Shown in pieces: positions 1-54,782 of a stretch of 54,782 nucleotides of DNA. The position numbers and the translations under genes are program-made. The stretch is from Sulfuricurvum sp. (GTDB lineage: Bacteria > Campylobacterota > Campylobacteria > Campylobacterales > Sulfurimonadaceae). The stretch covers positions 1 through 54,782 of the forward strand of contig QKCD01000131.1 of NCBI GenBank assembly GCA_003245815.1, given 5' to 3'. Every line of letters starts with the position of its first letter. Position 1 is the first letter of the stretch. The notes beneath the pieces are model-generated. The model was not told the origin of the DNA, searched no databases, and saw only the letters and a program-made list of their open reading frames with translations.

Positions 1-192
1 CCGAACTCGACTCATGATATTGATACATTTGTTAACATGGTAAATACACAAACTATTCCTTATTTAAAAAGGCTTGGTGTGGCGCGTGATGCTCTGAAGT
101 TCGCGAGCAAAGGTGAATATGATATTTTAAATAGAACTGATACTATGTTATTGAAGAATATCGTTGATGTGCTAGACGACTCTGCTTTGTGA
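1..192 (+). CDS. C-terminal fragment of an unrecognised protein (5' truncated by the window)
   Basis: An open frame enters from the left edge and ends at a TGA at 190-192, giving the last 63 residues of a protein. The tail is mixed charged and hydrophobic, has no signal or membrane segment, and ends in DDSAL. I do not recognise a family. By direct count the stretch is about 36% GC, against close to 60% in the genes that follow, and it uses AT-rich codons such as TTA, AAT, ATA-type and GAT. That points to a different origin from its neighbours, perhaps the end of an acquired region lying mostly outside the window. The open frame and the natural stop support it being coding, but only a fragment is visible. 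Confidence 0.5.
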   Translation, partial: PNSTHDIDTFVNMVNTQTIPYLKRLGVARDALKFASKGEYDILNRTDTMLLKNIVDVLDDSAL

Positions 193-236
193 TAGAATAA
201 ATCAACATCATACATTCCTTCTTCCACCTTGCATGA

Positions 237-260
237 TTACGTAACGTCGTGTGTACGTAC
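237..260. promoter_or_regulatory. Pair of 8-bp palindromes upstream of the TrpF-like gene
   Basis: Two perfect palindromes, TTACGTAA at 237-244 and GTACGTAC at 253-260, lie 16 bp apart centre to centre and end 27 bp before the start at 288. They could be an operator. No regulator can be assigned from the sequence. Confidence 0.25.
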
Positions 261-287
261 CACTTCAAGACTTAACGAGGCTTCAAA

Positions 288-986
288 ATGAATTCAGTTA
301 ATAAAAGCGCTCTTTTAGAAAACTCCCTCCAGGTTGCCGGCGTCATTGATCGTGAAGAGGCGAAAATGCTGATCGACTGCGGCGTCAAGAACCTTGGATT
401 TCCCCTGAGGCTTGACTACCACAAAGAGGACCTCTCCGACGAGGATGCCGCCGCGATCGTGCGGGAATTCGGGGAGCGTGCGAACTTTTTTGTCATTACC
501 TATCTGCAGAAGGCTTCGGAGATCGTTGCGCTGTGCCGGAAGATCGGGGTTTCGATCGTCCAGATTCACGGGGAGATCACTGTCGGCGAGCTGAAGGCTT
601 TGAAAGAAGCCGCACCCGAGATGGTTGTGATCAAGAGTCTGATCGTGCGAGGGGAGAACCTGCCGGAGCTGCTGCAGGAGGTCGAAGCGACGCGCCCCTA
701 CGTCGATGCCTACATTACCGATACCTACGACCCCGATACCGGGGCCAGGGGGGCGACGGGAAGGGTGCACGACTGGAATGTCAGCCGTCAGCTGGCCCGC
801 GGCGTTGCGCACCCGCTCATCCTTGCCGGAGGCTTGAACCCCGGGAATGTCCGTCAGGCGATTCTTGACGTCAGGCCGTCGGGAGTCGATGTGCATACGG
901 GTGTCGAGGGCCGGGACGGGCGGAAAAAGCGGGAACTCGTGGCAGAGTTTCTGCGGGAAGCGGAAGCGGCGTTCGAAATGCTCTAA
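288..986 (+). CDS. Phosphoribosylanthranilate isomerase-like (TrpF-like) TIM-barrel protein, atypical
   Basis: The 232-residue protein has the TrpF beta/alpha-barrel pattern: QIHGE in the middle, then an acid-containing strand (ITDTYDPDTGARGATG) followed by HDW, LAGGLNPGNV and GVDVHTGVEG near the C terminus, which match the phosphate-binding part of phosphoribosylanthranilate isomerase. The N terminus departs from the family. Classical TrpF starts with a KICG motif whose cysteine is the general base; here the strand reads LQVAGVID with no cysteine. The likely general-acid aspartate (ITDTYD) is kept. It may therefore be a TrpF-fold enzyme with another substrate rather than the tryptophan enzyme, and no other trp gene is nearby. 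GAGG about 7 bp before the ATG supports the start. The next gene, 47 bp downstream, is a DsrE-family protein and may be co-transcribed. Confidence 0.75.
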   Translation: MNSVNKSALLENSLQVAGVIDREEAKMLIDCGVKNLGFPLRLDYHKEDLSDEDAAAIVREFGERANFFVITYLQKASEIVALCRKIGVSIVQIHGEITVGELKALKEAAPEMVVIKSLIVRGENLPELLQEVEATRPYVDAYITDTYDPDTGARGATGRVHDWNVSRQLARGVAHPLILAGGLNPGNVRQAILDVRPSGVDVHTGVEGRDGRKKRELVAEFLREAEAAFEML

Positions 987-1033
987 AATACCCGCGCGTT
1001 TTATCTTTTTCGACTTCACCCAAAGGAACTACA

Positions 1034-1390
1034 ATGAAAATATTGATCATCTTCAACCATCAGCCCTACGACGGCGGCGACGTGGCCTGGAACGGTCTGC
1101 GGCTTGCGGAGAAACTGTTGGATGCGGGTCAGGAGGTGCGGATCTTCCTGATGAACGATGCCGTCGACATGGCGCGGGAGTGCTGCCGACCGCCGGAAGG
1201 GTACGACCAGGACCTGGTGCAGGTCCTCAAGGGCCTGATCGGCCGGGGCGTGCGTGTCAAGGTGTGCGGCACCTGCATGGCGCGCTGCGGTATCCACAAA
1301 AACGTGCCCTATTTCGAGGGTGCCGAAAAATCCACGATGCCCGCCCTGGCCGAGTGGGTCATCGACAGCGACAAGGTCATCACCTTTTAG
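1034..1390 (+). CDS. DsrE/DsrF-family (sulfur-relay-like) protein
   Basis: A 118-residue cytoplasmic protein whose beta-strand start (KILIIFNHQPYDGGD), middle (EVRIFLMNDAVDMA) and late strand (VRVKVCGTCMARCGI) follow the DsrE/DsrF/YchN fold. Family members bind or relay sulfane sulfur, often through a conserved cysteine. Here the CGTCMARCG cluster near residues 77-85 offers three cysteines, and ECC at about 55-57 adds two. AAAGGA lies 6-8 bp before the ATG. It follows the TrpF-like gene on the same strand. The fold assignment is good; the sulfur role is inference from the family and from the likely sulfur-using lifestyle. Confidence 0.8.
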   Translation: MKILIIFNHQPYDGGDVAWNGLRLAEKLLDAGQEVRIFLMNDAVDMARECCRPPEGYDQDLVQVLKGLIGRGVRVKVCGTCMARCGIHKNVPYFEGAEKSTMPALAEWVIDSDKVITF

Positions 1391-1442
1391 CCGCGGCCGG
1401 ATGCCCCCCTATTGACAGCAATTACAGCCCATAATCGTTGTT

Positions 1443-1991
1443 TCAGGCGTGGTTGGGAACCTTTGCGCCGGTCATCTTGCGGTAAAGCGGTCCGCCGAAC
1501 ATGAAGGGTGCCGTAAGACCCATCGCGATCAGCAGGCTGATCAGCAGAACCGTGAAGCTGCCCGGACCGCCGGACCCGTCGGCCTCTCCCGCCGCGGTGC
1601 TGATCTCGTCAAGCGCGACGGCCGGCTGGGCCGCCGGTTTGACGGCAACAACTTCCGGGAAGTCGTAGCCGCCCGACGGTGCGGAAGCGGAAGCCGCGGC
1701 CGGTTGCGCCGCAGGCTCGGGGGATACGGCGGCCCGGTGTACCACGGTGCCACTGCTCTTGCCCGCGGCAGTGGCGCCCTGGTTGGCCGCGACGCTCTGG
1801 CTCTCCTGCTCGACGCTGCCGCTCTCCTCCGTCGGTGCGATGACCGTCGAACCCTCGCCGGGTTGGATCACGGTGACTTTTTTCGTGCTGGCGTCCTCCG
1901 GCGGGATGGGGTTCTCTTTCGGGGTACATGCGCCCAACAGCAGTCCACCCAGAATCAGGGTCGCCATCAGTGGTTTTCGCTCTCTTCTCAT
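1443..1991 (-). CDS. Putative lipoprotein with a proline/alanine/serine-rich linker and a C-terminal membrane segment
   Basis: 182 residues. The N terminus is a lipoprotein signal (MRRERKPLMATLILGG, then lipobox LLGAC at about residues 18-22). A long low-complexity stretch rich in A, P, S, E and V follows, and then a hydrophobic segment near residues 148-171 (FTVLLISLLIAMGLTAPFMF) with a short basic tail. A lipid anchor plus a terminal helix would tether both ends to membranes. AAGGAG 7 bp before the ATG supports the start. I do not recognise a family and assign no function. It converges on the DsrE-like gene, with a 52-bp gap and no clear terminator. Confidence 0.7.
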   Translation of the reverse strand: MRRERKPLMATLILGGLLLGACTPKENPIPPEDASTKKVTVIQPGEGSTVIAPTEESGSVEQESQSVAANQGATAAGKSSGTVVHRAAVSPEPAAQPAAASASAPSGGYDFPEVVAVKPAAQPAVALDEISTAAGEADGSGGPGSFTVLLISLLIAMGLTAPFMFGGPLYRKMTGAKVPNHA

Positions 1992-2188
1992 CGATCGCTC
2001 CTTAAATGATTTCCATACACTCTAACATTAGAAAAGCTAAAGTTGCGTTAAATGGCGTTCGGTCTATCAAAAAGACGTATTTATACGATGGCGGGGAAGC
2101 GTGTGATGGTGTCAGAGTGCTCCCATCACGAAGATGGGAACGGGAGAATGAGTGAAATGAAAAGTCGGGCGGTGCTAAGCTGGCAGGC

Positions 2189-2512
2189 TCAGCGTTTGGG
2201 GCAGTCGCAGTCGCGCATGGAGGGGCGCATGTTGCCGCGCATCGATTTGAGCTGTTGCTGCTGCTCGGGGGTGAGCACGGCCATCATACGCGTGCGGGTA
2301 TCGTCCCTGAGGTCCTGCATCTGGTCCATCAGCTTGATGCGCTCGTTGCGCGCCTCTTTGCGGATCTGCTTGATCTGTTTCACCTGTTCGGCGTTCAGGT
2401 CGAGCTGCTCGTAGGGGAAGTAGGGCATATGTGACCTCTGCCCGGGCGCGTCCATGTAGGCGAAGGCGCTGACTGACGCCAGGATGATCCCGGCGGCTAC
2501 GATCTTTTTCAT
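2189..2512 (-). CDS. Spy/CpxP-type periplasmic LTxxQ-motif protein
   Basis: From the ATG at 2512 the product has 107 residues: a signal peptide (MKKIVAAGIILASVSAFA), then a mostly helical, charged region with the pattern LDLNAEQVKQIKQIRKEARNER and, further on, MMAVLTPEQQQQLKSMR. The LTxxQ-like repeats (LNAEQ, LTPEQ) are the mark of the Spy/CpxP family of periplasmic chaperones and metal or stress sensors. The frame is open for 16 more codons upstream, but AAGGAG 8-9 bp before 2512 and the signal peptide beginning there decide the start. The C terminus has a CDC pair. Genes on either side are unrelated. Confidence 0.8.
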   Translation of the reverse strand: MKKIVAAGIILASVSAFAYMDAPGQRSHMPYFPYEQLDLNAEQVKQIKQIRKEARNERIKLMDQMQDLRDDTRTRMMAVLTPEQQQQLKSMRGNMRPSMRDCDCPKR

Positions 2513-2788
2513 AGGGTGACTCCTTGGTTTCAAAAGTATCGAAAAGATTGCCTTTTGCATTCACCAGTATGCGCGCATTGCATAAGCGGCCCGAAAACGG
2601 CGGATAAACGAAGGTAAACGGTTGTCGGGCTTCAATGAAGGCGCTACTTCGCCGGCAGATCTCTGGAACCGCCCTTGCATTGCAATTGAGACCACTCTTT
2701 GATTTTCAGCGTACTGCCCACCGGTAGCAGGAGTTTTAGATAAATAAGATAGAGTTTCGGGGAAAATTCGAAGGGGTTATAGACAGCG

Positions 2789-3466
2789 ATGACATTCAGA
2801 AACAAAAAAGTAATTCTCTTCGATCTCGACGGGACGCTGGTGGACAGCGCCCCCGATCTGGCCCTGGCCCTGAACCATACGCTTGAACGGATGGGACGTC
2901 CCCCCTTCGAGACCGACACAATCCGCACCTGGGTCGGCAACGGCGCGAAGACCCTTGTTGAGCGGGGACTCAGCGGCAGCAGCGTCGTCGACGATGCGAT
3001 CGACACCGCCGAGACGGCGCGGGCCCTGGAGATCTTCCTGGAGTACTACGCCCGCAACCTCTGCGTCGACACCGAGACCTATCCGGGGGTTGCCGATACT
3101 CTCTGGCGCCTGAAGGCGAAGGGGTACCGCCTTGTGCTGGTAACGAACAAGCCCTACGCTTTTATCCACCCGCTGCTCGAAGGTCTGGAGATCGGCGAGC
3201 TTTTCGAGCTCTGCCTCGGCGGCGACAGCCTGGAGCGTCGCAAGCCCGACCCGATGCCGCTGCTGCACGTCTGCGAACGGCTGGGCGTCACGCCGGATGC
3301 GTGCGTGATGGTCGGCGACTCGAAAAACGATATTGTCGCGGCGCAGTCGGCCGCTATGCAGAGCATCGGCGTCAGCTACGGTTACAACTACGGCGAGCCG
3401 ATCGCTTCCTGCGGGCCCGACCGCGTCGTCGGGGAGTTTGCGGAACTCCTCGAGTGCCTGGAGTAG
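2789..3466 (+). CDS. gph: Phosphoglycolate phosphatase, HAD superfamily
   Basis: 225 residues with all HAD motifs: FDLDGTLVDS (nucleophile D12, acid D14), VTN at 118-120, lysine 152 in RRKPDP, and VGDSKND at 175-181. The cap sequence (APDLALALNHTL, then WVGNGAKTLVERGL) is typical of Gph, which dephosphorylates 2-phosphoglycolate from RuBisCO oxygenation or DNA repair. In an organism without evident RuBisCO, the DNA-repair source or general phosphatase work is more likely. The start follows GAAGGGGTTATAGACAGCG. The FAD oxidoreductase gene starts 4 bp after the stop, so the two are probably translated from one message. Confidence 0.85.
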   Translation: MTFRNKKVILFDLDGTLVDSAPDLALALNHTLERMGRPPFETDTIRTWVGNGAKTLVERGLSGSSVVDDAIDTAETARALEIFLEYYARNLCVDTETYPGVADTLWRLKAKGYRLVLVTNKPYAFIHPLLEGLEIGELFELCLGGDSLERRKPDPMPLLHVCERLGVTPDACVMVGDSKNDIVAAQSAAMQSIGVSYGYNYGEPIASCGPDRVVGEFAELLECLE

Positions 3467-3470
3467 CGGG

Positions 3471-4928
3471 ATGTCTCCGATGCCCGGGAAGAAGCGCATG
3501 GAACCGCGGGGACGGATCGCCGTCGTCGGCGGCGGGGTCGCCGGGGCGACGATCGCCCTCTACCTGAGCGAGATCGGCCTGGAGGTGACGCTGTTCGAAA
3601 AGGGACCGAGCCTCGTGAGCGGCCCGCCGATGTGCCACCTTCACGCGGGGGGGAACCTCTACCGGGAGATCTCCGACGCGCAGTGCGTGACACTGCTCAG
3701 AGAGTCCATCGACCTGATCCGTTTCTACCCCGACGCCATGGACTACCGGCCGACGGTCATCGCCGTGCCGACGGATGATGCCGGCTCTCCCCGGGAACTC
3801 TTCGGGCGGCTGGCGCTGCTGCGGGGCGTCTACGACGATCTTGTGCGCGAAGATCCGGCCAACAGGGTGCTCGGCGAGAGCGCCGACTACTACCGCTGTT
3901 ACGACCGCGGGCGCGTCGAGGCGCTCAGAGCGCTCCCTTCCCCGAAATATCCGGCGTCGATGGACGAGTGGATGATCCCCGTGGCAAAACATATCGACCT
4001 GGAGAAGGTGCAGTTCCCGCTGATCATGGTTCAGGAGTACGGGCTCAACATGTTCCGCCTCGCCTCGAGCGTGACCCTGGCCCTGCAGCAGAAAAACAAC
4101 TGCCGCCTCCTGCTCAACCGGGAGGTGACAGGTCTGGAGCGGGGCAGGGACGCCTGTACGCTCCGCTACCGGCACGACGGCATGGAACACGAAGCGGCAT
4201 TCGACTTTATCGTTAACGCGGCCGGCTTCAGAACGGGGGAGCTCGACGATATGCTCGGGTTCGCCCGCGAGCGCTTCGTGGAGTTCAAATCCGCCTACGT
4301 CACCCGCTGGGAGGGGTGCGAAGAGACCTGGCCGGAGGTGATCTTTTACGGCGAACGGGGCACCCCGAAGGGGATGGCGCAGTTTACCCCCTATCCCGGG
4401 GGCTTTTTTCAGCTGCACGGCATGACGAAGGCGATCACCCTTTTTGACGACGGTCTTGTCAAAAGCTCCGCCCAGAGTGCCCAGCCGCGGCTGAAGCCGA
4501 AGTTTCTCGAAAAGATCGAGAAGGGGTGGAGCCAGTCGGAAGTCGAGAAGCGTTCGCACTCGGCCATCCGCCACCTCTCGCAGTTCATCCCCGCTTTCGG
4601 CAGCGCGGAGGTCGCTTCCAAACCGCTCTACGGCGCCCAGCAGATCCCCGGACGCGATGCCACCCTGCGCGCGGCCGACGTCTCCTTCGAGGGGGAACGC
4701 TACGCCCGCTGCGAGATCGTTAAGGCCTCGTCGGTGCTGAGTGTGGCCGATGCCATCACCCGCCGCCTCATCGAGCTGGGGCTCGCCGACGAAAGCGCGT
4801 ACGGCCGGCGCGACTTTGCGACGGTGCGCGCCCTGGACGACGAGGCGATCGGCCGCCAGGCGGCCACGCTGGGGCTCGAGCGCGACTATCCCGTCGCGCT
4901 GACGCGCCGCACGGTCGCGACGGCCTGA
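3471..4928 (+). CDS. FAD-dependent oxidoreductase (DAO-type fold)
   Basis: About 485 residues. A dinucleotide-binding motif near the N terminus (RIAVVGGGVAGATIALYLSEIG, then an acid at LFEKG) shows FAD binding, and FIVNAAGFRTGEL is the second FAD-contacting strand of DAO-like oxidoreductases. The substrate is not evident. The frame is open further upstream inside gph, but that extension is serine/arginine-rich shadow sequence. The ATG at 3471 has GGAG at 3460-3463; ATGs at 3480 and 3498 are alternatives, so the first residues are uncertain. It sits 4 bp behind gph. The end lies 10 bp from the convergent small gene at 4939. Confidence 0.75.
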   Translation: MSPMPGKKRMEPRGRIAVVGGGVAGATIALYLSEIGLEVTLFEKGPSLVSGPPMCHLHAGGNLYREISDAQCVTLLRESIDLIRFYPDAMDYRPTVIAVPTDDAGSPRELFGRLALLRGVYDDLVREDPANRVLGESADYYRCYDRGRVEALRALPSPKYPASMDEWMIPVAKHIDLEKVQFPLIMVQEYGLNMFRLASSVTLALQQKNNCRLLLNREVTGLERGRDACTLRYRHDGMEHEAAFDFIVNAAGFRTGELDDMLGFARERFVEFKSAYVTRWEGCEETWPEVIFYGERGTPKGMAQFTPYPGGFFQLHGMTKAITLFDDGLVKSSAQSAQPRLKPKFLEKIEKGWSQSEVEKRSHSAIRHLSQFIPAFGSAEVASKPLYGAQQIPGRDATLRAADVSFEGERYARCEIVKASSVLSVADAITRRLIELGLADESAYGRRDFATVRALDDEAIGRQAATLGLERDYPVALTRRTVATA

Positions 4929-4938
4929 AGGCCCGGCT

Positions 4939-5106
4939 TTACTTTTTCTCCGCTTTCTCCGCGACCGGTTCGATCCTGACGTTGTCGATCGTCGCCTTCA
5001 GCTTCTTTGCCAGTGCCTCGAGCTCCTCTTTGGTATCGCGCACGGCGATACCCCGCGCGGAGCAGCCGTACATATCTTTGTTGTTGTAGGTCATTCGCCA
5101 TTTCAT
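4939..5106 (-). CDS. Small hypothetical protein, possibly from a leaderless transcript
   Basis: 55 residues from the ATG at 5106 (MKWRMTYNNKDMYGCSARG...), with a predicted helix rich in E, K and A (TKEELEALAKKLKAT) and a lysine-rich end. There is no signal or membrane segment and I recognise no family. No Shine-Dalgarno sequence precedes the ATG. Instead an extended -10-like element (TGCTATAAC, minus strand; the core covers 5113-5118) ends 6 bp before it, which fits transcription starting at or next to the start codon. The frame is open 12 codons further upstream without a better start. Confidence 0.5.
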   Translation of the reverse strand: MKWRMTYNNKDMYGCSARGIAVRDTKEELEALAKKLKATIDNVRIEPVAEKAEKK

Positions 5107-5195
5107 ACCGCGGTTATAGCATCTTTCGTTCGGGGTCTGCAAGGGTATCGCCGAGGTAAACAGCGCGCTTTAGATTCGGGCATGCTTCCCGGTGG

Positions 5196-5201
5196 TATGA
5201 T
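5196..5201 (+). promoter_or_regulatory. Likely -10 element for the dienelactone hydrolase gene
   Basis: TATGAT lies 35 bp before the start at 5237, and a strong ribosome site (GAGGAGGAAACA) follows it. No convincing -35 is visible, as is common for vegetative promoters in this phylum. Confidence 0.4.
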
Positions 5202-5236
5202 GAAACCCTGATGCCGATGCGAAAGAGGAGGAAACA

Positions 5237-5980
5237 ATGCGAGCAGTATGGATCGTAATGATGGCGGTGGCGGCTCTGCTGCCGCTGGGCGCGGAGGAAC
5301 GGTTCGTCAGTTATGAGGCGGCCGGGACGCTCTGCGAAGGGTACATGACGGCGCCGACGCCGAACGCGCCCCTGGTGCTGCTGGTCCACGACTGGGACGG
5401 CCTGACCGGTTACGAGGTGAAGCGCTCCCGGATGCTGAGCGAGCTGGGGTATGCCGTCTTTGCCGTTGACCTCTTCGGAAAAGGGGTCCGTCCGACGACC
5501 CTGGAGGAGAAACGGCGCCTGACCCGCGATCTCTACAACGACCGCGAACGGATGCGCGCCCTGCTTCAGGGGGCGCTTAAGGCCGCCAAAGCGAAGGGGC
5601 TCAACGTTGACAATGCCGTCGCCGCCGGCTACTGCTTCGGCGGTGCCGCCGTCCTCGAGCTGGCCCGTTCGGGGAGCGATCTGAAGGGTTTTGTCACCTT
5701 CCACGGGGGATTGCAGACCCCCAAAGGGGAGGACTACTCTAAAACGAAAGGGCGGCTGCTCATCCTGCACGGCTCGGCCGACGCGAGCATCACGATGGAG
5801 GTGTTCGCCGCGCTTGCCGGCGAACTGGAAGCGGCCCGTATCCCGCACGAGATGATCACCTACGGTGGTGCACCCCACGCCTTTACCATCTTCGGTTCCG
5901 ACCGTTACCGGGAGGATGCCGACCGCAAATCGTGGCGCCGCTTTACGGAGTTTCTGGAGGAGACGCTCCGCCGCCGATGA
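5237..5980 (+). CDS. Exported dienelactone hydrolase-family protein
   Basis: 247 residues. Residues 1-19 form a signal peptide ending LLPLGA. The alpha/beta-hydrolase core has the family's cysteine nucleophile in GYCFGG (C133), an aspartate in HGSADASI (D182) and a histidine in GAPHAF (H214), the DLH triad. Family members cleave dienelactones or other esters; the substrate here is unknown. A periplasmic location follows from the signal peptide. The ATG has AGGAGG 5-6 bp upstream. Confidence 0.82.
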   Translation: MRAVWIVMMAVAALLPLGAEERFVSYEAAGTLCEGYMTAPTPNAPLVLLVHDWDGLTGYEVKRSRMLSELGYAVFAVDLFGKGVRPTTLEEKRRLTRDLYNDRERMRALLQGALKAAKAKGLNVDNAVAAGYCFGGAAVLELARSGSDLKGFVTFHGGLQTPKGEDYSKTKGRLLILHGSADASITMEVFAALAGELEAARIPHEMITYGGAPHAFTIFGSDRYREDADRKSWRRFTEFLEETLRRR

Positions 5981-6060
5981 GGCGCTCGCGGCACCATCCA
6001 TCATAAGAATTACAAATACTGCCATTGTGGATTTCCAGAAACTTTTCAGACGCGTTGAAG

Positions 6061-6066
6061 TACAAT
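6061..6066 (+). promoter_or_regulatory. Likely -10 element for the GGDEF gene at 6099
   Basis: TACAAT lies 32 bp before the ATG at 6099, with AAGGGGAG as the ribosome site between them. Confidence 0.4.
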
Positions 6067-6098
6067 AGGGCAATCTGCCGTGAGAAGGGGAGTGACCC

Positions 6099-7010
6099 AT
6101 GATCTCGATGTTTGACCCCAATCAGCTGCGCGCGGTCCTCTCCGCACTGCCCGACCCGCTCTTCGTACTGACGGAGAGCGGGCGCTATGCGGCGATGCTG
6201 GGGGGCGGGGACGAACGCTATTACCATGACGGTTCGGGGCTTGTCGGCAAAAACCTCCGTGACGTCCTCCCTCCGGAGAAGGCGGAGTGGGTCCTGAAGC
6301 AGATTGCGCAGGTGCTGAAAGAGGGCAATATTTCGACGGTGGAATACGGCCTCAGCGGGGCCGATGTCGAGGGGCTCGACGAACTGCAGGGACCCGGCGG
6401 CACGCTCTGGTTCGAAGGACGCATGCAGCCCCTGCCGTTTCTTGTCGAGGGGGAACGGGCCATCGTATGGGTGGCGCGGAACATCACCCGCAGCCACGAA
6501 CTCGAGGAGGAGCTGCGCCGGCTCAGCGAGATCGACGAACTGACCGGGGCGATGAACCGGCGGAAGATGATCGAGGAGCTCGACGCGCGTTTTGCGGAGT
6601 TCCGCCGTTACGGGCTGCCGACGGCGCTACTCATCTTTGACGTCGACCATTTCAAGCATGTCAACGACCGTTTCGGCCATATCGCGGGCGACCAGGTGCT
6701 GCGGGAGACGTCGAAGCTCTGCATGGCGCAGCTGCGCAGCGTCGACCTTTTCTACCGTTTCGGCGGGGAGGAGTTCGTCGTTTTGCTGCCCAATACCGAC
6801 GCGGAGCATGGGTGTGCGACGGCGGAACGGCTGCGCCAGGCGGTGGCCGACAACCGTGTCACCCTGGGCGATCACGCTACGGGGGTGACGATCAGCATCG
6901 GGGTCAGTGACTTCCGGGCGGAAGACGAAGGGGGCGAGGCGGTGATCCGGCGTGCCGACGACGCTCTTTACCGGGCGAAACGGGAGGGACGAAACCGCGT
7001 CGTCTGCTGA
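6099..7010 (+). CDS. Diguanylate cyclase with an N-terminal PAS-like domain
   Basis: 303 residues, no membrane segment. Residues about 10-130 look like a PAS sensor (SALPDPLFVLTESGRYAAML, ending VARNITRSHELEEEL), followed by a GGDEF domain from about 142. The active-site loop is GGEEF (222-226), a permitted variant of GGDEF, and RSVD at 213-216, five residues earlier, is an inhibitory c-di-GMP binding site (I-site). LIFDVDHFKHVND and DELTGAMNRR are the usual GGDEF signatures. It should make c-di-GMP from two GTP under feedback control. The input ligand is unknown. It converges on the PhzF-like gene. Confidence 0.88.
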   Translation: MISMFDPNQLRAVLSALPDPLFVLTESGRYAAMLGGGDERYYHDGSGLVGKNLRDVLPPEKAEWVLKQIAQVLKEGNISTVEYGLSGADVEGLDELQGPGGTLWFEGRMQPLPFLVEGERAIVWVARNITRSHELEEELRRLSEIDELTGAMNRRKMIEELDARFAEFRRYGLPTALLIFDVDHFKHVNDRFGHIAGDQVLRETSKLCMAQLRSVDLFYRFGGEEFVVLLPNTDAEHGCATAERLRQAVADNRVTLGDHATGVTISIGVSDFRAEDEGGEAVIRRADDALYRAKREGRNRVVC

Positions 7011-7038
7011 GCGAAACGGCGCTCTCTCCGGGCGCCCG

Positions 7039-7821
7039 TCATAGAAAAAGGGTGCCGATCATATAGGTGGCGGCAGTACCGCCGAGCTCCACCCGTTCGC
7101 CGTGGTCGCGGCAGGTGAGCGCTCCCCCCCGAAGGGAGAGCTGCCGCGCGGTGAGTTCGGGCTTTTTCAGCCGTTTGGCCCAGTAGGGGGTCAGCGTCGT
7201 GTGGGCGGAACCGGTGACGGCGTCTTCGGGGATGCCCGCCTGGGGGGCGAAAAAGCGGGAGACGAAATCGCTCTCCCGGCCGTGGGCGGTGACGATGACG
7301 CCCCGTGCGTCGAGTTGCGCGAGCAGGCGCATGTCGGGCTTCAGGGCGGCGATATCCGCCTCGTCGGCAAAGAGCGCCATATAGTCGTCGCGTCCGCGGT
7401 AGAGTTCCAGGGGTTTTTGACCCAGCGCTTCGGTGATCCGTTGATCCGATGGGACGCTGCGGAGGGTGTCGGCCGGCAGGTCGAGCCAGAGCAGGCCGTT
7501 GCTCTGACGGACGTGGAGCAGGCCGCTCTTCGAGTCGAAGGTGATACGCTTGAGGGCGTAGACGAGATGCTCGAAAAAGACATGGGCCGCCGCCAGGGTC
7601 GCATGGCCGCAGAGGCCGACTTCCGTCGTCGGCGTGAACCAGCGGATGCGGTACTCTTCGCCGTCGGTAAAGACAAAAGCGGTCTCGGCCAGGTTGTTCT
7701 CGGCGGCGACGGCCTGCATCAGCGACTCGGAAAGGGGTGCTTTGGTGACGACGACGGCGGCGGGGTTGCCGCCGAAGACGCGGTCGGAAAAGGCATCGAC
7801 CTGGTAGATGGTGAGCTTCAT
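7039..7821 (-). CDS. PhzF-family epimerase/isomerase-like protein
   Basis: 260 residues. The start (LTIYQVDAFSDRVFGGNPAAVVV) and the glutamate-bearing AENNLAETAFVF match the PhzF fold, two similar halves with the catalytic glutamate in NLAET. The second half has GHATLAAAHVFFE and, late, DAVTGSAHTTLTPYWAKRL. PhzF isomerises a phenazine precursor, but most bacterial relatives lie outside phenazine clusters and have unknown substrates, as seems to be the case here. AGGAG about 8 bp before the ATG supports the start. It stands alone between two c-di-GMP genes. Confidence 0.85.
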   Translation of the reverse strand: MKLTIYQVDAFSDRVFGGNPAAVVVTKAPLSESLMQAVAAENNLAETAFVFTDGEEYRIRWFTPTTEVGLCGHATLAAAHVFFEHLVYALKRITFDSKSGLLHVRQSNGLLWLDLPADTLRSVPSDQRITEALGQKPLELYRGRDDYMALFADEADIAALKPDMRLLAQLDARGVIVTAHGRESDFVSRFFAPQAGIPEDAVTGSAHTTLTPYWAKRLKKPELTARQLSLRGGALTCRDHGERVELGGTAATYMIGTLFL

Positions 7822-7922
7822 AGGGGGCTCCTGGTTTGGGCATATAGGAAAATTGTAACGTGTATCGACGCCGGAGCGGGCGAGCGCCGCCGAAGTTACG
7901 AAAATCCGTTGTAAATTTCTGT

Positions 7923-7928
7923 TATACT
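7923..7928 (+). promoter_or_regulatory. Likely -10 element for the membrane PAS-GGDEF gene
   Basis: TATACT in a T-rich upstream context lies 36 bp before the preferred GTG start at 7965. Confidence 0.4.
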
Positions 7929-7964
7929 GAAACGTAATATGCTGTGCCGGGGAGGGTGTTGTTC

Positions 7965-9422
7965 GTGCAATATCTTGTGAAATTGGTCAAAAACACCCCT
8001 GCGGTGATCCTGCTCTTTTGGCTCGTCTTTACGGGGACCCTGGTCTATGAAGCCCTGGCCGTGACGAAGAGTGTTCTCAATGCCGGCAGTCTGCAGGAGG
8101 TGATCGTACCGCATGTCGATGCGCTGATTCTCGTGGTATTGATGTTCTTCGTCATGCGCGAGCTCGGGCGCCGCCACCGGCATCTCGATACCTCGAAACG
8201 TTCGCTGCAGGCGATGATCGACAATATCCCCTATATCGTCTGGATGAAGGATGGCGAGGGGCGGTTCGTCAGTGTCAACGAAGGTTTTCTGAAGACGGTA
8301 GGGGAGGATTCCGCCGAGGCGGCGGTCGGTAAGAACGATTTCGACTTCTTTCCCGAAGAGATGGCCCGCAGCTACCTTCACGACGATGCGGAGGCGATCC
8401 GCTCCCGGCAGAAGAGAGAGCTCGAAGAGGAGACCCTGATCGACGGAAAGCACTACTGGGTGCACACCTACAAGACGCCGGTGTTCGATGCCGAAGGAGG
8501 GGTGATCGGCACGGTCGGGTTTGCCCGGGACGTGACCGTACAGAAAGAGGAGCAGTACAAACTGCAGCGCTTTATCGACCTGCAGCGCGATATCCTCATT
8601 CTGACCGACGGGAGGGAGCTGGACTTCGCCAACCGGGCGCTGCTCGACTTCTTCGGCTATGACTCCCTCGCGGCCTTCAAGAAGGATTACGACTGCATCT
8701 GCGACCGGTTCGTCGCCCATGACAATTTCTTCCATCTGGGAAAGGTGCGGCCCCAGGACGCCCACTGGATCGAAACGCTCTTAAGCATGAGGCCCGAAGC
8801 CCGGACCGTTTCAATGATTGACGCCGATAACGAGGCCCACGCCTTTACGGTCTCCATCAACAGTTTTGACGAGTCGGACCTCTACGTCGTCAGTTTCACC
8901 GATATCAGCAGCACGGTCATCGAAACGCTGGAGCTCAAAAGCCGCGTGCTGCACGACAACCTGACCGGGGCCTTCAACCGCGATTATTTCGAACACTATC
9001 ATGCGCTGACGATCGAACATTTCGCATCGCAGCAAAAGCGGTGCGCGATCCTCTTTTTCGACATCGACCACTTCAAGCAGGTCAACGACACCTACGGGCA
9101 CAATACCGGGGACCGGGTACTCAAGGAACTGGTCACCGTCGTCAAGCGTTTCAGCCGCCAGGGAGACGTCGTGATACGCTGGGGCGGCGAAGAGTTTCTG
9201 CTCCTGGTGCCGGCGGAGCGCCTGCATGACGCGGAAATCGTCGCCGAACATATCCGTGAAAAGGTCGAGACGCACTCTTTCCCCGGCGTACCGAACATCA
9301 CCTGCAGTTTCGGCGTGACCCTCTACGAAAGCGGCGAAGAGATCCGTGAGAGTATCGAACGGGCGGACCGTGCGCTTTACGAAGCGAAGCGCCAGGGACG
9401 CAACCGGGTTATCGGCCTTTAA
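7965..9422 (+). CDS. Membrane-anchored PAS-GGDEF diguanylate cyclase
   Basis: About 485 residues from the GTG at 7965, chosen because GGGGAGG ends 9 bp before it; a GTG at 7944 would add seven residues. Two membrane helices (about 11-33 and 53-70) enclose a short loop. A PAS domain follows (AMIDNIPYIVWMKDGEGRFV...DVTVQKEE), then a second weaker PAS-like region and a GGDEF domain from about 320. The active loop is GGEEF, preceded by RQGD as I-site at the proper five-residue distance. FFDIDHFKQVNDTYGH and DNLTGAFNRDYFE are intact, so activity is expected. It overlaps the convergent gene at 9419 by 4 bp. Confidence 0.88.
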   Translation: MQYLVKLVKNTPAVILLFWLVFTGTLVYEALAVTKSVLNAGSLQEVIVPHVDALILVVLMFFVMRELGRRHRHLDTSKRSLQAMIDNIPYIVWMKDGEGRFVSVNEGFLKTVGEDSAEAAVGKNDFDFFPEEMARSYLHDDAEAIRSRQKRELEEETLIDGKHYWVHTYKTPVFDAEGGVIGTVGFARDVTVQKEEQYKLQRFIDLQRDILILTDGRELDFANRALLDFFGYDSLAAFKKDYDCICDRFVAHDNFFHLGKVRPQDAHWIETLLSMRPEARTVSMIDADNEAHAFTVSINSFDESDLYVVSFTDISSTVIETLELKSRVLHDNLTGAFNRDYFEHYHALTIEHFASQQKRCAILFFDIDHFKQVNDTYGHNTGDRVLKELVTVVKRFSRQGDVVIRWGGEEFLLLVPAERLHDAEIVAEHIREKVETHSFPGVPNITCSFGVTLYESGEEIRESIERADRALYEAKRQGRNRVIGL

Positions 9423-9847
9423 CGGCGCGGTGACGCTCCCCGGCGTAGCAGCAGCCTGGGCATGGCGGCGAAAAGCAGAAGGGAGACGAGGTAGGCGCCC
9501 AGTGCGACGGGATCGCGGGAATCATAATAGTCGGCGATGGTCATGCCGCGCAGCGCCAGCACAAGAGTGAATTCGACGGCCAGCAGGAGGACGAAAGCGG
9601 TCAGGCCCGCAGCGACCGCGCCGGCCTTATCAAGTCCGGGATGGCGGCGGAGGATGAAACGCGCGGCGAAATAGATGACAACGAGCATCAGGGGCATCTC
9701 CAGCAGCTCCGCCGTACGTTCGTCCAGAAGCGGGAGCAGGAGCAGCACACGGATCGTGCCGAGCAGAAAGCCAGCGCCAAAGACGAGAAGGAAGTAGAGG
9801 ATCCCGGCCCGAAGCGGTTGCGGCAGCCGCCGTTCAGTCGCACTCAT
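9419..9847 (-). CDS. Four-helix integral membrane protein of unknown function
   Basis: 142 residues with four hydrophobic segments (roughly 15-41, 48-66, 74-99 and 113-133) separated by short charged loops and ending in an arginine-rich tail. I recognise no family. Its start overlaps the end of the HPt-protein gene by 14 bp on the same strand, so the two are probably translationally coupled and may act together. Confidence 0.65.
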   Translation of the reverse strand: MSATERRLPQPLRAGILYFLLVFGAGFLLGTIRVLLLLPLLDERTAELLEMPLMLVVIYFAARFILRRHPGLDKAGAVAAGLTAFVLLLAVEFTLVLALRGMTIADYYDSRDPVALGAYLVSLLLFAAMPRLLLRRGASPRR

Positions 9848-10292
9848 GGAGCCGTTTCAGGGCGTCGAGGCTGGCGTAGTGGTGCTCGAAAAGGAGATGC
9901 AGCGACGCGGCGTCGGAACACTGCTGCTGCTTCGCGTCCTCCTCCACAATTTGGGCGTAGGAGACGACCTCGTCGATGTTCAGCAGTGCGGCGACGCCGA
10001 CGATGGAGTGGGCGTAGAGGAGAATCTCCTTGCAGTCGCCGCGTCTGCGGGCATTGTCAAGGTTATCGAACATCACGGGAGTATCGCGGATATACTGACA
10101 GACGATATCACGCATCTCCGTATCATTGAAATTGATGCGCTTTTGGGCTTTTCGAAGGCGTTCACGCATGGAGGTGTCGTCGTAAAGGGCGGCGATTTCC
10201 CGGCGCTGGCGCCGCGAAGGGCGATCTGTTTCGAAAAGGCGCTTCAGAAGCGGCAGTCTGTTCCAATAGTGCGATAGCATCCGTCTTGACAT
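9834..10292 (-). CDS. HPt (histidine phosphotransfer)-domain protein
   Basis: 152 residues, soluble and helical, with an arginine-rich N-terminal third. The second half has the four-helix HPt pattern: LLYAHSIVGVAALLNIDEVVSYAQIVEED resembles the HPt consensus AHxLKGxAxxLG, with H95 as the candidate phosphohistidine. The usual lysine after the histidine is absent, so it may be divergent. Such proteins pass phosphate between receiver domains. No kinase is adjacent; receivers in this window are at 24552 and 54222. AGAGGG precedes the ATG, with TATAAT further upstream. It overlaps the membrane-protein gene downstream. Confidence 0.65.
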   Translation of the reverse strand: MSRRMLSHYWNRLPLLKRLFETDRPSRRQRREIAALYDDTSMRERLRKAQKRINFNDTEMRDIVCQYIRDTPVMFDNLDNARRRGDCKEILLYAHSIVGVAALLNIDEVVSYAQIVEEDAKQQQCSDAASLHLLFEHHYASLDALKRLHECD

Positions 10293-10365
10293 CCCTCTGT
10301 GATAAAGCGAAATTATAGCGAAGTGCTTTAACCCGATGATTAACCGTCAGCCGATTCGGGTTTCT

Positions 10366-11619
10366 TTAAGAAGCTGTCGTTCCGCCCAGGTGCCCGGCCA
10401 GAAAACCGCTGGCGAAGGACCACTGCAGGTTGTAGCCGCCGCAGGGGCCGTCGAGGTCCATCACCTCGCCGCAGAAATAGAGTCCCGCCAAGAGGCGGCT
10501 CTCCATCGTCTCGGGGCGGATCTCCTTGAGGGAGACACCGCCGCGGGTGATCATCGCCATCTTGAAACCGTCGTGTCCCGTCACGGTGAGCGGAGTCCAG
10601 GCCAGGAGTTTGACGAGCTTCTCCCGGACGCTGCCCGGCAGGCGGTTGAAGCGGCTATCGGGATCGGCGCCGGCAAGGGTGCAGAGCTCCCGCGCGACCG
10701 AAGCGGGAAGCAGGGTCTCCGCCAGCTGCAGCGTCGTGCATTCGGGCCGGGCGGCCATGGTCTCCCTAAAATGCCGCAGGATGGCGTCTTCGTTCATGCC
10801 GCCGGTCATGTTGACCAGCAGCGGCACCTCGCCGTACTGGCGCAGCAGGGGCGTCACCTCCCGGGCGAAATCGAGGACGACGGGGCCGCGGATACCGCTC
10901 TTGGTGAAAATCATGTCCCCCGATGCCCGCAGCTTTTTCGCCTTTTTCAGGTCGACGCGCACTTCCGCCCTGGGGATCGTGTCGGCACGGCACGCTTCCA
11001 CCCAGGTCTCTTTCGTATGCAGCGGCATCATCGCCGGTGCGAGTTCCGTGACGTTGTGGCCTGCGGCTTCGGCCATGCCGTATCCGTCCCCTTCGGCTCC
11101 CAGCTGCGGGTAGCCCAGGCCGCCCGTGGCGATGATGACGCGGGATGCGCGGTAGGTGGCGTCGGCGGTGGCGACCCCACTTACCCGGCTGCCGTCGTGT
11201 TCGAGGGTGAGGACCCGCTGCGAGCAGCGCACCTCGACGCCGGCTCGGGCCATCTCATCCTCCAGGGCGGCGATAATGCTCATGGCGTTGTGTCCGACGG
11301 GAAAGACGCGGTAGCCGTCGGGGGCGTGACTCTCGACGCCGATCTCGGCGAAGAAGGCCATCAGAGCCCTGTGGTCGAGGGCCGTGAGGGCAGGGGTCAT
11401 GAAACGGCCATGGCGGCCGAAACGCTCCATAAAGGCGTCGTTGGGGAGGGTGTTGGTCAGGTTGCATCGGCCGCCCCCCGTCGCCTTGAGCTTGGCGCCC
11501 ACCTTTGCGAGTTTTTCGAGGAGCAGGACGCGGTTGCCGCGGCGCGCGGCGGTGACGGCGGCCATCATGCCTGCCGCGCCGGCGCCGACGACGATAAGAT
11601 CATAGGAGCTGTTTTGCAT
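10366..11619 (-). CDS. HI0933/BaiN-family flavoprotein (NAD(P)/FAD-dependent oxidoreductase)
   Basis: 417 residues. The N terminus has the FAD motif GAGAAG, an acid at LLLEK, and the family signature GAKLKATGGGRCNLTN. Later come IIATGGLGYPQLGAEGDGYGMAEAAGH and, at the C terminus, LYFCGEVMDLDGPCGGYNLQWSFASG, the family's second signature. Size and layout are normal for the HI0933/YhiN group, whose substrates are mostly unknown. It lies 20 bp behind the FhlB-like gene on the same strand. There is no Shine-Dalgarno sequence, but TATAAT (minus strand, 11625-11630) lies 5 bp before the ATG, so a separate leaderless transcript is possible. Confidence 0.85.
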   Translation of the reverse strand: MQNSSYDLIVVGAGAAGMMAAVTAARRGNRVLLLEKLAKVGAKLKATGGGRCNLTNTLPNDAFMERFGRHGRFMTPALTALDHRALMAFFAEIGVESHAPDGYRVFPVGHNAMSIIAALEDEMARAGVEVRCSQRVLTLEHDGSRVSGVATADATYRASRVIIATGGLGYPQLGAEGDGYGMAEAAGHNVTELAPAMMPLHTKETWVEACRADTIPRAEVRVDLKKAKKLRASGDMIFTKSGIRGPVVLDFAREVTPLLRQYGEVPLLVNMTGGMNEDAILRHFRETMAARPECTTLQLAETLLPASVARELCTLAGADPDSRFNRLPGSVREKLVKLLAWTPLTVTGHDGFKMAMITRGGVSLKEIRPETMESRLLAGLYFCGEVMDLDGPCGGYNLQWSFASGFLAGHLGGTTAS

Positions 11620-11639
11620 GCGGCATTATAGCGCGAAGG

Positions 11640-11909
11640 TCAGGGTGCCGGGTTTTCGGGCGTTTCGCGGGTCGTGTTATATAGAAAAATAAATACTTCC
11701 ACGACGGCCTTGTAGAGGTTTTCTGGGATCTCGCGGTCGAGCTCAACCTGGGCCAGGAGTTCGACGAGGTCCGCGTCTTCACGGATCGGGAGGTGGTGGA
11801 GTTCGGCGATCCGGATGATCTTCTCCGCGACCGTTCCCTGCCCCTTGGCAGTCACCCGCGGCGCGGCGTCTTTTTCCCGTTCGTACCGCAGCGCAACGGC
11901 TTTTTTCAT
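11640..11909 (-). CDS. FhlB-type protein (FlhB C-terminal-domain homologue)
   Basis: 89 residues resembling the cytoplasmic C-terminal domain of the flagellar export gate FlhB: KAVALRYEREKDAAPRVTAKGQGTVAEKIIRIAELHHLPIREDADLVELLAQVELDREIPENLYKAV is the expected pattern. It starts after the position of the NPTH autocleavage site. Stand-alone copies are called FhlB. Its start overlaps the end of the FliK-like gene (ATGA type, 4 bp), which fits a joint role in hook-length or export-substrate switching. Confidence 0.85.
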   Translation of the reverse strand: MKKAVALRYEREKDAAPRVTAKGQGTVAEKIIRIAELHHLPIREDADLVELLAQVELDREIPENLYKAVVEVFIFLYNTTRETPENPAP

Positions 11910-12838
11910 GTCCGCACCTCGAATCCCGTATCGCTGCGGCCGTCGCTTCCGTACCCTTCGGCGGAGCGCTTCGAACCGTCGCGGGCGGAGATCTCGATGG
12001 TGTCGGATACAAGGCCCGCGCGGCGCAGCGCGGCGCGCAGTGCGGGGAGCTGTCCGCGCAGCAGGCCGACCAGCGCTTCTGACTCCGCATGAGCCCGGAC
12101 CGTAACGTGGGTGTCGTCGGCAAGGGAGATCAGCAACTGCAATACGCCGAACGCCTTCAGGCGCAGTTCGACGCGGCAGTGGTAGGTGCGTTCCTTGCCC
12201 CTGCGGAAGGCGAGCGACCCCTCTTCGAGAAGGTCCCAGGCGTAGGGGAAGTAGAGGACGGAGGCGTCGGAAAGGTAGGAGTAGAGCTGGTGGTAGTCGA
12301 TCTGCAGCAGCAGCCGCTCCGCCTGACGGAGCATGTCGCTGCTGCCGGGGGTATCGGAGTGCTGCAGCGCCTGGCGAAGCTGCAGAAGCAGGGCCTTGAC
12401 GTCGTCGGCGAAGGAGCTCTCCCCGATCCGGGCCGCCGCAAGGAGTTTTGATTCGAGGAAGACGCCCGAGTCGGAAAGCTGCCGTTTCAGCCCCGCGGCG
12501 GAGGTGATGCCGTGGTCAAGATAGGCCTGGAGCTTCGCATGAAGCTCCGAAAAAGCCGCTTCGGAACGGAGGTTCTGGAGAAGGCTTCCCAGGGTATCGG
12601 TGAAGCTCCCCAGCTGCCTGAAAGCGGGGCTGTTTCGCAGAAGGTCCAGCAGCAGGGTGTCGGACTGCCGGCTCTCGAGGGCTTTGCCCGTCAACAGGGC
12701 GAGGAGCTGATCGAGACCTTTGACGCTGTTGAGCAGTTCGAGTTGCTCGGGGGTGGCGTGGCGGAGCGCCTCCTGCAGGGCTCTGTTGCTGTGGGGAAAG
12801 AGGAGTTGGAGCCGCTGCTCGGAAGTTGGGGTGATCAT
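11906..12838 (-). CDS. Flagellar hook-length control protein FliK-like
   Basis: 310 residues with a leucine/glutamine-rich helical N-terminal two thirds and a C-terminal domain (about 205-285) containing HCRVELRLKAFGVLQLLISLADDTHVTVRAHAESEALVGLLRGQLPALRAALRRAGL. That matches the FliK C-terminal domain, which interacts with FlhB to switch export from hook to filament. The assignment rests on this domain plus the FhlB-like gene overlapping downstream. The N-terminal part is divergent, as usual for FliK. No flagellar promoter was identified with confidence upstream. Confidence 0.75.
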   Translation of the reverse strand: MITPTSEQRLQLLFPHSNRALQEALRHATPEQLELLNSVKGLDQLLALLTGKALESRQSDTLLLDLLRNSPAFRQLGSFTDTLGSLLQNLRSEAAFSELHAKLQAYLDHGITSAAGLKRQLSDSGVFLESKLLAAARIGESSFADDVKALLLQLRQALQHSDTPGSSDMLRQAERLLLQIDYHQLYSYLSDASVLYFPYAWDLLEEGSLAFRRGKERTYHCRVELRLKAFGVLQLLISLADDTHVTVRAHAESEALVGLLRGQLPALRAALRRAGLVSDTIEISARDGSKRSAEGYGSDGRSDTGFEVRT

Positions 12839-12942
12839 CGTGCCGCCTGGTCCCGTTTTGGAATCCTATAGTGTAGCACATGCCGGGAGGTGCGTAATAT
12901 ATTGTTTAATATTAAGACACTGCTTCTTAAGCTGCGAATGCC

Positions 12943-12948
12943 TATAAT
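12943..12948 (+). promoter_or_regulatory. Likely -10 element for the DUF3754 gene
   Basis: TATAAT lies 32 bp before the ATG at 12981, in the AT-rich gap between the divergent FliK-like and DUF3754 genes. Confidence 0.45.
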
Positions 12949-12980
12949 AGGGGATATCAACCGGTGGGGGCGCAGAGAGC

Positions 12981-14168
12981 ATGGTACAGGAAGGGATCAC
13001 CTACGACGACGCGATTCTGGAGCGTTTTATCCCGGTCGACTACGACGAGCTGACGGAGGAGTTGGCGACGACGGGGGCGAATCCCGAGATGCTGGCGCGC
13101 TTTGCGGAGCTGCTGCGCGTGCATTACCATGAGCGGTTTCACCACCTCCTCGTCGGCCTCAAGCGGGCCTATCGTCCCTTCGACCCCGACAGTGAGTACG
13201 TCACGCTGCAGCGCTACTCGGACACGGAGTATCGGGAGATGGAGGAGCGCTTCCTTGCCGAGGCGGCGAAGCTGGCGAACCACGCCAATTTCGAGGCGCT
13301 GACCCAGGAGAGCCTCAACGCGGCGGTCAACGAGACTTCCCCCTACGGCGTGGAGGTCAGCGTCGACCTCGGGGCCTTCGGGGCGATGCAGCTCTTTTTC
13401 CGCGGCAGCTCCCTGCGGCGTGAGCAGAAGCGCACCGCTCGCAGCCTCTACCTGAAAAAGGAGCTGATCGCGACACCCGTCTATCGGCGCCTGTTGATGG
13501 TTTTCCGACTCGGGTCGGAGCGCCGCATCTACCTCAAGCTCTTCAAGGAGATCCCCGCCAGCGACCTGGAGATGCTCTTTCCCAACACGAAGGTCAAGAT
13601 CGCCTTTATCGACAAGATCAAGCTCGCCGTCACCGGCGGGGGCGGCACGATCGGCGGGGCGATGACCCTGGTAGGGAAACTCGCCTCCTCCCTCGACCCT
13701 ATGGCGCTGCTCGGGGCACTGGGGGCCTTTGCCGCGATCCTCTGGCGCCAGGTCAGCGCCGTCTTCAGCCACCGCGTCAAGTACATGGCGCGGCTGGCGC
13801 AGAACCTCTACTTCTACAACCTCGATAACAACGCGGGGGTCCTGTCGCATCTCGTCGCGATGGCCGAGGCCGAGGAGTGCAAGGAGGCGCTGCTTGCCTA
13901 CGCCTTTTTGCTGCGCAGCGGGAGCGGCATGACGCTCGAAGCGCTCGACGGGGCGATCGAAGCGTATATCGGCAGCCGTTTCGACGTGGCGATCGACTTC
14001 GAGATCGCGGACGCGGCGGGCAAGCTTAAGGCACTGGGCCTCGTCACGGAGGAGGAAGGGCGTCTGCACGCAGTCGGCATGGACGCGGCGCTGGAGATCC
14101 TGCAACGCGGCGCGACGCCGCTGTCTGAATATGCTACAATCGGTGCAACCAACCGAAAAGGAGCGTGA
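12981..14168 (+). CDS. DUF3754 (TMEM143-like) protein
   Basis: 395 residues. The central pattern YLKLFKEIPASDLEMLFPNTKVKIAFIDKIKL followed by a glycine-rich and hydrophobic region (GGGGTIGGAMTLVG, then MALLGALGAFAAILWRQV) is typical of DUF3754, the family of human TMEM143. One or two membrane segments lie at about 215-265. The function of the family is unknown; a membrane role is the most one can say. The stop overlaps the ATG of the Hcp/Sel1 gene (TGATG), so the two are likely coupled. Confidence 0.8.
   Translation: MVQEGITYDDAILERFIPVDYDELTEELATTGANPEMLARFAELLRVHYHERFHHLLVGLKRAYRPFDPDSEYVTLQRYSDTEYREMEERFLAEAAKLANHANFEALTQESLNAAVNETSPYGVEVSVDLGAFGAMQLFFRGSSLRREQKRTARSLYLKKELIATPVYRRLLMVFRLGSERRIYLKLFKEIPASDLEMLFPNTKVKIAFIDKIKLAVTGGGGTIGGAMTLVGKLASSLDPMALLGALGAFAAILWRQVSAVFSHRVKYMARLAQNLYFYNLDNNAGVLSHLVAMAEAEECKEALLAYAFLLRSGSGMTLEALDGAIEAYIGSRFDVAIDFEIADAAGKLKALGLVTEEEGRLHAVGMDAALEILQRGATPLSEYATIGATNRKGA
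14132..14140 (+). promoter_or_regulatory. Extended -10 element inside the DUF3754 tail, for the Sel1/Hcp gene
   Basis: TGCTACAAT has the TG-n-TACAAT form of an extended -10 and lies 27 bp before the ATG at 14168. The downstream genes may therefore have a promoter of their own. Confidence 0.45.
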
Positions 14169-14845
14169 TGAAACGGCTGATAATCGTCACGGCACTCGTT
14201 GCTTCCCTCTACGCGGAGATGACTGAAACGCTGCGGGAAGCCTGCAAGAACGGAGAAGGTGCGGCGTGCAGCCGCCTGGGGATGATCCATGCCAAGGGAG
14301 AAGGGGTGCCGCGTGACTACCGGAAGGCCGTGGCAGCGTTTGAAACGGCGTGTCAGCTTAAAGAGGCGGATGCGTGCAACCGGGCAGGCATGCTTTATGC
14401 GGAGGGTCTCGTCGGCGAGAGGGACTATGGTGAGGCGGCGAAGTGGTACGAAAAGTCCTGCAGCCTCGGAAACGGGGAGGGGTGCGGAATGCTGGGGATT
14501 TTCCATGCCAACGGGCTTGGATTGGAGCGCAACGACGCCCTTGCCGTCGGCCGTTACGCGCAAAGCTGCGATCTCGGGTTCGCACCGGGGTGTGTCACCC
14601 TGGGCCTGCTCTATGCCAAGGGGATGGGAATCAAGAAGAGCCTTGCCAAAGCCGCCGGTTATTTTGTCCGGGGGTGTGAACTCGGCGATAAGGAAGGGTG
14701 CCTGACCGCCGGTGTGATGCATGAGAAGGGGATGGGGGTACGCCGGGACTATAGCCGCGCGGCAACTTACTACGACAAAGCGTGCGCTATGGGCTTCGAA
14801 AACGCCTGCGAAGCCTCCAGGAAGCTTCAGGCAATGAGCCGTTGA
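14168..14845 (+). CDS. Exported cysteine-rich Sel1-repeat protein (Hcp-like)
   Basis: 225 residues: a signal peptide (MKRLIIVTALVASLYA), then about five Sel1-like repeats of ~36 residues. Each repeat has a pair of cysteines seven residues apart (for example CQLKEADAC, CSLGNGEGC, CDLGFAPGC, CELGDKEGC), which in the Helicobacter cysteine-rich proteins form one disulfide per repeat. Such proteins are periplasmic or secreted and act in protein-protein contact. AAAAGGAG precedes the ATG at 14168 and decides the start over the GTG at 14165. It overlaps the DUF3754 stop. Confidence 0.88.
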   Translation: MKRLIIVTALVASLYAEMTETLREACKNGEGAACSRLGMIHAKGEGVPRDYRKAVAAFETACQLKEADACNRAGMLYAEGLVGERDYGEAAKWYEKSCSLGNGEGCGMLGIFHANGLGLERNDALAVGRYAQSCDLGFAPGCVTLGLLYAKGMGIKKSLAKAAGYFVRGCELGDKEGCLTAGVMHEKGMGVRRDYSRAATYYDKACAMGFENACEASRKLQAMSR

Positions 14846-14855
14846 AACGCAACAA

Positions 14856-15278
14856 ATGATGAAACGGTTTGGTCTGGCACTCATACTGCTGCTATGCGGC
14901 GCTGCTGCCGGGTTTGGGCAGGAACCCCGCTACGGCGTGGAGGATGAGATCGTTGCTACGGTCCTTGAAAGCAGCGCCAAAGAGGTCAGTAAGGCGATCA
15001 CCCGCGTCGTCAACGTCACGCTGCGGGTCGCGGTGGAGGAGGTTCTTTTCACACAGCATGGCCTGGAACAGGGCACGGCGCTCTGCGTGATCTACACCCG
15101 GCACGGCTACGGCGACGAGCCTCCGGAACCGCCGCTCTACGTAAAGGGGCAGCGGCTGCGAATGCAGCTGCAGCCTTTTGAAAGCGGCCGCTGCTACCGT
15201 GCGGCCTTCGCCACGGGCAGTTTTGAGCTGCTCGAATCCCAACCTGACACAAGGAGTCGTACCGATGCAACCCAATGA
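14856..15278 (+). CDS. Exported protein of unknown function
   Basis: 140 residues with a signal peptide (MMKRFGLALILLLCGAAAGFG) and a soluble part that begins with a helical, valine-rich stretch (EIVATVLESSAKEVSKAI). Two cysteines are present in the mature part (ALCVIY and GRCYRA). I recognise no family. The start is either ATG at 14856 or 14859; no strong ribosome site is visible. The end overlaps the start of the membrane-protein gene by 14 bp. Confidence 0.6.
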   Translation: MMKRFGLALILLLCGAAAGFGQEPRYGVEDEIVATVLESSAKEVSKAITRVVNVTLRVAVEEVLFTQHGLEQGTALCVIYTRHGYGDEPPEPPLYVKGQRLRMQLQPFESGRCYRAAFATGSFELLESQPDTRSRTDATQ

Positions 15279-15582
15279 AAACCCAAACGATCCCCGGGAC
15301 GTTTCCGTCGCAACGCTGATCAAGAGCGTCGCCACGCTGGGCGGGGTGATCCTGCTCGGCCTTGTCGTCGTCAGCAAGTTTGAGAGTACATTCGCTTTTT
15401 CGGCGTCCCGGTGGACGGCGCTGGCGCTGCTCTTTTTCGGGGGAGTGCTCTGCGCCATCAAACTGGATGAGAAGCTTCTCTCCCGCGTGATCAAAAACGC
15501 CAAGCTCTCCGAAAACCTCTCGATCGGGCTCTGTATGCTTGCCGCCGCCGCGGTCCTCTACTTCGTCTGGGAGCTGCTGTAG
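15265..15582 (+). CDS. Small membrane protein, three hydrophobic segments
   Basis: 105 residues from the ATG at 15265, chosen because AAGGAG lies 8 bp upstream; the open frame further upstream is shadow of the previous gene. After a polar asparagine/proline-rich start, three hydrophobic segments (about 18-38, 45-63 and 84-104) suggest an inner-membrane protein. No family is recognised. Its start lies inside the end of the exported-protein gene, so the pair is likely co-translated. Confidence 0.6.
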   Translation: MQPNENPNDPRDVSVATLIKSVATLGGVILLGLVVVSKFESTFAFSASRWTALALLFFGGVLCAIKLDEKLLSRVIKNAKLSENLSIGLCMLAAAAVLYFVWELL

Positions 15583-15589
15583 GAGATTT

Positions 15590-16273
15590 TCAGAAGAGCG
15601 TTCCCCGGGAGGCCCGCGCTATCAGACCCGCATCGTCGTTCGCAGGGACATTGACCCGGCTCGACACGGGGTACGCCTCCATCCACTCGCTGCTGCGCGG
15701 ATGCAGCAGACCACGCACCGCTTCGTATTCGTGAACCCCGCTGTCGAGCCATAACTTCCAGGACTCCCTGGGAATCATCACGGGCATACGGTTGTGGATC
15801 GTCTGCATCAGGTCGTTAGGCTCGGTGGTGATGATCGCCGAGGAGGTGACGATCTGCCCCGAATCGTTGTCGTACCACTCGTCCCAGACTGCCCCGAGGG
15901 CGAAGTAGCCCCCGTCGGCGGGATGGATCCAGTAGGGCTGCCGGTGCTTGCCGGAGCGCTGCCACTCGTAGAAGCCGTTGACGGGGACAAGGGCGCGCCG
16001 CCGTTCGAAGGAGGCACGGAACGTCGGTTTCTCGGCGACGCTCTCGGCCCTGGCATTGACGGGGCGCCGCCCGGCCTCCCTGGCCCAATGGGGAATAAGG
16101 CCGAAGGAGGTCATGGTATAGCGGCGGTCGTTCAGCAGGGCAGGCAGTTGCTGGGTGGGGGCGATGTTGTAGCGGGGCGTCAGGATGCCGATATCGTTGA
16201 CGAAATCGCCGAGAAAATCCCCGATATCACCGATGAAAAGGCCATCGGAGAAGAGAGCGACCCGTGCGCACAT
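15590..16273 (-). CDS. YedK/HMCES-type abasic-site DNA-protein crosslink protein (SRAP)
   Basis: 227 residues beginning MCAR, so that after removal of the first methionine Cys2 is the N-terminal residue that bonds to an abasic site in single-stranded DNA. Other SRAP signatures are RYNIAPTQ, FGLIPHWA, NARAES, VPVNGFYEW and TIHNRMPVMIP with the catalytic histidine. The protein shields abasic sites and helps resolve them. AAGGGGGAT precedes the ATG. It ends 7 bp from the convergent membrane-protein gene. No LexA-type site was recognised upstream. Confidence 0.9.
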   Translation of the reverse strand: MCARVALFSDGLFIGDIGDFLGDFVNDIGILTPRYNIAPTQQLPALLNDRRYTMTSFGLIPHWAREAGRRPVNARAESVAEKPTFRASFERRRALVPVNGFYEWQRSGKHRQPYWIHPADGGYFALGAVWDEWYDNDSGQIVTSSAIITTEPNDLMQTIHNRMPVMIPRESWKLWLDSGVHEYEAVRGLLHPRSSEWMEAYPVSSRVNVPANDDAGLIARASRGTLF

Positions 16274-16459
16274 CCGATCCCCCTTGTAGATAGAGTAGTA
16301 TATTTTAGCGACTTAAGTCGGACCCAGAGTTTTGTGTACTATAGCGGGTTTTCGCGCTTTCGGCATCGGATATGGCGTTGTGCAATGAATTGATATTGAT
16401 TAATAGAATCGCTTCATTTTAAATCAAAGAGAATGTTTGCGGGAGGACTTTACAGAGGG

Positions 16460-16541
16460 TGGTACCGCCGGCCGGACTTGAACCGGCACACCGAAGTAAC
16501 GGATTTTGAATCCGTCGTGTCTACCATTCCACCACGGCGGC
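16460..16541 (-). tRNA. tRNA-Leu (anticodon CAA)
   Basis: Read on the minus strand, the 5' acceptor strand GCCGCCG pairs with CGGCGGT (first pair G-U), followed by discriminator A and an encoded CCA. The anticodon arm is ACGGA-TTCAAAA-TCCGT, giving anticodon CAA. A variable arm (TACTTCGGTGT) fits a class II leucine tRNA, and the T arm is GCCGG-TTCAAGT-CCGGC. Confidence 0.93.
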
Positions 16542-16656
16542 ATGTGCGGTCGAAATGATAGTCATTCAATGCTTAAACTTCGTGTAACCGCAGTTTCTGG
16601 TACCGGGGGCGGTCCGGTTTGCCTAAAAAAAGTTTGCGGGCGTCCGATATAGAGAG

Positions 16657-16672
16657 TGGAACCTGTTTTGCT
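16657..16672 (+). promoter_or_regulatory. Sigma-54 (RpoN) promoter of flgL
   Basis: TGGAACCTGTTTTGCT has GG and GC separated by exactly 10 bp, the -24/-12 arrangement of RpoN promoters (TGGCAC-N5-TTGCA/T). It lies 38 bp before the GTG start of flgL. Control of middle flagellar genes by RpoN is established in Campylobacter and Helicobacter. Confidence 0.75.
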
Positions 16673-16710
16673 TATCAAAACGACAATGAGGTTTCAAAGA
16701 GAGGTGCCCC

Positions 16711-18825
16711 GTGAGAATCACGAACAGTATGTACTACAAAAATCTGTCCGCCAACAACAACCAGGTCAGTACGAAACTCTTCGACGTCAACAAGCAGATC
16801 GCTTCGGGTCAGAAGATCCGGTACGCCTTCGAGGACTCCGACACGTTCGTCAAAACGATGCGCCTCGACGACGAAATCACGACGCTGACGCAGGTACAGA
16901 AGAGCACGGAGAGCGGTCTGAAGTTCAGCACCAATACCGATACGACCCTCAACGAGTTTACCGATACCCTGACCTCCTTCAAAACCAAGCTGATCCAGGC
17001 CGCCAACAGCACCAACGGCCCCGTCTCCCTCGAAGCCCTGGCTCAGGACCTCGAGAGCATGCGCAACTATCTCGTCACCCTCTCCAACACCTCCATCAAC
17101 GGCCAGTACCTCTTCGCCGGGACGGCGACTGACGCCATACCCGTCAACAGCGACGGCACCTACAACGGCAACGACGGCGACATGTCGGCGGTGCTGGGAT
17201 CGGGCATCTTGCAGAAGTACAACATCAGCGGTGCGGAGCTCCTTTACGGAGAGGAGAGCCGAATTGCCCGAAAGATCTCCTCCAACGTGCCGAAACAGCA
17301 TCAGGGGCTGCTCTATGGTGATGTCATGGGCTACCCTGAAGACCGTGTTGCAAACACGGGTTATATCACCGAAACGGATACGATCCGCGACATGGTCGGA
17401 GACAACGATATGGATGCTACAAACCAGTCTGACACGGTATTCTACATGCAGGGGACACGCAGCGACGGATCGGGTTTTAAAGTAAAGTTTTCCATGACAG
17501 CGACGCAGAGTGTCGGGGAGCTGCTTAAAAATATTGCCGACGCCTACAAAGTCTCTCCTTCGGATCCCGATACGGTAACGGTCACCTTGAACGATGCTGG
17601 GCAGATCGAGGTGACGGACAAGTTGAGCGGCTCAAGCAAGCTCGATTTCCACCTGGTAGCGGCGACAGACTTTACGGGCGGCACAGCAGCGGATGTGACA
17701 AACATCGGGCTCCTAGACTCTGGCACAACGGATCTTGGTAATATCATTAATGGTTCGAATTCACTGCTGGTCACTGAGTTCATGCACAGTGGTTTTACGG
17801 TGGCAGTGGCGTCGGGCACGATCGAGGGACTACGTAGCGACAAGACCTACTTTACGACGGAAAACGGTGCTTTAGTTTCTAACGTATCGCAGATTGCAAA
17901 AGGCGATAACCGTTATGCTACGCCGGAGACACGTCTGGTTGACGTCGCAACTGGAACAACGATGATCGGTACTTCCCTGGTGCTCAAAGGGATCGAAAAC
18001 GACGGAGTAACGCCCTACAACGTGACGATTGACTTCCTGGCCACTGGGGTCGAAGTTAACGGTACAAGCGCCTTTACGGTATATGGAACAGGAGGCAATC
18101 CTAAGGCACCGATCGATGCATCAAATCCTCAGGAGCCGGTCGCGCCCGACGAAATGACCTACCGACAGCTGATGGACGTCATCAATATCGTTGTCAGCGG
18201 TAATGCCCCGGCTGCCGACAACCCGGCGGCAACAGGGGGCATCGCAGTCAACTACAACGCTGCTGTCGAAGCCGCGAACCAGAGGGGCGAGGTTGCTTTG
18301 GATTATCGGGGGAGACTGACGTACCGTTCCGGCGATTCCGGCACTATGGCTGCCACTTTGGCGCTTTACGATGCCATGTCTCATGACTTCAGCGCCGGGA
18401 CGCCGGGCTCCTCCCTCGTCTTCAACGCCAACAACGCGATCACTATCCGCGACGCCAAGACCGACTTCTTCGCCTCCCTCGACGCCGCGATCGCCGCTGT
18501 ACGCGACGGCCGCCTCTATGCCGACGGCGGCGAAGCGACCGACAAACGCAACGGCGGGATCGAAAACGCCATCCAGGCCCTGGACGACGTGATGGACCAT
18601 ATCGCCGGGGTGCATACGAAGGCGGGGTCGCAGTCCCTGGCCCTTCAGTACGCCACGGAACGGACCGAAACGCTGATCCTCAGCAGCACCACCCTGCGTT
18701 CGGAGGTGCTCGACACCGATATTGCCGAGGCGACGCTGCGGCTGCAACAGCTCTCTTTGAACATGCAGGCGATGATGTCCGCCATCTCCAAAGTCTCCCA
18801 GCTCTCCCTCGTCAACTACCTCTAA
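16711..18825 (+). CDS. flgL: Flagellar hook-filament junction protein FlgL
   Basis: 704 residues. The N terminus (MRITNSMYYKNLSANNNQVSTKLFDVNKQIASGQKI) and the C terminus (ATLRLQQLSLNMQAMMSAISKVSQLSLVNYL) are the conserved coiled-coil ends of FlgL/flagellin. Its length is far above the ~320 residues of enteric FlgL but usual for Campylobacterota, because of a large insert in the middle. The insert (about residues 210-560) uses visibly less GC-biased codons than the ends and probably forms the exposed domain. Start is GTG, with GAGAGG upstream, 38 bp behind a sigma-54 promoter. Confidence 0.9.
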   Translation: MRITNSMYYKNLSANNNQVSTKLFDVNKQIASGQKIRYAFEDSDTFVKTMRLDDEITTLTQVQKSTESGLKFSTNTDTTLNEFTDTLTSFKTKLIQAANSTNGPVSLEALAQDLESMRNYLVTLSNTSINGQYLFAGTATDAIPVNSDGTYNGNDGDMSAVLGSGILQKYNISGAELLYGEESRIARKISSNVPKQHQGLLYGDVMGYPEDRVANTGYITETDTIRDMVGDNDMDATNQSDTVFYMQGTRSDGSGFKVKFSMTATQSVGELLKNIADAYKVSPSDPDTVTVTLNDAGQIEVTDKLSGSSKLDFHLVAATDFTGGTAADVTNIGLLDSGTTDLGNIINGSNSLLVTEFMHSGFTVAVASGTIEGLRSDKTYFTTENGALVSNVSQIAKGDNRYATPETRLVDVATGTTMIGTSLVLKGIENDGVTPYNVTIDFLATGVEVNGTSAFTVYGTGGNPKAPIDASNPQEPVAPDEMTYRQLMDVINIVVSGNAPAADNPAATGGIAVNYNAAVEAANQRGEVALDYRGRLTYRSGDSGTMAATLALYDAMSHDFSAGTPGSSLVFNANNAITIRDAKTDFFASLDAAIAAVRDGRLYADGGEATDKRNGGIENAIQALDDVMDHIAGVHTKAGSQSLALQYATERTETLILSSTTLRSEVLDTDIAEATLRLQQLSLNMQAMMSAISKVSQLSLVNYL

Positions 18826-18830
18826 ATAGG

Positions 18831-18845
18831 CCGCTCCGGCGGCGT
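18831..18845 (+). terminator. Short GC hairpin after flgL
   Basis: GCCGC-TCCG-GCGGC lies a few bases after the flgL stop. There is no T-run behind it, so it is at best a weak or factor-dependent terminator. Confidence 0.3.
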
Positions 18846-18873
18846 CATAAAAGCAGCGTGTTGGCACGGAACA

Positions 18874-18882
18874 TGCTATACT
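18874..18882 (+). promoter_or_regulatory. Extended -10 element upstream of ftsK
   Basis: TGCTATACT has the TG-n-TATACT form. Transcription would begin near 18889, upstream of both possible ftsK starts. Confidence 0.5.
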
Positions 18883-18928
18883 CCTGTAATTATTTGCCGC
18901 CGTTTCGGCACGTATCAAAGGATTCGGT

Positions 18929-21097
18929 ATCTTACGGGACGCTCTTTTTATCTCACTTCTTGGTATTCTGGTCTACCTCGGCGTAGCCACGATCATCGGC
19001 GACGCGGGGATGATCGGCAGTTACGGTTCGATCTTCGCCCGGGAAAACAAGTTCTACTTCGGCTATCTCTCCTATGCCTACCTGCTGGTGCTGCTGGTAC
19101 CGGTTTTCCACTGGTACCGCAACCCCGGTTTCTCCCAGCGCCGCGCGGAGCAGATCATCGCCTATGTGCTGCTCTTCTTCTCCCTGCAGATCCTGCAGGC
19201 CCTGCTGGTCAACGACACGCTCCGCGGCTCGCTCGGCGGCAGCTTCGTCGACTACCTCAAGCCCTATATCGGCCTACTGGGACTCTGGGTCTTCTGGGTC
19301 ATGGCGACGACGGTGGCGGTCGTCATCATCCTGGACCGTTCCGTCGACGAACTGCTTGAACCGCTGGTTTTGCTCCTGCGCCGCATCCGCCTCCCCGAGC
19401 GCGCTCCCGCCACGGAGGAGCCGCTTCCGGACCGGACGATCGACGCCTACGACGCCCCCGCCTATGAGCGCCGCCATACGGAGCCGGCGGACGATGCGTT
19501 TCACGAGCTGCACGAAACGGCCGCTGCCGGACAAGAAGCCGCAGAACCGGCTGCGGAGCCCGAAGCCCCCAAGACCATCGTCGCCCTCGCGCGGAAGGTG
19601 AAGGAGCAGAAACACGCCGTGATCGTCGAGGAGCTCGAAGAGAACAAGAAACTGCTCGAACAGATCGAAAAGGGCAAGTCCGAGAAGCCGAAGAACTTCC
19701 GGCTCCCGGCCCTCGACTTCCTGCAGAAGCCGCCCAAAAGCAAGGGGGGCATCGACGAGTCGGAGCTTGACGACAAGATCCGCGACCTGATCGAAAAGCT
19801 GGCCCACTTCAAGATCGAGGGCGACGTCGTGCGCACCTACGCCGGTCCCGTCGTCTCCACCTTCGAGTTCAAGCCCGCGGCGAACATCAAGGTCTCCAAG
19901 ATCATGAACCTCCAGGACGACCTGGCGATGGCGCTGCGTGCCGAGACGATCCGCATCCAGGCGCCGATTCCGGGCAAGGACGTCGTCGGCATCGAGATCC
20001 CCAACAAGAGTGTCGAGACAATCTACCTGCGGGAGATCTTCGAGAGCAAGCTCTTTCAGGAGGCTTCGTCGCCCCTGACGATCGCCCTGGGCAAGGATAT
20101 CGTCGGCAAGCCCTTCATCACCGACCTCAAAAAGTTGCCCCACCTGCTTATCGCCGGTACGACGGGCAGCGGCAAGAGCGTCGGGATCAACGCGATGATT
20201 CTGAGTCTGCTCTACAAGAACTCCCCCGACCAGCTGAAGCTGATGATGATCGACCCGAAGATGCTGGAATTCTCCATCTACAACGACATCCCGCACCTGC
20301 TCACCCCCGTCATCACGAAGGCGAAACAGGCGATTGTCGCACTCGGCAACATGGTCAACGAGATGGAGCGGCGCTACCATGTCATGAGCGAAACCCGCAC
20401 GAAGAATATCGAAAGCTACAACGAGAAGATGAAGAAAGAGGGGGGCAGGGCGCTCCCCTACATCGTCGTGATCATCGACGAGTTGGCGGACCTGATGATG
20501 ACCAGCGGCAAGGACGTGGAGTACTCCATCGCCCGTCTTGCCCAGATGGCCCGCGCTTCGGGCATCCACCTGATCGTCGCGACCCAGCGCCCCTCCGTCG
20601 ATGTCGTTACCGGCCTTATCAAGGCGAACCTGCCTTCGCGCATCAGCTACCGCGTCGGCCAGAAGGTCGACAGCAAGATCATCCTCGACGCCCAGGGAGC
20701 CGAGTCGCTGCTCGGCCGAGGCGACATGCTCTTCACGCCCCCTGGCACGACGGGCCTGATCCGCCTGCACGCCCCCTGGAGCAGCGAAGAGGAGATCGAC
20801 AAGATCGTCGAGTTCATCAAAGCGCAGCGCGCGGCGGAGTACGACAAATCCTTCCTCGTCGACGAGAACAGCAGTGCAGCGCCGGGAGAAGAGGGGCTTC
20901 TCGAGGATGAGCTCGATCCCCTCTACGACGAGGCCAAAAGTATCGTCATGGCGGAGAAGAAAACCTCCATCAGCTACCTCCAGCGCAAACTCCAGATTGG
21001 CTACAACCGCTCTGCGCGCATCATCGAGCAGCTCGAGCAGCGCGGCGTCCTCACCGAGCCCAATGCGAAGGGCAACCGCGATATCGTAGGTGCGTGA
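18929..21097 (+). CDS. ftsK: DNA translocase FtsK, apparently starting at a non-canonical ATC
   Basis: The motor domain is complete: FtsK alpha/beta core, Walker A GTTGSGKS, Walker B VVIIDELADL, ATQRPSVDVVTG, and a C-terminal winged-helix gamma domain (TSISYLQRKLQIGYNRSARIIEQLEQRG) that reads KOPS-like sites. A linker rich in acidic residues joins it to the membrane domain. The first in-frame ATG is at 19010, which would leave three helices. The same frame is open back to 18890 and encodes another helix (RDALFISLLGILVYLGVA), restoring the usual four. In that stretch the only candidates are ATC, ATT or CTG; ATC at 18929 has AAAGGA 6 bp upstream and is the start given here. The protein coordinates chromosome dimer resolution with division. 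Start confidence is moderate; identity is firm. Confidence 0.85.
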   Translation: MLRDALFISLLGILVYLGVATIIGDAGMIGSYGSIFARENKFYFGYLSYAYLLVLLVPVFHWYRNPGFSQRRAEQIIAYVLLFFSLQILQALLVNDTLRGSLGGSFVDYLKPYIGLLGLWVFWVMATTVAVVIILDRSVDELLEPLVLLLRRIRLPERAPATEEPLPDRTIDAYDAPAYERRHTEPADDAFHELHETAAAGQEAAEPAAEPEAPKTIVALARKVKEQKHAVIVEELEENKKLLEQIEKGKSEKPKNFRLPALDFLQKPPKSKGGIDESELDDKIRDLIEKLAHFKIEGDVVRTYAGPVVSTFEFKPAANIKVSKIMNLQDDLAMALRAETIRIQAPIPGKDVVGIEIPNKSVETIYLREIFESKLFQEASSPLTIALGKDIVGKPFITDLKKLPHLLIAGTTGSGKSVGINAMILSLLYKNSPDQLKLMMIDPKMLEFSIYNDIPHLLTPVITKAKQAIVALGNMVNEMERRYHVMSETRTKNIESYNEKMKKEGGRALPYIVVIIDELADLMMTSGKDVEYSIARLAQMARASGIHLIVATQRPSVDVVTGLIKANLPSRISYRVGQKVDSKIILDAQGAESLLGRGDMLFTPPGTTGLIRLHAPWSSEEEIDKIVEFIKAQRAAEYDKSFLVDENSSAAPGEEGLLEDELDPLYDEAKSIVMAEKKTSISYLQRKLQIGYNRSARIIEQLEQRGVLTEPNAKGNRDIVGA

Positions 21098-21522
21098 TGG
21101 CGCTCCCTCTGCTGCGCTTCATCGCTTATAGAGATTACTATATAGTCCGCGTCGAAAATCTCATCGCACTTACCGTCCCCCAGATCCGCCAGCTCGAGGC
21201 CTACGCCGGCGAACGGCGCAGCCAGCTCGACTTCAACACGGCCACGATGCGCATCTGGAAACGCATCGACTACGCCCACTTCAACAAAACTCTCGAAACG
21301 GCCGGGATCGCCGCCGATACGATCGAATCGGAGGTGGTGCGCCGTGACGCCGAAGTGCCGGCGCGGCTCCAGCCCGAGCCGGAAGCACGCGTCGGTTTCG
21401 GAAAGCACCGCGGCATGCGCTACTGCGACCTGCCGGAGAGTTACCTTTTGTGGCTCAAAAACAATTACAGCGGTCCGGAGCGGGGGCTGATCGAGGCGGA
21501 ACTCTCAAGACGCCACCTATAG
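21097..21522 (+). CDS. DUF3820-type protein behind ftsK
   Basis: 141 residues. The C-terminal third (VGFGKHRGMRYCDLPESYLLWLKNNY followed by LIEAELSRR) matches the short DUF3820 domain (putative quorum-sensing-regulated virulence factor family), found with nuclease-related proteins. The N-terminal two thirds are unfamiliar. The ATG at 21097 overlaps the ftsK stop (TGATG), so translation is coupled to ftsK. No catalytic motif is evident; function unknown. Confidence 0.65.
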   Translation: MALPLLRFIAYRDYYIVRVENLIALTVPQIRQLEAYAGERRSQLDFNTATMRIWKRIDYAHFNKTLETAGIAADTIESEVVRRDAEVPARLQPEPEARVGFGKHRGMRYCDLPESYLLWLKNNYSGPERGLIEAELSRRHL

Positions 21523-21543
21523 TGTTACCAATATACACATAAA

Positions 21544-21592
21544 ATCCATCTTTACGTCACGATTTGTTTCGTATCGTGACATCCATCTTTAC
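21544..21592. promoter_or_regulatory. Operator-like element upstream of acnB: inverted repeat inside a direct repeat
   Basis: A 12-bp direct repeat, ATCCATCTTTAC, at 21544-21555 and 21581-21592 encloses a perfect 8-bp inverted repeat (GTCACGAT at 21556-21563, ATCGTGAC at 21573-21580) with a 9-bp spacer. The element ends 18 bp before the acnB -10. The regulator is unknown. Confidence 0.55.
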
Positions 21593-21610
21593 ACGCCCAT
21601 TCCTTAAGGC

Positions 21611-21616
21611 TATAAT
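21611..21616 (+). promoter_or_regulatory. Consensus -10 element of acnB
   Basis: Perfect TATAAT, 29 bp before the acnB ATG. A start of transcription near 21623 gives a leader of about 22 nt that contains the TAGGAGT ribosome site. Confidence 0.6.
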
Positions 21617-21644
21617 CCTTGTCAAATTTACTTTAGGAGTCACC

Positions 21645-24230
21645 ATGGCCTTTATGGAAGAGTACAAAGCACACGTCGCAGAGCGCGAGGCACTCGGCGT
21701 TCCTCCGCTGCCGCTGAGCGCAGAGCAGACGGCCGAAGTTATCGAGATGATCAAAGCCGGTTGCACGGAAGAGCTTCTTGACCTCCTTGAAAACCGCGTA
21801 TCTCCGGGCGTTGACGATGCGGCATACGTCAAAGCGGCGTTCCTGAACGACCTGATCCAGGGGAACGTTTCCGTAGCGGGCATCACTGCGGAAAAAGCGG
21901 TAGCGATGCTGGGCACGATGCTCGGCGGATACAACGTCAAACCGATGGTCGACGCGCTGAAGTCCGGCGACAGCACTGTTGTCGAGGCGGCGAAGGAAGC
22001 ACTCAAGCACACGCTTCTTGTCTACGATGCCTACAATGACGTCGAAGAGCTTCACAAGGCCGGTAACGCGGCTGCGACGGAAGTCATGACTTCCTGGGCG
22101 AACGCGGAGTGGTTCACAGCGAAACCCGCGATCGCCGAAGAGATCACGGTGACGGTATTCAAGGTCCCGGGCGAAACAAACACGGACGACCTCTCCCCGG
22201 CATCCGAAGCCTTCACACGCTCCGACATCCCGCTCCACGCGAACTCCATGCTCCGCGCGAAGATGGAAAACCCGCTCGAGACGATCAAAGAGCTGAAGCA
22301 GAAGGGCCACCCGGTCGCCTACGTCGGCGACGTCGTTGGTACCGGTTCTTCCCGTAAATCCGGCGTCAACTCCGTCCAGTGGCACATGGGCGACGACATC
22401 CCGGGCGTTCCGAACAAGCGCACGGGCGGCGTCGTTATCGGCGGTATTATCGCCCCGATCTTCTTCGCGACCTGTGAAGACTCCGGTGCGCTTCCGCTCG
22501 AGATGGACGTCACGGCTATGGAAACCGGCGACGTCGTCACCATCTACCCCTACAAAGGCGAAGCGCACAAAAACGGTGCGTGCATCGCGACGTTCGGCCT
22601 GCGTCCGAACACGATCGTCGACGAAGTCCGCGCCGGCGGCCGTATCCCGCTGATCATCGGGCGCGGCCTGACAGCGAAAGCGCGCGCTTCCCTCGGTATG
22701 GCGCCCTCTGACCTCTTCATCGCACCGGAGCAGCCCTCCGATACGGGCAAAGGTTACACCCTGGCCCAGAAGATGGTCGGCCGCGCCTGCGGTATGGAAG
22801 GCGTTCGCCCGGGCATGTACGTCGAGCCGATGACTTCGACAGTCGGTTCCCAGGACACGACCGGTCCGATGACACGCGACGAGATCAAAGAGCTCGCGGC
22901 GCTGGGCTTCTCCGCAGACCTGGTCATGCAGTCCTTCTGTCACACGGCGGCGTACCCGAAACCGTCCGACGTCAAGCTGCACCACACGCTGCCGGACTTC
23001 ATCGCGAACCGCTCCGGTGTCGCACTGCGCCCGGGCGACGGCGTCATCCACTCCTGGCTGAACCGCATGGTCCTTCCGGACACGGTTGGTACGGGCGGTG
23101 ACTCCCATACGCGTTTCCCGATCGGCATCTCCTTTCCGGGCGGTTCCGGTATCGTTGCGTTCGCGGGTGTTACGGGCTCCATGCCGCTGACCATGCCGGA
23201 ATCGGTCCTGGTCCGCTTCAAGGGTGAACTGCAGCCGGGCATCACCCTGCGTGACCTCGTGAATGCGATCCCGTTCTATGCGATCAAACAGGGCCTTCTG
23301 ACGGTTGAGAAGAAGGGCAAGAAGAACATCTTCAACGGCCGCATCCTCGAGATCGAAGGCCTGCCGAACCTGAAAGCGGAGCAGGCGTTCGAGCTTTCCG
23401 ACGCGTCTGCCGAGCGTTCTGCGGCAGCATGTACGGTCCTTCTGAACAAAGAGCCGGTCATCGAGTACCTGAAATCGAACATTACGCTGCTTGAGGCGAT
23501 GGTCGCCGACGGCTACCAGGACGCACGTACGATCCAGCGCCGTGCCGACAAGATGAAAGAGTGGCTGAAAAACCCGGAACTGATGCAGCCGGACGCCGAC
23601 GCGGAGTACGCGGCGGTCATCGAGATCGACCTGAACGAAGTGACGGAACCGATCGTCGCCTGCCCGAACGACCCGGACAACGTCAAACTGCTGAGCGAAG
23701 TCGCCGGCGACACGATCGACGAAGTATTCCTCGGTTCCTGTATGACGAACATCGGCCACTACCGTGCGGCGGGTGAAGTCATGCGCGGCGAAGGCAAAGT
23801 CGCCGTCGAGAAATTCTGGATCGTTCCGCCGACCCGCATGGATGAGCAGCAGCTGATCAACGAAGGCTACTACGACGTCTTCAAAGCGATTGAAGCGCAG
23901 ACGGAAGTTCCGGGCTGTTCACTCTGTATGGGCAACCAGGCGCAGGCGCGCGAGAACGCGACGGTATTCTCTACGTCCACGCGTAACTTCGACAACCGCC
24001 TCGGCAAGAACACGCAGGTCTACCTCGGTTCCGCGGAACTGGCGTCGGTCTGTGCGAAACTCGGGCGCATCCCGACAGTTGAAGAGTACATGAGCATCGT
24101 TCCGGAAAAACTGGCCGGCAAACAAAACGATGTCTACAAGTACCTGAACTTCAACGAGATTGCGAACTACCATCTCGAACTGCGTGACGTCGCCGAAAAC
24201 ACGTACGGCGTTACCATCAAACCCGCATAA
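21645..24230 (+). CDS. acnB: Aconitate hydratase B (AcnB)
   Basis: 861 residues from the ATG at 21645, where TAGGAGT and the family's N terminus ([21 protein letters not shown]) coincide; the longer frame upstream is leader sequence. The HEAT-like N-terminal domain, the swivel domain ([16 protein letters not shown]) and the iron-sulfur core are in the AcnB order. Cluster cysteines are visible in [14 protein letters not shown] and [12 protein letters not shown]. It interconverts citrate and isocitrate in either TCA direction. It is monocistronic by context, with a structured element upstream, and AcnB is also known elsewhere as an iron-sensitive RNA binder. Confidence 0.95.
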
Positions 24231-24237
24231 CAGCGTT

Positions 24238-24253
24238 CCGGGCTTTTGCCCGG
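24238..24253 (+). terminator. Hairpin after acnB
   Basis: CCGGGC-TTTT-GCCCGG follows the acnB stop by a few bases. There is no T-run behind it, so intrinsic termination is uncertain. Confidence 0.4.
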
Positions 24254-24551
24254 GCACTCCTCCGCCTTCTATCCCGCTCTTTTACGATCCACCGACAGCT
24301 CTGAGCATTGAAGTACAGCTTGTGACACTCTGTGCGCTTCCCGGACGGCTTCCGACCAAACAAAATCACCGTAAAAGCGACGGACGTTTCCACCTCTCTG
24401 AACGCCAACGAGCTATGCGGCCGATCTCCCGTCAGCCTGTTCCCGACAGAGCGCGCCAGTCGACGAAAAGCCCTCCGCAACCCTTTTACCCCCTTCTTCG
24501 TTTCATTTTTTAAAGGTATAATGGTCCAAAGCGATTACCAAAGGTTTGTCA
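24254..24551. other. Gap without a supportable gene between acnB and the REC-GGDEF-EAL gene
   Basis: About 300 bp. Frames on both strands are open for 80-110 codons, but none has a ribosome site or a recognisable domain, and the longest run into the neighbouring genes. The only functional element I can support is the -10 at 24517. A non-coding RNA cannot be excluded. Confidence 0.4.
24517..24522 (+). promoter_or_regulatory. Consensus -10 element for the REC-GGDEF-EAL gene
   Basis: TATAAT lies 30 bp before the ATG at 24552, with AAAGG as ribosome site 7 bp before the ATG. Confidence 0.55.
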
Positions 24552-26369
24552 ATGGCCCAACTGCAGGATCTGCTGCCTTTTACCAAGAAACTTACGTTGC
24601 TGTACGTCGATCAGGACGGCGACGTCCGCAGCGCGATGTGTACGTCGCTGCGGAAGATCTTTGGGATGGTGGAGGAGGCGGGCAGCGGCTACGACGCGCT
24701 GAACCTCTACAAGATCAACAAATACGACATCGTTATCCTCGACAGCGAGATTCCCAATATGCCGGGACTCCAGCTGATCAAAAACATCAAATCGACCAAG
24801 CCGGGCCAGCAGATCATCTATACCGTCGCAAAGACGCCGGAGCCCGATGCGCTCTTCGAACTCCTCAACAGTGGCATCCAGGGCTGCCTGGTGAAACCCT
24901 GCGACATTGAAGCACTCCTTGAGGCCATGCAGGAGGCGGTGCAGGTCGGCTACCGCGAACTGCAGATGCGCGAACTCAACACCCGCCTCAAGACCCTTAA
25001 GGATCAGCACGAAAAGCTCCTCGAAGATGCCGGCACCCGGGAACAGAAGATCAAGGACGAGCTGATGTACGAGCGCAAAAGGCTCGGGAGACTGATGCAG
25101 TCACAGAAGGATATGGAGAAACAGCTCAAGGGGTACGAAACCCGCCTCAGCACGATACGGAGCGTCAACGAAGTGACGGGGGCCGCCAGCAAACACGCCC
25201 TGCAGGAGGCGCTCAAGGGCGACTCCTCCAAGGCGCTGCTCTACCTGAACATCGACAACTTCGACATGATCAACTCCATCTTCGGGATGGGGCAGGGGAA
25301 CAAGGTCCTCAACGAGACGGCGCGGCGGCTGGAGTCCTTCCTGCCGGCCAATGCCGCGCTCTTCCACATCACGGCCGACGAGTTCGTCATTCTGCTCGAT
25401 GATCCCGTCGCATCGCAGGAGACGCTGATCGCCGAACAGGTCCAAGCACTTTTCAAAGAAGCCTCCATCGAGATCGACGGCAACCGCTATGATATCCGCT
25501 TCTCCATCGGCGTTGACCGCGGAACGGGCATGAGCCTCTTCGCCCATGCCGTCGACGCCTCCAAGGAGGCGAAAGCCTTCGGCGGCAACCGCATCCGCCA
25601 CTTCCACCCCGACTCGGACTACATCGTCAGCCAGCGCCATACGCTCTACTGGATCAATACCGTCAAGAAGGCGATCGAGGAGAACCGCCTCACGGCTTTC
25701 TACCAGCCCATTATCAGCAACCAGGACAACTCTGTCCAGCACTACGAGGTCCTCTGCCGCATCATCGACGAGAAGCAGCGCGTCATCGATGCCGAACACT
25801 TCATCAAGCCGGCCGTTATCGCCGGACTCAGCACCCAGATCTCGCGGATCGTCATCGACCAGGCCTTCAAATACTTCAGTACGAACCGCTTCCGCTTCTC
25901 GATCAACATCAACAAGAGCGATCTTGAAGAGGAGTACCTCGAGTCTTTCCTCACCTACAAGTGCGAGCGCTACGGAATCTCCCCCGAGCGTGTCTACCTG
26001 GAGCTCGTCGAGGAGGCGTCGATGGAGAGCTATCCCAACCTGATGCGCCAGATCTCCAGACTGCGCGAGGCCGGCTTCCACATTGCCGTGGACGACTTCG
26101 GCATCGAGCACTCGAAACTGAGCCGGATGCTGCAGTTCGAGGCGGATTTCATCAAGATCGACAGCACCTTTATCCGGGACCTCCCCCAGAACCGCTTTCA
26201 CCGGCTGGTCGTCGAAAACATCGTCGAGTTCGCCAAACGCGCCGGCATCAAAACGGTGGCGGAGCACGTCGACAGCGAAGCGCTCTACCAGATCGTCCAC
26301 GACCTCGGTGTCGACTACTCCCAGGGTTTCTACATCGGGAAACCCGCTTCTGCCTCAAATCCGCAGTAG
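24552..26369 (+). CDS. Response regulator with degenerate GGDEF and a likely active EAL domain
   Basis: About 605 residues. A receiver domain (about 12-130) has its phospho-acceptor in VILDSEIP and a KP pair at LVKPCD. A charged coiled coil (about 140-200) joins it to a GGDEF-fold domain whose active loop reads TADEF, so it is probably not a cyclase. The EAL domain follows: EVLCR replaces EALxR, with ELVEEA, AVDDFG, FIKIDSTF, VAEHV and SQGFYIGKP, which keep the metal and catalytic acid positions. It is therefore a candidate c-di-GMP phosphodiesterase switched by phosphorylation. The ATG at 24552 is preferred over the TTG at 24546 because of AAAGG spacing. No kinase is adjacent. Confidence 0.88.
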   Translation: MAQLQDLLPFTKKLTLLYVDQDGDVRSAMCTSLRKIFGMVEEAGSGYDALNLYKINKYDIVILDSEIPNMPGLQLIKNIKSTKPGQQIIYTVAKTPEPDALFELLNSGIQGCLVKPCDIEALLEAMQEAVQVGYRELQMRELNTRLKTLKDQHEKLLEDAGTREQKIKDELMYERKRLGRLMQSQKDMEKQLKGYETRLSTIRSVNEVTGAASKHALQEALKGDSSKALLYLNIDNFDMINSIFGMGQGNKVLNETARRLESFLPANAALFHITADEFVILLDDPVASQETLIAEQVQALFKEASIEIDGNRYDIRFSIGVDRGTGMSLFAHAVDASKEAKAFGGNRIRHFHPDSDYIVSQRHTLYWINTVKKAIEENRLTAFYQPIISNQDNSVQHYEVLCRIIDEKQRVIDAEHFIKPAVIAGLSTQISRIVIDQAFKYFSTNRFRFSININKSDLEEEYLESFLTYKCERYGISPERVYLELVEEASMESYPNLMRQISRLREAGFHIAVDDFGIEHSKLSRMLQFEADFIKIDSTFIRDLPQNRFHRLVVENIVEFAKRAGIKTVAEHVDSEALYQIVHDLGVDYSQGFYIGKPASASNPQ

Positions 26370-26387
26370 CCTTCGGCTGAAAACCTC

Positions 26388-26900
26388 TTAACGGATAATG
26401 TCGTAATCGCCGGGGATCGTTGCCTCGAAGCGGGCGGGATCGATCGGTTCGTTCTGCTGCTGCGCGCTGAAGGTGATCGTCACGCGGTTGTCGAAACCGT
26501 CGCGGTAGTTGATAGTGTCGATGACGCCATTTTTGAGCTGGATGTCGAAGGTCTGCGTGCTGTAGCGGGCCTCGTAACGCTCCGGTCCCGTCTCCTTCGC
26601 ACGGGCGAGAATGGCGAGGAGGTCGATATCTTCGTTCAGGGTACGGATCACCGCCTGCTCGAGATCCGGTTCGATGATGATCACCTCCCCGCGGCGGACG
26701 TAGATCCGCTTGTCGACGGGCTCCGTGTAGTGCCAGAGGGCCGCGTCGGGGCGCTGGGCCCAGAGGGTGCCGCGGTAGAGGATGCTTTTGCCTTTTTCGT
26801 CGACAATCCGCTGTTCGAAATCCGCCTGGAGACTCTCTATGGCGATCTCCAGGGCAAAAACCGGGGAGAGAAGAATGAAAAGCAGGGCAAGTAGACGCAT
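26388..26900 (-). CDS. lolA: Outer-membrane lipoprotein carrier LolA-like
   Basis: 170 residues from the ATG at 26900, with signal peptide MRLLALLFILLSPVFA; the longer frame upstream lacks a signal at its start. The mature part (IESLQADFEQRIVDEKGKSILYRGTLWAQRPDAALWHY, then a strand-rich region with an EVIIIEPD segment) matches LolA, the periplasmic chaperone that carries lipoproteins from the inner to the outer membrane. AGAGG precedes the ATG. It is divergent from secA. A LolC/E-type permease lies on the other side of secA, so two lipoprotein-sorting parts flank the translocase. Confidence 0.88.
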   Translation of the reverse strand: MRLLALLFILLSPVFALEIAIESLQADFEQRIVDEKGKSILYRGTLWAQRPDAALWHYTEPVDKRIYVRRGEVIIIEPDLEQAVIRTLNEDIDLLAILARAKETGPERYEARYSTQTFDIQLKNGVIDTINYRDGFDNRVTITFSAQQQNEPIDPARFEATIPGDYDIIR

Positions 26901-27052
26901 GGGACCTCTTATGTTTTCGGTCATTATAACAAAGTTGCCGTAACACGCCGAAGGCACCTTCCGCTCCTTTAATAAAAAGGTTACCTTTGGTGTGTTAGAA
27001 TCCCCCAACTTTAATCAACGGCGTTGTTGCGAGCGCCGTCACAAGGCTGCGG

Positions 27053-29617
<2,565 letters not shown>

Positions 29618-29693
29618 GTGCCGTGATGCGCCCCGCCTCTCCCGCATTCTGCGCCGGTAGTGACGACGCAACTCCGCAACCGGGACGCCCTGC

Positions 29694-30896
29694 GTGAAAA
29701 GGGATATCGTCCCTTACCTGGTCCGTCGCTTCCTGCGCTTCGACCGGGATCAGCCCTTTATCTTCCTTTCGGCCCTTCTCGCCTTTATCGGCATCACCCT
29801 CGGCGTCATGGTGTTGATGATCGCCATGGCGCTGATGAACGGCTTCGACTACGAATTCAAGAAAAAACTGACGGTCATGAACTACCCCCTGACGATCCTG
29901 CCGCGCTTTTACGGCGGTGTCAACGAGGAGCTCCTGACGACCCTGACGACGGAGTTCCCCGACCTGAAGTTCAGCCCCTACGTTCTCTCGCCGGTCATTG
30001 CCCGTAACGGTTCCCAGCTGGAGGGGGGCTACCTTTTCGGCGTCAACTTCAAAGACGAGGCGTCGGTCAACGCCGTTCTGAAGGCGGCGCTGGAGAAGGC
30101 TGTCCCGGAACGTTTCGACGTCGTCGTCGGAAAGACGCTGATGGACAACTTCAATCTTGCAGAAGGGGAGCGCCTAACCTACATCTTTACCCAGATGGAG
30201 CCCGGCGGTCTCGGGGTCGCGCCGAAGATCAAGCGCTTCACGATCAGCGGGAGTTTCGACTCGGGGCTCACGGCCTACGACAAGGCCTACAGCTATACGA
30301 CGCTGGAGTCACTGCAGAAGGTGATGCATCTTCCCGCGAACCAGTACGACGGTATCCACATCCACTCCGACGCACCCCACAGCGACATTCTGCGGTTGAA
30401 GGAGAAGCTCCCCTTTTCCGTCACGATCAAGGGGTGGTGGGAGGACAATGTCAACTTCTTCGCCGCCCTGGAGATGGAGAAGACCTCCCTCTTCATCGTC
30501 TTGATGCTGATCATCCTCATCGCGTCGGTCAACATCATCTCCTCGCTGCTGATGACGGTGATGAACCGTCGCAGTGAAATCGCTCTGCTCATCTCCCTGG
30601 GCGCCTCTCCCCGGGCCGTCAAGAAGGTTTTCCTCTACCTCGGTATCGTTATCGGCATCGGCGGAATCCTCGCCGGGTCGCTGCTCGGTTTCACCGGGAT
30701 CTGGGTCCTGGGCACCTTCGAGATCATCACGCTGCCCGAACATGTCTACCCGACGTCGACGCTGCCAGTACGTTTCGAATGGGCCGACTACCTGATGACG
30801 GTCGCGGGAGGCCTGCTGATCGTGCTCCTCTCCTCCTGGTACCCCGCCAAAAAAGCGAGCGAGGTCGACGTCCTGACTGTTTTGCGCAACGAGTAG
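29694..30896 (+). CDS. LolC/LolE-type ABC transporter permease
   Basis: 400 residues starting at a GTG. Four membrane helices fit the FtsX/MacB-type layout: one near the N terminus (FIFLSALLAFIGITLGVMVLMIAMAL), a large periplasmic domain, then three at about 265-290, 315-350 and 365-385. The N-terminal RRFLRFDRDQPFIFLSALLAFIGI and the conserved MNRRSEIALLISLGASPRAVKKVF loop are typical of LolC/E, which release lipoproteins from the inner membrane to LolA. One such protein can serve as a homodimer (LolF-like) in this phylum. No LolD ATPase gene is adjacent. It lies 76 bp behind secA. Confidence 0.88.
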   Translation: MKRDIVPYLVRRFLRFDRDQPFIFLSALLAFIGITLGVMVLMIAMALMNGFDYEFKKKLTVMNYPLTILPRFYGGVNEELLTTLTTEFPDLKFSPYVLSPVIARNGSQLEGGYLFGVNFKDEASVNAVLKAALEKAVPERFDVVVGKTLMDNFNLAEGERLTYIFTQMEPGGLGVAPKIKRFTISGSFDSGLTAYDKAYSYTTLESLQKVMHLPANQYDGIHIHSDAPHSDILRLKEKLPFSVTIKGWWEDNVNFFAALEMEKTSLFIVLMLIILIASVNIISSLLMTVMNRRSEIALLISLGASPRAVKKVFLYLGIVIGIGGILAGSLLGFTGIWVLGTFEIITLPEHVYPTSTLPVRFEWADYLMTVAGGLLIVLLSSWYPAKKASEVDVLTVLRNE

Positions 30897-30931
30897 CGTC
30901 GCACAGCTTTCCCTGAATCACTTCCGATACA

Positions 30932-30954
30932 GCCGTCGCCTGTCCCGCGACGGC
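30932..30954. terminator. Perfect 8-bp hairpin between convergent genes
   Basis: GCCGTCGC and GCGACGGC form an 8-bp stem with a 7-nt loop, between the converging permease and AsmA-like genes. There is no T-run on either side, so its terminator role is probable by position only. Confidence 0.4.
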
Positions 30955-31001
30955 GCTCCCTCACGAATGATGCCAAGACGCCGCTGCCGTACAAAGAAGG
31001 A

Positions 31002-34000
31002 TTACTTCTCTTGCTCCGGGGTTTCGGGGAATTCCAGGAGTTTGAAGGGGAGGGTGAGGGTGCGCATGATCATCTTGAAGGGGGAGACGACGATGTTCTC
31101 GGCAATGTCGTTGGTGACCTTCGGGTCGTTCAGGTCCCCCTCGATCTTCAGCGTCGTCGTCACGTCGCCGCGCTCGCCGACGAGGATGTAACCCACCAGC
31201 GGGATCTTGCTGACATTCTCCCCGACATCGGTAATGAGGTTGAGCCTCATATCGATCGTGTTATTGACGTAGTCGATCGTCCCGTTGCCGGTCATGTCGA
31301 TCTCATGGGAGTCTACATTCAGGCCGTCGACGGTGACGAGCCCGTTGTCGTAGTGGAAACTGGCATAGGCATCGGAGATCTCCAGGCCCGTGTCGGAGTA
31401 GTGCGGCAGGGAGAAGGTCGCCAGGGCGGGGACAGTATTGATAAAAGCGAGGATATTGTTCAGTGCACGGTAGTCCCGTACGACCGTATCTTTGACGCGC
31501 GCAACGCCGTGGGCGTTGGTCGTCGTGCCGTTGACATGGAAGGAGAGGGAGCCGCCGCGGTACTCCGCCAGGGCGAGCAGGCGGCGCATGAAGCGGTCGC
31601 CGAAGCCGTCGCCGTGCAGGGAGAAGAGGTTCTCCTTGAACTCGAAGACCGCCGTTCCCTTCTCGTGAAGCAGTCGGGCATAGATGCCGTCGCCGCCTCC
31701 CGTGACATGGATCGCATCGGCAATGGCACGGCGCGTCGGCGTCAGGTAGACGAAACTCTTCTCGGCATCAAAGGTAAAGGCGGGGATGCTGCCGCTGCCG
31801 TGCTGTTTTGCCGAGATCGCTTTGATGTAGTCGATGAGGGCGACAAGGTTGACGCCGACCTCCTCCTGGGGCGTCACACGGATGACGTCGTCGATGGAGA
31901 CCGCCACGGCGTCATTGATGTTCAGAAGCGTCCCGCCGGCGGTGACCCTGCCCTCGAAGCCGAAGGTACTTACCGGCAGTTCCTCCTGGATCAGCAGCGG
32001 GTACTCTGTCGCCACGCTGCCGCTGAAGCGGTAGTCGGAGGCATTCATATCATGACTGATCTTGACGGTACCCTTCTCCAGCTCGAAACGTTGCAGGATC
32101 GGCAGATGCGGGGAGAGGCTCGAGAGGTTGTTGAGATTGAGTTCCCAGTGCTGTGGGTCCATGATAAAGCCCAGCGAGAGGTCATCGCTGGAGGCGAAAA
32201 GGCCGCTGCCATCCCAGCGCAGTTCGGCGTCAAGGGGTTTGGCGTTGACAAAGTGTGCCCCGGTGGCGTTGTGTTCCAGGTCGAGGCGTTCGAAGGCGAG
32301 CGCCGCCTTGGAATCAGCCGTGTCGACGTCGAAACTAACAGCGGTACTGACGGCGCTGCCCAGACGTAGATCGAAACGAGAGCTGCGGGCCGTCGAGCCG
32401 TTGATGTCGGCAGTGAGGGGCCCGAGTTGCAGCCGGGTGCCGCCGAGATCGAATCCGGTCGGGTCGGGGTGGCTCAGGTGCAGGACGCCGTCGTAGCGCG
32501 CGTTCACCCGCATATGCGGCTGCGCAAGCCGAAGTTTCCTGTAGTGCAGTTCCCGGATGTCATAATCCAGCTCCGCCGTGGCGTTTTTGAAGTTGACGTT
32601 GCCCGAGACCGTCGCCGCAGCCGTCTTGTCAAGGCGGAGGGGGATCTCGTCGAGCAGCGCCGTACTGGAGGCGAAGTCGAAGGGGACCGTTGCCGCATCC
32701 ATGGAGATCCCCAAATCGCCGCTGCGCCAGTGGGACGGTTCAAAGACGATCTTGTCCTGTGAGCGGCTGATGATGTAGTCAAGGTGGAGGGGTTCCTTCT
32801 GATCCAGGACGACGGAAGTGGCCCCTTCACCGAAACGGGCCTCACGGGCGATGATCTGCAGGTGGCCGTACTTTTTGGCAGGGTTCAAGTGCCCCTTGAC
32901 GTCGGCCAGGAGCTGTGTGCCGTACCGGACGCGCAGTGTGTCGATGGTGACGTCGGCCCCGACCAGCCCGATCTCGGCATCGTTGACATCGAGGTCAAGG
33001 CCAAGGTAGCGAAAGCGCCCCGAGTCCACATGGAAACTCCCCTCAGCCGTGGTTTTACCTGTCGCCAGGGTGACGGCCAGCGCCAGGTCGGCGCGGGTGA
33101 GCCCCTGGAGCTGACGGAAGGGGAGGTCGATGTGGTAGACGTGCAGCAGATTGAGCAGGTTTGCGTCCAGACGGGCCTCAGTGCGGATAAAGGCGTTGAG
33201 GGTGATCTTCGGTGCAGTGAAGTCGATATTGAGCCAGCTCCGACCGCCGTCATGACCATAGAAACGTCCCTGGCTGGGGAGAATGTTCAAGATGCCGTTC
33301 TCAAAGATGAGTTCCGTGCTTTGCGTGTGGATCGGTTCGAGTTGCGGGTGGAACCGGTAGGAGAGGGCGTCGACGGTTGCCCTGGCATGAAGGGTACGCA
33401 GCGCGGCGCCGGGGTCGTCGTAGGGGAGGGTGCCGTAGAGGGTATGTAGGGTAGCCTTGTTGCCTGCGGCGTAGTCGACGATCCAGCGGGAGATCTTCTC
33501 CGGCAGGGCGAAGGCATCGGTAATGGGACGCAGGTCGGTGAGCGGTTCGGACGCCTTGGCGCTGAATGCGAGGGCATCGCGGCCGGCGTGGGCGAAGAGG
33601 CGGAGCCCTTCGATCGTGCCGACGGTGAGGTTCAGGTCGGCGTAGATATCCGACGCGCGCAGGTCGGTGACAACACTGCCGTGCAGCGACACGGAACGGT
33701 TCAGGTCGGCAAACTCCTTCAGGTCAAGGCGGAAGTACTCCCCGCTGAAGTCGATGCCGGCGCGGAAGCGGAACCTTTCGGAGGTCAGGACGAGGTCGTT
33801 GGCGGCGCCGGAGTTATAGGCGATGGAGCCGACGGCGTCGTTGTAATGGAGTTCGCCGACGGCGATGGAGCCGACATAGGCGTTGAAGGAGCGGACCAGC
33901 CGCAGGCTCCTGGCGATGGCACTGTAGTCGAGAGGTTCGGAATGGCCCGAAGCGGCCTGCGAAAGATAGGCGCGGGATGCCTCGATTTTGAGCTTTTCAT

Positions 34001-34175
34001 CCCACTTGATGTATAATTTCTCGACTTTCAGACCGGGAAGGTCGAGATGGTCCAGGTAGAGACCATCGTGAAGCAGGAAATAGAGCGAGGAGCTGACCAG
34101 AAAGATGAATATCGCCAAACTGACAATCGCGCGATGGATAGCGGAGATTGCACTGATTATCATGTTGTCGTTCAT
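31002..34175 (-). CDS. AsmA/YhdP-type giant membrane-anchored protein
   Basis: 1057 residues: one N-terminal membrane helix (about 15-34, AIVSLAIFIFLVSSSLYFLL), then about a thousand residues of beta-strand-rich periplasmic sequence. The C-terminal part (DYRALNNILAFINTVPALATFSLP, IPLVGYILVGERGDVTTTLKIEGDLNDPKV, ENIVVSPFKM) matches the AsmA-like/DUF3971 end of YhdP. Such proteins bridge the envelope and are linked to phospholipid transport to the outer membrane. ATG at 34175 or 34163 could start it; neither has a strong ribosome site. Its first 71 bp overlap the mltG gene head to head, so both strands encode membrane anchors there. Confidence 0.85.
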   Translation of the reverse strand: MNDNMIISAISAIHRAIVSLAIFIFLVSSSLYFLLHDGLYLDHLDLPGLKVEKLYIKWDEKLKIEASRAYLSQAASGHSEPLDYSAIARSLRLVRSFNAYVGSIAVGELHYNDAVGSIAYNSGAANDLVLTSERFRFRAGIDFSGEYFRLDLKEFADLNRSVSLHGSVVTDLRASDIYADLNLTVGTIEGLRLFAHAGRDALAFSAKASEPLTDLRPITDAFALPEKISRWIVDYAAGNKATLHTLYGTLPYDDPGAALRTLHARATVDALSYRFHPQLEPIHTQSTELIFENGILNILPSQGRFYGHDGGRSWLNIDFTAPKITLNAFIRTEARLDANLLNLLHVYHIDLPFRQLQGLTRADLALAVTLATGKTTAEGSFHVDSGRFRYLGLDLDVNDAEIGLVGADVTIDTLRVRYGTQLLADVKGHLNPAKKYGHLQIIAREARFGEGATSVVLDQKEPLHLDYIISRSQDKIVFEPSHWRSGDLGISMDAATVPFDFASSTALLDEIPLRLDKTAAATVSGNVNFKNATAELDYDIRELHYRKLRLAQPHMRVNARYDGVLHLSHPDPTGFDLGGTRLQLGPLTADINGSTARSSRFDLRLGSAVSTAVSFDVDTADSKAALAFERLDLEHNATGAHFVNAKPLDAELRWDGSGLFASSDDLSLGFIMDPQHWELNLNNLSSLSPHLPILQRFELEKGTVKISHDMNASDYRFSGSVATEYPLLIQEELPVSTFGFEGRVTAGGTLLNINDAVAVSIDDVIRVTPQEEVGVNLVALIDYIKAISAKQHGSGSIPAFTFDAEKSFVYLTPTRRAIADAIHVTGGGDGIYARLLHEKGTAVFEFKENLFSLHGDGFGDRFMRRLLALAEYRGGSLSFHVNGTTTNAHGVARVKDTVVRDYRALNNILAFINTVPALATFSLPHYSDTGLEISDAYASFHYDNGLVTVDGLNVDSHEIDMTGNGTIDYVNNTIDMRLNLITDVGENVSKIPLVGYILVGERGDVTTTLKIEGDLNDPKVTNDIAENIVVSPFKMIMRTLTLPFKLLEFPETPEQEK

Positions 34176-35049
34176 CTATTATCTAGCCCTGCCTGTTTCA
34201 ACCTCCAAGGTTCTCTATATCCCTCACGGTTCAATCACGAAAATTATATCATACCTGCAGTACAAAAACCTCGATGTTTGCCCGCTGGACGGCTATATCG
34301 TGCGGTTGATCGGCATGCCTCAGCAGGGGTGGATCGCCATGGATGAGACCCGGCTCAGCCGCGGTGATTTTCTGCACCGGCTGACCACGGCCAAAGCGGC
34401 CATGCGCGACGTCACCCTGATCCCCGGCGAGACGACCTACTTCTTCCTCGACCAGCTGGCCGAGACGATGGAGCTCGACCGCGTTCAGTTGCAGTACCAT
34501 TACGACCGGCTTGCCCCGATACCCGAGGGGGCCTTCGTCCCCGAGACCTACAAGCTACCCCTCGGCATCACCGAGAAGGATGCGGTCCTGCTGCTGCTCA
34601 ACCGTTCCATCAGCCAGATGCGCCAGTGGTCGGAGAAGATCTTCGGCGCCTATAACGAGAAGAAGTGGTTTCAATACGTAACAATGGCCTCCGTCATCCA
34701 GAAGGAGGCCTCCGACACGGCGGATATGCCCCTGGTCAGTTCCGTCATCTACAACCGCCTTGCGCAGGGTATGAAACTGCAGATGGACGGCACGCTGAAC
34801 TACGGTCCCTACTCCCATACGAAAATCACTGCCAAGCGGATTAAAAGTGATACCACCCCCTACAATACCTATATATATGCCGGTCTTCCAAAGGACCCGG
34901 TCTGCAATGTCAGCTTCGATGCGATCAAGGCAGCGATTTTCCCCGCAGACACGCAATACCTGTACTTTGTGAAGGGTAAAGACGGGAAACACAAATATAC
35001 ACGTTACTATTCTACACACGTAAAAAACATAGGAAATGTTACGAAGTGA
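34105..35049 (+). CDS. mltG: Endolytic murein transglycosylase MltG (YceG-like)
   Basis: 314 residues: an N-terminal helix (about 8-28), then the YceG domain with VIPGET-like VTLIPGETTYF, the catalytic glutamate in MASVIQKEA, SVIYNRLAQGMKLQMDGTLNYG and YNTYIYAGLPKDPVCNVS. It cleaves nascent glycan strands and terminates their elongation at the inner membrane. The length is normal for the family. The ATG at 34105 lies inside the first codons of the divergent AsmA-like gene; moving to the next ATG (34162) would remove half the anchor. No clear promoter lies between the two genes because they overlap. Confidence 0.9.
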   Translation: MNIAKLTIARWIAEIALIIMLSFIYYLALPVSTSKVLYIPHGSITKIISYLQYKNLDVCPLDGYIVRLIGMPQQGWIAMDETRLSRGDFLHRLTTAKAAMRDVTLIPGETTYFFLDQLAETMELDRVQLQYHYDRLAPIPEGAFVPETYKLPLGITEKDAVLLLLNRSISQMRQWSEKIFGAYNEKKWFQYVTMASVIQKEASDTADMPLVSSVIYNRLAQGMKLQMDGTLNYGPYSHTKITAKRIKSDTTPYNTYIYAGLPKDPVCNVSFDAIKAAIFPADTQYLYFVKGKDGKHKYTRYYSTHVKNIGNVTK

Positions 35050-35110
35050 AACATTAAAAAAACTTTCCTTTGCCTTCAATCTGACTTATAGCTAATTCGG
35101 GAACGGAAGT

Positions 35111-35129
35111 GTTATGATGCTCCCATAAC
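35111..35129 (+). promoter_or_regulatory. Promoter region of icd with a 6-bp inverted repeat over the -10
   Basis: GTTATG at 35111-35116 and CATAAC at 35124-35129 form a perfect inverted repeat with a 7-bp spacer. The left arm overlaps a likely -10 (TATGAT, 35113-35118). The element ends 20 bp before the icd ATG. Confidence 0.4.
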
Positions 35130-35149
35130 AATATGACAGGAGAAAACCG

Positions 35150-37324
35150 ATGTCTAAAATCATCTGGTCTAAAATCGACGAAGCCCCGGCTCTTGCAACC
35201 TACTCATTCTTCCCGATTGCAGCGAAATTCTGTGCTGCAGGCGGCGTTGAACTGGAACAACGTGACATTTCACTGGCAGGTCGCGTTCTTGCAGCGATGG
35301 GCAAAGCCGAGGACGAACTGGCCAAGCTGGGTGAAGAGGTGCTCAAACCCGAGGGCAACATCATCAAGCTGCCGAACATCTCGGCATCCGTCGGTCAGCT
35401 GAAAGATTGTATCGCAGAGCTTCAGGCACAGGGCTACGATATTCCGAACTACCCTGAAAATCCGGCGAACGATGAAGAGAAAGCGATTCAGACTAAATAC
35501 AGCGCATGTCTGGGTTCCGCGGTTAACCCGGTCCTTCGCGAAGGCAACTCCGACCGTCGTGCGGCAAAAGCCGTTAAAAACTACGCTCAGAAAAACCCGC
35601 ACAAGCTGAGAGCCTACTCTGAAAACTCCAAAGCGTATGTCGCACACATGGGCGGCAAAGGCGACTTCTACGGCAACGAGAAGTCCGTGACGATGGAAAA
35701 AGGCCAGAAAGTAACGATCGCGCTCAACGGCAACGAGCTGACAACGATCAAAGCCGTTGACGGTGAAGTCCTTGACGGTACCTTCATGTCCGTAAAAGCA
35801 CTCCGCGCCTTCTACAAGCAGACAATCGAAGACGCAAAAGCCAAAGGCGTCATCTGGTCGGTGCACCTCAAAGCGACGATGATGAAAATCTCCGACCCGA
35901 TCATGTTCGGTCACGGTTTTGAAATCTTCTTCGAAGACGTGTTCGCCAAATACGCGGATGTCTTTAAAGAAGTCGGTGTCAACCCGAACCTCGGTATGTC
36001 TGACCTTGAGAAGAAGATCAAGGGTCATGCACAAGAAGCCGAGATCAAAGCGGCCTTCCAGGCAGTTGTTGAATCCGACAGCCCGAAGATCGCCATGGTC
36101 GATTCCGACAAAGGAACGACAAACTTCAACGCGCCGAACGACATCATCATCGACGCTTCCATGCCGGTCGTTGTACGCGAAGGCGGCAAGCAGTGGGACA
36201 GAACGGGTGCCGCTCTCGAGTGTGTTGCCGTTATTCCTGACAGCACTTACGGCATGTTCCACCAAGAGATGGTCGCCGATTGTGTAAAAAACGGCCAGTA
36301 CGACGTAACGACTATGGGTACAATGCAAAACGTCGGCCTGATGGCGCAGAAAGCGGAAGAGTACGGCTCCCACCCGACGACTTTCGAACTGAAAGAGTCC
36401 GGTAAAGTGACCGTAACCGCGGAAGACGGCACGGAGCTGATGAGCTTCGATTGTGAAGCGGGTGACATCTGGCGTATGTCCCGTGCCAAAGACATCCCGA
36501 TCAAAGACTGGATCCGTTTGGCATTCGAGCGCGGTCAGATCGAACAGATCCCGGTCGTATTCTGGCTGGACGAAAACCGTGCCCACGACGCACAGATGAT
36601 CGCGAAAGTCAAAAAATACATGCCGGAATTCAACACCGAAGGTCTTGAAATCCACATTATGGACATCGCTGCGGCGACACGTTTCACGAACGAGCGCATC
36701 CGTGCCGGTAAAGACACGATCGCGGTAACGGGTAACGTCCTCCGCGACCACCTGACGGACATGTACCCGATCCTCGAGCTCGGCACATCTGCTAAAATGC
36801 TCTCTATCGTTCCGCTTCTTGCAGGCGGCGGCCTGTTCGAAACGGGTGCGGGCGGTTCCGCACCGAAGCACGTTGACCAGTTCCTTGCAGAGGGTCACCT
36901 GCGCTGGGACTCCCTGGGCGAGTTCCTGGCTCTTGCGGAATCCCTGCGCTACATTGAACAGAAGCACCCGAGTGCCAACCTCAAAGCGGTTACCGAAGCG
37001 CTTGACGTTGCAAACCAGGGCTACCTCGACAACAACAAAGCACCGGGCCGTAAAGCGGGCGAGCCGGATAACAAAGCGTCTCACTTCTATGTGGCGCAGT
37101 ACTGGGCGAATGCCCTTGCCAACAGCGGCGACGCGGCACTTGCTGCCAAATTCGCCCCGGTTGCCAAAGAGCTGACGGAAAAAGAAGATCAGATCATGGC
37201 GGAACTGATGGCTGTTGAAGGCAAAGCCCAGGATATCGGCGGTTACTACCACCCGGACGACGCAAAAGCCGAAAAAGCGATGCGTCCTTCCGCAACACTC
37301 AACGCAATCATCGACGCCATCTAA
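35150..37324 (+). CDS. icd: NADP-dependent isocitrate dehydrogenase, monomeric type
   Basis: 724 residues, the size of the monomeric (Azotobacter/Corynebacterium-type) enzyme rather than the ~410-residue dimeric form. Typical blocks are [21 protein letters not shown] at the N terminus, [35 protein letters not shown] and [24 protein letters not shown]. It interconverts isocitrate and 2-oxoglutarate with NADPH, and in a reductive cycle fixes CO2. GACAGGAG precedes the ATG. A symmetrical repeat follows the gene, so it is probably a separate unit from the mdh operon. Confidence 0.95.
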
Positions 37325-37375
37325 GGCGCAGGCGGGCAGGGTACCGGCTTTTGGGCCGGCGCCTCCCGGCGTTCC

Positions 37376-37411
37376 CCTTTTTTATAGCACCCTCGGGTCC
37401 CATAAAAAAGG
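37376..37411. terminator. Bidirectional terminator-like repeat after icd
   Basis: CCTTTTTTAT (37376-37385) and ATAAAAAAGG (37402-37411) form a 10-bp inverted repeat. The loop region has a further ACCC/GGGT pairing. The T- and A-rich arms give it terminator character in both directions. Confidence 0.6.
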
Positions 37412-37446
37412 CGAATAGCCTTTCATTCACCGGTATGCCGAGCCTC

Positions 37447-37486
37447 TTATACTTAAACGGTATGTGTTCGCACATAGTACTTAAGT
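37447..37486 (+). promoter_or_regulatory. mdh operon promoter and UUCG-capped leader hairpin
   Basis: A likely -10 (TTATACT, 37447-37453) is followed at 37461-37476 by TATGTG-TTCG-CACATA, a perfect 6-bp stem with a UUCG tetraloop. TACTTAA occurs on both sides of it (from about 37450 and 37478), the second within the palindrome ACTTAAGT (37479-37486). If transcription begins near 37460, the message would start with this hairpin. Confidence 0.45.
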
Positions 37487-37535
37487 GTATCCGGCAGAGG
37501 CAGTACCGAAACCTATTTGACCAAGAGGAGCACAT

Positions 37536-38492
37536 ATGAACAAAGGTAAAAGAGTCGGCATTGTAGGTGCGGGCAACGTTGGTTCAACCGTTGCCTACTC
37601 CCTCGCGATGCTCGGCAGCTGTCACGAGATCATCCTCCGCGATAACAAGATCGAAATCGCCAAAGGCAAAGCCCTTGATATGTCCCAGGCCGCTTCCGCG
37701 ATCCGCAGCCACTCCGTCGTCAGCGTTGCGGAGTCCATGGAGGAGCTCGTTGACTGCGACGTCGTCGTCGTTACGGCGGGAAGTCCCCGCCTTCCGGGCA
37801 TGAGCCGCGACGACCTGCTGATGACCAACGCGAATATCACCAAAGAGGTGATCCAGGGAATCGCCAAGTACTCCCCCAACGCGATCGTCATCATGGTCTC
37901 CAACCCGCTTGACGCGATGACCTACGTCGCGCTCCGCGAAAGCGGTTTTGACCGCAGCCGCGTCATCGGTATGGCGGGGATCCTTGACAGCGCCCGCATG
38001 GCCTCCTTTATCCAGGAGAAGCTCGGCTACGGCGGCGGCCAGATTCGTGCCTCCGTCATGGGCGGCCATGGCGACGACATGGTACCGCTCCCGCGCTACT
38101 CGACGGTCGCGGGCGTGCCGCTTTCGGACCTGCTCACGCAGGATGAGATCGACGAGGTCGTCCACCGTACCCGCCACGGCGGCGCGGAGATCGTTTCCTT
38201 CCTGAAAACCGGTTCCGCCTACTACGCGCCGGGCAAATCGACGGCCATCATGGTCGAGGCGATCCTGAAGGACACCAAGCAAATCCATCCCTGCGCCGTA
38301 TGCCTTGACGGCGAATACGGCTACCACGACGTCGTCTCCGGCGTCCCGGTCATGCTCGGCGCCAACGGCGCCGAAAAGATCATCGAAGTGACCCTGAACG
38401 AGCAGGAGAAGCAGATGTTTGCCAACTCCTGCAACTCCGTTCAGACACTGATCGACACCCTGAATGCCAACAACTTTTTCCAAGGAGCATAA
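37536..38492 (+). CDS. mdh: Malate dehydrogenase
   Basis: 318 residues of the LDH-like MDH type. The NAD motif is [10 protein letters not shown] near the N terminus, [21 protein letters not shown] carries substrate arginines, [12 protein letters not shown] follows, and [11 protein letters not shown] contains the catalytic histidine. It interconverts oxaloacetate and malate. AAGAGGAG precedes the ATG. It is the first gene of the TCA run; fumC begins 4 bp after its stop. Confidence 0.95.
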
Positions 38493-38496
38493 CACG

Positions 38497-39888
38497 ATGG
38501 AATACCGTATCGAAAAAGATACCATGGGGGAAATCCAGGTCCCCGCAGAGAAGTACTGGGGTGCCCAGACTCAGCGTTCGGTGGAGAATTTCAAGATCGG
38601 CGAAGAGACGATGCCGTACGAAATCACCCGCGCTTTCTCCTACCTGAAAAAAGCGGTTGCCATGGTCAACAAGGATCTCGGCAAGCTTGACGCGAAAAAA
38701 GCCGACGCGATCGCCCAGGCGGCCGACGAGATGCTTGCGGGCAAACTTGACGGCAACTACCCCCTCGTCGTGTGGCAGACCGGTTCGGGGACGCAGTCGA
38801 ACATGAACAACAACGAGGTCCTTGCCAACCGTGCGACGGAGATCCTCGGCGGCGACTTCACCAAAGAGAAGCTCGTCCACCCCAACGACGACGTCAACAA
38901 GTCCCAGAGCTCCAACGACACCTACCCGACGGCACTGCACGTCGCGTCGGTCATTGCCGTCGAAGAGCGCCTGCTGCCGGCGATCGCGCTGCTCAAGGCG
39001 ACGCTCCAGGCGAAGAGCGATGCCTTTATGGATATCGTCAAGATCGGCCGTACGCACCTCCAGGACGCGACGCCCCTGACCCTCGGCCAGGAAATCAGCG
39101 GCTGGGTGGAGATGCTCGCCAAGTGTGAAAAGATGGCGAAAGATTCCCTCTCACCGGTCCGCGAACTCGCTCTGGGCGGCACGGCGGTCGGTACCGGCCT
39201 CAACGCCCACCCGGAACTGGGTGCGCGCGTCGCCGCGAAACTAACGGAGCTGACGGGTCACGACTTTGTGACGGCGCCGAACAAGTTCCACGCCCTGACG
39301 TCCCATGACGCCCTCGTCTACGCCCACGGCGCCCTCAAGGCGCTGGCGGCGGATATGATGAAGATCGCCAACGACGTCCGCTGGCTCGCCTCCGGTCCGC
39401 GCTGCGGCATCGGCGAGATCACTATCCCGGAAAACGAGCCGGGCTCTTCGATCATGCCGGGCAAGGTCAACCCGACACAGAGCGAAGCGGTGACCATGGT
39501 CGCCTGCCAGGTGATGGGCAATGACGCGGCGATCGGTTTCGCGGCGTCCCAGGGGAACTTCGAGCTGAACGTCTTCAAGCCGGTGATCGCCTACAACTTC
39601 CTGCAGTCGGTACGCCTGTTGGCAGACTCCATCGTCTCCTTCAACGACAACTGCGCCGTGGGCATCGAGCCCAACCGCACGACGATCGCGCACAACCTGC
39701 AGAATTCGCTGATGCTCGTCACGGCGCTCAACCCCTACATCGGGTATGAAAACGCGGCGAAAATCGCCAAGACGGCACACAAGAACAACTCCACCCTCAA
39801 AGCGACCGCTGTTGAACTCGGTCTGCTGACGGAGGAGGAGTTCGATCGCTACGTCGTGCCCGAAGACATGACAGCGCCCAAAGCTTAA
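38497..39888 (+). CDS. fumC: Fumarate hydratase, class II
   Basis: 463 residues from the ATG at 38497, which has AAGGAG 9 bp upstream; the open frame before it overlaps mdh and is not needed. Class II signatures are [44 protein letters not shown] and [13 protein letters not shown]. This oxygen-stable, cofactor-free form differs from the iron-sulfur class I enzymes. It interconverts malate and fumarate, and it sits between mdh and sucC. Confidence 0.95.
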
Positions 39889-39908
39889 ATCTTTAACAAG
39901 GAGAGAAG

Positions 39909-41078
39909 ATGAATATTCACGAATATCAAGCGAAAGAACTATTCAAAAAGTACAACGTTCCCACACCGCGCGGGCATGTTGCATTCACCCCAGAAGAGGC
40001 GGTCAGAGCCGCTCAGGAGCTCGGCGGGGACATCTGGGTCGTCAAGGCACAGATCCATGCCGGCGGACGCGGCCTCGGCGGCGGCGTCAAGCTTGCACGC
40101 TCGACGGATGAAGTTCGTGAACTCGCCAAGCAGATCATCGGTATGCAGCTTGTGACGCACCAGACCGGTCCGGAAGGCAAGCTGGTTCAGAAGGTCTACA
40201 TCGAAGAGGGTGCGGACATCCAGAAAGAGTACTACCTCGGTATGGTCCTTGACCGCGCATCCGAAATGCCGGTCATGATGGCTTCCACCGAAGGTGGTAT
40301 GGAGATCGAAGAGGTGGCACACAAGTCACCGGAGAAGATCATCAAGGTCGCCATCGACCCCGTCACCGGTTTCCAGGGCTTCCACGGTCGCAAACTCGCA
40401 TTCGCCCTCGGTCTGCCGAAAGAGGAGGTCAACAGCTTCATCAAGTTCGCCGCGGCGCTCTACAACGTTTATATGGACCACGACGCGGAGATGATCGAGA
40501 TCAACCCGCTGATCAAAACGGGCAAAGGCGAGTTCCTCGCTCTCGACGCGAAGATGGGCTTTGACAACAACGCACTCTACCGCCAGAACACTGTCGCCGA
40601 GATGCGCGACCTGAGCGAAGAGGAGCCGACGGAGATCGAAGCGGGCAAATACGGCCTGAGCTACGTCAAACTCGACGGCAACGTCGGCTGTATGGTCAAC
40701 GGCGCCGGCCTCGCGATGGGTACGATGGATACCATCAACTACGAAGGCGGCGAACCTGCCAACTTCCTCGACGTGGGCGGCGGGGCGAACCCGGAGACTG
40801 TTGCGAAAGGCTTCGAGATCATTCTCGCGGACCCGAACGTCAAGGCGATCTTCGTCAACATCTTCGGCGGCATCGTCCGCTGTGACCGCGTCGCCAACGG
40901 TATTCTCGAAGCGACCAAACTGACGAAAGTCGACGTTCCGGTCATCGTCCGCCTCGACGGCACCAACGCCGCAGAAGCGGCCGAAATCCTCAACAACGCG
41001 GGCATCGAGAACATCATCGCGGCAACCGACCTCGAAGATGGCGCGAAAAAAGCCGTAGCGGCAGCGAAAGGAGCATAA
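39909..41078 (+). CDS. sucC: Succinyl-CoA synthetase, beta subunit
   Basis: 389 residues. The ATP-grasp N terminus ([22 protein letters not shown]) with [16 protein letters not shown], then [29 protein letters not shown], and the CoA-ligase half [18 protein letters not shown]...[20 protein letters not shown] are all standard. With SucD it interconverts succinate and succinyl-CoA at the cost or gain of a nucleoside triphosphate. GGAG precedes the ATG. sucD begins 3 bp after the stop. Confidence 0.95.
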
Positions 41079-41081
41079 TTT

Positions 41082-41954
41082 ATGAGTATTCTGGTTAATA
41101 AAGACACCAAGGTCATCGTCCAGGGCTTTACCGGTAAAGAGGGCACGTTCCATGCCGAGCAGTGTATCGATTACGGTACGCAGATCGTCGGCGGCGTCAC
41201 GCCGGGCAAAGGGGGCCAGGAGCACCTCGGCAAACCGGTATTCAACACGGTCAGCGAAGCGGTCGACGCCACCGGTGCTACCGTCTCCATGATCTTCGTT
41301 CCGCCGGCTTTCGTCTCCGACGCGGTCATGGAAGCGGCTGATGCGGGCATCGAACTTGCGGTCATCATCACGGAAGGTGCACCGGTCAAGGACATGATGT
41401 ACGCCAAGGCCTACGCGACGAAAAAGAACATGATGACGATCGGACCGAACTGTCCGGGTATCATCACGGCCGAAGAGTGCAAGATCGGTATCATGCCGGG
41501 CTTCATCTTCAAAAAAGGCAACGTCGGCCTGATCTCCAAATCCGGCACCCTGACGTACGAAGCCTCCAACCAGGTCGTCAAAGAGGGCTTCGGCATCACG
41601 ACGGCTGTCGGTATCGGCGGCGACCCGATCATCGGTCTGAGCTACAAACAGCTGCTGCCGATGTTCGAAGCGGATCCGGAGACGGAAGCGATCGTCATGA
41701 TCGGTGAGATCGGCGGTGACCTGGAGATCCAGGCGGCGGCGTTCATCAAAGAAAACATCAGCAAGCCGGTCGTCGCCTTCATCGCGGGCCAGACGGCGCC
41801 GAAGGGCAAACGCATGGGTCATGCCGGTGCGATCATCTCCGGCAGTGCCGGTACGGCACAGGAGAAGATGGCGGCACTCGAAGCTGCAGGCGTCAAGGTC
41901 GTCGTCTCTCCGGCCGACATCGGCAAAGCTGTTGCAGAGGTCATGAAAAAGTAA
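41082..41954 (+). CDS. sucD: Succinyl-CoA synthetase, alpha subunit
   Basis: 290 residues with a CoA-binding Rossmann start ([19 protein letters not shown]), [22 protein letters not shown], and the phosphohistidine loop [18 protein letters not shown]. It completes the SucCD enzyme. It starts 3 bp after sucC and ends 2 bp before the HMA gene, so it is translated in the same unit. GGAG precedes the ATG. Confidence 0.95.
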
Positions 41955-41956
41955 TC

Positions 41957-42262
41957 ATGCTGCTGACATATGAGGTAGCCAACGTGCGTTGCGGCGGGTG
42001 TGCCGCAACGATCAAAAAAGCGCTCGGCGAAGCGGGATTTTCCTCCGTGGAGGTGGATCTCGCGTGCGAGCCTCGAAAAGTAACAGTTGATGTAACCGAC
42101 GAGGCGCAAACAGCACAATTTAGGGCGATATTACGCACTCTTGGTTATCCTCTATGGGATGAAAAGATTAGCATGATTGACTCAGCTGGTCTTAAGGCGA
42201 AGAGTTTTATCTCTTGTGCTGTCGGCAAATTCAGTACCGGAGAAGGTACGAGCGAATCTTAA
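41957..42262 (+). CDS. Heavy-metal-associated (HMA) domain protein inside the TCA operon
   Basis: 101 residues. The first ~68 follow the ferredoxin-like HMA fold of CopZ/Atx1 metallochaperones: LTYEVANVRCGGCAATIKKAL carries the CxxC metal site (RCGGCA), followed by the valine-rich strands VEVDLACEPRKVTVDV and a TLGYP end. A ~30-residue tail with one more cysteine (SFISCAVG) is not part of the usual domain. It lies 2 bp behind sucD and 21 bp before oorD on the same strand, between two central-carbon enzymes. It may handle a metal for the operon's iron-sulfur enzymes or simply travel with it; the role is inference. Confidence 0.85.
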   Translation: MLLTYEVANVRCGGCAATIKKALGEAGFSSVEVDLACEPRKVTVDVTDEAQTAQFRAILRTLGYPLWDEKISMIDSAGLKAKSFISCAVGKFSTGEGTSES

Positions 42263-42283
42263 ACTTTGTAACGAGGAGAACAG

Positions 42284-42613
42284 ATGTTTAAAACGGAAAA
42301 CCCTGGCAACGTGCCAGTATGGGTGAACAAGGACAACTGTAAAGCGTGTGATATCTGTGTATCGGTATGTCCGTCAGGCGTACTCGGTATGCGCTACGAC
42401 CACACGTCGACACTGGGTGCGATGATCTCTATCGATCATCCCGAATCCTGTATCGGTTGTAACGAATGCGAGCTCTCTTGCCCGGATTTCGCGATCTACG
42501 TCGCGGATAAAAAAGAGTTCAAATTTGCGAAACTGACTGACGAAGCGAAAGCGCGCCAGGCGGCTGTTATCGCAAACAACTACATGTCACTTGACCAACA
42601 AGGAGTTAAATAA
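42284..42613 (+). CDS. oorD: 2-oxoglutarate:ferredoxin oxidoreductase, delta (ferredoxin) subunit
   Basis: 109 residues with two 4Fe-4S motifs, CKACDICVSVCP and CIGCNECELSCP, of the 2[4Fe-4S] ferredoxin type that conducts electrons in the Oor complex. ACGAGGAG precedes the ATG. The stop shares a base with the oorA start (TAATG), so translation is coupled. Confidence 0.93.
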   Translation: MFKTENPGNVPVWVNKDNCKACDICVSVCPSGVLGMRYDHTSTLGAMISIDHPESCIGCNECELSCPDFAIYVADKKEFKFAKLTDEAKARQAAVIANNYMSLDQQGVK

Positions 42614-43767
42614 TGGCAAGAGAAGTTATTTCTACCGGTAACGAACTCGCTTCCAGAGCTGCCGTTGACGCCGGAGCACGCTTTTTCGGCGGCTACCCGA
42701 TTACTCCGTCTTCCGAGGTAATGCACGAAGCATCCGACCTGCTTCCGAAAGTCGGTGGCAAGTTCATCCAGATGGAAGACGAAATCGGCGGTATTTCCGT
42801 TGCACTGGGCGCTTCCATGACCGGTGTCAAGTCCTACACGGCGACATCCGGCCCGGGTATCTCCCTGAAAGCGGAGCAAATCGGTTTGGGCTTCATCGCC
42901 GAGATCCCGCTCGTTATCATCAACGTTATGCGCGGCGGTCCGTCCACCGGTCTGCCGACACGCGTATCCCAGGCGGATATCGGCCAGGCGCAGTACCCGA
43001 CACACGGTGACTACGCTTCCATTACCCTCTGTGCCGGTTCTCTGACAGAGTGCTACACGCAGACGGTTCGTGCCTTCAACCTTGCCGAGAAGTACATGAC
43101 TCCGGTCTTCATGCTCCTCGACGAGACCATCGGCCACATGCACGGCAAAGCGGTACTTCCTGACCTCGCAGAGGTAGAGGCGAGCATCGTTGACCGTAAG
43201 TCCATCGACTGCGATCCGGCGGATTACAAGCCGTACGACGTCGCTATGAACGAGCCGGCGATCATCAACCCGATGTTCAAAGGGTACCGTTTCCACATCA
43301 CAGGTCTGCACCACGGTCCGACCGGCTTCCCGACGGAAGATGCGGCACAGTGTGATTTCAACATCAAGCGCCTTGTCGGCAAGATCAATACGGTCGCTGC
43401 AGAGCAGGACGGCCTTGACGACCTTCCGGATTACGAAGAGGTCCAGATGGAAGACGCCGAAGTGTGTGTCATCGCTTACGGTTCTATCGCCCTGGGCGCT
43501 TTCGAAGCGGTTCAGAAGCTCCGTGCAGAGGGGATCAAAGCAGGTCTCTTCCGCCCGATCATGCTCTGGCCGAGCCCGGCGAAGAAGCTCAAAGAGATCG
43601 GCGAGCGCTTCAAAGACAAGATCTTTATCACTGAGCTCAACATGGGTCAGTACGCGAAAGAGATCGAGCGCGTTATCAAACGTGACGACTTTACCTGCCT
43701 GCACAAGGCAAACGGCCGCCCGATTGCACCGGCCGAGATGGTTGAAAAAGTGAAGGAGATGTTCTAA
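42613..43767 (+). CDS. oorA: 2-oxoglutarate:ferredoxin oxidoreductase, alpha subunit
   Basis: 384 residues with the thiamine-domain II pattern GGYPITPSSEVMHEAS, EDEIGGISVALGASMTGVKSYTATSGPG and MRGGPSTGLPTRVSQADIGQA. With OorB it forms the catalytic core that joins succinyl-CoA, CO2 and reduced ferredoxin to 2-oxoglutarate, or the reverse. It overlaps oorD and oorB by one base each. Confidence 0.95.
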   Translation: MAREVISTGNELASRAAVDAGARFFGGYPITPSSEVMHEASDLLPKVGGKFIQMEDEIGGISVALGASMTGVKSYTATSGPGISLKAEQIGLGFIAEIPLVIINVMRGGPSTGLPTRVSQADIGQAQYPTHGDYASITLCAGSLTECYTQTVRAFNLAEKYMTPVFMLLDETIGHMHGKAVLPDLAEVEASIVDRKSIDCDPADYKPYDVAMNEPAIINPMFKGYRFHITGLHHGPTGFPTEDAAQCDFNIKRLVGKINTVAAEQDGLDDLPDYEEVQMEDAEVCVIAYGSIALGAFEAVQKLRAEGIKAGLFRPIMLWPSPAKKLKEIGERFKDKIFITELNMGQYAKEIERVIKRDDFTCLHKANGRPIAPAEMVEKVKEMF

Positions 43768-44621
43768 TGGCTTTTAACTATGATCAATATTTGCGTGTAG
43801 ACAAGATGCCCACACTCTGGTGTTGGGGCTGTGGCGACGGTGTTATCCTTAAAGCGACGATCCGCGCCATCGAAAAGATGGGCTGGAATATGGACGATGT
43901 CTGTGTCGTCTCCGGTATCGGTTGTTCCGGTCGTTTCTCGTCCTACATCAACTGTAATACCATCCACACGACACACGGCCGTACGGTAGCGTACGCGACG
44001 GGTGTCAAGCTTGCCAACCCTGACAAGCACGTGATCGTCGTCGCCGGTGACGGTGACGGTCTGGCTATCGGTGGTAACCACACGATCCACGGATGCCGTC
44101 GTAATATCGACCTGAACTTCATCCTGATCAACAACTTTATCTACGGTCTGACAAACTCCCAGATTTCGCCGACGACGCCGCAGGGTATGTGGTGTGTCTC
44201 CGCGAAACGCGGTAACATCGACCCGACGTTCGACGCCTGTGAACTGGCGAAGGGTGCCGGTGCGACATTCGTTGCCCGCGAGTCCATGCTTGACCCGAAA
44301 AAACTGGAAAAAGTCCTCGTTAAAGCGTTCTCCCACAAAGGGTTCTCTTTTATCGATGTCCTTTCCAACTGTCACATCAACCTCGGCCGTAAGAACAAGA
44401 TGCAGTCCGCCATGGAGAACCTCCAGTGGATCGACAGTATCACGACACCGCTGAAGAAGTGGGAAGCACTCCCGGAAGAGGAGAAACTGAACAAGTTCCC
44501 GACGGGTATCCTTCGCGAAATCCAGCGTCCGGAATACTGCGAAATGTACGATGAAGTCATCGCTGTAGCCCAGGGCAAGCGTGGTGTTATCACTCAAGAC
44601 GACTTTGAGAAAAAGATCTAA
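43767..44621 (+). CDS. oorB: 2-oxoglutarate:ferredoxin oxidoreductase, beta subunit
   Basis: 284 residues. WCWGCGDGVI near the N terminus bears iron-sulfur cysteines, and GDGDGLAIGGNHTIHGCRRNIDL with the following NNFIYGLTNSQ is the thiamine diphosphate/Mg binding fold (GDG...N). It completes the active site with OorA. It begins at the last base of the oorA stop; oorC starts 9 bp after it. Confidence 0.95.
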   Translation: MAFNYDQYLRVDKMPTLWCWGCGDGVILKATIRAIEKMGWNMDDVCVVSGIGCSGRFSSYINCNTIHTTHGRTVAYATGVKLANPDKHVIVVAGDGDGLAIGGNHTIHGCRRNIDLNFILINNFIYGLTNSQISPTTPQGMWCVSAKRGNIDPTFDACELAKGAGATFVARESMLDPKKLEKVLVKAFSHKGFSFIDVLSNCHINLGRKNKMQSAMENLQWIDSITTPLKKWEALPEEEKLNKFPTGILREIQRPEYCEMYDEVIAVAQGKRGVITQDDFEKKI

Positions 44622-44630
44622 GGAGCAGCG

Positions 44631-45182
44631 ATGAGAAATACATTACGTTTTACAGGTGTAGGCGGGCAGGGGGTTCTGCTCGCCGGTGAAATCATGGCGG
44701 CATGTAAGATCAAGAACGGCGGACAGGGCCTGAAAACGGCAACCTACACGTCCCAGGTACGCGGCGGCCCGACGGTCGTCGATATCACACTTGACGACGG
44801 GGAGATCCGCTACCCCTACGCGAACGAAGGCGAGATCGATTTCATGCTCTCGGTTGCGCAGGTTAGCTACAACCAGTTCAAAAACGGCGTCAAGCCGGGC
44901 GGCACCATTGTCGTCGACCCGAACCTGGTGCACCCGACCGATGAGGACCGCCAGAAATGGACGATCCACGAGATCCCCATTATTACGATTGCCAAAGAAG
45001 AAGTCGGCAACGTTATTACGCAGTCCGTCGTTGCGATGAGCATCACGAACACGATGACAGGTGTACTCCCGGAGGAGTCCCTGATCGAAGTTATGCTTTC
45101 AAAGGTCCCTGCAAAGGTTCACGAAGCGAACAAAAAAGCCTACGCACTCGGTAAAAAATACGCACAGGAGGCAATGGCGTAA
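44631..45182 (+). CDS. oorC: 2-oxoglutarate:ferredoxin oxidoreductase, gamma subunit
   Basis: 183 residues with the gamma-domain start RFTGVGGQGVLLAGEIMA and TYTSQVRGGPTVVDI, the usual CoA-side subunit. AAGGAGCAGCG precedes the ATG. It closes the nine-gene run that begins with mdh, and a clear intrinsic terminator follows 20 bp later. Confidence 0.95.
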   Translation: MRNTLRFTGVGGQGVLLAGEIMAACKIKNGGQGLKTATYTSQVRGGPTVVDITLDDGEIRYPYANEGEIDFMLSVAQVSYNQFKNGVKPGGTIVVDPNLVHPTDEDRQKWTIHEIPIITIAKEEVGNVITQSVVAMSITNTMTGVLPEESLIEVMLSKVPAKVHEANKKAYALGKKYAQEAMA

Positions 45183-45202
45183 GCCATTCGCCCCACGTGC
45201 GG

Positions 45203-45224
45203 CGGCTCCGGCCGCTTTTTTTTG
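45203..45224 (+). terminator. Intrinsic terminator of the mdh-oorC operon
   Basis: GCGGC-TCCG-GCCGC (45203-45216) is followed by a run of eight T. It is the strongest Rho-independent terminator in the window. Confidence 0.85.
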
Positions 45225-45242
45225 ATTTGCTACAATATATTA

Positions 45243-45248
45243 TATAAT
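45243..45248 (+). promoter_or_regulatory. Likely -10 element of rnpB
   Basis: TATAAT in an AT-rich stretch right after the oor terminator. Transcription would begin ~45255, leaving about 50 nt to be trimmed from the RNase P RNA 5' end. Confidence 0.35.
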
Positions 45249-45303
45249 ATCATTCTCATTTAATTGTATTTTCCACCCCTTTCAACTATCATTACGGCGG
45301 TAC

Positions 45304-45727
45304 ACAGGCGATAGCTTGGCAGCAATGCCAAGAGGAAAGTCCGGGCTGCCGTAAGACAGGGTTCCATCTAACGGATGGCCGGCGCAAGTCGAGGGACAGT
45401 GCAACAGAAAGTAAACCGCCACCGCTAGAACGATGTCGGATGACGGCTGTTGGATTTTTGATGAAAAGACCAGCAGGCGTCATCCCCGAAACATCGACGC
45501 AGGGCAGGGCATGGAAGCATGACGCCGGAGCCGAAAGCTCCGGTGTGCTTCAGTGGCCACGCGCAGCGGAGGGGGTAGGGGCTTGGCTCCTGCCCCCGTT
45601 CAAAAGGTGGTAAGGGTGAAACGGCGGGGTAAGAGCCCACCAGTGCTTTGAGTAATCATCGCAGCTATGTAAACCCAACCCGGCAGCAAGAAACAGATGG
45701 TTAGCGTCTTACACAGCTATTGTTTCG
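45304..45727 (+). ncRNA. rnpB: RNase P RNA (rnpB), bacterial A type
   Basis: The conserved P4 and nearby blocks are present: GAGGAAAGTCCGGGCT at about 45332, GACAGTGCAACAGAAAGTAAACCGCC at about 45396-45421, and near the 3' end GGTGAAACGGCGGGGTAAGAGCCCACCAG and GTAAACCCAACCCGG. The ends pair as P1: CGATAGCT (45309-45316) with AGCTATTG (45715-45722). Ends are accurate to several bases only. It is the catalytic RNA that trims tRNA 5' ends. Confidence 0.95.
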
Positions 45728-45816
45728 CTAGAACTATATAGTAATATATAGAGTAGATTAATTGTCGCTCAAACAGAACCCGGCTTACGTGTACCGCTTT
45801 TTACCCGCTCCTCTAC

Positions 45817-46536
45817 CTACAAACGCGATACGACGCGATTTCTCCCCCGATGTTTTGCCACATAGAGTGCTTTGTCGACCCTTTCGATAGCCGTATTGGT
45901 CGTATCGGACGTTTTCAGCAGCGTTACGCCGTAACTGCAGGTGAGGGTAAAGCCGTCGAGCGCAAAGTCATGGTTTTCGACGACCATGCGGAGCTCCTCC
46001 GCCATGTCCCGGACGCAGGAGAAGTGACAGTCGTCGAGGATCAGGGCAAACTCCTCGCCGCCCCAGCGCGCAAAAATGTCACTTTTCCGGATGTGGTTTT
46101 TGATCAGCGCCGCCAGTTCCGTCAAAACCCGGTCGCCGACCTGGTGTCCAAAGGTATCGTTGACATCCTTAAAGCGGTCGATGTCAAAAAGCACCAGGCC
46201 GATCCCCTCCTTGCTGCGGGAGGTCTCCGCAATCTTCTGCGAAAGCAGAATGTTAAAGCGCATGCGGTTGTTGATCTGTGTCAGGGAATCGGTCGAGGCG
46301 AGGTGGGCCAGTTTATCGATGGCGGAGGTCAGTTCGACCGTGCGTTCCTGAACCTTCATCTCAAGGGTACGGTTCATCTCCAGCAGCGCTTTATCCTTCT
46401 CCTTGATCTTCAGGATCGCCTCGTTGTATTTGGCATGAACGCTGCGCTCCTGCTGAAGTGCCTCTTCAAGGAGTTTGATCTTTCGTTGAAGGCGCCGGTT
46501 TTCCTGGATCAGGTCCGCTTCGCGTTCCATGCTCAT
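45817..46536 (-). CDS. Diguanylate cyclase with an N-terminal coiled coil
   Basis: 239 residues. The first ~75 form a charged coiled coil (READLIQENRRLQRKIKLLEEAL...) and the rest is a GGDEF domain with LASTDSLTQINNRMRF, LFDIDRFKDVNDTFGH, active loop GGEEF and I-site RKSD five residues before it. There is no sensor domain of its own. The upstream gene, ending 4 bp before its start, encodes a di-iron ODP-like protein, so input may come from that partner. Confidence 0.9.
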   Translation of the reverse strand: MSMEREADLIQENRRLQRKIKLLEEALQQERSVHAKYNEAILKIKEKDKALLEMNRTLEMKVQERTVELTSAIDKLAHLASTDSLTQINNRMRFNILLSQKIAETSRSKEGIGLVLFDIDRFKDVNDTFGHQVGDRVLTELAALIKNHIRKSDIFARWGGEEFALILDDCHFSCVRDMAEELRMVVENHDFALDGFTLTCSYGVTLLKTSDTTNTAIERVDKALYVAKHRGRNRVVSRL

Positions 46537-46540
46537 CTCT

Positions 46541-47320
46541 TTATGACAACTCGCTGTAAATCAGATCGGTACCGCACTGCAGGTTTTCGAGATACTCCAG
46601 TGCCAAGGGCACTTCCGGGGCATCGATGATGGAACCGTGTTGTGGCAGTATGGCAACGATACTCAGGTCCTTGATGCGGCTGACATAACCCCGCGCTGCA
46701 ATATTGGACGCCATGTAATCGGCATGGAAGAGGTTCATGTTCATGCGATGGCGTTCGAAGTCATCGACGACCAGTTCCCAATCCGTATCCAGTGCGGCGA
46801 AGATATCCCCGGAGAAGAGAAATCGCGACACCGGATCGTAGGTGGTAAATGCCCCCGGCGAGTGAAGAAAGGGGGCTTCGATGAAGCGCAGCGTGTGGCC
46901 GCTGTCGAAAGTCATCTCGCCATTTAGAGCAATATCCTGGAAACGGTAACCGCTTTTGCCGTAATGGGGCAGCAGCACCTGCGTCCTTGCCGAACTGTAG
47001 ATCGTCATATCGGGATTGAGTTCCAGCCAATCGACCATGGAGGCGGCGACGTCGGGGTCCTGGTGGCAGAGAATAAGCCCCTCTACATTCCCGGGATCGG
47101 TGATCTGCCCGACGCGCTGCTTGATCTCCTGAAAATGGGAACGGCTGCCGGGGTCTACAAGGAGAAACTCCTCCCCGTCCTGGATCAGGTAGACATTGCA
47201 ACGAAATGCCGTCTCTTCCTCGATTCCAAGCCAGTAGACCTTGTGCGGCCCCTCTTCAAATAGGGGAGTCACTGCATCCATATCCAGCGGTTTCCCGCGG
47301 TAACGGTTGATATGATTCAT
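46541..47320 (-). CDS. ODP-like di-iron metallo-beta-lactamase-fold protein (oxygen-binding)
   Basis: 259 residues of the metallo-beta-lactamase fold related to the flavodiiron core but without the flavodoxin domain. Candidate iron ligands are HQDPD (HxDPD in place of HxExDH), a histidine in FLHSPGAF, an aspartate in FSGDIF and a histidine in LPQHGS. This set matches the oxygen-binding di-iron proteins (ODPs) that act as O2 sensors beside chemotaxis or c-di-GMP proteins. AAGGGGA precedes the ATG, and TACAAT (minus strand, ~47349-47354) is a likely -10. It is followed 4 bp later by a cyclase, suggesting oxygen-tuned c-di-GMP. Confidence 0.85.
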   Translation of the reverse strand: MNHINRYRGKPLDMDAVTPLFEEGPHKVYWLGIEEETAFRCNVYLIQDGEEFLLVDPGSRSHFQEIKQRVGQITDPGNVEGLILCHQDPDVAASMVDWLELNPDMTIYSSARTQVLLPHYGKSGYRFQDIALNGEMTFDSGHTLRFIEAPFLHSPGAFTTYDPVSRFLFSGDIFAALDTDWELVVDDFERHRMNMNLFHADYMASNIAARGYVSRIKDLSIVAILPQHGSIIDAPEVPLALEYLENLQCGTDLIYSELS

Positions 47321-47475
47321 CGCCGTCCCCTTATGTATGTAATTTTCCCATTGTAACCCATGACCTTTAAACCGGAAGCAAACGACGCGAACCTTTCGTC
47401 TGGGCCGTTTCCAAGGGGTGGGAAATGCGTCTATGTTATCTTCATAATATTATCTGATTTTTGTCATTTTCCGTG

Positions 47476-47481
47476 TACAAT
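47476..47481 (+). promoter_or_regulatory. Likely -10 element for the gene at 47514
   Basis: TACAAT lies 33 bp before the ATG, with AAGGAG as ribosome site. The region is divergent from the ODP-like gene. Confidence 0.45.
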
Positions 47482-47513
47482 AGGCCCATTGACCCATCCC
47501 GATAAGGAGTCTT

Positions 47514-49532
47514 ATGAGCGGAAATGACGGGCTGAACCGGATCGCTTTCTTTCTGAAGCGCCACGAAGAGAAAATCGTCCTGCTCTGGCTGCACGAACCC
47601 TCTTTGGTGGAGATTTTCAAAACCCATCACATCAGCAGACAAAAGTTCAAACCGAAATTCGGTCTGGGCATTATCGGGTACTTTATCGACGTTTTGCAGG
47701 GGACTCAGAAAGTGGGAGAGTGTCCGATGATGAACCGTTTCATTGACTATATGCTGCATAAGCAGATCACTGTCAGCGAAGTGTTCCTTATCTGCGTTGC
47801 ATTGCACCGTACGCTTCAGCGCTATCTTTACAGCAGCGGCATTGTGAATGTTGACCATCCGGAGGGGATCGCCCTCTCGGGTGTTTTCGACCAAAATCTC
47901 AGCGGCGTACTCTCCTACTTCATCCGGAAAAGCGGCGGTGTACCCTCGCAGGGCGAACAGCTCAGCGACACCCTCAAAAGCCTGCAGATTCTGGCCAACC
48001 AGCAGGAGTCACTCATCGTCACGCTGAAAGACGGTGCACTCTTTCTGGCCAACACCGCTTTTTTACGTTTCGCCGGTGTTGCAGGGGTGGGTGAACTCTC
48101 CGAAAGGCACCGGACACTCTGGGAGATTGTCGCGAGTGTCACGCAGGAGCCGGAGCTGTTCAACGCGAAAGATTATGAAGGATGGATTACGCAGGTCACC
48201 GACAGAGACCACGCGAGCATCTATGCTTTCCTGATCGCCCCCGACAGCGGGGAGAGCCTGCGCTACAGGGTACGCGTCAATACGATGCCCTGTGCCGTCG
48301 ACGACGGCTCCCGCTACCATGTCATTACCCTGACCCGTGAAGCCCTGACCTTCGATGCTTTGGATTACCAGGATTACGACCTGCTGACCCGGGTCTACAC
48401 CCGCGAACGCTTTGACCGGTTCCTCTCGGAGTATACGCATAAACACCCGGGAACCTTCTGTGTGCTCGCTGCCAGGATCCAGGATCTCGAACAGATCTGC
48501 GGGCTTTACGGGGCTGAGATGGGTGATGTCGTTTTGCAGGAGTTCGCGGCACAGACCCAGCACGATTTCGGCGACAGCGGCCACGTCGCACGATTTGCCG
48601 ACAACACTTTCACGATTATCTTCCCGGGAACGACGCCGGCGCAGGCCCACTCCTATGCCGAAAAGGCTTTGGAGATCGCCTCGAAAATTGTCTACGACGA
48701 GACGATAGGGCGCTATCCCGTTTTGAAAATCGCCATCGGCAACAGCCATCCCGGCGATACCGAGGCGACTCTGGTGGCACGGCTTGAAACGCTTCTGGAA
48801 GAGCTCGAAGCGGAAAAAATGCAGGTCATGGACGATGCCACCCTCTTTAAAAACGAGCAGAAGCGCCAGGAGGCGGAAGCGGCGTTTTTCGAAAGGGCGC
48901 TAGAATGGAAAGCGCTGGGGAGCAGGGTGCCCGTTATTGTCTACTACAAAGAGGTGCCTGTCGAATCCGACTCACAGGTCCTGTCGGTCTCAAAAGACGC
49001 CATCGTCCTCTCCGTACGACGCGTCGCTGCCTATGCGGCCGGAGTCTACCGCACGGCCTTTATCCGGCTGAGCAACGATGAGCAGAACATCGCCGCCACG
49101 GTCCGGGAGACCGATCCCCACAGACAGACGATAGAACTGACACGTATCACGCCGGTCGCCACCTCTCCGATGGACCGCCAGAGCGTCAACGTGATGCTTA
49201 AAACGCCGTTGCCTGCCAAGCTCTTTTACGTGAACGCCATCTTGCGGGGGGAACTCCACAGCATGTCCATCAACACGACGCATCTGGAGCTGCAAAACAT
49301 CGATGGTCTCGCGCCGGGGAGTCGCGTCACCCTGGAAACCGAACTGCCGATGGAGCAGGGTGCCCAACGTTTCAGGACCGAAAGCGATATTCTGAAGATC
49401 CGGCACCGCGGGCACCATCGGTATGAGCTCGTGCTCCGTTTTGCCAAGCAGGACGAGGAGCTGATCCGCGCCTTCGTCTCCCATCGGCAGCTCGAAATCG
49501 TCAAGGAGCTTCAGACCCTCTCCCACGGTTGA
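47514..49532 (+). CDS. Protein with degenerate GGDEF and PilZ-like regions
   Basis: 672 residues. Residues about 1-140 are a helical region with conserved-looking aromatic positions, followed by a PAS-like stretch (about 150-270). A GGDEF-fold domain follows (YDLLTRVYTRERFDRF), but the active loop reads FADNTF and no catalytic acids remain. After residue ~460 come a PilZN-like strand region (VPVIVYYKEVPVESDSQVLSVS) and, from about 553, a PilZ-like barrel in which the RxxxR and DxSxxG positions are replaced (DRQSVN, SMSINTTHLEL). It may no longer bind c-di-GMP and may act as a protein-binding effector. AAGGAG precedes the ATG. It abuts the convergent tetR-like gene with no gap. Confidence 0.7.
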   Translation: MSGNDGLNRIAFFLKRHEEKIVLLWLHEPSLVEIFKTHHISRQKFKPKFGLGIIGYFIDVLQGTQKVGECPMMNRFIDYMLHKQITVSEVFLICVALHRTLQRYLYSSGIVNVDHPEGIALSGVFDQNLSGVLSYFIRKSGGVPSQGEQLSDTLKSLQILANQQESLIVTLKDGALFLANTAFLRFAGVAGVGELSERHRTLWEIVASVTQEPELFNAKDYEGWITQVTDRDHASIYAFLIAPDSGESLRYRVRVNTMPCAVDDGSRYHVITLTREALTFDALDYQDYDLLTRVYTRERFDRFLSEYTHKHPGTFCVLAARIQDLEQICGLYGAEMGDVVLQEFAAQTQHDFGDSGHVARFADNTFTIIFPGTTPAQAHSYAEKALEIASKIVYDETIGRYPVLKIAIGNSHPGDTEATLVARLETLLEELEAEKMQVMDDATLFKNEQKRQEAEAAFFERALEWKALGSRVPVIVYYKEVPVESDSQVLSVSKDAIVLSVRRVAAYAAGVYRTAFIRLSNDEQNIAATVRETDPHRQTIELTRITPVATSPMDRQSVNVMLKTPLPAKLFYVNAILRGELHSMSINTTHLELQNIDGLAPGSRVTLETELPMEQGAQRFRTESDILKIRHRGHHRYELVLRFAKQDEELIRAFVSHRQLEIVKELQTLSHG

Positions 49533-50159
49533 TCAGGCTGCGATCCGCTCCCAGAAAAAGTCAACATGCTTCTCAAACTGCGTGGAAAGCGTCGTTGTCG
49601 GATGGCCGTCGATACGCAGCAGGGTCACTTGCAGCCGCAGGTAGAATAGGGGGGCGAGGAACTCCTGGGCCATCAGCATCGGATCGGAAAAGCCGATCAA
49701 CCCCTCCTGCATCATCACGAAAAAGGCTTCCGAAAGCAGCTTGACGTTGCGCTCGTGGTATTCGGCCATGAAGTTCTCACGCAACTGCTTGTTCTGCAGC
49801 AGTTCGATCATCAGAATCCGGAAAAGCCGCTCCTTGTTTTTGTCAAAGGTCACGAGCTTGTACTGTACGATGAAGTTCGAGAGAAACCGTTTGCCGCCCT
49901 TCGCGCGTTCGGCCACGGTCGTCTTCTCATCGGCAGAGAAGGGCGTGGAAAAAATCGTCGATGCCACGCTGTAGAAGATCTCCTCCTTGTTGGCAAAATG
50001 GTTGTACAACGCACTCTCTCTGATGCCGACTTTTCCCGCAATTTTACGTACCGAAGCCCCCTTGTAGCCCAGTTCCGAAAAAAGCTCGGTCGCGGCTTTC
50101 GTTATCAGCTCCTTGGTTTTTGCACCCTGCGTCAACTCCCTGTTTTCAGGCATTTGCAC
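49533..50159 (-). CDS. TetR/AcrR-family transcriptional regulator
   Basis: 208 residues. The N-terminal helix-turn-helix (about 13-62: TKELITKAATELFSELGYKGASVRKIAGKVGIRESALYNHFANKEEIF) is classic TetR; the rest is a helical ligand domain with no recognised ligand. The gene is preceded by four copies of a 16-bp palindrome at regular spacing, which are its probable operators and make autoregulation likely. Its stop is adjacent to that of the convergent gene. Confidence 0.9.
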   Translation of the reverse strand: MQMPENRELTQGAKTKELITKAATELFSELGYKGASVRKIAGKVGIRESALYNHFANKEEIFYSVASTIFSTPFSADEKTTVAERAKGGKRFLSNFIVQYKLVTFDKNKERLFRILMIELLQNKQLRENFMAEYHERNVKLLSEAFFVMMQEGLIGFSDPMLMAQEFLAPLFYLRLQVTLLRIDGHPTTTLSTQFEKHVDFFWERIAA

Positions 50160-50165
50160 CCCTTT

Positions 50166-50278
50166 ATGAACAACTGTTAATGATTGGAATAACTATATAT
50201 GAACACCTGTTAATATTGGCTTAAATACATATGAACAGATGTTCATCTTGATAAGCCAACAAAAGAACAGTTGTTCAT
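50166..50278. promoter_or_regulatory. Array of four helically phased palindromic operators upstream of the TetR gene
   Basis: ATGAACAACTGTTAAT at 50166-50181, ATGAACACCTGTTAAT at 50199-50214, ATGAACAGATGTTCAT at 50231-50246 and AAGAACAGTTGTTCAT at 50263-50278. The starts are 33, 32 and 32 bp apart, about three helical turns, so all sites face one side of the DNA. The third copy is a perfect palindrome with 7-bp arms; the others have one mismatch. The first begins 6 bp before the regulator's start. Confidence 0.75.
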
Positions 50279-50659
50279 ATTCCTGAGACGCTCCGTTTCA
50301 TGCCGGAATAAGTAGGGGAACTGCACCAGAGAGGGGATTAAATCGCCATGGCTATGTGGCAAAAAAATTTCGCCATTGGTGCTGCATGGATCGTGATTTG
50401 CTGCGGGAAAAGATGCTTTCAACGTCGAATTCATAGTTCATAATATAAAACTAATGGGTGTTCATACGGAAAGCATCGGCCGTCGTTATCGCGCAAAAGG
50501 AGCATGATTTCAGTTTGGAGGCATCCTGGGCCGTTCGCGGATGCAATGGTCATCCGCCGTTATTTGACACGCATCAGCCATAATAGGGGATCTCGTAAGC
50601 AAGTTATTATTTTAAATAGAATCTACATTATGTTAACCATAATATTATTCAAGCCCTTA
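50279..50659. other. Gap without a supportable gene between the operator array and the amine-oxidase-like gene
   Basis: About 380 bp of AT-richer sequence. Two further half-site-like GTTCATA copies lie at 50436-50442 and 50460-50466. An ATG at 50504 has AAAAGGAGC before it, but its frame soon runs antisense into the flavoprotein gene and looks non-coding. No domain is recognised. Confidence 0.4.
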
Positions 50660-51670
50660 TCACTCCCTTTCGCAGTACCAGAGCTTCTGCGCCAGGTCCC
50701 GTGCCGCCAGGAGCGCACCCTCGAGATAGCCGCCTTCAATATGCGACGCTTCTGTGGAGATGAAATGAAGCCTGCCGTCATACGCCTCTGTATCGTGACC
50801 GTACTCCGGGTGCGTCATCAACGCGGCGTCCTCCGGCGCACTGGCGAGCGGATCACGCCGCCAATGTCCGTCATAAATCTTTCGATAGTGCCGTGCCTCT
50901 TCGCCGAAGAGCCTGACCAGCTGGGCAATGACCGCTTCTTCGATCTCCTGCGTGTCGACGCCCTGACGTACAAAACCGAAGAGGGCCCCCTCCTCTTCCG
51001 TCGAAACGTCGTGGATCTCCGCCAGCGGCCCGCTGTGACTGAAGACGAATCCGCTGAGCCCTTTTGCTCTCCAGAAGGGCTCAGCATAGGCGACGACATA
51101 TTTTCGTGCATGGCCCATCCATGTCGGAACGGCGTTAAGGGCGCCTTCGGTCATTGGAGCCAGCGGCGGCGTGTAGCCGATACGCGTCGCGACCCTCGGT
51201 GCCGCGGCGACGATGACACGGTCGGCGCGGTAAGTACCCCGCCCCGTCACGGCGCTGACACCTTCGCTCCCCTGTATGATCTGCGTCACCTTCTCTTCGT
51301 AGCGCAGCTCCACATCATGAAGCCGGCTCAACAGTGCATCGACGAGGCTCCCTACCCCTCCTTTGATCCGTGCCGTAGGCATCGACGGCGGCGGTAGAAA
51401 GCGTTGAACCCCCTGCGGCGTTTCGTAGAGGGCCTCTCCCTGGCTGTATTGGGGAATGATCTCCAGGCCTGACGCACGCACCAGGGCAAGCATGTTGCGG
51501 TGGTGGGGCCAGACCCATGAAGGTCCGAGATCGTGCCCGTTTCGGCTCAAGATGCGTCCGCCCGCACGCTCACGGGCTTCCAGAAGGGTGATTCGGTACT
51601 TTTCACGAAGCAGGTAAGCGGCGTAGAGACCGCACAACCCTGCGCCGACAATAACGATATGGCGTTGCAT
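50660..51670 (-). CDS. Flavin amine-oxidase-like FAD protein
   Basis: 336 residues, shorter than typical monoamine oxidases (~450). The FAD motif IVIVGAGLCGLYAAYLL, the acid and GG pair in LLEARERAGGRI, and the C-terminal ISTEASHIEGGYLEGALLAA are the family's main signatures. ADRVIVAAAP is the second FAD strand. The substrate is unknown; the small substrate domain suggests a reduced pocket. It is the next gene upstream of the operator array on the same strand as the regulator, but no evidence ties it to TetR control. Confidence 0.82.
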   Translation of the reverse strand: MQRHIVIVGAGLCGLYAAYLLREKYRITLLEARERAGGRILSRNGHDLGPSWVWPHHRNMLALVRASGLEIIPQYSQGEALYETPQGVQRFLPPPSMPTARIKGGVGSLVDALLSRLHDVELRYEEKVTQIIQGSEGVSAVTGRGTYRADRVIVAAAPRVATRIGYTPPLAPMTEGALNAVPTWMGHARKYVVAYAEPFWRAKGLSGFVFSHSGPLAEIHDVSTEEEGALFGFVRQGVDTQEIEEAVIAQLVRLFGEEARHYRKIYDGHWRRDPLASAPEDAALMTHPEYGHDTEAYDGRLHFISTEASHIEGGYLEGALLAARDLAQKLWYCERE

Positions 51671-51714
51671 GGCGAATATTGTAGATGATGGAGTTGAAAG
51701 AGGGCTTTAAAACC

Positions 51715-52251
51715 TCAGGCGCTGGCGCCGCCGGTTCTCTGGTTAAGCGCTGTGGCGGCCTGGGCGTAGCTGTCAAGCCCTTTGAGACGGTCTTGGAGCT
51801 CTCGCATTTTTTCCAGCCGGGCCCCCTGCTCCATCATAATGGCCATGGCCGCGACTTTATAATCCTGCGGGCTTGGGTCGGCGGGAGCGAGCGCCGCAGC
51901 CCGGATCCGCTGCGCCTTCTGGATCGTCGCATCGGGGTCGGACTCTTCAGAGGCGTCGATCGGCACCTCCCCGCCCGTGGCGTACATTTTACCGTCGGGA
52001 CCGCGGGTGTAGCTGAACGACGCCCCGCCTGTCACCACGCCGCCTCCTGCAGCAAGATGGGCCGATTCGTGGGCTCGTACCTCGCGGTCCGCCGCGGCAA
52101 GCTCCTGGACCACCTGGCTCTTCAGGAGATCCGCTTCACCACCTCCTTGGCGTTGCGACGCGCCCTTTTCCGTACCCCTAGTCGTGCTCTCTTTTGCGCT
52201 GTTACCGTAGTATGGGGAAGAGGTAATGGTTGAAGCAGTGATCGGTTGCAT
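51715..52251 (-). CDS. Putative metalloprotease, CJM1_0395-type (SprA-related)
   Basis: 178 residues from the ATG at 52251. A serine/threonine-rich start is followed by an HExxH zinc motif (AHESAH), then GGVVTGGASFSYTRGPDGKMYATGGEVPID and a helical tail with PADPSPQDYKVAAMAI. This is the pattern of the CJM1_0395/SprA-related family of putative metalloproteases in Campylobacterota; activity is unproven. The frame is open farther upstream. TATAAT (minus strand, 52259-52264) lies 7 bp before this ATG and no ribosome site is seen, which suggests a leaderless start; ATG at 52260 is the alternative. Confidence 0.8.
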   Translation of the reverse strand: MQPITASTITSSPYYGNSAKESTTRGTEKGASQRQGGGEADLLKSQVVQELAAADREVRAHESAHLAAGGGVVTGGASFSYTRGPDGKMYATGGEVPIDASEESDPDATIQKAQRIRAAALAPADPSPQDYKVAAMAIMMEQGARLEKMRELQDRLKGLDSYAQAATALNQRTGGASA

Positions 52252-52443
52252 AATAATCATTATAAACACGCAGAACTTGGGAGTCAATAAAAAAGGGCAA
52301 CTACCCTGTCCCGGTACGACTGTTTCACCCCTTCCCAATCGATTAACTTGCCGGCGCACCGCTGCGATTTTAGGAACGCTTAACCCGCGCTGCTATACAC
52401 TTGATTCATATTATCTTTATCAATTAGACTGAAGGAAAATCGG

Positions 52444-53712
52444 ATGGATACCGTTACACTCACCGACAATCGGACCGGGAAATCCTATGAGTTCACTATT
52501 TTAAAACCGACGGTAGGCCAGGATGTCATCGATATCCGGTCGCTTTACAGCCAGACCGGCATGTTTACCTACGATCCCGGATTCACTTCGACGGCCAGCT
52601 GCAGCTCCGACATCACCTATATCAACGGCGAAAAGGGAGAGCTGCGTTACCGCGGTTACGACATCAGCGACCTGGCAAACAAAAAGAGCTACCTGGACAC
52701 CTGCTACCTGCTGCTGACCGGTGAACTCCCCTCTGCCGAAGAGCTTGATGCCTTTGATCTGGAGCTGCGCAAACGCAGCTATGTTCACGAGGGGATCAAA
52801 GATCTTTACAGCGCTTTTCCCTGCAAGGCCCACCCTATGGCGATGATGGCTTCGGCAGTATCCGCCCTTTCGACCTTCTATTTCGAGCATCTCAGTATTG
52901 ATGACGAGGCGGAGTACCAGGAGATGGCACGGCGCATTATCGCGAAAATGCCGACCCTTGCCGCCTTTACCTACCGCCATGCCCTGGGCATCCCCTTTAT
53001 CTACCCGGACCTGGAGCGCCCCTTCACGGAAAATTTCCTCTACATGATGCGCGCCTACCCCGGCGAAAAGCTCACGATTCCCGAAGTGGAAGTACGCGCG
53101 CTCGACACGATCTTCACCCTCCACGCCGACCACGAGCAGAACGCATCGACCTCGACGGTGCGCAGCGTCGCCTCCACCGGCGCGCACCCCTACGCGGCGA
53201 TCAGCGCCGGTATCAACGCCCTCTGGGGACGGGCCCACGGCGGTGCCAACGAATCGGTCGTCGCGCAGCTGCAGTATATCGGCAGTGTCGAGAATGTTGA
53301 CGAATTCATCAAGCGTACCAAGGACCCCAACGACGACTTCAAGCTGATGGGCTTCGGCCACCGCGTTTACAAGAACTTCGATCCGCGGGCGCGCATTCTC
53401 AAGAAGCTGCTCGATGAGCTCAAAGACGAGCTCGGGGTCAACTCCGAGCTCCTGAAAATCGCGGAGCGCATCGAAGAGATTGCCCTCGAGGATGAGTACT
53501 TCATACAGCGCAAACTCTACCCGAACATCGATTTCTATTCGGGGCTGATCCTGACGGCGCTGAATATCCCCAAGCAGATGTTCACGATCATCTTCGTGCT
53601 TGGCCGTACCGTCGGCTGGATCACACAGTGGCACGAGCTCAAACAGGACAAGGAGATGAAGATCGCACGGCCGCGGCAGCGCTATATCGGACCGGCATCG
53701 AAATCCCTCTAG
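52444..53712 (+). CDS. gltA: Citrate synthase
   Basis: 422 residues of the type II (hexameric, enteric-like) form. Catalytic residues lie in LHADHEQNASTSTVR, GFGHRVYKNFDPRA and PNIDFYSG. It condenses oxaloacetate and acetyl-CoA to citrate. In an organism with a reductive cycle it would work with or against citrate cleavage; no ATP-citrate lyase is in this window. AAGGAAAATCGG precedes the ATG. It is not linked to the other TCA genes here. Confidence 0.95.
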   Translation: MDTVTLTDNRTGKSYEFTILKPTVGQDVIDIRSLYSQTGMFTYDPGFTSTASCSSDITYINGEKGELRYRGYDISDLANKKSYLDTCYLLLTGELPSAEELDAFDLELRKRSYVHEGIKDLYSAFPCKAHPMAMMASAVSALSTFYFEHLSIDDEAEYQEMARRIIAKMPTLAAFTYRHALGIPFIYPDLERPFTENFLYMMRAYPGEKLTIPEVEVRALDTIFTLHADHEQNASTSTVRSVASTGAHPYAAISAGINALWGRAHGGANESVVAQLQYIGSVENVDEFIKRTKDPNDDFKLMGFGHRVYKNFDPRARILKKLLDELKDELGVNSELLKIAERIEEIALEDEYFIQRKLYPNIDFYSGLILTALNIPKQMFTIIFVLGRTVGWITQWHELKQDKEMKIARPRQRYIGPASKSL

Positions 53713-53715
53713 AAG

Positions 53716-53731
53716 GCCGCCCCTTCGCGGC
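53716..53731 (+). terminator. GC hairpin after gltA
   Basis: GCCGC-CCCTTC-GCGGC begins 4 bp after the gltA stop. No T-run follows at once, so it is a modest candidate. Confidence 0.35.
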
Positions 53732-53803
53732 GCTCCCCAAACACCCCTTCCCGGCTGACACGCCTTTTACCGCTTCCGCCCTCTTTTTTGGTACCATTGC
53801 ACC

Positions 53804-54010
53804 ATGGAAGAACATAAACGTCAGCTTATCCAGGACATCGAATCGTTGCTCAACAGCTATGAGGGCGGCTCCGTCACCCACATCAACCCAGAGATGCTCG
53901 CTTTTATGGACGAATCAACCCTCAAGGGGATCATCGACGCCCTCCTCCGACAGAAGGAGCAGACCGTCGCCTCGAACCACGAATGGCTCGAGCAGTTCAA
54001 AAAATATTGA
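53804..54010 (+). CDS. Small hypothetical protein (68 residues)
   Basis: 68 residues, acidic and largely helical: MEEHKRQLIQDIESLLNSYEGG, then a segment INPEMLAFMDESTLKGIIDALLRQKE and an aromatic basic end FKKY. No signal, membrane segment or known domain. It has the look of a real small protein, with balanced composition and repeated amphipathic helices. A TACCATTGCACC stretch precedes the ATG, without a good ribosome site. Confidence 0.6.
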   Translation: MEEHKRQLIQDIESLLNSYEGGSVTHINPEMLAFMDESTLKGIIDALLRQKEQTVASNHEWLEQFKKY

Positions 54011-54221
54011 GTTCCGAACCTTCGATAATGGAAGCCCAAACAAAAACCAACAACTTATTAAGCCTACTATAATAATCGCCCATCTATAATTCCAACATTA
54101 TCTAACACTCTGGCCGAACGGCGACGACAGGCCCGTTACCGCTCGTTTGCTCCAGACCTGTTAAAATACATTTAAATGTGCAGAGCAACAAGACTCTGAC
54201 TTTACGACACAAAGGAAAACA

Positions 54222-54773
54222 ATGTCATCGAACATCGATTTGGTCCAATTGACGGAGCAGACAAAAAAACTCACGGCCATGGTCGTAGAAGATGAAGGCG
54301 TTGCGAACGAACTCCTCAGTTCCACATTCAGCAACTTCTTCAGTGAAGTCACCTCTGCATTCAATGGGGAAGAGGCACTGAAGCTGTACGAGCAGAAAAA
54401 ACCGGACATCGTATTCGTCGACATCATTATGCCGATGATGGACGGTATCGAGCTCTCACGCCGCATCCGCGAGATCAATCCGAACCAGATCATCATCGTC
54501 ATCTCGGCGAGCAATGATATCCAGAAGATTTCGGAATCGATCGAAATCGGCGTCAACAGCTTTATCCAGAAACCGATTGATACGAAAAAGATCATTGAGC
54601 TGCTGACCAACGTCACTGCCATGATTTCCAAGAAGAAGAAGGTCGAAACGAAAACCTTCTCCATCTCTCTGCCGCTCGACCTGTACGAACTGGTGGATGA
54701 GAACGCCAAAGCGGAGAGTATCTCCAAGAATGCCGTAATCATCCGCGCCCTGCGCGATTTCTACGGAGAATAA
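54222..54773 (+). CDS. Response regulator with a ribbon-helix-helix output domain
   Basis: 183 residues. A complete receiver domain (about 15-132) has the acidic pair VVEDE, phospho-acceptor D67 in VFVDIIMP, a serine switch in VISAS and lysine 117 in QKP. After a lysine-rich linker (about 137-143) the C-terminal 40 residues, KTFSISLPLDLYELVDENAKAESISKNAVIIRALRDF, have the pattern of a ribbon-helix-helix DNA-binding domain (CopG/Arc type): a strand, then two helices with a conserved turn. Such an output is uncommon in response regulators. AAAGGAAAACA precedes the ATG. No histidine kinase is in view. Confidence 0.85.
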   Translation: MSSNIDLVQLTEQTKKLTAMVVEDEGVANELLSSTFSNFFSEVTSAFNGEEALKLYEQKKPDIVFVDIIMPMMDGIELSRRIREINPNQIIIVISASNDIQKISESIEIGVNSFIQKPIDTKKIIELLTNVTAMISKKKKVETKTFSISLPLDLYELVDENAKAESISKNAVIIRALRDFYGE

Positions 54774-54782
54774 CCGACCGGT

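Follow-up and report, generated by a model that had tools for sequence, protein, structure and literature searches.

A phased TetR operator array held beside dif in Campylobacterota suggests a terminus-binding protein

The locus described here, found in a window of 54,782 nt (the whole stretch of DNA analysed), is best read as a dif-anchored, self-repressing module of the TetR family that may build a complex at the replication terminus, a reading to which we assign a probability of roughly 0.55. The array of four operators of 14-16 bp, the TetR gene that it precedes and dif, at which chromosome dimers are resolved in the terminus region, are kept together across at least five families, and the link between dif and the array is present with both XerCD/dif and XerH/difH. 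The novelty lies in the type of locus, with a TetR operator array maintained next to dif; the fold of the protein is of a known kind. The anatomy of array and gene, and their conservation, are firmly established; a function at the terminus or at dif is the reading best supported by the dif linkage, and the array at the side of dif suggests a previously undescribed terminus-binding protein.

The operator array and the tetR promoter

Four 16-bp palindromes, read from the sequence and by pattern search and given no strand, stand before the TetR gene: the gene-proximal operator 1 (ATGAACAACTGTTAAT, 50166-50181), operator 2 (ATGAACACCTGTTAAT, 50199-50214), operator 3 (ATGAACAGATGTTCAT, 50231-50246) and the outer operator 4 (AAGAACAGTTGTTCAT, 50263-50278). 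Their start-to-start intervals are 33, 32 and 32 bp, and the first-pass annotation, which had described palindromes starting at 50166, 50199, 50231 and 50263 as a phased array in front of a TetR gene, was exact in both positions and spacing. Operator 3 has symmetric arms and is a perfect palindrome except for the two central bases, and operator 4 is one base off the consensus given in that annotation. The operators may resemble the site of the acyl-CoA regulator DesT.

The array is not due to chance. In the 54,782 nt of the window, the palindrome pattern with up to three mismatches gave 17 matches against 5.75 +/- 2.87 expected, a number reached by 0 of 100 shuffles. The strict degenerate pattern AWKAACRNNYGTTMWT occurs at seven places in the whole assembly, four of which are the array, and its reversed control at none. 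An Rfam search of the operator region returned only chance-level matches.

The TetR-family gene is located at 49533..50153 on the minus strand, as indicated by the Pfam TetR_N domain and by its orthologs. Its reading frame is open from a GTG at 50159 (minus strand), and the start codon is likely the ATG at 50151-50153, taking into account the ribosome-binding site AAAGGGG read from the sequence (50159..50165, minus strand) and the alignment of starts. A 672-aa GGDEF-domain protein is encoded convergently with tetR at 47514-49529 (+).

Between operators 2 and 1 lies a putative -10 element of tetR, TATAGT (50192..50197, minus strand), which is absent from the list of a generic promoter scan; most of the relatives shown carry a TATAAT-like sequence in the same place. 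The TTTAAG element at 50220..50225 (minus strand), which is like a Campylobacter-type -35 region, would serve as such, and TTAAG or TAAG recurs at this position in relatives. In most of the family f1 relatives shown, the TATAAT-like sequence begins two bases past operator 2, with operator 1 between it and the start codon, and in family f4 the gene-proximal operator is placed between TTGAC and TATAAT. Since the operators flank or overlap the -10 region, their occupation should block tetR's own promoter, and autorepression is very likely; this promoter anatomy backs the autoregulation put forward in the first-pass annotation.

Conservation of the array and its helical phase

TetR orthologs were found in 134 of the family's 228 genomes and, in a sample of 397 genomes from the whole class, in 71; a protein missing from so many relatives is not essential in general. 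The exact core AACRnnYGTT was counted in 101 upstream regions, made up of the window, 80 loci of the family and 20 others that belong mostly to different families; it was present four times in 80 regions, three times in 14 and twice in 5, with one region holding five copies and another none. All 277 core spacings are 22, 31-33, 42-43 or 63-64 bp, each at most 1 bp from a multiple of 10.5 (R=0.954), these counts and R being descriptive because the loci are all related and some genomes are present in both collections. Independent evidence comes from a small number of jumps between lineages, each by whole turns. The spacing largely follows lineage, at two, three or four helical turns: it is 22 bp throughout the f8 genomes G252 and G259 and 42-43 bp in f4, and about 32 bp is the value for part of f8 and for the majority of both f1 and f11. 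That four sites and their helical phase are kept while the spacing varies is expected if the dimers must share one face of the DNA. Binding on the same face, and hence plausibly cooperative binding, as suggested at first pass, is favoured by the fact that spacing changes between lineages only by whole turns. The filament-like binding and the graded switch also suggested there would be further possibilities.

Two variants of the locus were observed. In L050-L056, a fifth, weaker operator, conserved in genera g4 and g14, appears about 138 bp beyond the array and about 255-284 bp before tetR. In L121, the TetR ortholog (6001-6585) has no array, and none was found when its genome, G573, was searched; dif is on the same contig as this gene, about 67 kb off by coordinates, and the locus seems to have been rearranged.

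The TetR protein

The N-terminal helix-turn-helix is recognised by PF00440 (TetR_N, 4.8e-13, 49.1 bits versus a cut-off of 24), and the C-terminal domain is all-helical in a predicted structure of moderate confidence (pLDDT 69.5). A fold search with this model retrieved only generic TetR structures, from which no ligand class could be read. In an alignment of 34 members, which left out two loci with stop codons, the proteins are 57-74% identical to that of the window and 49 columns are invariant, many of them in the C-terminal domain and including the protein end, FEKHVDFFW.

Among NCBIfam models, RefZ matches the window protein best, with 51.2 bits versus a curated cut-off of 180. This model matches 34 of the 34 members far under its cut-off, as many as are matched by the FadR, MtrR and ScbR models, and the match does not mean RefZ membership. 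The SlmA model gave 26.2 bits, under the curated cut-off of 120, and matched weakly in 13 of the 34 members. The gene tree tracks family lines, which fits vertical inheritance. An origin in mobile elements was rejected in view of this tree and of the identity to plasmid and phage TetR proteins, in all cases <30%.

Linkage to dif and to the replication terminus

The dif of the window, of the XerCD type (TTTAAATAGAATCTACATTATGTTAACC, 50611..50638, plus strand), is intergenic, lies 332 bp from operator 4 and is identical at 26 of 28 positions to the published dif of S. denitrificans; besides one chance match with four mismatches, it is the sole near-match in the window. The position of dif and array at the terminus was determined in relatives with complete genomes only. 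In 8 of 8 complete genomes (four genera), the GC-skew change point falls 0.5-41 kb from the array, the locus being far from mid-contig in three of them. In all of these eight genomes, a scan of 190-380 kb around each array (1.95 Mb in total, at most two mismatches) found a sole dif or difH match, 0.5-5.2 kb from the array.

The side is also conserved: dif or difH occurs on the array side in 64 of the 80 loci with more than 1.3 kb of upstream sequence and on the opposite side of tetR in none of 94, and 73 of 74 matches are oriented as usual for their type. The distance from dif to the array ranges from about 45 bp to several kb, with some loci at 10-15 kb or with dif not found; in L090, L097 and L113, matching contig numbers and coordinates put dif about 10-15 kb farther along the contig that carries the array. 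On the contigs of L090 and L097, the array side bears a pair of dif-like sequences separated by about 10 kb, an arrangement that looks like an element integrated at dif.

Published dif positions agree with this linkage. In the 2,201,561-bp genome of S. denitrificans, dif has been placed at 1,122,264 (PMC2731167), at a distance of about 0.9 kb from the array in G091, which we infer to be this organism. The same study located dif at 1,186,929 in a genome of 2,562,277 bp (PMC2731167), which we equate by inference with G471, in which the start of dif precedes tetR by 799 bp. The difH sequence of Nitratiruptor SB155-2 (PMC3325230) was found beside the array of G259, presumably the same strain.

Among the genes lying up to 3-4 kb from the locus, that of the TetR alone was found in families f1, f4, f8, f11 and f12, and xerH was found in two families; this comparison left out the window itself, whose family was represented by other genera. 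Fifteen genomes of the same family that lack the TetR gave 17 dif-like matches, several of them at contig ends or with one mismatch; none had an array in the flanks examined, indicating that gene and array are absent together. Two further genes of the window, encoding a small conserved 68-aa protein (53804-54010, plus strand) and a response regulator (54222-54773, plus strand), have relatives that likewise adjoin dif elsewhere in the family, in other genera.

Regulator or terminus-binding protein

The main rival reading is that of an ordinary ligand-sensing TetR with an unusually large autoregulatory operator, whose proximity to dif would reflect inherited gene order and whose other targets would have weaker or different sites. 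We consider it less likely than the terminus reading, but still alive: the fold and the autoregulatory promoter anatomy are those of such a regulator, and a wider synteny (rnpB, oor, sucCD) is also conserved within Sulfurimonas. However, a TetR gene is the sole neighbour of dif common to the five families, the link holds whether the site is dif or difH and also where insertions separate it from the array, and no conserved second target was found.

This last point comes from several searches. The genome-wide search for the 16-bp consensus, proposed at first pass as a way to find other targets, yielded seven strict places and no conserved further target. A two-site pattern searched in 21 genomes matches the array before tetR in nearly all of them, with isolated pairs as the other matches; it had no match in G219 and G226, where the arrays are too degenerate for the first half of the pattern. 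No second array conserved before another gene was found in genome-wide searches. Strict single sites elsewhere in ten genomes fall nearly all within coding sequence, and the few intergenic ones outside the array do not recur; two intergenic or near-intergenic sites are left in the window's genome (C15:147 and C92:58331), and their recurrence was not seen in relatives. A TetR regulon was rejected on the basis of these mostly intragenic and non-recurrent sites, in searches by pattern that may overlook weak regulon sites. As no other conserved target was seen, the main job of this TetR would not be to run a regulon; that it is instead a terminus complex at dif has, judged from sequence, an even chance or somewhat better.

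The array could also act as a Xer accessory sequence, with TetR wrapping the DNA beside dif and controlling synapsis or its direction, in the manner of ArgR and PepA at the cer sites of plasmids. The operators are helically phased, and in Hydrogenimonas, two f8 genomes and genus g11 only 66-70 bp separate the start of dif or difH from that of the outer operator, a distance shared by both recombination systems. Nevertheless, such a role seems improbable, since the distance grows to hundreds or thousands of bp in most of f1, where RNase P RNA lies between, and chromosomal dif normally relies on FtsK (PMC3325230).

It is very improbable that the array serves a divergent neighbour, either the RNase P RNA or a lipoprotein gene. 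In Sulfurimonas, rnpB is situated between array and dif and begins about 46 bp past the outer operator, and in genus g14 a fifth, weaker site is close to a divergent lipoprotein gene. However, the array keeps its form, and stays with tetR, where rnpB lies elsewhere, as in the window (45296-45802, plus strand; RF00010, 236 bits), or where other genes are divergent, and control of rnpB as its main role was rejected. The lipoprotein gene was likewise rejected as target, as it follows rnpB in L051 and a 110-aa query, run without a positive control, did not detect it in the genome of the window. The RNase P RNA of the window, of about 500 nt, is longer than those of most Sulfurimonas relatives (about 320-360 nt).

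Finally, a replication fork barrier similar to Tus/Ter or RTP/Ter, whose genes also adjoin their own sites in the terminus, might account for the terminus position and for gene, sites and autoregulation being together, but it is hardly credible for palindromic TetR sites without evident polarity that form one array per genome in the searches made.

Proposed function and its relevance

Given that the association of array and gene with dif extends over several families and two Xer systems, autoregulation alone probably does not account for the locus. We propose that the four palindromes are very likely bound by TetR dimers aligned on one DNA face and that this occupancy of the promoter very likely keeps TetR synthesis low. 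The bound protein would assemble a nucleoprotein complex at dif, serving to mark or organise the terminus of replication, and its level would be set by the occupancy of this same dif-side complex. The complex could have a role in the handling of sister termini or in contacts with the divisome or FtsK/Xer. In its broadest form, the proposal is that XerCD/dif and XerH/difH families of Campylobacterota share a dedicated TetR-type terminus-binding protein, with four same-face dimers beside dif and a self-set level, devoted to segregation, dimer resolution or division and not to a metabolic regulon; to this we give an even chance.

We know of no described terminus-organising protein in Campylobacterota, and a literature search of incomplete coverage found none. 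If true, the proposal would open a way into the completion of replication, the resolution of dimers and the placement of division in these bacteria, and would provide a case of the TetR fold acting as a marker of a chromosomal site. Moreover, the changes between two, three and four turns with four sites kept amount to a natural experiment on same-face binding.

Comparison with known systems

TetR autoregulators of the QacR or IcaR kind place several dimers on their own promoter, usually at one or two operators. The protein described here shares their fold and, by prediction, the several dimers on its own promoter, whereas theirs is usually a system of one or two operators and a regulated target gene, with no link to dif. 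SlmA, involved in nucleoid occlusion, is also a TetR-family protein with chromosomal sites; these are many and scattered away from the terminus, in contrast to the one array at dif, and the match to its model is weak and restricted to 13 of 34 members. In Tus/TerB and RTP/TerI-II, the gene of a terminus protein stands beside its own sites and is self-regulated, as would be the case here, although those proteins have other folds and polar sites, a polarity not seen in this array.

MatP is not a TetR-family protein and acts through many matS sites spread over a large region. PMC7394560 describes it as a protein bound to the terminus region that affects terminus segregation. On that description, the likeness to MatP/matS of the enterobacterial Ter macrodomain would be a protein at the terminus region, here by proposal; the locus differs in its TetR fold, in the single array found in the searches made and in having no MatP-like protein. 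RefZ of Bacillus is a TetR-family protein with a few near-palindromic chromosomal sites at conserved positions, and acts on the chromosome or division (PMC6657595). The present protein, whose best NCBIfam match is this model, is likewise of the TetR family with a few putative near-palindromic sites; however, the five RBM sites of RefZ are scattered on the chromosome arms and near oriC, and here the sites are gathered into one phased array by dif.
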